A DNA stretch of 34,673 nucleotides from an uncultured Microbacteriaceae bacterium (lineage in GTDB: Bacteria > Actinomycetota > Actinomycetes > Actinomycetales > Microbacteriaceae). How positions within the stretch are numbered: the stretch's first letter is position 1; each line of letters starts with the position of its first letter. The position numbers were made by a program, and so were the translations under genes. The DNA is taken from positions 1 to 34,673 of the forward strand of contig CAIWRM010000067.1 in assembly GCA_903915075.1 (NCBI GenBank), in the 5' to 3' direction. Shown here piece after piece: positions 1 through 34,673 of this stretch. The notes beneath the pieces were generated by a model. It was given only the letters and a program-made list of their open reading frames with translations. It had not been told where the DNA came from and ran no database searches.

Positions 1-164
1 GGCATCTCGTTCTCGGCCTTGAGGACGCCCACCTGCTGCGTGCACTTGAATCGTTCGGCGAGCAGGTGAATGAGCGCAGCGTCGATGTTGTCGATGCTCT
101 GGCGCAGCGATGCCAATCGCGCCACGGCCTCGGCGCTCATGGTCTCCCCGGAATCTGCGGTCAT
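1..164 (-). CDS. Chorismate mutase (AroQ type), N-terminal part
   Basis: The reverse strand read from an ATG at 164-162 gives about 54 residues before the left edge. After a short variable leader the sequence contains LRQSIDNIDAALIHLLAERF and then KCTQQVGVLKAENEMP. This matches the first helix of AroQ-type chorismate mutases, including the Arg of LRQSIDNID and the Lys of the VGVLK-type segment that contact the substrate in that family. The enzyme converts chorismate to prephenate for Phe/Tyr synthesis in the cytoplasm. The C-terminal half is outside the window, so a fusion partner cannot be excluded. A second in-frame ATG lies at 140-138. The box TAAAGT 7 bases before the first ATG suggests a leaderless transcript and favours the first start. 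Confidence 0.85.
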   Translation of the reverse strand, partial: MTADSGETMSAEAVARLASLRQSIDNIDAALIHLLAERFKCTQQVGVLKAENEM

Positions 165-171
165 GTTCCAA

Positions 172-177
172 ACTTTA
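172..177 (-). promoter_or_regulatory. -10 box of the chorismate mutase gene
   Basis: TAAAGT on the minus strand ends 7 bases before the ATG at 164. It fits the actinobacterial TANNNT hexamer at a leaderless distance, and no Shine-Dalgarno is visible. Confidence 0.45.
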
Positions 178-194
178 GCGCAGGCACGCGAACA

Positions 195-220
195 CGGGGC
201 CCCGGTTGACCGAGACCCCG
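195..220 (-). terminator. Possible hairpin downstream of the acidic-protein gene
   Basis: Positions 195-206 and 209-220 pair along about 11-12 bp with two G-U wobbles (CGGGG...CCCCG ends). The hairpin lies about 30 bases past the stop of the minus-strand gene at 251-808. No T-run follows, so it could be a factor-assisted terminator or chance in GC-rich DNA. Confidence 0.35.
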
Positions 221-250
221 CGTTCTTGGCTTTCGCGTTGTGGCTGGCGC

Positions 251-808
251 CTAGTTGTCGTCGCGGCTATTTCCGCGACCCGAGTTAGACGAACCAGAGT
301 TGACCTCGTCGTCGTCACTGTCTTCGTCGTCACGGCCGTCACGGCCGTCGGAGTCATCGGGGCTGTCGGAGTCATCACTGCTGTCGTCAGAATCCGAGTC
401 GTCTAATCCGTCGTGATTACTGCCGTGGTCGTTGTCACTGTCGCAGTCTTCGGTTTCCGTGCTGTCCGACACGTCATCGGTCGATTCGTCTGCCTCGTCA
501 ATGTCGTCGTCATCAACGCACACGACCGGGTCAGTGATTGGCGTGGGTTCTGGAGAAGGTGTGGGATCGGGGATTGTCGAGGGGTCCGTGGGAAGACCGG
601 TCGCCGGATCGATGGGCCAACCCGTCGCGGGGTCTATGACCCAGCCCGTGGTGGCGTCAATCAGTTGACCGGTGGTGGGATCCGTGACAGGAACGACAAC
701 GGATGCGGGTGCAACAAAACCGGCGCTCTGAGCCATCGCGAAACCCCCACCCACAAGGGCAAGGGGCACTGAGACAAGAAGGGCGGTCCGAAGGAGTGAT
801 TTATTCAT
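251..808 (-). CDS. Exported acidic Asp/Ser-rich protein with DPxTG repeats
   Basis: No family is recognised. The 185-residue product starts with a signal peptide (MNKSLLRTALLVSVPLALVG, with cleavage plausible near AMAQS around residue 27). Residues 43-78 hold four to five copies of an eight-residue unit (DPTTGQLI, DATTGWVI, DPATGWPI, DPATGLPT, DPST). A Pro/Thr linker follows at about 79-94. From residue 99 to the end the sequence is mainly Asp and Ser with some Glu and Gly, strongly negative and surely disordered. Cys97 and Cys122 flank the start of this tail and could form a disulfide outside the cell. No LPXTG sorting signal or C-terminal membrane anchor is seen. Role unknown; cation binding or a surface polyelectrolyte is only inference. 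The ATG is preceded by TAGCGT at 6 bases, indicating a leaderless transcript. Confidence 0.75.
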   Translation of the reverse strand: MNKSLLRTALLVSVPLALVGGGFAMAQSAGFVAPASVVVPVTDPTTGQLIDATTGWVIDPATGWPIDPATGLPTDPSTIPDPTPSPEPTPITDPVVCVDDDDIDEADESTDDVSDSTETEDCDSDNDHGSNHDGLDDSDSDDSSDDSDSPDDSDGRDGRDDEDSDDDEVNSGSSNSGRGNSRDDN

Positions 809-814
809 AACCCC

Positions 815-820
815 ACGCTA
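815..820 (-). promoter_or_regulatory. -10 box of the 185-residue acidic protein gene
   Basis: TAGCGT on the minus strand lies 6 bases before the ATG at 808. No Shine-Dalgarno can fit, so a leaderless mRNA is the simplest reading. Confidence 0.5.
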
Positions 821-923
821 TGAAGCCGCGATGTCATTTTTAGCCGACGGTCGGTCGCCAATTGCCCACAAACGAGTAAAGGTTCGTCGAAGAAGAACGA
901 GCGGGCAGGTTTATTGTTTGCGC

Positions 924-1613
924 CTAAACCTGAGCGGCGCGAGTGCGCGTGGGCACAACAAACTCATTGCCCGGCAAACTGTAGGCGTCATCGTCGACGC
1001 GTCCAGAGTCTTCGTCTTCGCCTTCGCCTTCGTCTTTCTCATCTTCGTTGTCGGAATTGCCCGAATCGGAGTCTTCGTCTGAGTTTTCATCGCGAGGACC
1101 TGAGCCCGACCCGCCCTCGGGCGAATCGTCGGAGCTGTCTTCGTCCGAGATCCCCCCATCCGAGCCGTCCTCGTCCAGGCCGTCGTCAAGAGAGCCCTCT
1201 TCGTTCACGCTCTCGTCGCTCGGGTCAAGACCATCGGGATCCTCGTCAGACGAGTTCCCCGAGTCGTTGCGGGAAAGAGCAGATGCACTCCAGGCCGATA
1301 CCTGTAACTCACAGTGCGCCTTGAAGACGTCGGCGAGACCCGAGATGAGGGCGGGGTTTTCCATGAGACTGGCAATCTGCGCACTGATCGTGGGGTCAAT
1401 CACGCCGGCCTCAACGGCATCGGCCAGTTGCCCCGTCAACTCTTGCGAGAGTTCCTGCGATACATCGTCAAGTCCAAGACTTCCCAGGGTGGCAGAGACC
1501 AACGCCTGCGCAATGGCGTCACTCGTCGCGGCGTTAGCGGGGTGCGCCACGAACGACACAGAAACACTCACGCCGAGTGCGATACCGATGGCGGCCAAGG
1601 TTTTGCGCATCAT
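924..1613 (-). CDS. Exported protein with helical domain and acidic tail
   Basis: This is an unrecognised protein of 229 residues. A signal peptide covers about residues 1-28 (hydrophobic core followed by HPANA-AT). An Ala/Leu-rich, probably helical domain of about 80 residues follows (DAIAQALVSATLGSLGLDD to FKAHCELQVSAW). A long Asp/Glu/Ser/Gly tail runs from about residue 115 to 205, and the protein ends with a less charged segment containing SLPGNEFVVPTRTRAA. The start ATG overlaps the stop of the upstream lipoprotein gene as ATGA at 1610-1613, so the two are translationally coupled. A second ATG directly follows and could be used instead. The layout (signal peptide, small domain, acidic tail) resembles the neighbour at 251-808, although sequence identity outside the acidic runs is not evident. 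The function is unknown. Confidence 0.75.
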   Translation of the reverse strand: MMRKTLAAIGIALGVSVSVSFVAHPANAATSDAIAQALVSATLGSLGLDDVSQELSQELTGQLADAVEAGVIDPTISAQIASLMENPALISGLADVFKAHCELQVSAWSASALSRNDSGNSSDEDPDGLDPSDESVNEEGSLDDGLDEDGSDGGISDEDSSDDSPEGGSGSGPRDENSDEDSDSGNSDNEDEKDEGEGEDEDSGRVDDDAYSLPGNEFVVPTRTRAAQV

Positions 1614-1924
1614 TTGCTTGCCACCGCCACGTCTTTTTCAGCCCGCTGGCGCCAGAGTTCGAGGGTGTTGGCAAGAATCGAGTCGCGAGCCTCATTGACC
1701 TCGGCCGACGAAACAATGTTCTTCTCGACCGCGGCCTGAATATCACCGGATGAAAGGATCACGGCCGCCAGAAGCACTCCGTCTGCAGTCACGTTGTCGG
1801 GCAACTGGTCGGTGAGGATATTGCCCGATTCAACGCCTGAGGGCAATGAGCACGCCGCGAGGGTTCCTGTGGCAATGGCAATCGCGCCAACGGCCACAAG
1901 AACCCCGGTCACAATCTTGCGCAT
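1610..1924 (-). CDS. Small lipoprotein of unknown function
   Basis: The 104-residue product has a lipoprotein signal: MRKIVTGVLV, a hydrophobic core, then the lipobox LAAC with Cys25 as the lipidated residue. The mature part is about 80 residues, probably helical, and contains AAVEKNIVSSAEVNEARDSI, which weakly echoes the AVEAGVIDPTISAQIASLM segment of the co-transcribed 229-residue protein. It is the first gene of a two-gene operon, coupled by a 4-bp stop/start overlap. The ATG has TACGCT 6 bases upstream and no Shine-Dalgarno, suggesting leaderless translation. No family or function is recognised. Confidence 0.75.
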   Translation of the reverse strand: MRKIVTGVLVAVGAIAIATGTLAACSLPSGVESGNILTDQLPDNVTADGVLLAAVILSSGDIQAAVEKNIVSSAEVNEARDSILANTLELWRQRAEKDVAVASK

Positions 1925-1930
1925 CCTTAC

Positions 1931-1936
1931 AGCGTA
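1931..1936 (-). promoter_or_regulatory. -10 box of the lipoprotein operon
   Basis: TACGCT on the minus strand lies 6 bases before the ATG at 1924 and fits TANNNT at leaderless spacing. Confidence 0.5.
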
Positions 1937-2005
1937 AGGGCATTACGCAACAGCGGTCTCTCGGCAACGTCAAAGATTTGACCAAGAATTTGTTTTGGGG
2001 CCCAG

Positions 2006-2018
2006 CCCGATTTTCGGG
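2006..2018 (-). terminator. Weak hairpin downstream of purA
   Basis: CCCGA, a TTT loop and TCGGG form a 5-bp stem about 57 bases beyond the purA stop. On the minus strand it is followed by A/T-rich sequence, but there is no clear T-run. Confidence 0.25.
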
Positions 2019-2042
2019 ACCGATTCCGCGATGTAGATCACT

Positions 2043-2084
2043 TCGCCTAAATCAGGTCGTCTAAATTGGGTCGCCTAAACCAGC
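2043..2084. repeat. 14-bp tandem repeat, three copies, across the purA stop
   Basis: Three contiguous 14-bp units are visible: TCGCCTAAATCAGG, TCGTCTAAATTGGG and TCGCCTAAACCAGC. The third unit contains the purA stop codon (CTA at 2075-2077, TAG on the minus strand). Each unit carries the same CTAAA core, so the minus strand has a TAG every 14 bases. Because 14 is not a multiple of 3, the three TAGs fall in three different reading frames. Confidence 0.85.
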
Positions 2085-3358
2085 TCGTGACGCACCACAA
2101 TGGCATCGCGGGCCGGGCCAACGCCGATCGCAGAGAAACGTGCACCACTCATCGCCTCAAGCGCGAGCACGTACTTCTGCGCGTTGGCGGGGAGGTCGTC
2201 GAACGAGCGCGCTCCCGTGATGTCTTCACTCCAGCCGGGGAAGTTTTCGTAAATCGGGGTGGCGTGATGAAAGTCGCTCTGGTTCACCGGAACCTCATCA
2301 ACCCGTGTGCCGTCGACGTCGTAGGCCACACAGACGGGAATCTGATCGAGACCCGTCAGCACATCCAGTTTGGTCAGCACGAAGTCGGTCACGCCATTAA
2401 TGCGCGTGGTATACCGCGCGATCGGGGCGTCGAACCATCCGCACCGACGAGGGCGTCCGGTGGTGGTACCAAACTCGAAACCCTTGGAGCGCAGGTACTC
2501 GCCCGAATCATCGAACAGCTCGGTGGGGAAAGGTCCCGAGCCAACGCGAGTCGTGTACGCCTTGACGACGGCAATCACGCGATCAACACGGGTGGGCCCG
2601 ATTCCCGATCCGGTGAGCGCACCGCCGCTGGTGGCATTCGACGACGTGACAAAGGGGTACGTTCCGTGGTCCACGTCGAGCATGGTGGCCTGGCCGCCCT
2701 CAAAAAGCACCGTTTTGTTTGCATCGAGCGCGTTATTGAGCTCGAGCGAGGTGTCACACACCATGGGGCGCAAGCGCTCGGCATACGACATGAGCTCGGT
2801 GACCACCTCGTCGGCCGTGATGGCGCGACGGTTGTAAATCTTGACGAGAAGGTGATTCTTAACCTCAAGGGCGCTCTCCACCTTCTGGCGCAGGATTCCC
2901 TCGTCAAAGATGTCCTGCACGCGAATGCCCACGCGATTAATCTTGTCGGCGTAGGTGGGGCCGATGCCGCGACCGGTGGTGCCAATCTGGCGCTTACCCA
3001 AGAAGCGTTCGGTCACCTTATCGAGTGTGCGGTGGTAGCTCGTGATGAGGTGCGCGTTGGCGCTCACGCGAAGCCGGGAGACGTCGATGCCTCGAGACGC
3101 GAGAGCCGAAATTTCGCCAAAGAGCACCTCGAGATCAATGACCACGCCGTTCGAAATCACGGGCGTCACGCCGGGCGTGAGGATGCCCGAGGGCAGCAGG
3201 TGAAGGGCGTACTTCTCGTCGCCAATAACGACCGTGTGGCCGGCATTGTTACCGCCGTTGAACTTGACCACGTAGTCGATACGGCTGGCCAAGAGGTCGG
3301 TGGCCTTGCCCTTACCCTCGTCGCCCCACTGGGCACCCACGAGAACGATTGCTGGCAT
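2075..3358 (-). CDS. purA: Adenylosuccinate synthetase
   Basis: PurA joins IMP and aspartate using GTP to make adenylosuccinate, the first committed step from IMP to AMP. The 427-residue product is a normal length. It has the N-terminal GTP loop GDEGKGK at 12-18 with catalytic Asp13, NNAGHTV with His41, and the signature [14 protein letters not shown] at about 124-137. I placed the start at the ATG at 3358-3356 ([15 protein letters not shown]) rather than the longer in-frame ATG, because family members begin there. It is preceded on the same strand by the TrmH-like gene, with about 130 bases and a dispersed repeat between them, so it probably has its own promoter. The stop codon lies inside a 14-bp tandem repeat. 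Confidence 0.97.
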
Positions 3359-3430
3359 GACGATTCCCCTCGTCGATGTGTCGGCGAAGCGCAAGACGCA
3401 ACCTGCCAGTACCTGATTCTATCTCGCTTC

Positions 3431-3476
3431 TCGCCGGTCGAGCTTGTCGAGGCCTGATTTCGACAAGCTCAATCGA
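3431..3476. repeat. Dispersed intergenic repeat, short form
   Basis: The element begins TCGCCGGTCGAG and ends TGATTTCGACAAGCTCAATC. Both ends are found in reverse orientation at 15196-15257. Its arms GTCGAGCTTGTCGA and TCGACAAGCTC pair into an 11-bp or longer hairpin, so it may also fold in RNA. It lies in the purA/TrmH gap and stops just before the TrmH stop codon. Confidence 0.75.
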
Positions 3477-3487
3477 CGGCAGCGAGC

Positions 3488-4132
3488 TCAATCAACAAAG
3501 GCGTGCTGCAGTACCCACGAATGCATGGTGACGGCGGCAGCGGCCGACGCATTGATGGATCGCGTCGATCCAAACTGCGTGATCTCGATCACGTTGGTCG
3601 CCAGCGCAAGCGCTTCGGGCGACAAACCCGGACCCTCCTGGCCAAAAAGCATGAGGCATTTCTCGGGCCACACAAACGTTTCGATGGGCACACAGCCGGG
3701 AACATTGTCGATGGCCAGCACGGGAATGTTGTTCTCCGCTGCCCACACACCCAGGTCTGCCACGGTTTCGTGGTGCAGCACGTGTTGATATCGGTCCGTC
3801 ACCATGGCGCCGCGTTTGTTCCAGCGCTTTCGCCCGACGATGTGCACGGTGGCCGCTCCGAAGGCATTCGCGCTGCGCACGATCGACCCGATGTTCATGT
3901 CGTGCTGCCAGTTCTCAATGGCCACGTGAAACCCGTGTCGACGCGCATCGAGATCGGCCACAATCGCGTCCATGCGCCAGTACCGATAGCGGTCAATGAC
4001 GTTGCGGGTATCGCCGTCGCGCAGCAGTTCTGGATCAAACTCGGCACCCTCGGGCCACTCGCCCACCCACGGGCCAACGCCAGAAGTGCTGAGCTCGTGC
4101 GTCGGGGCAGGAATATGCTCGGGAGTATCCAC
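3488..4132 (-). CDS. TrmH/SpoU-family RNA 2'-O-methyltransferase
   Basis: The 214-residue product is a SPOUT methyltransferase. The three SpoU motifs are present: NIGSIVRSANAFGA from residue 80 (motif 1, with Arg86), LFGQEGPGLS at 162-171 (motif 2, floor of the SAM-binding knot) and STRSINASAAAA from 189 (motif 3, with Asn194). These enzymes methylate a ribose 2'-OH in tRNA or rRNA. Which RNA is modified cannot be told. An N-terminal extension of about 60 residues precedes the knot. The start is GTG at 4132-4130, supported by TAGATT 6 bases upstream and no Shine-Dalgarno. It is divergent from the oxidoreductase gene at 4182. Confidence 0.9.
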   Translation of the reverse strand: MDTPEHIPAPTHELSTSGVGPWVGEWPEGAEFDPELLRDGDTRNVIDRYRYWRMDAIVADLDARRHGFHVAIENWQHDMNIGSIVRSANAFGAATVHIVGRKRWNKRGAMVTDRYQHVLHHETVADLGVWAAENNIPVLAIDNVPGCVPIETFVWPEKCLMLFGQEGPGLSPEALALATNVIEITQFGSTRSINASAAAAVTMHSWVLQHAFVD

Positions 4133-4138
4133 CTTTGA

Positions 4139-4144
4139 AATCTA
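4139..4144 (-). promoter_or_regulatory. -10 box of the TrmH-like gene
   Basis: TAGATT on the minus strand lies 6 bases before the GTG at 4132, consistent with a leaderless mRNA. Confidence 0.5.
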
Positions 4145-4181
4145 GACCGGTACGCCTCTTCGGAAGGAATCCTCCAGCATC

Positions 4182-5147
4182 GTGTCTCACGCCATCGTTA
4201 TCAATCACCCCGGCGACTCGTCGGTTCTCAACTACCGCGAGGTGGCCGACCCCGTGGCCGCGCCCGGTGAAGTGTTGATTCGCACCACCGCAATCGGCAT
4301 CAACTACATCGACGTTTACCACCGCGAGGGAAAGTACCCGGTTGACTACCCGTTCACGCCGGGCAAGGAAGCTGTGGGAATCATCGTGGCGCTCGGTGAG
4401 GGCGTCACGGGTCTTGCCGTGGGCGATCGGATTGCCACCACGGAGGCGGCCCGTGCCTATGCCGAGCTGGTCGTCGTTCCCGCTGAGGGCGCGCTTCCCG
4501 TTCCCGCCGAACTCTCGGACGACGTTGCCGTTGCCCTACCGCTTCAGGGCATGACCGCGCACTACCTCGTGAACTCCAGCTTCTCCCTCGAGGCCGGTCA
4601 GACCTGCATTGTGCACGCGGCCGCCGGTGGCGTGGGGCTGCTACTAACGCAGATGGCTAAAGCAAAGGGCGCGCGCGTCATCGCCACGGTGTCGACTCCC
4701 GAAAAGGAGATTCTGGCCCGCGAAGCCGGAGCCGATGTGGTGCTGGGATACGACGACTTTTCGGCACAGGCGCGAGAACTCACCGACGGCCTCGGCGTTC
4801 ACGTGGTCTACGACGGCGTGGGCAAGACCACCTTTGATGCGTCTCTCGCCGCGCTTCGGGTTCGGGGTGTTCTGGTGTCGTTCGGCTCGGCATCCGGTGC
4901 CGTGGCGCCTCTTGACGTGTCACGCTTAGCCCAGGGAGGTTCGCTCACCGTGACGCGGCCCACACTCTGGAGCTTTCTGCAAACACCCGAAGAGCGGGCC
5001 TGGCGCTGGGGCGAGGTGAGCGCGGCCGCAGCAAGCGGAAAACTGCACGTGCGGGTGGGAGCCGTCTTCCCGCTCAGCGATACCGCTGGCGCCCACGATG
5101 CTCTCACCGGTCGTCACACCACCGGCAAGGTTGTGCTGATTCCCTAG
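4182..5147 (+). CDS. NADPH:quinone oxidoreductase (MDR family)
   Basis: This 321-residue protein belongs to the medium-chain dehydrogenase/reductase superfamily, quinone oxidoreductase (Qor) type. Residues 1-125 form the catalytic GroES-like domain (AIGINYIDVYHREGKYP, then FTPGKEAVGIIV). The nucleotide-binding site is AAAGGVGLLLTQMAK from about residue 146. The catalytic and structural zinc cysteines of alcohol dehydrogenases are absent, as expected for Qor. Such enzymes reduce quinones or activated alkenes with NADPH in the cytoplasm, and the real substrate is unknown. The start is GTG at 4182, with GGAAGGA at 4162-4168 as Shine-Dalgarno, although the 13-base spacing is long. It converges with pyrE, with 33 bases between the stops. 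Confidence 0.92.
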   Translation: MSHAIVINHPGDSSVLNYREVADPVAAPGEVLIRTTAIGINYIDVYHREGKYPVDYPFTPGKEAVGIIVALGEGVTGLAVGDRIATTEAARAYAELVVVPAEGALPVPAELSDDVAVALPLQGMTAHYLVNSSFSLEAGQTCIVHAAAGGVGLLLTQMAKAKGARVIATVSTPEKEILAREAGADVVLGYDDFSAQARELTDGLGVHVVYDGVGKTTFDASLAALRVRGVLVSFGSASGAVAPLDVSRLAQGGSLTVTRPTLWSFLQTPEERAWRWGEVSAAAASGKLHVRVGAVFPLSDTAGAHDALTGRHTTGKVVLIP

Positions 5148-5180
5148 CGCCGTGTCCCAACGGGCGGCGTCAATAGTGGG

Positions 5181-5729
5181 CTACGCGAGGCCGAGGTCGG
5201 CGAGGCCTAGTGCCGCAAAGTACGGATACCCCGCAGACTCGATGCGCTCCTTGGCACCCGTGTTGCGATCCACCACGACGGCAACCGCCGCCACCGTCGC
5301 GCCCGCACGCTCGAGTGCCTCAATGGCGGCCAATGGCGAACCGCCGGTCGTCGACGTGTCCTCGAGCACAATCACGCGCTTGCCCGAAAGCTCGGGCCCT
5401 TCGACCTGTTTGCCCCGACCGTGGTCCTTCGGCTGCTTGCGCACCACGAACGCGTCGTAGGCAAGACCGCGCGCAACTCCTTGGTGCATAACGGCCGCGG
5501 CAATCGGGTCGGCGCCCATGGTGAGACCGCCCACAGCGGCGATGTCGGGGATGCCCGCAATCAGATCCAGCATCACCTGACCGATGAGGGGCGCCACAAC
5601 GTGATCAAGGCTCACGCGGCGAAGGTCAACGTAGTAGGTGGCCTTCTGGCCGCTCGTGAGCGTGAAGTCTCCGTGAAAAACGGCGTCACGTTTGATGTGT
5701 TCGATGAGCTCGGTGCGTGCGTCAGACAT
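5181..5729 (-). CDS. pyrE: Orotate phosphoribosyltransferase
   Basis: PyrE transfers the phosphoribosyl group of PRPP to orotate, giving OMP in de novo pyrimidine synthesis. The 182-residue protein is of usual length. It carries the flexible loop RKQPKDHGRGKQVEG at 97-111, whose Lys and His residues contact PRPP, and the PRPP motif VIVLEDTSTTGGS at 119-131. The N-terminus (HGDFTLTSGQKATYYVDLR) binds orotate. The ATG has TAGTCT 6 bases upstream and no Shine-Dalgarno, so it appears leaderless. The gene is divergent from xthA, with 48 bases between the two start codons. Confidence 0.96.
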   Translation of the reverse strand: MSDARTELIEHIKRDAVFHGDFTLTSGQKATYYVDLRRVSLDHVVAPLIGQVMLDLIAGIPDIAAVGGLTMGADPIAAAVMHQGVARGLAYDAFVVRKQPKDHGRGKQVEGPELSGKRVIVLEDTSTTGGSPLAAIEALERAGATVAAVAVVVDRNTGAKERIESAGYPYFAALGLADLGLA

Positions 5730-5735
5730 GAGCCC

Positions 5736-5741
5736 AGACTA
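5736..5741 (-). promoter_or_regulatory. -10 box of pyrE
   Basis: TAGTCT on the minus strand lies 6 bases before the pyrE ATG at 5729. Confidence 0.5.
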
Positions 5742-5765
5742 CCCGCGCCACGCACCGGTGGGCAC

Positions 5766-5771
5766 TAGCGT
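5766..5771 (+). promoter_or_regulatory. -10 box of xthA
   Basis: TAGCGT lies 6 bases before the ATG at 5778. It is the same hexamer and spacing as upstream of the acidic-protein gene at 808. Confidence 0.5.
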
Positions 5772-5777
5772 TGAGGC

Positions 5778-6611
5778 ATGCGCATCGCCACCTGGAACGT
5801 GAATTCGATTCGCGCCCGAGTGGACCGCGTGGTCGACTACCTGCACCGCGAGAACGTCGATGTGCTCTGTATGCAGGAGATCAAGTGTCGCGAAAATCAG
5901 TTTCCGCTGGAGGCGTTTGAGGCAGCCGGTTACGAGGTAGCACTGCACGGACTCAACCAGTGGAACGGCGTAGCCATCGCATCTCGGCTGCCCATTGAGG
6001 ATGTGGCAATCGGCTTCGAGTCGATGCCCGGATTTGGCCCGCTCGACGATGCTGGTAAACCGCCTCTCGAGGCGCGGGCGATTGGTGCGACCATCGAGGG
6101 CCTGCGACTGTGGAGCCTCTACGTTCCCAATGGGCGCGAGCTCGACAATCCCCACTACCCCTACAAACTCGAGTGGTTGGGGGGCCTTGCGCGCGACATG
6201 ACCTCATGGATGGCCGCTAACCCGGATGAGCCACTGGCCCTGCTGGGCGACTGGAACGTGGCGCCGTTTGACAGAGATGTGTGGGACATGGACCAGTTCG
6301 TGGGATCCACCCACGTCTCGCAACCCGAACGAGACGCGTTTTTTGCCTTTGAGTCGGTCGGGTTCACCGATGTGGTGCGCGAGCGAGTTCCCGAGGGCTA
6401 CACCTACTGGGACTATAAGCAACTGCGGTTTCCCCGCAATGAGGGAATGCGCATCGACTTCATTCTCGCGAACTCGGCGTTTGCCAACCTCGTAGATTCG
6501 GCACACATCGCCCGCGACGAGCGCAAGGGCGACGGACCGAGCGATCACGTTCCTGTGGTTGTCGATTTGGACTATGGTGACGAAGAAGACGACCGTCCGA
6601 TGATTTTTTAG
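5778..6611 (+). CDS. xthA: Exodeoxyribonuclease III (AP endonuclease)
   Basis: This 277-residue enzyme of the endonuclease/exonuclease/phosphatase fold cuts DNA at abasic sites and removes 3' blocks during base-excision repair. Visible active-site parts are TWNVNSIRAR (Asn7), MQEIKC (Glu34, metal ligand), LYVPNGRE, LLGDWNVAP (Asp and Asn), RIDFIL and the terminal GPSDHVPVVVDL, whose Asp-His pair is catalytic. The C-terminal tail DYGDEEDDRPMIF is acidic. It appears leaderless, with TAGCGT 6 bases upstream. The next gene begins 10 bases after the stop and is probably co-transcribed. Confidence 0.95.
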   Translation: MRIATWNVNSIRARVDRVVDYLHRENVDVLCMQEIKCRENQFPLEAFEAAGYEVALHGLNQWNGVAIASRLPIEDVAIGFESMPGFGPLDDAGKPPLEARAIGATIEGLRLWSLYVPNGRELDNPHYPYKLEWLGGLARDMTSWMAANPDEPLALLGDWNVAPFDRDVWDMDQFVGSTHVSQPERDAFFAFESVGFTDVVRERVPEGYTYWDYKQLRFPRNEGMRIDFILANSAFANLVDSAHIARDERKGDGPSDHVPVVVDLDYGDEEDDRPMIF

Positions 6612-6620
6612 GGAGAAGTC

Positions 6621-6992
6621 ATGGCATCCACACCCGAACAAGTTACCCCCGCTGCGGCATCGACGGCCCCAGGTAAGAAGAGAGTTTCGCGCACCACAGA
6701 CATTGTGCTGAGCATTGTTTTCTTGTGTGTTCAGATGGGATTCGTCTTCGTTCTCTATATCGTCCTGTACATCCTGTATGGCTTGACGGGAAGCTCGGGC
6801 ACCTTTGCCTCTGATGCCGGCGAGATCATCGCGCAATTCGGGCCAGGCGTGATCTTTATCGCCAACGTCGTTGTCGGGCTGGTGTTGATGCTCACGAAGC
6901 GAACATCATGGATTGCAACCATGGTGGGTCTCATGGCGAGCGGGCTTGTGTTCTGGTTGGGCTTTGCCCTCAGCTACCTCTCTAACGATTAG
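6621..6992 (+). CDS. Small membrane protein, paralog 1
   Basis: The 123-residue protein has no recognised function. An Ala/Pro/Thr-rich cytosolic leader (about 1-20) is followed by KKRVSRTTDIVLSIVFL and three hydrophobic segments at about 27-52, 70-90 and 96-118. GKKRVSR before the first segment is a positive-inside signal. The downstream gene at 7046 has the same layout and the same KKRVSRxTDIxLxIVFL junction, so the pair arose by tandem duplication. It has a good Shine-Dalgarno (AGGGAGAA) and follows xthA by 9 bases. A Microbacteriaceae-restricted family is possible, but I cannot confirm this. Confidence 0.8.
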   Translation: MASTPEQVTPAAASTAPGKKRVSRTTDIVLSIVFLCVQMGFVFVLYIVLYILYGLTGSSGTFASDAGEIIAQFGPGVIFIANVVVGLVLMLTKRTSWIATMVGLMASGLVFWLGFALSYLSND

Positions 6993-7045
6993 GGTTCATT
7001 TGTGGCTGATCACATTTTCTGCCCGATAATTACTGAGGAGCTCGA

Positions 7046-7456
7046 ATGACCAACACTCCTGCAACGCCCGATTCACCGGCGTCCGCTACTCCGAGCGCCT
7101 CAGCCCCCGCCGCGCCCGCGGCGCCCAAGAAGCGTGTGTCGCGCGGCACCGACATCGCCCTCACGATTGTCTTCTTGGTGCTTCAGGTTGCTCTGGTTTT
7201 CGCGCTCATCTTGCCGGCGCTCTTTCTTGTCATGGCTTCGTCGGGATGCTTCGAACCGTGCAACATTGACGTGGTTTCGGTCGGTTTCTATATCGCACTG
7301 CTCGGCCCCGGCGTAGTGTTTGTGGTCAACCTCATCCTGAGCCTTGTGTTCCTGGTGCAAAAGCGCACGGCGTGGTTGTTGTCTCTGCTGGGTGCCGTGG
7401 CCAGCTTGCTCGTCTTCCTGCTCGGCGTTGCCATCGTCTTCGTTCAGACCGGCTAG
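7046..7456 (+). CDS. Small membrane protein, paralog 2
   Basis: This 136-residue protein is the paralog of the preceding gene. The leader at about 1-30 is Ala/Pro/Ser-rich and low in complexity. KKRVSRGTDIALTIVFL follows, with three membrane segments at about 35-60, 78-100 and 107-132. The loop between the first two holds Cys residues (SSGCFEPCNID) that are absent from paralog 1 and could form a disulfide outside the membrane. The Shine-Dalgarno GAGGAG is well placed. The function is unknown. Confidence 0.8.
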   Translation: MTNTPATPDSPASATPSASAPAAPAAPKKRVSRGTDIALTIVFLVLQVALVFALILPALFLVMASSGCFEPCNIDVVSVGFYIALLGPGVVFVVNLILSLVFLVQKRTAWLLSLLGAVASLLVFLLGVAIVFVQTG

Positions 7457-7496
7457 AACGTCACCTCAAGCAGCGGCTGTGCCGTCTGGCCTCGAA

Positions 7497-8327
7497 CTAA
7501 CGGCCGCGGAAGTTATCCATCGACGAGTAGACATGAAACACCTTGTCGGCAATCACGTCGAACGCGCGCTGAGGAAGCACGCCCTTGAGGAACTTCGACA
7601 GGTGCACGGTCCAGGGCAGCATCAACATGGGCTTGCCCGCACGCATGGCTTTCCAGACGCGCGACACCACGTACTCGGGTGTCATCAGCGGGGTCATCAG
7701 GGGGCCGCGAGCACCGTCAAACATGCCGGTCGAGATGTATGTCGGCGCTACCGTTGTGAGCTTCACGTTGCCGTAACCCTCGCGTGTGAGTTCGAGGCGA
7801 ACCGAATCTCCCCAGCCGATCAGTGCCCACTTGCTGGCGGCATACACACTCATCTTCGGGTTCGAAATGAGACCGGCAGCCGACGCGATGTTCACAATCC
7901 GGCACTCACGACCCGAGCCCATCATGCCGGCTAAGAACTCGTGCGTGGTGACCATGGGTGCCACGGTGTTGACCATCATGATGGCCTCGGTGTGTGCCGC
8001 GTTATCGTGCTCCCAGAAGACGCCCCCGCGAACGATGCCCGCGTTGTTGATGAGCACGTCCACCCCGCCGTGTTTCCCGATGACGCGCGCGGCAGCCTTC
8101 TCGATGGCCTCGCGCTTTGCGAGGTCAACCACCATGCCGTCGACAACAACGCCGACGGTGGCGCTAGCCGCGATTTCACGCGCCGTTTGCTCGAGGGCTT
8201 TCTTGTTGACGTCCCAGAGCACAACAACGCTCGCGCCCTCGGCGACGGCACGCTCGGCGTAAAGCCTGCCCATTCCCATGGCGGCGCCGGTGATGAGGAA
8301 TCTGCTGCGGGCGACCGCAAAAGTCAT
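7497..8327 (-). CDS. Short-chain dehydrogenase/reductase
   Basis: The 276-residue protein is a classical SDR. The cofactor loop TGAAMGMG is at 13-20, NNAG at 94-97, and the catalytic Ser149, Tyr162 and Lys166 (YAASK) are all present. D39 after the second beta-strand (LWDVNKK) suggests NAD rather than NADP, which is inference. The last 60 residues are extended and hydrophobic (KPMLMLPWTVHLSKFLKGVLP), as in SDRs that act on lipid-like substrates at the membrane. The substrate is unknown. It follows the Cys-rich mini-gene by 9 bases, yet has its own -10 box (TAACCT, 6 bases before the ATG) that overlaps the mini-gene stop codon. Confidence 0.9.
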   Translation of the reverse strand: MTFAVARSRFLITGAAMGMGRLYAERAVAEGASVVVLWDVNKKALEQTAREIAASATVGVVVDGMVVDLAKREAIEKAAARVIGKHGGVDVLINNAGIVRGGVFWEHDNAAHTEAIMMVNTVAPMVTTHEFLAGMMGSGRECRIVNIASAAGLISNPKMSVYAASKWALIGWGDSVRLELTREGYGNVKLTTVAPTYISTGMFDGARGPLMTPLMTPEYVVSRVWKAMRAGKPMLMLPWTVHLSKFLKGVLPQRAFDVIADKVFHVYSSMDNFRGR

Positions 8328-8333
8328 TGCGCT

Positions 8334-8339
8334 AGGTTA
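8334..8339 (-). promoter_or_regulatory. -10 box of the SDR gene
   Basis: TAACCT on the minus strand lies 6 bases before the SDR ATG at 8327. Its TAA is also the stop codon of the upstream 39-residue gene. Confidence 0.45.
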
Positions 8340-8456
8340 CTTTTCGCACTGGCAGCGGTCTGCCTCGGCGACACCCTCGAGTGCTACTTCGATGTGCTCT
8401 CCGCAACCGTCCCAGGTGGGCTTGCCGCAGTTTTCACAGTCAATGCGCTTGCACAT
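8337..8456 (-). CDS. 39-residue Cys-rich protein, probable metal or redox mini-protein
   Basis: Reading the minus strand from ATG at 8456 gives a 39-residue product beginning MCKRIDCENCGKPTWDGCGE and ending RCQCEK before TAA at 8337. It has six cysteines (2, 7, 10, 18, 35, 37), two in a CxxC knuckle and two in a terminal CxC pair, plus His21. This suggests zinc binding or a redox role. AAAGGAAC lies about 6 bases upstream as Shine-Dalgarno. It follows the CoA-disulfide reductase stop by 20 bases, so it is probably the last gene of the CsoR/CstR-CoADR transcript. I recall similar uncharacterised CGKPTWxGCGxH-type mini-proteins in other bacteria. The function is unknown. Confidence 0.8.
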   Translation of the reverse strand: MCKRIDCENCGKPTWDGCGEHIEVALEGVAEADRCQCEK

Positions 8457-8476
8457 GTTGTGTTCCTTTCGTTGAG

Positions 8477-10135
8477 TTAGTGAGGAGCGAGCGCGGTGTG
8501 CGCCCGTTCACGTGAATCCATACCGGCGAGCCACGTAAGGCATCCACCGTCTAGGTTATGGGCATCCTTGCCGTTCTGGCGCAAGAGCTGTGTTGCCGTG
8601 TGACCACGCTGCCCCACCCGGCAGTGCACGATCACCTCGCCGCTCGGCACCTCGTCAAGGCGTGCGCGCAATTCGTCGAGCGGGATGTTAACGGAACCGG
8701 GAATAGCCTGCTCGGCGTTCTCTGATTCCGTGCGCACATCGATCACCGTTGCTCCTGCGGCAACCCGTGCCTCGAGCTCGTGCCACTGCACGCTGGGTGT
8801 GCGCTTGTGCCAGACGTTGTTGGCCACATAGCCAAGCAGGTTGACCGCATCCTTGGCCGAGCCAAACTGCGGGGCATAGGCCAACTCGATGTTCATCAGG
8901 TCATCGACCGTGAGGCCGGCATAGATCGCCGTTGCCAGCACGTCGATGCGTTTGTCAGCGCCGTCGGAACCCGTGGCCTGTGCGCCAAGAATCTTTCCGG
9001 TTTCGGGATGAAAAAGCACCTTGAGCGCGAGCATTTCAGATCCCGGATAGTAGCCGGCGTGCGAGCCGGGATGCGCGTGCGCCACAAGGTAGTCGATTCC
9101 CGCAGCACGTGCTCCTTTTTCGGACAGGCCGGTGATGGCCGCCACCATGCCGAACGCCCCGATGATTCCGGTGCCCTGGCTGTCACGTTCGGGGGTGTCC
9201 ACACCGGCAATCACGTCGGCAACGGCACGACCGTGACGATTCGCCAGATTGGCCAACCAGATCATCTGATCGGCGCCCGTGAGCGCGCTGTGCTTCTGAG
9301 CTGCGTCACCCACCGCAAAGATGTGGGGGTCACTCGTGCGGTGTTGCGCGTCGACCCAGATTCCTCCCGCTGTGCCCATGCGCAGGCCCGACTGCGCGGC
9401 AAAGTCCGCGTCGGCCGTGACGCCAATAGCGGAGATGACGATGTCGGCGCTCAGGCGTTGACCGTCGTCGAGCACAACCTCTGTCGGGGTCACCTCGACG
9501 GCCGTGCGACCGAGGGCCAGCGTGATGCCGTTTTCCTCCATGGTTGCCTGGAGCGGTTCAATCATCTCGGGGTCGAACTGCGGAAGCAGTGTCTGTGCCT
9601 GTTGCACCAGTGTGACGCCGAGTCCGCGATGGCGAAGATTTTCGGCCACTTCAACACCGATAAACCCACCGCCGAGAATGACCGCGGTCTGCGCTCCGGT
9701 GCCACTCACCGCGTCCTTGATGCGCACAGCGTCGGGAACGTCGCGGAGCGAGAGGGCCCGCTCGCCACCGGGAATCGTGAGCTGGCGGGGGCTTGCGCCG
9801 GGCGAAAGAATGAGCGCGTCGTAGGTGTCGGTGAATTCCTTGCCCGTCAGAACATCAATTCCCACTACCGTCTTGTTCGCGGGATCAATCTGCACGATTC
9901 GCGAGTTCACGCGAACATCGAGACGAAACCGGCGCCAGAGCGAATCAGGCGTTTGCAGAAGCAGGCTTTCTTCACGCGCGATAACGTCGCCGATGAAATA
10001 CGGGAGACCACAGTTGGCGAACGAGACGTGCGGACCTTGTTCGTACACCGTAATCTCGGCGTGCTCATCGAGACGGCGCAAACGCGTCGCTGCCGACATT
10101 CCGCCGGCCACGCCGCCAATGATGATGGTCTTCAC
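8477..10135 (-). CDS. CoA-disulfide reductase-like flavoprotein fused to rhodanese
   Basis: The 552-residue protein has two parts. Residues 1 to about 445 form a class III pyridine nucleotide-disulfide oxidoreductase: the FAD site is GGVAGGMSAATRL from residue 7, the single active cysteine is Cys42 in SFANCGLPY, the NAD(P) site is VILGGGFIGVEVAENL, and the second FAD motif is IFAVGDAA. From about 455 to 545 is a rhodanese domain (VIDVRTESE, catalytic Cys505 in HCRVGQRGH). Such fusions reduce CoA disulfides or CoA persulfide/polysulfide with NAD(P)H. The start is GTG at 10135. It lies 44 bases after the CsoR/CstR-type repressor on the same strand, which suggests control by sulfane sulfur. Confidence 0.92.
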   Translation of the reverse strand: MKTIIIGGVAGGMSAATRLRRLDEHAEITVYEQGPHVSFANCGLPYFIGDVIAREESLLLQTPDSLWRRFRLDVRVNSRIVQIDPANKTVVGIDVLTGKEFTDTYDALILSPGASPRQLTIPGGERALSLRDVPDAVRIKDAVSGTGAQTAVILGGGFIGVEVAENLRHRGLGVTLVQQAQTLLPQFDPEMIEPLQATMEENGITLALGRTAVEVTPTEVVLDDGQRLSADIVISAIGVTADADFAAQSGLRMGTAGGIWVDAQHRTSDPHIFAVGDAAQKHSALTGADQMIWLANLANRHGRAVADVIAGVDTPERDSQGTGIIGAFGMVAAITGLSEKGARAAGIDYLVAHAHPGSHAGYYPGSEMLALKVLFHPETGKILGAQATGSDGADKRIDVLATAIYAGLTVDDLMNIELAYAPQFGSAKDAVNLLGYVANNVWHKRTPSVQWHELEARVAAGATVIDVRTESENAEQAIPGSVNIPLDELRARLDEVPSGEVIVHCRVGQRGHTATQLLRQNGKDAHNLDGGCLTWLAGMDSRERAHTALAPH

Positions 10136-10179
10136 AGGCTCAACTTTCTTTGGATGAGGGGATGGTTCGGGAGGGCGGC

Positions 10180-10437
10180 CTAGGCCATGGACATGAAGGC
10201 CTTTTCGAGAGCCACGCGGTTGACGTCACCCTCGGGGCCGGATCCACAGTGCGTCATGCCCGTGGCAATGATGCTGAAACCGGCGCGGTCAAGGGCCGTG
10301 CTTGCGGCCGCCAGCTGCGTGAGGATTTCGGTGCAGTCGCGGCCTTCGTCGATCATGCGAACGAGGCCACCAATCTGACCCTGAACGCGCACCAAGCGGT
10401 TGCGGGCTTTTTTGAGTTCTTCTGCGGGGAGTTTCAT
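10180..10437 (-). CDS. CsoR/CstR-family repressor, likely persulfide sensor
   Basis: This 85-residue all-helical repressor belongs to the DUF156/CsoR family (KKARNRLVRVQGQIGGLVRMI is the family start). The two sensor cysteines, Cys35 and Cys64, are 29 residues apart, as in CsoR and CstR. The copper ligand His of CsoR, four residues before the second Cys, is replaced by Gly60, so Cu(I) sensing in the classical way is unlikely. The His at 63 next to Cys64 is not in that position. With CoA-disulfide reductase and rhodanese genes on both sides, a CstR-like persulfide sensor is the best inference. GGAAGG precedes the ATG. It faces the rhodanese lipoprotein across a palindromic operator. Confidence 0.88.
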   Translation of the reverse strand: MKLPAEELKKARNRLVRVQGQIGGLVRMIDEGRDCTEILTQLAAASTALDRAGFSIIATGMTHCGSGPEGDVNRVALEKAFMSMA

Positions 10438-10452
10438 GTTTCGCCTTCCATC

Positions 10453-10482
10453 GGTATAGAGTTACTATACCCTAGGGGGTAT
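10453..10482. promoter_or_regulatory. Overlapping palindromes, probable CsoR/CstR operator
   Basis: ATACCC-TAGG-GGGTAT at 10467-10482 has perfect 6-bp arms and resembles the AT-flanked GC-rich dyads bound by the CsoR/CstR family. GGTATAG-N5-CTATACC at 10453-10471 is a second dyad with 7-bp arms that overlaps the first. Both sit between the divergent repressor gene (start 10437) and the rhodanese lipoprotein (start 10503). Binding there could repress both directions. Confidence 0.75.
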
Positions 10483-10502
10483 CGAAAGGAAACCATTTAC
10501 TC

Positions 10503-10892
10503 ATGAAGCGCATCATCACCGCACTCGCCATCACGGCAACCCTGGCCGCCAGCGGCCTCGCCCTCAGCGCCTGCGCACCAAGCGCAAGCAACCCGCCCAT
10601 GGCCGCCGTTGACTTCACCGCAGACACAATCGTGATCGACGTACGCACCCCGGAAGAGTTCGACAGCGGACACCTCGCCGGCGCCCTGAACATCAACTGG
10701 GAGAGCGCCGAGTTCATGCAGGCCATTGACGCGCTCGACAAGTCGGCAAACTACGTCCTCTACTGCCGCTCAGGCAACCGGGCAGGGCAGGCACTCGACA
10801 TGATGACGAGCATGGGTTTCACGAACGTGCAGAACATCGGCAGTGTCGATGAAGCCGCGGCAACGACCGGCCTCGCCGTCGTCACCGACTAG
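10503..10892 (+). CDS. Rhodanese-domain lipoprotein
   Basis: The 129-residue product has a lipoprotein signal with lipobox LSAC (Cys24 lipidated) and then one rhodanese domain: VIDVRTPEEFDSGHLAGALN from about residue 44 and the catalytic loop CRSGNRAG with Cys88. It would be anchored on the outer face of the membrane and could handle sulfane sulfur or a thiosulfate-type substrate there. AAAGGAA lies upstream as Shine-Dalgarno. It is divergent from the CsoR/CstR repressor and shares its operator. The methyltransferase at 10895 begins 2 bases after the stop, indicating an operon. Confidence 0.92.
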   Translation: MKRIITALAITATLAASGLALSACAPSASNPPMAAVDFTADTIVIDVRTPEEFDSGHLAGALNINWESAEFMQAIDALDKSANYVLYCRSGNRAGQALDMMTSMGFTNVQNIGSVDEAAATTGLAVVTD

Positions 10893-10894
10893 GG

Positions 10895-11539
10895 GTGCCC
10901 GCAACCGCCATGGACTCTCAGGCGTGGGATGACCGCTACCGCTCCACCGATTCGGTGTGGTCGCCCACGCCAAATGAGTTCGTTAAGGAGTACCTCGTCT
11001 CCCTGTCTCCCGGTCGAATGGTCGATGTGGCTGGCGGGGAGGGGCGGCACGCCCTCTGGTTTGCGCAGCGCGGGTGGGAGGCAGAGAATCTCGATTTCTC
11101 GCCCGTTGCCGTCTCCAAATCGCGGCAGCGGGCGTCCGATCTCTCGTTGGGCGACCGATTCCTTGGACACGTCGCCGATGCAAATTCGAGTCAGGACTTC
11201 TATCTGGCTCCCGCGGATCTCGTTGTCATTGCCTACCTTCAGATACCTGCCTCCGAACTTGCCAGAGCCATATCAAACGCAGCGCGGCAGCTCGTGGCCG
11301 GCGGCATACTCTTCGGGGTTTGGCATGCGCGCGAAAATCTCGTTGATGGCGTGGGCGGACCCCAAGATCCGGCTCTTCTCCCCACCCAAGAGGAACTCGC
11401 CTCTGCGTTCTCCGATTCCAATCTGGTCGTGTCCCATGCCGGACTTCGTCGACGAGCAGTTCAGGTTGGTGGGGAAACTCGAGAGGCCGTTGACGTCGTC
11501 GTGATGGCGCGAGCTCCCGAAATGGTGGCCTGCGGGTAA
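10895..11539 (+). CDS. Class I SAM-dependent methyltransferase
   Basis: The 214-residue protein starts in the manner of TehB/thiopurine-type small-molecule methyltransferases (AWDDRYRSTDSVWSPTPNEFV). The SAM loop is MVDVAGGEGRHALWFA at about 42-57, with Asp in NLDFSP as the likely ribose ligand and ADLVVIAYL as motif III/IV. A GTG start at 10895 follows the rhodanese stop by 2 bases. An ATG at 10910 is an alternative. Linkage to a rhodanese and a persulfide-type repressor makes a thiol or chalcogen substrate attractive, but this is inference. It converges with clpB, with a 10-base gap. Confidence 0.85.
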   Translation: MPATAMDSQAWDDRYRSTDSVWSPTPNEFVKEYLVSLSPGRMVDVAGGEGRHALWFAQRGWEAENLDFSPVAVSKSRQRASDLSLGDRFLGHVADANSSQDFYLAPADLVVIAYLQIPASELARAISNAARQLVAGGILFGVWHARENLVDGVGGPQDPALLPTQEELASAFSDSNLVVSHAGLRRRAVQVGGETREAVDVVVMARAPEMVACG

Positions 11540-11549
11540 CCGAAACGGA

Positions 11550-13729
<2,180 letters not shown>

Positions 13730-13733
<4 letters not shown>

Positions 13734-14164
13734 TTCTGTTCTCCCGATTCGATGCGGCGGAGCGGATTCCAGCGAACCACCTCGGTAGCACGGCGAACCC
13801 GCTGGCCGTTGCGCAGTGTCTGAACTTCGCCCGCAGATCCGGCGGCAAAGACGCGACGGCCGGGCTGTGCGAGTAGTGCGTCGGCCAGGGCGGTCTCAAG
13901 CTGACGCACCCGTGCCCGCAGGGTGACGACACTGTTTTCGAGTTCGAGAACGCGCCTGATTCCCTCCAGGCTCACGCCCTCAGCGCCGAGCCGAGCAACC
14001 TCGCGCAGCTGAACGACGTCCCGCATGGAATAGCGGCGCGACTGTCCCGCGGTGCGCTTGGGTTGCACAATACCGAGGCGGTCATATTGGCGCAGCGTTT
14101 GGGGGTGCATGGCAGCGAGTTCAGCGGCCATCGAAATGGTAAAAATCGGCTGGTCTTCGTCCAC
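13730..14164 (-). CDS. hspR: Heat-shock repressor HspR (MerR family)
   Basis: HspR represses the dnaK operon by binding HAIR sequences, with DnaK acting as co-repressor in studied actinobacteria. The 144-residue protein starts with the winged helix-turn-helix [20 protein letters not shown], then [19 protein letters not shown], typical of HspR. A coiled-coil follows ([19 protein letters not shown]). The start is GTG at 14164, with AGGGGG upstream. It lies 9 bases after dnaJ and overlaps clpB by 4 bp. A perfect HAIR site at 17834-17854 completes the feedback loop. Confidence 0.95.
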
Positions 14165-14173
14165 GTCTGCCCC

Positions 14174-15142
14174 CTATCGTCGCCCGCGTTGCAGAATCTC
14201 GGCCCGCGGATCGTCCTTCGGCGCCTTGGCCGCAAACTCCTGGAGAGCTTTTGTTGCTTCCGCATCAAGGTGCGAGGGTACGGCCACCATGACCTCGGCA
14301 AGCAAGTCGCCGTGGCCCTTGGCTGTCTTCACCCCACGACCCTTAACGCGAAGGATTCGGCCGCTGGGCGTGCCGGGGGCAACCTTCAGCCTGACTGTGT
14401 CTCCCTCGACCGTGGGGACCTCAATCGTGGCTCCCAGGACCGCCTCGGTGAACGTCACGGGTACAACGAGTCGAACGTTGAGGCCGTCGCGCTCGAACAC
14501 GGGATGCTTGCCCACTGTCACGGTGAGCACGACATCTCCCGGCTCACCGCCGTCAGGGCTGGCGTGGCCCTTGCCGCGAATGCGAATCTTCTGGCCGTCG
14601 GCAACTCCCGCTGGAATCTTGACCTTGACGCTGTTACCCGAGGGTAGTTGCAGGGTCATGGTGTCGCCGTGCAGGGCCTCAAAGAAGTCCACCACAACGG
14701 TGGAGACAACATCTTGACCCTTGCTCGGGCCGCCCCAGCCGCGAAATCCACCCGACGAACGGCCAAAGTTTCCGTTGCCGAACATGCCGCCGAGAATGTC
14801 TTCGAAGCCCGCCCCCCGCGGGAATCCTCCTCCCCCACCGTAGGGACCACCCCGGAAGGCGTCGTCGAAGCCGCCGCCCGGGCCGCCGGCCGTGAAGCGC
14901 GCGCCGGATCCCATGGCGCGGATCTGGTCGTACTCTGCGCGCTGCGCGGGGTCCGACAGAACCGAGTGGGCTTCGGTAATCTCTTTGAACGTGGCCTCCG
15001 CCTTGGCATCTCCCGGGTTGCTATCGGGGTGATACTTACGGGCGAGCTTGCGATAAACCTTTTTCAGTTCATCGGGCGAGACGTCTTTTGAGACGCCGAG
15101 AACCTTATAGAAATCCTTGTCGAGCCAATCTTGACTAGCCAT
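14174..15142 (-). CDS. dnaJ: DnaJ-type co-chaperone without zinc finger
   Basis: This Hsp40 stimulates DnaK ATPase and delivers substrates. The 322-residue product has the J domain at about 9-75 (HPD in KYHPDSNPG), a Gly/Phe-rich linker at about 80-140, and the two C-terminal beta-barrel substrate domains with a dimerisation tail. The zinc finger with CxxCxGxG repeats is absent, and there is no cysteine in the protein, so it is a class B (CbpA-like) protein. I chose the ATG at 15142 (MASQDWLDKDFYKVLGV) because AAAGGAGG lies just upstream. The longer frame would run into the dispersed repeat. The gap to grpE holds that repeat. Confidence 0.94.
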   Translation of the reverse strand: MASQDWLDKDFYKVLGVSKDVSPDELKKVYRKLARKYHPDSNPGDAKAEATFKEITEAHSVLSDPAQRAEYDQIRAMGSGARFTAGGPGGGFDDAFRGGPYGGGGGFPRGAGFEDILGGMFGNGNFGRSSGGFRGWGGPSKGQDVVSTVVVDFFEALHGDTMTLQLPSGNSVKVKIPAGVADGQKIRIRGKGHASPDGGEPGDVVLTVTVGKHPVFERDGLNVRLVVPVTFTEAVLGATIEVPTVEGDTVRLKVAPGTPSGRILRVKGRGVKTAKGHGDLLAEVMVAVPSHLDAEATKALQEFAAKAPKDDPRAEILQRGRR

Positions 15143-15172
15143 CAGCGCCTCCTTTCGTTGTGTGAAGTTGAT

Positions 15173-15257
15173 TCTCGTTGATTGAGCTTGTGTCTCGTTG
15201 ATTGAGCTTGTCGAAATCACGGGTCTCGATACGGGCTGCGCCCTACTCGACCGGCGA
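15173..15257. repeat. Dispersed intergenic repeat, long form with duplicated end
   Basis: The segment TCTCGTTGATTGAGCTTGT occurs twice, at 15173-15191 and 15193-15211 (20-bp period). It runs into TCGAAATCACGGGTCTCGAT...CTACTCGACCGGCGA. Both outer ends match, in reverse, the element at 3431-3476, but the middle is longer here. It fills the dnaJ-grpE gap inside an operon. Similar elements seem common in Microbacteriaceae (recollection, not searched). Confidence 0.75.
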
Positions 15258-15848
15258 CTATTCGGGGGTTGCGACAATAACTTTGGCGGGTCGTACCTGG
15301 GTAGAACCTAAGCGATACCCGGGCTCAACCACATCGAGCACCGTGGGCGTTGAAACATCCGGTGAGGGTTGCTGCAACAGTGCTTCGTGCTCGTTGGGGT
15401 CAAACGCATCACCCACCGCACCATAGGTAACCAGGCCCAGGCGCTCGGTGGCCGCTCGCAGTTTGGTGGCAATGAGCGTGATGGGGGCGCCATCAACCAG
15501 GTCGCCGTGCTTGTCGGCGCGCTCAATGTCATCGAGAACCGGCAGAAGCGATCGAATGACGTCGCCCACTACGCGCTCGCGCTCAATGTCGCGGTTCGCT
15601 TCGGTGCGCTTGCGGTAGTTGGCGTACTCAGCCGTGACGCGCTGCAGGTCTTCGAGTCGCTCGGACGCAAGCTCGTCGGCGGCCTTGTCGAGGAACTCCA
15701 CGTCAACGTCGGTCAACGACGTTTCGACGTCGGCGTCTTCGTAGCCACCCTCGGGGAGCTCGGAGGAGCCTTCCGGCTCCTCCAGAACGTCCTCGGCTCG
15801 CAGCTCGTCGGTCTCTTTGGGCTCGTCGCCCGCAGGATCCTTGGCCAT
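15258..15848 (-). CDS. grpE: GrpE nucleotide exchange factor
   Basis: GrpE releases ADP from DnaK and acts as a thermosensor. The 196-residue protein has a long acidic N-terminal tail (about 1-45), a coiled-coil dimerisation region (DELASERLEDLQRVTAEYANYRKRTEAN) and the C-terminal beta domain with GAVGDAFDPNEHEALLQ and VEPGYRLG, the family signature. It starts 2 bases after the dnaK stop and so depends on translation of dnaK. The stop is followed directly by the dispersed repeat. Confidence 0.95.
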   Translation of the reverse strand: MAKDPAGDEPKETDELRAEDVLEEPEGSSELPEGGYEDADVETSLTDVDVEFLDKAADELASERLEDLQRVTAEYANYRKRTEANRDIERERVVGDVIRSLLPVLDDIERADKHGDLVDGAPITLIATKLRAATERLGLVTYGAVGDAFDPNEHEALLQQPSPDVSTPTVLDVVEPGYRLGSTQVRPAKVIVATPE

Positions 15849-15850
15849 GA

Positions 15851-17701
15851 TTACTTGTCAGCCTTCTCGCTCGACTCGTCGTCTTCGACAACTTCGGCGT
15901 CAACCACGTCTTCGTCAGTCGTGGCCTCGGCGGAAGCTTGGGTCTCTGCCTGCGCGGATGCGTAGATGGCTTCGCCCAGCTTGCCCTGGCTCTCGGCGAG
16001 TTTCTCCACCGCAGACTTCACGGCGGAGTCGTCGTCACCGGCGAGCGCGGTCTTGACCGCGTCGACATCGGCCTGAACCGTTGTCTTCACGTCGTCGGCC
16101 AGCTTCTCGTCGTTCTCCTTGATCAGCTTCTCGACGGAGTACACCATCTGCTCGGCGTTGTTGCGCGTCTCAGCGGTCTCGCGACGCGCCTTGTCTTCGG
16201 CCGCGTGTTCCTCGGCTTCGCGCACCATGCGCTCGATGTCATCCTTTGCCAGCGACGATCCGCCGGTGATGGTCATCGACTGCTCTTTGCCGGTGCCCTT
16301 GTCTTTGGCAGACACGTGCACGATGCCGTTAGCGTCGATGTCGAACGTGACCTCAATCTGAGGCATGCCGCGGGGGGCGGGGGCGATTCCGGTGAGCTCG
16401 AAGTTTCCGAGCGACTTGTTGTCGCGCGTGAACTCGCGCTCACCCTGAAAGACCTGAATCGACACGGCGGGCTGGTTGTCGTCCGCTGTGGTGAAGGTCT
16501 CGGACCGCTTGGTGGGAATGGCCGTGTTGCGCTCGATGAGTTTGGTCATGATGCCACCCTTGGTCTCGATTCCGAGGCTCAGCGGGGTCACGTCAATCAG
16601 CAGCACGTCCTTGCGCTCACCGCGCAGCACGCCGGCCTGAAGGGCAGCGCCCACGGCAACAACCTCGTCGGGGTTCACGCCCTTGTTGGGCTCCTTGCCA
16701 CCCGTGAGGCTCTTGACGAGCTCCACCACGGCAGGCATACGGGTTGAACCACCCACGAGCACGACGTGGTCCACGTCGGCCACCTTGACGCCGGCTTCGC
16801 GGATAACATCCTCGAAGGGCTTCTTGGTGCGGTCAACGAGATCCTGCGTCATCGACTCGAACTGGGCTCGCGTGAGCGTTTCGTCGAGGTTGGCGGGGCC
16901 ATTCTCGGTGAGGGACAGGTACGGCAGCTGGATGTTCGTCGTCGTTGAGGACGACAGTTCCTTCTTGGCCTGCTCCGCGGCTTCCTTGAGTCGCTGCAGA
17001 GCAATCTTGTCGGTGCTTACATCGACACCCGAGGTCTCTTTGAACTTCTTGATCAGGTGCTCAACAACGCGCTGATCCCAGTCGTCACCGCCGAGGCGGT
17101 TGTCACCCGAGGTGGAGCGCACCTGGATGGTGGAGAACTCGTCGTCCTTACCCACTTCGAGCAGCGACACGTCGAACGTTCCGCCACCGAGGTCGAAGAC
17201 CAGAATGAGCTCGTCTTCCTTGCCCTTGTCGAGGCCGTAGGCCAGGGCGGCCGCGGTGGGCTCGTTGATGATGCGCAGTACGTTGAGGCCCGCGATCTCA
17301 CCAGCCTCCTTGGTGGCCTGACGCTCGGCGTCGTTGAAGTATGCGGGAACCGTGATGACCGCATCGGTCACGGTGTCTCCGAGGTACTGCTCGGCGTCGC
17401 GCTTGAGCTTGCCGAGGATACGTGCCGAGATCTCCTGCGGCGTGTACTTCTTCTCGTCAATCTGATCGGTGTGAGTGGTACCCATGTGGCGCTTGACCGA
17501 AGCCAGCGTGCGGTCGACGTTGGTCACAGCCTGGCGCTTGGCCGGCTCTCCCACGAGAACTTCGCCGTCTTTGGTGAACGCGACCACCGAGGGGGTGGTG
17601 CGGAATCCTTCGGCGTTGGCGATGACGGTGGGTTCTCCACCCTCAAGCACCGCAACAACCGAGTTGGTGGTTCCGAGGTCAATACCTACTGCTCGTGACA
17701 T
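15851..17701 (-). CDS. dnaK: Hsp70 chaperone DnaK
   Basis: The 616-residue ATP-driven chaperone binds hydrophobic peptide stretches. The nucleotide-binding domain opens with [17 protein letters not shown] (phosphate loop 1), followed by [25 protein letters not shown] and [12 protein letters not shown]. The linker [18 protein letters not shown] leads to the substrate domain and a helical lid. The tail is acidic ([14 protein letters not shown]), with a less regular end than the EEVD of eukaryotes, as usual in bacteria. GAAGGAG lies 7 bases before the ATG. It is the first gene of dnaK-grpE-dnaJ-hspR-clpB, and the leader carries two HAIR-type sites. Confidence 0.98.
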
Positions 17702-17780
17702 GTGTTATCTCCTTCGTTTTCCTTGACGCCGGGGTGCCGGGCCAAGAGACTGTGTGGCTATTGTGAAATCGTTTTCAAGA

Positions 17781-17801
17781 CTTGAGTCTCGATGTGTCAA
17801 G
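17781..17801. promoter_or_regulatory. Degenerate HAIR-like site overlapping a -35-like box
   Basis: CTTGAGT, 7 bases, then TGTCAAG matches the HspR inverted repeat with 2 mismatches in the second arm. On the minus strand the end reads CTTGACA, so a TTGACA -35 hexamer for dnaK (17795-17800) overlaps it. Confidence 0.6.
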
Positions 17802-17833
17802 TTTGCCATTCCCGGCGATCGATGTCAAGTCAA

Positions 17834-17854
17834 ACTTGAGTCAATGTGACTCAA
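17834..17854. promoter_or_regulatory. Perfect HAIR site (HspR operator)
   Basis: CTTGAGT-N7-ACTCAAG matches the HspR-associated inverted repeat exactly. It lies 133 bases upstream of dnaK. A further palindrome TCAAGT-CAA-ACTTGA at 17824-17838 overlaps its left arm. Confidence 0.93.
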
Positions 17855-17950
17855 GTTCTCCCTCGGCTTGGGAGTCCGTGCCGGAGAGAATTTTTGGTGA
17901 ACTCACGCTCGGTCTGCGTTTTCGCCCTATCCCGCAGGTCGGTTGCCCGG

Positions 17951-17956
17951 TAGCGT
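17951..17956 (+). promoter_or_regulatory. -10 box of the MFS transporter gene
   Basis: TAGCGT lies 7 bases before the ATG at 17964. No Shine-Dalgarno is present. Confidence 0.45.
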
Positions 17957-17963
17957 TGCTTTC

Positions 17964-19343
17964 ATGTCGAGCACAGTTGCCCCCACACATAAGCGCGGTC
18001 AGGTTTTTTCATGGGCCCTCTGGGACTGGGGCACGTCGGCCTTCAGCGTTCTCATCACGACGTTTGTCTTTGCCCGCTACATCATCTCTGATGCCTTCAT
18101 CGACCCGAAGGTTCTCGACGCCTACACAGCATCCGGCGAGACAGGTGCCGCCAAAGTTGCCTACGACGCAGCCGTGAATGGGCTTGCCAATGGGCTCTCC
18201 GCGTCTGTCTGGATTGGCGGAATCATCATCATCTTCGTTGCCCCCATCTTGGGGCAACGCGCTGACGCCATGGGGCGTCGTCGAATGTGGCTCGGCATCA
18301 ATACCGGTGTAGTGATTCTCGCCACCTTCGGCATGTTCTTTATCGAACCCTCACAGGCGTTCTGGATTTACGGAATTGTGCTCTACGCCACCGCGAACAT
18401 CTTCTACGAGTTTGCCAACGTGAACTACAACGCCATGCTTCTGCAGGTCTCCACCCCCAAAAACGTCGGAAGCGTCAGTGGGTTCGGCTGGGGCATGGGC
18501 TATATCGGCGGCATTGTCGTGCTCGTGATCTCACTGGTCGGCTTTGCCCTGGGCGATAACCACTGGTTCGGGATTCCCAATGACGAGGCCCTCAATATCC
18601 GCGTCATATTCGTGATTGCCGCGGTGTGGTCGCTCATCTTCTCAATCCCGGTTTTGACGGCGGTTCCCGAAGTCTCGGCTCTTCCCGGTGCGCAGCGCCT
18701 GAGCGTGGCCGGTTCCTACAAGAAGCTTGTGCGCGATATTCGGGCCCTGTTCCGGAATGACCGCCAGACCTTTTACTTCTTGCTGGCGAGCGCCATTTAT
18801 CGCGACGGACTCGTTGCCGTGTTTAGCCTGGGCGCGATTCTGGCAGGCACCGTCTTTGGGTTCGGCTTCGAGGAAATCTTGTTCTTCGGCATCGCGGCAA
18901 ACCTCGTTGGCGGCATCGGCGTGTTCCTCGGGGGCGTCATCGACAACCGCGTGGGGCCCAAACCCGTGATCATCGGTTCTCTCATCGGCCTGATTGTCGC
19001 CGGGCTCTTCGTCTTCATCTTCAACTCGGGCGGACCAATAGTTTTCTGGATCGGCGGACTTGTCTTGAGTCTGTTTGTGGGCCCCACGCAGTCAGCGAGT
19101 CGTTCGCTCCTCGCTCGGGTATCGAACAACCGCAATGAGGGCGAGCTGTTCGGTCTTTACGCCACTACCGGTCGGCTTGTCGTGTGGCTCTCCCCGCTTC
19201 TCTTCTGGATCCTCACCACCACGCTGGGGGCTCAGTATTGGGGAATCCTGGCGATTGTTTTCGTGCTCCTGGTTGGGCTGGTCATCATGATTCCCATCAA
19301 GCCGAGGTTCACCACGGACGCCGAGCGAGCCGCCCAGAAGTAG
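17964..19343 (+). CDS. MFS transporter of the UMF1 (Atg22-like) family
   Basis: The 459-residue membrane protein has about 12 hydrophobic segments. The opening SWALWDWGTSAFSVLITTFVF is the hallmark of the UMF1 family, followed by the MFS loop APILGQRADAMGRRRMWLG between segments 2 and 3. FANVNYNAMLLQVSTPKNVGSVSGFGWG is also family-like. Substrates of bacterial UMF1 proteins are largely unknown. I chose the ATG at 17964 (MSSTVAPTHKRG) over an upstream in-frame start because TAGCGT sits 7 bases before it. It is divergent from dnaK, and the HAIR region lies between them. It converges with crtEb. Confidence 0.88.
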   Translation: MSSTVAPTHKRGQVFSWALWDWGTSAFSVLITTFVFARYIISDAFIDPKVLDAYTASGETGAAKVAYDAAVNGLANGLSASVWIGGIIIIFVAPILGQRADAMGRRRMWLGINTGVVILATFGMFFIEPSQAFWIYGIVLYATANIFYEFANVNYNAMLLQVSTPKNVGSVSGFGWGMGYIGGIVVLVISLVGFALGDNHWFGIPNDEALNIRVIFVIAAVWSLIFSIPVLTAVPEVSALPGAQRLSVAGSYKKLVRDIRALFRNDRQTFYFLLASAIYRDGLVAVFSLGAILAGTVFGFGFEEILFFGIAANLVGGIGVFLGGVIDNRVGPKPVIIGSLIGLIVAGLFVFIFNSGGPIVFWIGGLVLSLFVGPTQSASRSLLARVSNNRNEGELFGLYATTGRLVVWLSPLLFWILTTTLGAQYWGILAIVFVLLVGLVIMIPIKPRFTTDAERAAQK

Positions 19344-19344
19344 C

Positions 19345-19361
19345 TCCCCCGGTGGTGGGGG
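19345..19361. terminator. Small GC hairpin between convergent MFS and crtEb genes
   Basis: CCCCC, GGTGGT loop, GGGGG lies in the 21-base gap between the two stop codons. It could stop transcription in both directions, but it has no T-run. Confidence 0.35.
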
Positions 19362-19364
19362 CCG

Positions 19365-20270
19365 CTAGGCTCCGGTGCCCGTCCAATGCAGGATGAGTAG
19401 CATCGTGACCCCGAAGCCCACCGCATAGTTGATCCACAGGAAAGCCCGCCAGCCGCGGTGAGCACGCTCGCACTCGGCGTCCGGCAGCGACCGAAATGGC
19501 CACACCATAATTAGGTAGGGAATTGCCAGAACAGGGGCATAAAACGTTGGCCACGCACCCGTGCCCGTGACGGCCGCGAACGCCAGAGCGACTCCGGCCA
19601 GAAGGTATGCAATGAGTGCAAAGCGGGCCGTGAATCGCGCGCCCATGACGGTGGCCACTGAGGCCAGCCCGCCCTCGCGATCGGCCTGAATGTCTTGAAT
19701 CGCTCCGAACGCGTGTGACGCCACACCCCACAAGAAATAGGCCGCCAGAATCAGCCACAGCGCCGGCGTGAACACGGCGCCCGCGAGAACGAGTCCATAA
19801 ATCGCCGGGCTGACAAAGTGTGTACTCGACGTGACCGAGTCGAGGAACGGGACTTCTTTGAAGCGCAGGCCCCTCAGTGAGTAAGCGACCAAGGCGAACA
19901 TGCTGACAGCCAGCACCAGCCAGGAGAGCGGACTACCCACGATGACAAGGAAGACGAGGAAGGGGAGGTTCGTGGCGAGTGCCACCCACAGCGTGAGTCG
20001 GTGCAGGCGTCGATCTAAGACCGCACCCTCAAGGCCACCCTTGCGCGGATTACGCATGTCGGACTCGTAGTCAAAGACATCGTTGATGCCGTACATAGCC
20101 ACGTTGTAAGGAATAAGAAAGAAGAGCGTGCCGATGATGAAGGTGAGGTCTACACGGTGCGTTGTCATGAGGTAGCCCGCGGCAAACGGGAACGCCGTAT
20201 TCACCCACGAGAGCGGGCGCGATGACATCACTAGGGCGCGGAACGTACCGCCCCGCCGGGAGGTTGCCAT
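19365..20270 (-). CDS. crtEb: Lycopene elongase (UbiA-family prenyltransferase)
   Basis: The 301-residue integral membrane enzyme adds a C5 unit (from DMAPP) to each end of lycopene, giving C50 flavuxanthin-type products, as known for CrtEb of Corynebacterium. The two Asp-rich prenyl-diphosphate motifs are present: NDVFDYESD near residue 83 and DIQADREGG near 196, with about eight hydrophobic segments. It is the last gene of the crt operon. Its ATG overlaps the crtYf stop as TAATG. The position beside crtYe/crtYf supports a C50 carotenoid product. Confidence 0.9.
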   Translation of the reverse strand: MATSRRGGTFRALVMSSRPLSWVNTAFPFAAGYLMTTHRVDLTFIIGTLFFLIPYNVAMYGINDVFDYESDMRNPRKGGLEGAVLDRRLHRLTLWVALATNLPFLVFLVIVGSPLSWLVLAVSMFALVAYSLRGLRFKEVPFLDSVTSSTHFVSPAIYGLVLAGAVFTPALWLILAAYFLWGVASHAFGAIQDIQADREGGLASVATVMGARFTARFALIAYLLAGVALAFAAVTGTGAWPTFYAPVLAIPYLIMVWPFRSLPDAECERAHRGWRAFLWINYAVGFGVTMLLILHWTGTGA

Positions 20271-20626
20271 TACCGCTGAGCCCTCGCGGGAAGCAGCATC
20301 CAGAGTGCCGGAAGCGCAAAAACCGCGGCAACGGTATAGGCGAAGTCCTCGAGGGGAGCCACGCCCACCAAGACGCCTGAGATTTTGGCTTCGTCATAGC
20401 CCACGATGCCCAGACCCACAATGACGTTGTCGAAGATTGCGGTGAGCACCACAAGCACCGCCAAGGTGAGAAAGAGTGCGGCCAAGCGACGGCGGGGGCG
20501 TGGCGTTGTCGTTACCTCCCCCGAAGCAATGCGACGGCGAGCGCGTCGCCCGTGAACGGCCATGGCAACAGCCCAGAAAACAAACACCGCAGCAAGAAAA
20601 ACCACGTTGAGCCACAAATACGTCAC
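20270..20626 (-). CDS. crtYf: Heterodimeric carotenoid cyclase subunit (CrtYf type)
   Basis: The 118-residue membrane protein is the second small subunit of the C50 carotenoid cyclase. It has three hydrophobic segments and the family motif GVAPLEDFAYTV, whose acidic pair is the putative catalytic site. I set the start at GTG 20626 (VTYLWLNV), which overlaps the stop of the first subunit as GTGA at 20623-20626, rather than the longer frame. The ring type made (epsilon, beta or gamma) cannot be read from sequence alone. Alternative family names are crtYh or lbtA/B, depending on the species. Confidence 0.87.
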   Translation of the reverse strand: MTYLWLNVVFLAAVFVFWAVAMAVHGRRARRRIASGEVTTTPRPRRRLAALFLTLAVLVVLTAIFDNVIVGLGIVGYDEAKISGVLVGVAPLEDFAYTVAAVFALPALWMLLPARAQR

Positions 20627-20946
20627 GGGTGGTCCCTCCGCATCAGAATCTTCGTTATCCCTGCGAACACATTCATTGTGAGGTAGCACAGCAGCGTCAG
20701 GAACGCGATCTCTTCAATGGGCAGTTCGGGTGCGACAACAATGCCCGTGACCAGCGACGACGGGCCGCGAAAGAATATCCCCAGACCTATTCCCGCGAGG
20801 TCCCAGAGCAGAAAGAACAGCACCCCCGCCGGCAGTACGATTGCGGCGCGTCGTGCATCAGCCCAAAAGAACAGCGTGAAACGGCGGTCAAGAACCACCA
20901 TCCCTATCAGGGAAAAAAGGAGCGCCGCGAGGTAGATCCAGGTCAT
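20623..20946 (-). CDS. crtYe: Heterodimeric carotenoid cyclase subunit (CrtYe type)
   Basis: The 107-residue protein has three membrane segments. It contains VLDRRFTLFFWADARRA, LFFLLWDLAGIGLGIFFRG and the signature PELPIEEIAFL, typical of CrtYe/CrtYc small cyclase subunits. It works with the next gene to close the ends of the elongated carotenoid. It starts 2 bases after crtI and overlaps crtYf by 4 bp, so the two subunits should be made in equal amounts. Confidence 0.88.
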   Translation of the reverse strand: MTWIYLAALLFSLIGMVVLDRRFTLFFWADARRAAIVLPAGVLFFLLWDLAGIGLGIFFRGPSSLVTGIVVAPELPIEEIAFLTLLCYLTMNVFAGITKILMRRDHP

Positions 20947-20948
20947 GC

Positions 20949-22547
20949 TCAGGCCGTTCGGTCCACAGTGGGAAAGAGTGGTTCGGGCAGCGGTTCCGTC
21001 GACCCGTCTCCGCGTAGACGTTTGATCAGAATTTCACTACTGATGAGGCACATGGGTAGGCCGATGCCGGGGATAGACGAACCCCCCGAATAGTAGAGCC
21101 CACGCACCTTTTTGCTCTTGTTTCCCGCGCGGAAGAAGGCGCTCTGCTTCAAAATGTGGCTGGGTCCGAGTGCTGTGCCGTGCCAGGTGTTGAGGTCGCC
21201 CGCGAAGTCGGCCGGGCCTATGGTGCGACGCACCACAATGCGCTCGGCCAAACCGGGAACCTTCGCCCACCGAGCTATTTGCGCAATCGCCGCGTCCGCG
21301 GCGGCCTCCACCTGAGGGCTACCCTTTCCCGACATTCCGCCCTTGCCAATGCTCGGGTCGGCCGGTACGGGGATGAGGACGAAAAGATTGGTGTCAGAAC
21401 CGGGGGCCACGAAGGGGTCGGTCGTATTTGGCCGGCACACATAAATGGATGCGGGATCCGGAATCGACCTCGGTTCGTTGAAGATGCGCCCGAAGTTGTC
21501 GTTCCAGTCGCTCGTGAAGAAAAGGTTGTGGTGGTCGAGCTGTGGCATGCGCCCGCTCACGCCCAGGTAGACCAGCACAGCACTGGGCCCTGCCACTCGC
21601 GTATCCCACCACTTCTGTGAGTACGTCTGCTGCGCCGGGGGAAGCAGTTCGGTCTCCGAGTGATGCAGGTCGGCCGAAGAGACCACCACATCGGCGGACA
21701 GTGTCTTCGGCTTGCCACCACGGGCGCCCTGATAGGTAACACCCGTCACGCGCGCACCAGCTCCCGGCCGGTCGGTCTCGATTGCCGTCACCGTGGCGTT
21801 ACGAATGATGGTCACACCCGCGGCCTCGGCCACCTTCTCAATCGCGGTAATGACCTTGTGGAAGCCACCCACGGGATACAGCACGCCGTCTTCGAGGTCG
21901 AGGTAACTCATGAGGTGGTACATGCTCGGCGTGATGTATGGGCTCGAGCCCAGAAAGACAGCGGGATAGCCAAGAACCTGCTGCAGGGTCGGTGATTTCA
22001 CGTAACGGGCAGCGTAGTCGGCCAGGCTCACACGGAGCAGACTCAGCAGCTTTGGCAGACGCTTGAGAACGTCACCGCGCAGGAGCGGGCCAAACTTCGC
22101 AAAACTCGTATAGAGAAAGCGTCGTTTGGCCATCTCGTAGGTGTCTTTGGCAGAATCCAGATAATCGCTCATCTTCTGACGTGAACCGGGTTCGCGCTGC
22201 TCAAAGAGGTCGAGATTTGCCTCGCGGGAATCGCGAATGTCGAGCGGCGGGGTTCCCGAACGCACGTCCTCCTCAAAAAACACGCGGTACCCGGGATCGA
22301 GCCGGATCAACTGGTACTGCTCCTCGGCACTCGTGCCCATCAAGCGAAAGAAGTGGTCGAACACTTCCGGCATGAGGTACCACGACGGGCCCGTGTCGAA
22401 CCGGAATCCGTCCATGTCGAACGAGCCGGCGCGACCTCCGACCGAAGAGTTCTTTTCGAGCAACGTGACGTCGTATCCATCGCGGGCGAGCAGGGCGGCC
22501 GACGAGAGCCCCGCGATTCCGCCTCCAATAACTATGGCGCGTGTCAT
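20949..22547 (-). CDS. crtI: Phytoene desaturase
   Basis: CrtI turns colourless phytoene into red lycopene by repeated dehydrogenation, using FAD at the membrane. The 532-residue product has the N-terminal dinucleotide site VIGGGIAGLSSAALLARDGY, followed by VTLLEKNSSVGGRAGSF, and FDTGPSWYLMP. The C-terminal bacterial phytoene dehydrogenase signature is GLYYSGGSSIPGIGLPMCLISSE. The ATG overlaps the crtB stop as ATGA. Length and motifs are normal. Confidence 0.95.
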   Translation of the reverse strand: MTRAIVIGGGIAGLSSAALLARDGYDVTLLEKNSSVGGRAGSFDMDGFRFDTGPSWYLMPEVFDHFFRLMGTSAEEQYQLIRLDPGYRVFFEEDVRSGTPPLDIRDSREANLDLFEQREPGSRQKMSDYLDSAKDTYEMAKRRFLYTSFAKFGPLLRGDVLKRLPKLLSLLRVSLADYAARYVKSPTLQQVLGYPAVFLGSSPYITPSMYHLMSYLDLEDGVLYPVGGFHKVITAIEKVAEAAGVTIIRNATVTAIETDRPGAGARVTGVTYQGARGGKPKTLSADVVVSSADLHHSETELLPPAQQTYSQKWWDTRVAGPSAVLVYLGVSGRMPQLDHHNLFFTSDWNDNFGRIFNEPRSIPDPASIYVCRPNTTDPFVAPGSDTNLFVLIPVPADPSIGKGGMSGKGSPQVEAAADAAIAQIARWAKVPGLAERIVVRRTIGPADFAGDLNTWHGTALGPSHILKQSAFFRAGNKSKKVRGLYYSGGSSIPGIGLPMCLISSEILIKRLRGDGSTEPLPEPLFPTVDRTA

Positions 22548-23413
22548 GTGACCTTTCCCATCAGGGCTTGAACCAGGAGGCGAGACTTCACCGAATTAGG
22601 AACACTGATTCGAGTGGTTCGAAGCACCGCCGCCGGTGTTTTCTCAATGCGTCTATTCAATTCGGCGAAGAGGCTCTGTGCCAGTGCCACCGCTCGGCGG
22701 CTCGATTTTGGCAGGTCGGGCACGATTGCGCCCGACAGCGCCAGGTCGGCATCAATGTCAGCCACGAGTTCTGTCTTTGCCGCATCCGTGAGGTTCACAA
22801 TATCGACACCGGGAAAGTAGGCGCGACCGAGGCCGTCGGCATCGGCCGACAAGTCGCGCAGGAAGTTAACCTTTTGGAAGGCGGCACCCAAAGCCCGGGC
22901 ACCAGCGACGAAGCGCTTCTCCTGAGCGGCGGTAACCCTGTGACCCACCAAAAACGCTTTGAGGCACATGAGCCCCACCACTTCGGCCGAACCGTAGACG
23001 TACTCATCGAAAGAGGCCTTGGTGTGCTTCTTCTTGACAACATCTGCGCGCATGGACGCAAAGAAGGGGCGGGTAAGGTCGGTGCCGATTCCGGTTTTGC
23101 GCGCCGTGAGGGCAAACGAGTGGATGATCAGGTTCGCCGAGTAGCCGCTGGCCATCGCGCGATCAGTCTCGGCTTCAAACTCGTCGAGGCGGCGACGCAC
23201 TTCGGCGGGGGCGAGTCCCGCACCCTGTGCCACGCCGTCCACAATCTCATCGGCCACGCGCACAAGGCCGTAGATGTTTTCTACCTCCCCGCGAACACCC
23301 GGTCCGAGGAGTCGCGTGGCCATGCTGAACGAGGTCGAGTAACGGCGAATCACCATGACGGAAGTTTCGTGTGCAACCTCGTCGTACAGAGCGGTCGCTA
23401 GGCTAGTACTCAC
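22544..23413 (-). CDS. crtB: Phytoene synthase
   Basis: CrtB condenses two geranylgeranyl diphosphates to phytoene, the first carotenoid-specific step. The 289-residue protein has the first Asp-rich motif in VRVADEIVDG (about residue 70) and the second in NFLRDLSADADGLGRAYFP (about 180), which bind the Mg-diphosphates. The start is GTG at 23413, with TAGTCT 6 bases upstream and no Shine-Dalgarno. It opens the operon crtB-crtI-crtYe-crtYf-crtEb and is divergent from idi. Confidence 0.94.
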   Translation of the reverse strand: MSTSLATALYDEVAHETSVMVIRRYSTSFSMATRLLGPGVRGEVENIYGLVRVADEIVDGVAQGAGLAPAEVRRRLDEFEAETDRAMASGYSANLIIHSFALTARKTGIGTDLTRPFFASMRADVVKKKHTKASFDEYVYGSAEVVGLMCLKAFLVGHRVTAAQEKRFVAGARALGAAFQKVNFLRDLSADADGLGRAYFPGVDIVNLTDAAKTELVADIDADLALSGAIVPDLPKSSRRAVALAQSLFAELNRRIEKTPAAVLRTTRISVPNSVKSRLLVQALMGKVT

Positions 23414-23424
23414 AGTCTGAGACT
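23414..23424. promoter_or_regulatory. Palindrome between crtB and idi
   Basis: AGTCT-G-AGACT is a perfect short dyad. It overlaps the likely -10 box of crtB (23420-23425 on the minus strand) and could be an operator shared with idi. No regulator is tied to it. Confidence 0.35.
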
Positions 23425-23425
23425 A
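23420..23425 (-). promoter_or_regulatory. -10 box of the crt operon
   Basis: TAGTCT on the minus strand lies 6 bases before the crtB GTG at 23413. It is the same hexamer and spacing as for pyrE. Confidence 0.5.
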
Positions 23426-23454
23426 CCGAGAAAACCCTGAGGAGCGTGGCGGGC

Positions 23455-23994
23455 GTGACCGAGTTCGTGGTGCTCGTTTCGGAAGACGGTCAACCCATTG
23501 GCTCTGCCGACAAGGCCACCGTTCACACCACCGATACGGCTCTTCACCTCGCCTTCTCGTGCCATGTGTTTAACGAGGCCGGGGAAGTTCTGGTCACCCG
23601 AAGGGCTTTGGCCAAAAAGACCTGGCCCGGCGTGTGGACCAACTCATTTTGCGGGCACCCTGCTCCCGGCGAGGCGCCCGAGGATGCCCTGCACCGCCGC
23701 GCGACCCAGGAGCTTGGTTTTGCGGTTACCGACGTGAAATTGGCGCTTCCCGACTTCCGCTATCGAGCCGTTGACGCTTCTGGCGTCGTGGAATATGAGA
23801 TCTGTCCTGTTTTCGTGGCCCGCGCCACCGACGAACCCAGGCCTGAGCCCGACGAGGTCTGTGAGTTCGCGTGGGTACACCCCCGCGCCCTACTGGCGGC
23901 CGTTGAAGCAACTCCCTGGGCATTTAGCCCCTGGATTAACCTGCAGTTGCCGGCGTTGCGCGACGCGGGTTTTCTGCCCGGCGCTGCCAGCTGA
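23455..23994 (+). CDS. idi: Isopentenyl-diphosphate isomerase, type I
   Basis: Idi interconverts IPP and DMAPP and so supplies the allylic starter for GGPP and the DMAPP used by the elongase. The 179-residue Nudix-fold enzyme has metal ligands His24, His31, His68, Glu113 and Glu115 (VEYEICPVF) and the catalytic Cys66 in TNSFCGHP. I chose GTG 23455, because GAGGAG at 23439-23444 is 10 bases away. The in-frame GTG at 23446 would leave only one base. It is divergent from crtB and convergent with the MMPL gene. Confidence 0.94.
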   Translation: MTEFVVLVSEDGQPIGSADKATVHTTDTALHLAFSCHVFNEAGEVLVTRRALAKKTWPGVWTNSFCGHPAPGEAPEDALHRRATQELGFAVTDVKLALPDFRYRAVDASGVVEYEICPVFVARATDEPRPEPDEVCEFAWVHPRALLAAVEATPWAFSPWINLQLPALRDAGFLPGAAS

Positions 23995-24038
23995 AGCCCG
24001 AGCCTGTCCGGCGTAGCCGACTCTGAATACGCAGCCCG

Positions 24039-26756
24039 CTAGGCGACCAGCGTAAACGCCTCTTTGGTCCGGCCCCGGTCCAGCTTTGCTCCCTCGACAT
24101 CGAGGTCGGGTAGTAAGCGGTCGAGCCAGCGTGGCAGCCACCAGGCGGCGCGTCCCAAGAGCCGCAGGGCCGCAGGGACCAGAAGCAGGCGCACCAGGAA
24201 CGCATCGACCAGAACCCCAAAGGCAAGGCCGAAGCCCATAGGGCGGATCATCGACGACTCGGCGAAGGCAAAGCTGCCAAAGACCGCAATCATGATGATC
24301 GCCGCGGCAATCACGACGGCTCGACCGGCCCGCACGCCCTGTGTGATGGCGGCACGCGGACTCTGGCCGTGAACATACGCCTCGCGTATTCCGGTGGCGA
24401 TGAAGAGCTGGTAGTCCATAGCCAAGCCAAAAAGCACACCGATCAGAATGGTCGGAAGGAAGTTCATGATGGGTCCCGGATCGTGCACGCCAAACACCGT
24501 GCCAAACCAGCCCCACTGGTATACCGCCGTCACCGCTCCGAGCGTCGCAAAGACTGAAATCAAGAAGCCGAGGCTAGCCACAATCGGAACCGCGATCGAG
24601 CGGAACACCAGAATCATGAGCAAGATACTGAGACCCAAAATTGTGGCGAGGTAGAGGGGCAGGGCACTCGCCAGCTTCTGCGAGATATCAATGTTCACGG
24701 CAGCCATGCCGGTTACACCGAGAACGCCACGTGTGTCTTCAGCGATGGTGTCGGCCTGGGCGCGCAGGTCCGTGACCACGGTTTCGGTGGACTGGGCTGC
24801 GGGTCCCTCTGTCGGAACGACGGAGAAAGCCAGCGTTTTACCGTCGGGCGAAGGTTGCCCCGTCACAACGGCCTCCACGTTGTCCACGCCCATCAGAGTG
24901 GTCGCCACGCTCGCCTGAGTCTTCAAGAGGTCGTCGCCGGAGAGGGAACGGTCGAACGAGACGGCGGCAGTAATCTGGCCGTTCTGACCAGCGCCAAAGC
25001 CCTCGCTGGTCAACTGGAAAGCCTGATACTGCGTTGACTCCACGGGCTCACTCGAGCCATCTGCCAGCCCGAGGCGCATCGATCCAAACGGAATCGCCGC
25101 CACAAGGAGCACGCCAATCGTGAGAACCAGGGCAACGATGGGTCGCTTTGCCGCCCAGACCTCGCGCTTTGCCCGCGCAACAGCCCGCGGCTTCTCAACA
25201 GGAGTCTCGCCAGCAATCAGCTGGTCGCGCACGCGGCGCTCCTTGCGAGAGAGCACCCGCAGTCCCGCAAGCTGCATGATGGCGGGCGTAAAGGTGAGGC
25301 CGGCCAGCACGGCCACCGCGATCGCGGCCGCGGCCACGGGTCCCATGAGGCCGAGGAAACCGATGCCGGTGAGGTTGAGCGCGAGCAACGCAATCATGAC
25401 GGTGAGGCCTGCGAACAGCACGGCGCTTCCCGAGGTTCCGTTGGCGAGCGCAATAGAGGCGCGAACCCCCATTCCGGTCTTGAGCTGCCTCCGGTGCCGG
25501 TTGAGGATGAACAGGGAGTAGTCGATGCCTACCGCGAGTCCCAGCATCACGGCGAGGGTTGGCGTGGTCGAGTTCATGTCGATGAAGGCTGATACTGCGA
25601 ATGCACCGAGAGCACTCACGCCCACGCCCAGCAGAGCGGTCAGAACGGGGAGCCCCGCGGCAACGAATGTGCCCAGCATGACGAACAAAACGATTCCGGC
25701 AATGACGAGTCCGACAATCTCACCCGGGCCCACAATTGAGCCCAGTGAGGTGGCAAGGTCCTTGGAGAAGTCGACCGTGACCCCGGGGAGCGACAAGGCG
25801 GAGAGAGAGGCAATGACCGCTTCCTTGGTTTCGGGAGTCACCTCCGACATGGGCGTGGAGAAGTAAACGGCTCCCAGGGCGGTCTGCTGATCGACGGAAA
25901 CAGCGCGGTAGTTTGTGGCGGCCGACAGCAGCGCTTCACCCCAGGCCAAGCGCTCGGTCTGAGCGGGAAGCTCGGCGCGCGATTGTGCGAGCGTTGCCGC
26001 CGCAGCGGTGAGTTGCGTCTGTTGCTCGGCCAGCGTGGAGCGGCTCTGGTTGAGGGTGCTCTGAGACTCCGCCAACGCCTGAAGCGAGGCATCAACCTGC
26101 GCGAGACCCCCCATTACCTGCTGTAGTTGCGCGCTCAAGGCGTCAATCTGGGCCTGCGGTGCTCCGGCCCCGATAGCTCCCGCTAAGGCGCTCTGCAGGG
26201 CGGTTTTGTTGGCCATGAGCTCAGCGTGAGAAGCAGTGGCCTGAGCGGACCCCGCCGATACCTGATTCTGGCCACTGGCCAGCGCGGCCTCGGCGGTAGC
26301 AATCTGTGCCCAGCCGGAATCAATCTCGGCCTGTGCGGCGGCGAGCTGAGCGGGTGCGGCATCTAGCTGGGCGCGTGACGACGTGAGTTGAGCAACCTTG
26401 GCATCTTTCATTGCCTGGCTCTCAAAGGGGTTGAGCACGCCGTCTACCCCGACGACCTCGGTCGTTTGGGCGAGCGCCTTGTCAATGGCCGCAATTTCGG
26501 CGTCCGTAAAGGCCGCCCCGTCGGTCTTGTGGAAGACCATCTGCGCACTCCCTCGAGATGCCGAGGGAAAAGACTTCTCGAGCTGATCAATCACCGCCTG
26601 TGCCGGCGTGCCATCGAGTGTCATTGAACTCGAGAGCTTGCCGCCGAGCCCGAACGCGCCGGCCACGGCGGCAATCAAGACGAGCGACCACACGATGATG
26701 ACGAGCCAGGCGCGTCGCGCGGAAAACGTGCCAATGCGAGAAAGTAACGAAGCCAT
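24039..26756 (-). CDS. MMPL/RND-family membrane protein
   Basis: This 905-residue protein has the MMPL layout: one N-terminal membrane helix (about 15-37), a large outside domain, five to six helices, a second outside domain, then more helices. The RND helix-4 motifs appear twice, as GIDYSLFILNRHR and GLAMDYQLFIA, where the Asp is the proton-relay residue. The first outside domain is unusual: residues about 120-280 are rich in Ala, Gln, Ser and Leu in heptad-like order, a probable long coiled-coil hairpin. It may export lipids or pigment. An MmpL-like gene (cg0722) lies in the Corynebacterium crt operon, so a role tied to carotenoids is plausible. It is divergent from a TetR gene. Confidence 0.9.
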   Translation of the reverse strand: MASLLSRIGTFSARRAWLVIIVWSLVLIAAVAGAFGLGGKLSSSMTLDGTPAQAVIDQLEKSFPSASRGSAQMVFHKTDGAAFTDAEIAAIDKALAQTTEVVGVDGVLNPFESQAMKDAKVAQLTSSRAQLDAAPAQLAAAQAEIDSGWAQIATAEAALASGQNQVSAGSAQATASHAELMANKTALQSALAGAIGAGAPQAQIDALSAQLQQVMGGLAQVDASLQALAESQSTLNQSRSTLAEQQTQLTAAAATLAQSRAELPAQTERLAWGEALLSAATNYRAVSVDQQTALGAVYFSTPMSEVTPETKEAVIASLSALSLPGVTVDFSKDLATSLGSIVGPGEIVGLVIAGIVLFVMLGTFVAAGLPVLTALLGVGVSALGAFAVSAFIDMNSTTPTLAVMLGLAVGIDYSLFILNRHRRQLKTGMGVRASIALANGTSGSAVLFAGLTVMIALLALNLTGIGFLGLMGPVAAAAIAVAVLAGLTFTPAIMQLAGLRVLSRKERRVRDQLIAGETPVEKPRAVARAKREVWAAKRPIVALVLTIGVLLVAAIPFGSMRLGLADGSSEPVESTQYQAFQLTSEGFGAGQNGQITAAVSFDRSLSGDDLLKTQASVATTLMGVDNVEAVVTGQPSPDGKTLAFSVVPTEGPAAQSTETVVTDLRAQADTIAEDTRGVLGVTGMAAVNIDISQKLASALPLYLATILGLSILLMILVFRSIAVPIVASLGFLISVFATLGAVTAVYQWGWFGTVFGVHDPGPIMNFLPTILIGVLFGLAMDYQLFIATGIREAYVHGQSPRAAITQGVRAGRAVVIAAAIIMIAVFGSFAFAESSMIRPMGFGLAFGVLVDAFLVRLLLVPAALRLLGRAAWWLPRWLDRLLPDLDVEGAKLDRGRTKEAFTLVA

Positions 26757-26822
26757 GGTGCTTCTCCAAGGGAGAGGGGGCGGCGGTTTCAGAAGAGAAA
26801 ACGTTCGGAAATGAGATATCCG

Positions 26823-26866
26823 ACACTTGTAGGTTAAGGGACAGATGTCGGTTAACCAACCTGTGT
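26823..26866. promoter_or_regulatory. Dyad operator between the MMPL and TetR genes
   Basis: ACACTTGTAGGTTAA at 26823-26837 and TTAACCAACCTGTGT at 26852-26866 are inverted copies with 12 of 15 matches and a 14-base spacer. The right arm abuts TAGACT at 26866-26871, a likely -10 for the TetR gene. This fits autoregulation plus control of the MMPL gene. Confidence 0.65.
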
Positions 26867-26901
26867 AGACTTTTCACACTGGATTGTCAGGAAGGCCCGA
26901 C

Positions 26902-27477
26902 GTGGATCCCCGAATTGCGCGAACCCGCGCCAGCATGCAGACGGCCCTGCTCGAACTGTGCCGCGAGCAGGAGTACGCCGACCTCTCGGTATCGGACATC
27001 GCGGAGGCCTCGGGCATTAACCGGAGCACTTTTTACCAGCACTACGCCGACAAAGAGGCCCTTCTTGCGGATGCCTTGGATGGCTTTGTCGAGAGCGCCG
27101 CCGCCCAGCTTGAAGCCGAAAAGCTCAACGCCCCCGACGCGGACCCGCGCGCCATGATTCAGAAGTTTCTGGAACACGTGCGGGAGAATGCCGCCCTGTA
27201 CCGCACGGTTTTGGGCCCCACGGGGTCGCCCGTCATCGTGGCTAACCTGCGCGAGCGCGTGATTGCCCTCGCTCTCAGCGGACTCTCCCAGGCTCCCCGG
27301 CGTGCCGACTCTCCCCCGCTCAACATCGTGGCGGCGGGCATAGCAGGGTCTTTCATTAGCGTGGTGCGCGAATGGCTCAGCATGAAACCGCTGCCCTCGG
27401 CAGACCGGGTAACGGAATGGGCCTGGCTCACGCTCACCGGAGCGGTCGCCCGCCCGGAGACGGCACCCGTCGACTGA
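26902..27477 (+). CDS. TetR-family transcriptional regulator
   Basis: The 191-residue regulator has an N-terminal helix-turn-helix (ARTRASMQTALLELCREQEY, ADLSVSDIAEASGINRSTFYQHYADKEAL in order, about 5-60) and a C-terminal helical ligand domain. The second helix ends in the conserved TFYxHYxxKEAL. I prefer GTG 26902, because AGGAAGG lies 6 bases upstream, over a TTG at 26884. It is divergent from the MMPL gene and probably represses it through the dyad in between. The ligand is unknown. Confidence 0.9.
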   Translation: MDPRIARTRASMQTALLELCREQEYADLSVSDIAEASGINRSTFYQHYADKEALLADALDGFVESAAAQLEAEKLNAPDADPRAMIQKFLEHVRENAALYRTVLGPTGSPVIVANLRERVIALALSGLSQAPRRADSPPLNIVAAGIAGSFISVVREWLSMKPLPSADRVTEWAWLTLTGAVARPETAPVD

Positions 27478-27519
27478 CTCAGGCGGGCCTCAACCGCCAC
27501 CGCTCGCGCAAAACAACAG

Positions 27520-28125
27520 CTAGCTGCCCGGTGCGCCCGCGTCTGTGACGCTCACGTCGGTGCGGTGAAAGTTGAGGAACGAACGTGACGCGGTGGGCCC
27601 ACGTTGTCCGTGATAGCGCGACTTGTTCTCTGCCGAGCCGTATGGCTTCTCGGCGGGTGACGACAGCTGGAAGAAGCACAGCTGGCCGATCTTCATGCCC
27701 GGCCACAGCTTCACCGGCAGTGTGGCCATGTTCGAGAGCTCCAGGGTGACGTGTCCTGAGAACCCCGGATCGATGAAGCCTGCCGTGGAGTGGGTCAAAA
27801 GGCCGAGCCGACCGAGTGAGCTCTTCCCCTCAAGGCGGGCGGCGATGTCGTCGGCGAGAGTTACTTGCTCGTAGGTGGCGCCCAGCACGAACTCGCCGGG
27901 GTGCAAAATGAACGGCTCGTCGGGAACCACTTCAATCAGTCGCGTGAGGTCCGGTTGGTCTTCCGCCGGATCGATAACCGGGTACTTGTGGTTGTCAAAG
28001 AGTCGAAAATAGCGGTCAATGCGCACGTCTACGCTCGACGGTTGAATCATGCTGGGGTCGTAGGGGTCGAGAGCAATGCGTCCACCGTCAATAGCGGCGC
28101 GGATATCGCGGTCTGAAAGAAGCAC
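27520..28125 (-). CDS. dcd: dCTP deaminase, bifunctional type
   Basis: This enzyme deaminates dCTP and, in the actinobacterial form, also hydrolyses dUTP to dUMP, which feeds thymidylate synthesis and keeps uracil out of DNA. The 201-residue product has the trimeric dUTPase-like fold with [31 protein letters not shown] in sequence and the C-terminal loop GQRGPTASR that closes over the nucleotide. The length and the [17 protein letters not shown] segment resemble the bifunctional Mycobacterium enzyme. The start is GTG 28125, with TAGAAT 6 bases upstream. Confidence 0.95.
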
Positions 28126-28131
28126 CCCCTC

Positions 28132-28137
28132 ATTCTA
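28132..28137 (-). promoter_or_regulatory. -10 box of dcd
   Basis: TAGAAT on the minus strand lies 6 bases before the dcd GTG. It overlaps by 2 bases the -10 box of the divergent gene. Confidence 0.55.
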
Positions 28138-28141
28138 AAGT
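28136..28141 (+). promoter_or_regulatory. -10 box of methyltransferase 1
   Basis: TAAAGT lies 6 bases before the ATG at 28148. The complete divergent intergenic gap is 22 bases. Confidence 0.55.
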
Positions 28142-28147
28142 AGGACC

Positions 28148-29095
28148 ATGCCCCACCCGCCCAAACAAGTTCAACAGTTGGCAGACCTCGGCTTCTCGCC
28201 CCTCGGGGCCGGACCCATTGACGACTCTCGCCCCATCGTTGCCGGCGGAAAAGTGGAGGCTTTTGGCGACATTGTCGCCCTGGCATCACCTCGGTTTGTG
28301 GTCGAGGTGGGCTCCTGGGAGGGGCGCTCAGCAGTTCTGTGGGGCAACGCGCTCGCCCAGACGGCCGGTGACTGGGCGCTCGCTTGCATCGACACGTGGC
28401 TGGGGTCGGTTGAGCATCGCCAGATCAAGACGGGCGAGTGGGGTATCGAACGGCTTTACCTCGAAGATCACTGTCCATCCATTTTCCGCACGTTCGCCAG
28501 CAACATTCGTCGGGCGGGAATGGCCGATAACGTCATTCCCCTGCCCATTGATAGCCCCCAAGGCCTCGAGATTCTCGCTGTGTCGAATATTTATGCTGAC
28601 CTCATTTACGTCGACGCCGCACACGATTACGCCGCCGCCCGAGCAGACATCGCCGTGTCGCTGATGCTGCGCGACGAGACGAACGCGAACGCGCTCGTGC
28701 TCTGCGACGACTTCCATCCCGCCTGGCCTGGAGTCCAACAGGCCGTGCGCGAGTGTGCGGCCGCGTCGTTCGCGCGCTTGGTGATCCGTGACGGACAGGC
28801 TGCCCTTCTCTCGAAGCGCGCCGACGCCATCGCCGATGCCCTCGTCGCGCGCGGCTGGACGGAAGAGAAGGTCTTCTCTGCAGGAAAGCCGTCGGGCGGC
28901 TCTGGGGCGGAACGGGAAGTCATCCAGCGGTTGACAGCCGACCTCCGCGTTGAACAACATCGAGCACATGCGGTTCGCGTTGAACGAGATCGAGCAAATG
29001 CGGCTCTCGTTGAACTGGACGCTCTACGTTCCACCTTTTCTTGGCGCATCACCGCGCCCCTGCGAGCAATCCGCGGCGCCCTGCGGCGCCGCTAA
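28148..29095 (+). CDS. SAM-dependent methyltransferase 1, probable glycan methylase
   Basis: The 315-residue protein has a class I methyltransferase fold of the Methyltransf_24 type. Motif I is VVEVGSWEGRSAVLW from residue 51, an acidic residue in CIDTWLGS follows, and YVDAAHDY at 154-161 may hold a metal-binding or catalytic Asp-His. After residue about 255 it has a short 10-residue repeat (VEQHRAHAVR, VERDRANAAL, VELDAL) and ends with STFSWRITAPLRAIRGALRRR. The SWRxTxPLR tail is common at the end of glycosyltransferases and methyltransferases of surface-polysaccharide clusters (from memory). A glycan O-methylase is therefore plausible, but unproven. It is leaderless by its -10 box. Confidence 0.85.
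   Translation: MPHPPKQVQQLADLGFSPLGAGPIDDSRPIVAGGKVEAFGDIVALASPRFVVEVGSWEGRSAVLWGNALAQTAGDWALACIDTWLGSVEHRQIKTGEWGIERLYLEDHCPSIFRTFASNIRRAGMADNVIPLPIDSPQGLEILAVSNIYADLIYVDAAHDYAAARADIAVSLMLRDETNANALVLCDDFHPAWPGVQQAVRECAAASFARLVIRDGQAALLSKRADAIADALVARGWTEEKVFSAGKPSGGSGAEREVIQRLTADLRVEQHRAHAVRVERDRANAALVELDALRSTFSWRITAPLRAIRGALRRR
28946..29017 (+). repeat. 30-bp in-frame tandem repeat in methyltransferase 1
   Basis: Two 30-bp units at 28946-28975 and 28976-29005 begin CGCGTTGAAC, followed by a partial third unit (CTCGTTGAACTGG type). They encode a coiled-coil-like VExxRAxAxx repeat, and copy-number variation among strains is possible. Confidence 0.7.
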
Positions 29096-29142
29096 TTGCG
29101 AAGGCTCCCTCGAGTGCCCCGAAGGCTTCTTGGGTGACGGGC

Positions 29143-29148
29143 TAGGCT
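29143..29148 (+). promoter_or_regulatory. -10 box of methyltransferase 2
   Basis: TAGGCT lies 6 bases before the ATG at 29155. There is no Shine-Dalgarno. Confidence 0.5.
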
Positions 29149-29154
29149 AAAGCC

Positions 29155-29916
29155 ATGTCCGCTGAGGATTCCCATATTCAGCCACTTCGTGGCTTGGGAT
29201 TTGCTCCCCTGGGCCCCGGGCCCATAGATGACGCGCGGTCGCATGTCTCGGGAGGGCCCGCCGAAGCCATCGGAGACATCTGTGCCGTTTCTCTACCATC
29301 GTTAGTTGTCGAAGTGGGATCGTGGCAGGGGAGATCTGCCATCCTATGGGGGGGCGAATTGGCCGCGCGCAACACATCGTGGTCACTCGTTTGCATCGAC
29401 TCATGGCTCGGCTCAGACCGCATTCGCCGGCTCACCGGCGGCGAATGGGGCATGGAGAATCTCCACCTGGTCGACGGCTACCCAACGCTCTATGCGACTT
29501 TTGCCACCAACATGCGTCGCGCCAACATGGAACACAATGTGATTCCCGTGCCCCTCGACAGTGCCCAAGGACTCGCGCTACTGCAGTCGTGCGGGGTAGC
29601 CGCCGACGTGATTTACATAGATGCGGCCCATGACTTTGCCAGCGTTCGAACTGATATCGAGCTGGCCCTTGCTCTCAGGAACCCTGGGAATTCTGCCGCT
29701 CTCATTGTGTGCGATGACTTCGGTCCGAACTATCCCGGGGTGGTCCGGGCCGTTCTCGAACAGGCTGGCCGCGCCCGGCTGCGCGTATTGCTCAGAGACC
29801 AGCAGGCCGCCCTTGTGCCCCGTGAGGCCGACGTTGTCATCACCGAACTCATCAACCGGGGGTGGGTTGAGCAGGCAACACGGCGAAGGAAATTTGGCTT
29901 CAGTCGGCGGCCCTGA
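29155..29916 (+). CDS. SAM-dependent methyltransferase 2, tandem paralog
   Basis: The 253-residue paralog of methyltransferase 1 aligns without gaps over the first 160 residues, with roughly half or more of them identical by eye (24 of 40 over residues 121-160). Motif I (VVEVGSWQGRSAILW), CIDSWLGS and YIDAAHDF match. It lacks the repeat and the SWRxTxPLR tail of its neighbour, ending instead in RRRKFGFSRRP. The duplication is old enough for the tail to differ. The substrate is unknown. Own -10 box at 29143. Confidence 0.85.
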   Translation: MSAEDSHIQPLRGLGFAPLGPGPIDDARSHVSGGPAEAIGDICAVSLPSLVVEVGSWQGRSAILWGGELAARNTSWSLVCIDSWLGSDRIRRLTGGEWGMENLHLVDGYPTLYATFATNMRRANMEHNVIPVPLDSAQGLALLQSCGVAADVIYIDAAHDFASVRTDIELALALRNPGNSAALIVCDDFGPNYPGVVRAVLEQAGRARLRVLLRDQQAALVPREADVVITELINRGWVEQATRRRKFGFSRRP

Positions 29917-29918
29917 GT

Positions 29919-29965
29919 CTCTCCCGGTTCGACTCACCATTGAGCCGAGTCTTAAGGGGAGTTTT
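29919..29965 (+). terminator. Possible terminator after methyltransferase 2
   Basis: An outer stem (CTCTCCC with GGGGAG) and an inner stem (GACTC with GAGTC at 29931-29951) are followed by TTTT at 29962-29965. It lies in the gap between the convergent stops at 29916 and 29973. Confidence 0.4.
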
Positions 29966-29972
29966 GTGGAAG

Positions 29973-31247
29973 TTAAGCGAGGGCTCCCATGAACCGCTCG
30001 ACATCCGGATCCACGCGCACATCTGAGGGCTTGAGCGGCCGCGTGAGGTAGAGGCCCTCGAGGGTGGTGAGGCGGCTGAGGGCCACGTACGTCTGTCCCG
30101 CGGCAAACGCACCGGATGCGAGGTCAATGACGGCGGCATCGTAGGTCTGCCCCTGAGACTTGTGAATCGTGATGGCCCAGGCCAGCCGCAACGGTACCTG
30201 CGTGAATTCGGCCACCACCTCGCGAGTGAGCTCCTTGGTTTCGGCCCGGTAGCTGTAGCGAAAGCGTTCCCACGTCGACGGCAGGACCTCGTGCACGCTG
30301 CCATCAACCTCCACGCTCACGTTGGCGCCAATCTTGCTCACGCGGCCGATAGTGCCGTTGACCCAACGACCGTCGGGGTCGTTGCGCAGAAACATCACTT
30401 GGGCGCCGGGCTTGAGCTGCAGCTCTTCGTCGGCGGGAAACCAGCCGGGCGGGAACTCGCCGTTGACGTCAGCCACGGCGGATTTGGGTTTACCCGGCAG
30501 CTCGGCCAGGTGACGGGCGTTGATGGTGGTGACCCGGTCATTTCGTGTGGCGAGTGTGATGATGCCGTCGGGTGCCTCCCGCGCACCCACCTCGTTGAGC
30601 CGATTGGCCATGTCTTCGGTGACCGCGTTGCGGCGCACTCCCTCGAGCAGTCGCTTGAAGTCGTTGTCGTGCTGGCGATGGATCTCTGCGAGCTCAACAG
30701 TCGTGACCCCCGCTTCGCGCCACACCCGGGCATCAAAGAACCACATCGATGCGTAGTTGTCGGCAAAGTACTCGCGCTCGATGCCCTTGGCTTCGACGGG
30801 GGGCAACTGGTACGGATCCCCAAACATGACCACTTGGACTCCGCCGAAGGGGGTGTGTCGCTTGTGGCGCACTTCGCGCAGCGTGCGGTCGATGCCATCG
30901 AGCACATCGGCGTTCACCATGGACACCTCGTCGATGACGAGGAGTTCGATGGCCGAGAGAATTTTGCGTTTGTGGGGATTGTGCGTCAGGTCTTGGTTGC
31001 CGATGAGGCCAATCGGCAGGTTGAACAGAGCATGAATCGTCTGACCCTCGACGTTGAGCGCAGCCACGCCGGTGGGGGCACAAATGGCGATCTGCTTTGT
31101 GGTGTGCGTGGCAATGTGATTGAGCAGCGTTGACTTGCCAGTTCCCGCGCGACCCGTAATGAAGAGATTCTCGTTGGTGTCTTCAACGAGCGTGAAAATG
31201 CGCTGTTGTTCTGCACTCAAGGTGGGAGTTGTCACACGTGTCCTCAT
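29973..31247 (-). CDS. Pif1-like DNA helicase
   Basis: The 424-residue superfamily 1B helicase has Walker A GRAGTGKST at 32-40, then CAPTGVAALN (motif Ia), Walker B VIDEVSM with Asp106-Glu107, FGDPYQLPPV (motif III), and the C-terminal IHKSQGQTYDAAVIDL and YVALSR (motifs V and VI). Pif1-like enzymes unwind DNA 5' to 3' and can resolve G-quadruplexes or forks. Small stand-alone forms are known in bacteria, including actinobacteria. It has no extra domain. The start ATG at 31247 is likely. A TAAACT box at 31269-31274 would give a short leader. Confidence 0.93.
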   Translation of the reverse strand: MRTRVTTPTLSAEQQRIFTLVEDTNENLFITGRAGTGKSTLLNHIATHTTKQIAICAPTGVAALNVEGQTIHALFNLPIGLIGNQDLTHNPHKRKILSAIELLVIDEVSMVNADVLDGIDRTLREVRHKRHTPFGGVQVVMFGDPYQLPPVEAKGIEREYFADNYASMWFFDARVWREAGVTTVELAEIHRQHDNDFKRLLEGVRRNAVTEDMANRLNEVGAREAPDGIITLATRNDRVTTINARHLAELPGKPKSAVADVNGEFPPGWFPADEELQLKPGAQVMFLRNDPDGRWVNGTIGRVSKIGANVSVEVDGSVHEVLPSTWERFRYSYRAETKELTREVVAEFTQVPLRLAWAITIHKSQGQTYDAAVIDLASGAFAAGQTYVALSRLTTLEGLYLTRPLKPSDVRVDPDVERFMGALA

Positions 31248-31314
31248 CGGGTTGTTCAGAATCGTGCAAGTTTAGCCCGGGGCGCGCAAGGCGTGCGCCC
31301 AACACTGAACTGCC

Positions 31315-31320
31315 TAGGAT
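31315..31320 (+). promoter_or_regulatory. -10 box of the anchored hypothetical gene
   Basis: TAGGAT lies 5 bases before the GTG at 31326. Confidence 0.4.
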
Positions 31321-31325
31321 GAATT

Positions 31326-32306
31326 GTGCTCTCTCGGATGAAGTTTGTGGTGCTGGTGGCCGTGATTTCGGTTGCCGCTGCCGTAGTGGGCGTGGTGAGC
31401 GTCATGCTGGTCAACCGAAGCGTCTACTCGCCCGAGGGTGTTGTGCGCAGTTACTTCGCTGCGCTTGAGGTCGGTGACGCCTCCTCCGCGAGAGCCCTCC
31501 CCGGCGTTCTTTCGCCAGGCGTTGACCGCGATCAGCTGGTCCTGCTTCAGGCGGCGGCATACACACCGCCATCGCAGGTCACTGTATCGGCAGCTCGTGT
31601 TAAGGGCGGCGAGGCCAGCGTTGAGGCGTCGTTCGTGGTGGGCGGGGCAAAAGAACGCGTCACCTTCACGCTAGTTGCCGATCCGCCGCTGTGGGGAATC
31701 TTCGAGCAGTGGCGCTTTGCCACACCGCCGCTCGGCCAACTGCAGGTAACTGTGGCACACGACACCGGCTTTCAGGTGGGTGAGATCGGCGAGGTTGACA
31801 TCCGCAGCTATCCGGGCGGGACCGCGGAGGCCTTCTCTGCGTCGGCAACTTTTCCGGTATTCGTCGGCGCCGAATACGAGGTGTATCGCGACTCCGCGCT
31901 GCTTACGGCGGCACCTCGCAAGGTGAGCGTCACCGACTTCGGCGTGTGGGAAGTTGCCCTCGAGGTGGCGGTCACACCTCGGTTCGTGGCAGAGGTCCAA
32001 GAAGAAATCGATGAGGCTCTTTCCACATGCGTGGCACAAACCGTGCTGATGCCCACGGGGTGTCCCTTTGGATACGCCACCGAAAATCGCTGGGTGGGAG
32101 ACGCGTCATGGTCGATTGTCACCACGCCACGCGTCACTATTGAGCCGGGCGAAGACTCGTGGCTGGCAACGGGAGAGGGCGTCGCTCGTCTTTCAGGAAC
32201 GGTTCAGTCCCTGTTCGACGGAAGCACTTCGCCCGTTGAGGTGGATCTCGAGTTCGGCTTGGCCGTACCCCTTCGGGTTACGGGTCCCGCGACGTTCGCT
32301 TTTTAG
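31326..32306 (+). CDS. Membrane-anchored extracytoplasmic protein, unknown function
   Basis: The 326-residue protein has one N-terminal membrane helix (about 6-28) and a large outside part. Residues 30-105 have the look of an NTF2-like or Sigma-regulatory-type domain (VVRSYFAALEVGDASSARALPGV), and the rest is mostly beta-strands. Cys residues appear in STCVAQTVLMPTGCPFGYATE and may form a disulfide. The start is GTG 31326, favoured by the -10 box. An ATG 4 codons on is possible. It converges with the CopD-CtaG gene, and the two stop codons overlap by 3 bases. No function is recognised. Confidence 0.78.
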   Translation: MLSRMKFVVLVAVISVAAAVVGVVSVMLVNRSVYSPEGVVRSYFAALEVGDASSARALPGVLSPGVDRDQLVLLQAAAYTPPSQVTVSAARVKGGEASVEASFVVGGAKERVTFTLVADPPLWGIFEQWRFATPPLGQLQVTVAHDTGFQVGEIGEVDIRSYPGGTAEAFSASATFPVFVGAEYEVYRDSALLTAAPRKVSVTDFGVWEVALEVAVTPRFVAEVQEEIDEALSTCVAQTVLMPTGCPFGYATENRWVGDASWSIVTTPRVTIEPGEDSWLATGEGVARLSGTVQSLFDGSTSPVEVDLEFGLAVPLRVTGPATFAF

Positions 32307-34267
32307 CGCTGTGCCGCCCGGCGGCTGTCTTGCTCAGAGAGGCCGCCGAGCATCTCGTTGTAGGACTTCAGGTCGGCGTCATTGTCCCGCTCCGCCTGTC
32401 GGTCGAGGCGCTTGGCGATGCGGCCCTCGTCACGACTCCACTGCATCGACAAAACGATAGCGATAATCAGGTTCGGTATCTCACCCACGCTCCAGGCAAT
32501 GGCCCCTCCAGCCTGTTGATCAACGAGGGGCGCAGAGCCCCAGGTTCGGCCCATGGCGCCAAACCAATCGGCCAGCAGGAGGCCTTGGCCCGACATGATG
32601 GAGAGGCCGAAAAACGCGTGCACGGTCATCGCGGCAAAAAGTTGAACCAATCGAAGCGGGTAGCTGAGGCGACTCGGGCCCGGATCGATGCCGATCAGCG
32701 ACTGAACGAAAAGATAGCCCGCCAGAAGAAAGTGAACCACCATCCACTCGTGACCAATGTGGTCGGTGATGGCCCAACGGAAAATGGGCGTGTAGTAAAA
32801 AATCCAGAGCGATCCGACAAAGTTGATTGTGGCGAAAATCGGATGTGAAATCACACGTCCGTAGCGCGAGTGCACGGCCAGCAGAATCCATTCGCGCGAC
32901 CCTCGGCTGCCGTCGCCGCGCTTGTGAATAGCTCGCATGGCGAGCGTGACCGGGGCTCCTGCCACCAGCAAAATAGGCACCATCATGCCCAGCGCCATGT
33001 GAGCGGCCATGTGAGCGGTGAAGAGGTAGTGGCCATAGACCTTGACGCCACCGTTGGTGATGTAGAACAGCAGAAGAAGTCCCAGGGTCCACAGCACCGC
33101 ACGGTGCCAGGGCCAGGCATCGCCGCGACGGCGCAGACGTGCCACGCCGGCAATGTAAAAGACGATTCCGAACGCGCAGACGAGAAGCCACAGCGGATCG
33201 ATGCTCCACTCCGTGAAGTACCGCTCAAACGTGAGCGGTGGTGGCAATGGCTCACCGGTGAGAATTTGCGCCGGAGTGAGGCCTCCCACCAGGCGGTGCG
33301 GAACAGGAGGCGCGGTGCGGGAGAGGGCCTGAGCCAGACCCATTGCCGCGCCCAGAATGGCGAGTTCGACAATGACCAGCCACGTGAACGCCCCGCGCGC
33401 CTGACGCGAAACGCGCTCGAGTGCCCTCTGGCGCTGCCAGAATCCCAAAATGCCGAGGGTGATGAGAGCGAACGTCTTGGCGAGCACGAGTGTGCCGTAC
33501 GGGGTGGCAAGGTTCTCGAAAGACCCTAACCGCAGCCAGGCACTGATCAGCCCCGTGGCTCCAACGACGATAAAGGCCACCAGGGCGAGGGTGGAGTAGC
33601 GCTTGGCGAACTGCGCGAATTCGGCCGGCGCGCAGAGTGAGCGCACGAACACCAGCGCCACAAGGCCGCCCACCCAAATCGAGATGAAGACAAGGTGGAG
33701 GCCAAGGCTGCTGACCGCCGTTCCGTGATCCGTCGATCCCGCCGCGTGGCCTTGGAGCGCCAGTGGCACGAGGGCCGACAGTGAGAGAAGGCCAACAAAG
33801 AAGATCGCCGTCTGATGAGTGACCCCCAGCAGCAACACCGTCGCCGTTGCCGAAATCAAGATCACCGCGAGCCATGCCTGGCCAATCCCGATTGTCGTCA
33901 CGAAAAAGGCAAGGCCCTCGCCGAAGGCCGCACTCGCCGAGAGAGGGAGTTGGCTCACTTTCACGAACGTGAAGAGGAGCGTGAGGATGGAGAACACGGT
34001 GGCGACGAAACTGGCGCCCGCCGCGAGCAACAGAGCTCGCCGATACGCTGCTGTCTTCGCCGTGAGAACCCACAGCGCCAACACCACTGAGCCGATCGTG
34101 GTGGCAATGGCCAGGTCCACAATCATGCGGGCAATCGGTAACCCCCACGTCACCGCAAAGCTCGCGGACGAACCCGCCGCCGTGGGCGCAAAGCCCACGA
34201 TGAGGAACACGAGGGCGGCGGCGAGCACTACCCCGGCGGGTAGGGCGCGTCGAACGATTGGGGTCAC
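32303..34267 (-). CDS. CopD-CtaG fusion, cytochrome oxidase copper assembly
   Basis: The protein of about 654 residues spans the membrane many times. The first half (to about 320) is a CopD-like copper-resistance domain with paired helices (LGLHLVFISIWVGGLVALVF). The second half (about 340-600) is a caa3-type CtaG domain, including GHYLFTAHMAAHMALGMMVP and HEWMVVHFLLAGYLF with the conserved His residues. It probably delivers copper to cytochrome c oxidase. I prefer GTG 34267 (VTPIVRRALPAG), because TACGCT lies 7 bases upstream and the HU terminator ends just outside. An upstream GTG at 34285 would leave almost no room. The stop overlaps the convergent neighbour. Confidence 0.88.
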   Translation of the reverse strand: MTPIVRRALPAGVVLAAALVFLIVGFAPTAAGSSASFAVTWGLPIARMIVDLAIATTIGSVVLALWVLTAKTAAYRRALLLAAGASFVATVFSILTLLFTFVKVSQLPLSASAAFGEGLAFFVTTIGIGQAWLAVILISATATVLLLGVTHQTAIFFVGLLSLSALVPLALQGHAAGSTDHGTAVSSLGLHLVFISIWVGGLVALVFVRSLCAPAEFAQFAKRYSTLALVAFIVVGATGLISAWLRLGSFENLATPYGTLVLAKTFALITLGILGFWQRQRALERVSRQARGAFTWLVIVELAILGAAMGLAQALSRTAPPVPHRLVGGLTPAQILTGEPLPPPLTFERYFTEWSIDPLWLLVCAFGIVFYIAGVARLRRRGDAWPWHRAVLWTLGLLLLFYITNGGVKVYGHYLFTAHMAAHMALGMMVPILLVAGAPVTLAMRAIHKRGDGSRGSREWILLAVHSRYGRVISHPIFATINFVGSLWIFYYTPIFRWAITDHIGHEWMVVHFLLAGYLFVQSLIGIDPGPSRLSYPLRLVQLFAAMTVHAFFGLSIMSGQGLLLADWFGAMGRTWGSAPLVDQQAGGAIAWSVGEIPNLIIAIVLSMQWSRDEGRIAKRLDRQAERDNDADLKSYNEMLGGLSEQDSRRAAQR

Positions 34268-34274
34268 ACCGTTA

Positions 34275-34280
34275 AGCGTA
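34275..34280 (-). promoter_or_regulatory. -10 box of the CopD-CtaG gene
   Basis: TACGCT on the minus strand lies 7 bases before the GTG at 34267 and just past the HU terminator. It is the same hexamer as for the lipoprotein at 1931. Confidence 0.4.
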
Positions 34281-34291
34281 TGCACAAAGAA

Positions 34292-34324
34292 GCGGGGCGA
34301 ACACCGTCGTGGTGTTCGCCCCGC
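34292..34324 (-). terminator. Intrinsic terminator of the HU gene
   Basis: GCGGGGCGAACACC and GGTGTTCGCCCCGC form a perfect 14-bp stem with a 5-base loop, 19 bases after the HU stop. On the minus strand it is followed by TTCTTTG, a weak T-run. Confidence 0.88.
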
Positions 34325-34342
34325 TCGAGCTTCGTAGGAAAC

Positions 34343-34624
34343 CTACTTGGCAGCAGCCTTGAGCTTGCTTCCGGCCGACACCTTGACCGCGTTGCTGGCA
34401 GCGATCTGGATGGTGGCGCCGGTCTGGGGGTTGCGACCCGCGCGAGCGGCACGACGAGTGCGCTCGAACGAAACGAAACCGGGGATGGTCACCTTGCCAC
34501 CATCGCGACCAACCTCAGCGGCGACGACCTCATAAAGAGCGTCGATTGCGGCGCTAACCGCGGTCTGCGACTGGCCGGTCTTAGCGGCTACAGCGGCGAC
34601 GACCTCAGACTTGTTGAGAGCCAT
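34343..34624 (-). CDS. hup: DNA-binding protein HU
   Basis: The 93-residue histone-like protein bends and compacts DNA. MALNKSEVVAAVAAKTGQS, a helical base, and VTIPGFVSFERTRRAARAGRN (the beta-arm region, with GRNPQTG) match the HU family. The proline at the arm tip is in RNPQTG. It lacks the long Lys/Ala C-terminal tail found in mycobacterial HU and ends in GSKLKAAAK. AGGAGGA precedes the ATG with good spacing. A perfect-stem terminator follows. Confidence 0.96.
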   Translation of the reverse strand: MALNKSEVVAAVAAKTGQSQTAVSAAIDALYEVVAAEVGRDGGKVTIPGFVSFERTRRAARAGRNPQTGATIQIAASNAVKVSAGSKLKAAAK

Positions 34625-34673
34625 AATGTGTCCTCCTGGACTTATTACTTGGGAACGAGCGCCTCATTCGGCC

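Follow-up and report, generated by a model that had tools for sequence, protein, structure and literature searches.

The genes considered here, denoted A, B and C, have different closest counterparts among the described systems. Protein C resembles the bacterial lipoproteins with a type II signal peptide in having a lipobox with an invariant cysteine. Protein A, with its four tandem octamers at the DPxTG spacing, is similar to the OCRE domain (Pfam PF17780, E 0.0053); the OCRE domain of the eukaryotic protein RBM5 is described in one report (PMC5127646) as binding proline-rich tails. The Asp/Ser-rich composition of A also recalls the SD-repeat adhesins (ClfB/Sdr MSCRAMM, NF033845). Loops of the thrombospondin type 3 or EF-hand-like kind have a parallel in the relatives of the locus: the B proteins of another clade contain one of the DSDGDGxPN type, and the A protein of a sister species (G004) contains two. 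The combination of C with B, or with a related exported protein that we denote D, is undescribed as far as the literature was searched, and the searches returned nothing on the A, B, C or D proteins.

The locus and protein A

The window, that is, the whole analysed stretch of DNA (34,673 nucleotides), comes from an uncultured Microbacteriaceae bacterium and constitutes one contig of a 1.84-Mb assembly (266 contigs, 90% complete). Its features are as follows.

2075–3394, minus strand: purA, the upstream neighbour of C, on the same strand and upstream also at 19 of 24 further C loci
1610–1924, minus strand: C, lipoprotein of 104 aa from the ORF list, with a signal peptide, an LAAC lipobox and, C-terminally, a conserved helical domain (alignment of 24 sequences; model pLDDT 70)
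1850–1852, minus strand: codon of the lipobox cysteine of C (Cys25), the invariant Cys of the alignments
924–1613, minus strand: B, exported acidic protein of 229 aa from the ORF list, its start overlapping the stop of C (ATGA)
1290–1535, minus strand: helical domain of B (aa 27–108), common to the N-terminal part of D (D-only profile A3, E 1.9e-9; pN/pS 0.16–0.42, synonymous sites being near saturation in many pairs)
927–1289, minus strand: acidic low-complexity tail of B (aa 109–229), net charge −37 over aa 111–229 (pN/pS 0.19–0.78, with the same saturation)
251–808, minus strand: A, exported protein of 185 aa, outside the C–B module, with a full-length relative only in the sister species G004
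587–682, minus strand: OCRE-like octamer repeats of A, DPTTGQLI/DATTGWVI/DPATGWPI/DPATGLPT (aa 43–74; Pfam OCRE E 0.0053, 17.2 bits; genome search match 596–682)
254–532, minus strand: Asp/Ser-rich tail of A with two Cys (aa 93–185), net charge −37, from the translation
1–165, minus strand: start of the chorismate mutase gene (partial), the downstream neighbour of A (Pfam CM_2, E 8.5e-10)

The basic description given in the initial annotation stands. All three ORFs are present on the minus strand and look exported, the signal peptides and the lipobox having been read by eye from the translations; C is a lipoprotein with the LAAC lipobox whose stop codon overlaps the start codon of B as ATGA; and both A and B end in long acidic tails. 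An LPXTG anchor is indeed missing from the translations of A and B, as their C-terminal ends (RGNSRDDN and VVPTRTRAAQV, respectively) lack the LPXTG motif followed by a hydrophobic stretch and a positive end. Known domains are lacking as well: A, B and C all score below the Pfam and NCBIfam cut-offs, and so do their relatives (8, 10 and 8 proteins scanned). A search of PHROGs gave no match for A, B or C at E ≤ 0.01. The single PHROGs match of D (E 0.0032) is low and was taken as an effect of composition.

On the other hand, the promoter that had been ascribed to A alone found no support, since the sigma-70 scan of positions 1–3500 yielded no sites, against 0.8 expected in shuffled sequences. 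The gene is preceded by a gap of 115 nt, and a promoter of a non-sigma-70 type is conceivable. The motif TTTAG[GA]CGA occurs three times at 14-nt spacing (2043–2079, minus strand; 0.21 expected), once at the purA stop codon and twice just after it; TTTAGGCG is present also at the stop codon of B (921–928).

Protein A is built of four octamers, a Pro-rich linker and the Asp/Ser tail with two Cys. It has matches at E ≤ 0.01 in 12 genomes, full-length ones only in the window and G004. One of the ten other matches, L031, is apparently exported and has octamer-like repeats; the frames of the rest were read and look like chance or low complexity. No phage record matches A. Its best matches below the cut-offs, CDC45 (24.6 bits against the cut-off of 34) and ClfB, both lie on the low-complexity part. 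The latter match is compositional (E 7.7e-5, 20.8 bits), and as the printed cut-off of NF033845 is 999 (an "exception" model), the score decides nothing; unlike the SD-repeat adhesins, A has neither LPXTG nor a match to a second domain of that family.

The tandem periodicity of the OCRE domain is seen in A as four 8-residue units, but the score of 17.2 bits is below the gathering cut-off (24.7 bits), aromatic residues are few, and A is an exported bacterial protein. Matches of the OCRE type at E ≤ 0.05 were found in 26 of 297 genomes of the order, 8 of them over the cut-off. Among the 13 loci of this type that were read, L138 is apparently exported and contains several IDPATGYL-like units, similar ones occur in L156, and L139–L141, L143, L145 and L148 combine one hydrophobic segment with such octamers; L142, L144, L146 and L149 encode different proteins, and L147, the window's own locus, was set aside. 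There may be an unannotated bacterial octamer-repeat family in the Micrococcales.

The three genes had been proposed to form one set. This does not hold: in three of the five genomes of the genus that have the locus (G001, G002 and G003), the distance from B to the chorismate mutase gene is only about 95 nt, hence A is missing there. It is very unlikely that A, B and C are all parts of one surface system, even though they are adjacent, lie on the same strand and all look exported, with acidic tails in A and B. Apart from the narrow distribution of A, its gene does not overlap B and is set off by the 115-nt gap, and nothing in B or C corresponds to its octamers. Judging by these sequences, A is probably a separate, recently gained surface protein adjoining the C–B pair.

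Pairing of C with B or D

Profile searches of 398 Microbacteriaceae genomes identified C in 26, B or D in 25, and both in 24. The exceptions are G409, where C is situated near a contig end, and G040 and G442, where the matches were judged weak (C with E 8.9e-4 in a 552-aa frame, and D with E 5.6e-4 in a 1071-aa frame, respectively). In G319 the C and B/D matches are on different contigs, C again being near a contig end. A set of 119 genomes, the window's own included, has C in 9, the N-terminal part of B in 11 and full-length A in 2; the B matches in G046 and G100 were judged to be chance after their frames had been read. All four other C-bearing genomes of the window's genus have B. The absence of C in G005 says nothing, since this genome has no purA match either.

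In 19 of the 24 loci fetched outside the window, purA is upstream of C on the same strand, at about 2.5 kb in two of the 19. In the remaining five (L038, L040, L079, L081, L082) D is found beside C elsewhere than at the purA locus, and thus the unit is the pair, not the place. The genes adjoining D–C outside the purA locus give no functional hint by eye. In L040 (G011) the C-domain frame (4363–4530, minus strand) is 55 aa long and lacks the lipobox part, and the D frame is open; C in this genome may be broken or frame-shifted.

With the start codons of the relatives chosen to fit the signal peptide or the overlap, the C–B overlap is 4 nt in the window and in 12 of the 14 named loci, and a further locus has an overlap of 1 nt; D and C overlap in 9 of 11 loci, the junctions ranging from −11 to +24. 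For B of L125 the chosen start gives a junction of +11, and an upstream GTG would give −4. The co-occurrence in 24 of the 398 genomes, together with the gene overlaps, bears out the earlier proposal that the lipoprotein and the acidic protein coupled to it are a conserved set. Hence C with B or D is a real two-gene module.

The phylum sample (296 genomes) has C in three, namely the window's own genome, G736 and G795, the last with two loci (E 1.4e-12 to 5.3e-10). Both G736 and G795 are outside the window's class. Each of the three C loci in these two genomes has a D-like ORF that shares 4 nt with C. Among 230 frames scored with the D profile, two of these D take the top two places (E 6e-6 and 0.0017); the D of G736 is only fourth (E 0.37), which is weak profile support. 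W-x6-W is present in all three, and when 14 D are aligned, five columns are invariant, both Trp and one Cys among them.

Class searches with A7 gave matches at E ≤ 0.001 in 5 of 129 and 4 of 66 genomes. As the whole C model is matched only by G795 (of the 129) and G736 (of the 66), the module is rare in those classes. The other seven matches, in frames of 272–556 aa, are partial and cover mostly the signal-peptide half, two of them reaching model positions 76 and 85. That two genomes from other classes of actinobacteria together contain three D–C loci indicates that D–C is a deep two-gene module of actinobacteria, and its rarity there possibly reflects transfer or loss. At that, the notion of a lineage-specific system, put forward initially, applies to C–B itself, which is seen only in the Microbacteriaceae, but not to D–C.

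Structure of the proteins and origin of B

The lipobox Cys of C is invariant in 24 of 24 aligned sequences, including the window (G011 was left out because of its frame without the lipobox part), and in 12 of 12 sequences of the cross-class alignment. The domain following it has the consensus VTAxGVVLAAVLLxxGDIxxAVxxGLVTPAEVxxARxAIxxGTLDxWRQRAE. The AlphaFold model of C has four helices at moderate confidence (pLDDT 70); alignment A6, made for the C model, comprises 22 of the 28 available sequences (the window and 27 loci), L135 and L136 having been left out as truncated or divergent, and L119 and L121–L123 without need. Comparison of the model with PDB gave 13 matches at E ≤ 10, none of them at E ≤ 0.001 (best VIA Z 3.6, rmsd 4.7, 60 aligned).

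Protein D, for which the 11 D of the named loci were aligned (A5), consists of a signal peptide, a helical hairpin, three long helices (AlphaFold pLDDT 80) and a tail. The three-long-helix part carries W-x6-W and a Cys pair. The D model has no PDB match at E ≤ 0.001 either; the best one (VIA Z 11.7, rmsd 7.5, 128 aligned) is within the chance range for helical bundles, and the comparison bears very little on the N-terminal domain shared with B. The best E-values with PDB sequences, 0.61 for C and 0.036 for D, were not taken to mark relatives.

Homology of B and D follows from profile A3, made from D only, which detects B in all five genomes of the genus that have the locus, with E from 1.9e-9 to 3.9e-13, the window's B being at the upper end of this range. 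The latter retains a single Trp (W108), the D core with its W-x6-W and Cys pair being absent, and thus it is a derived member of the D/B family and not a D. It looks like a D that has lost its core. Since MWH-Ta3 carries D, C and B in a row, as an intermediate should, the sequences suggest a path D–C → D–C–B → C–B, of which we infer the direction.

The alignment of C with the N-terminal hairpin of B/D by hhalign yields a probability of 11%, 18% and, with larger alignments, 2%; the last score exceeds those of all 100 column shuffles and of the reversed control, and the resemblance is weak. It could reflect a duplication instead of a partnership, or nothing.

The tails of B are net negative in 15 of 15 proteins (−18 to −55). 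Their composition varies: G002 and G003 have tails rich in Gly-Arg-Gly-Asp and G001 has one rich in Gly/Ser, all still net acidic. In two sister species (L112, 6312–7013; L113, 5136–5837) the B tails are mostly repeated GRGDG units with many RGD triplets, in place of Asp/Ser. The tails of D are rich in Gly, Asn, Lys, Pro and Ser; nine of the 11 are near neutral (between −6 and +6 for the C-terminal 70 residues), and those of L124 and L134 are acidic (net −10 and −18).

The pN/pS ratio, to be read with the synonymous sites near saturation in many pairs, is 0.12–0.26 for C and 0.16–0.42 for the helical domain of B (10 pairs each, five genomes of the genus), and 0.14 for the repeat domain of A (one pair), compared with 0.04–0.06 for purA (six pairs); the tails change faster, at 0.19–0.78 in B and 0.55 in A. 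Because the ratios are low across the genomes of the genus, A, B and C are more than chance ORFs, and their folded parts are under purifying selection. The Asp, Ser and Glu codons of the tails are mixed, hence the acidity is not merely a nucleotide repeat. An acidic tail of B conserved in sequence was considered and rejected, since conservation extends to the charge only.

A calcium-binding role had also been proposed for the locus. In a related clade (L125–L133), nine of the nine B proteins have a DxDxDG-type loop at residue 90–94, and seven fit the TSP3 pattern, with 0.01–0.03 expected per protein. The bare DxDxDG motif is expected 0.10–0.29 times per B protein of this clade and so is not rare; moreover, the nine are close relatives, and the weight is on the fixed position of the loop. 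At that position the loop is absent from B of all five genus members and of MWH-Ta3 and from seven of seven D tested. The window's B contains one bare DEDPDG, which is at the chance level (p 0.097), and neither the TSP3 nor the EF pattern; the window's A has no such loop and neither pattern. Pfam TSP3 has no match in the 10 relatives scanned. One MAG has DSDGDGEITSKDVAALK in its B (L131, 705–1304), with a weak EF-hand match (E 0.052). Thus no motif points to binding of calcium by B or A of the window itself. A calcium-responsive surface system, in which Ca2+ would bind B and alter its shape or stickiness, would agree with the fixed loop in that one clade, the EF-hand match and the two loops of A in G004, but as a reading of the C–B pair we regard it as unlikely, given the absence of the loop from the genus and from D and the fact that the bare motif is not rare in acidic proteins.

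Proposed role of the C–B pair and comparison with known systems

The reading we prefer, with a probability of roughly 0.45, is that C tethers B or D in the envelope, so that C and B would form one translationally coupled envelope module with a polyanionic tail, a D-derived B and a structural job. As the lipobox implies, C would be exported, carry a lipid on Cys25 and stay attached to the cytoplasmic membrane at its outer face. B would be exported as well; its small helical domain would dock onto the conserved helical domain of C, and its long flexible polyanionic tail would stand in the wall or at the surface. D would be the older partner of C, from which B, with its acidic tail, would descend by the loss of the helical bundle. 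The most likely job would be that of a protein polyanion holding cations or spacing the surface. Several observations count against this tethering and polyanion role. The tail of B keeps only its charge and is Gly-rich in three species, two of the 11 D tails are acidic, so that charge does not cleanly separate B from D, and the models of C and D have no informative fold match, with the pLDDT of C being only 70. The lack of the Ca loop at the corresponding place in the window's B, the weak profile support for the D of G736 and the faint resemblance of C to the B/D hairpin weigh on the same side.

Some of the same features might be read differently. C is small, predicted to be helical and nearly always located beside an exported partner, and B and D have no anchor by eye; this would also fit a chaperone-like factor, bound to the membrane, that serves assembly or quality control in the secretion of a released D or B. 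The Gly/Asn/Lys/Pro/Ser-rich tails of D and the acidic tails of B would then serve only for solubility. Fold and sequence searches returned nothing chaperone-specific, which proves little at the small size of C, and we hold this explanation to be somewhat doubtful.

Returning to C as a tether, it differs from the described lipoproteins with a type II signal peptide in that its domain exceeds no Pfam or NCBIfam cut-off and has no PDB sequence relative. Two protein families, C and D/B, are defined here, none being over the cut-offs of these databases, and the module they form occurs in a minority of the Microbacteriaceae and is sparse in the rest of the phylum. Many of the carriers have small genomes (1.2–1.8 Mb) and are, we assume, freshwater plankton. 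If the polyanion reading is true, the module would represent a protein-based route to the negative charge of the Gram-positive envelope, and the path from D–C through D–C–B to C–B would show how such a protein arises. A broader and distinctly less likely scheme may be drawn from here: C–D would be an old undescribed envelope system of the Actinomycetota, a lipoprotein displaying a secreted helical protein, and in small-genome lineages D would have been duplicated and stripped to the polyanion B, with the calcium loop in one clade, partly doing what teichoic-acid-like polymers do elsewhere.
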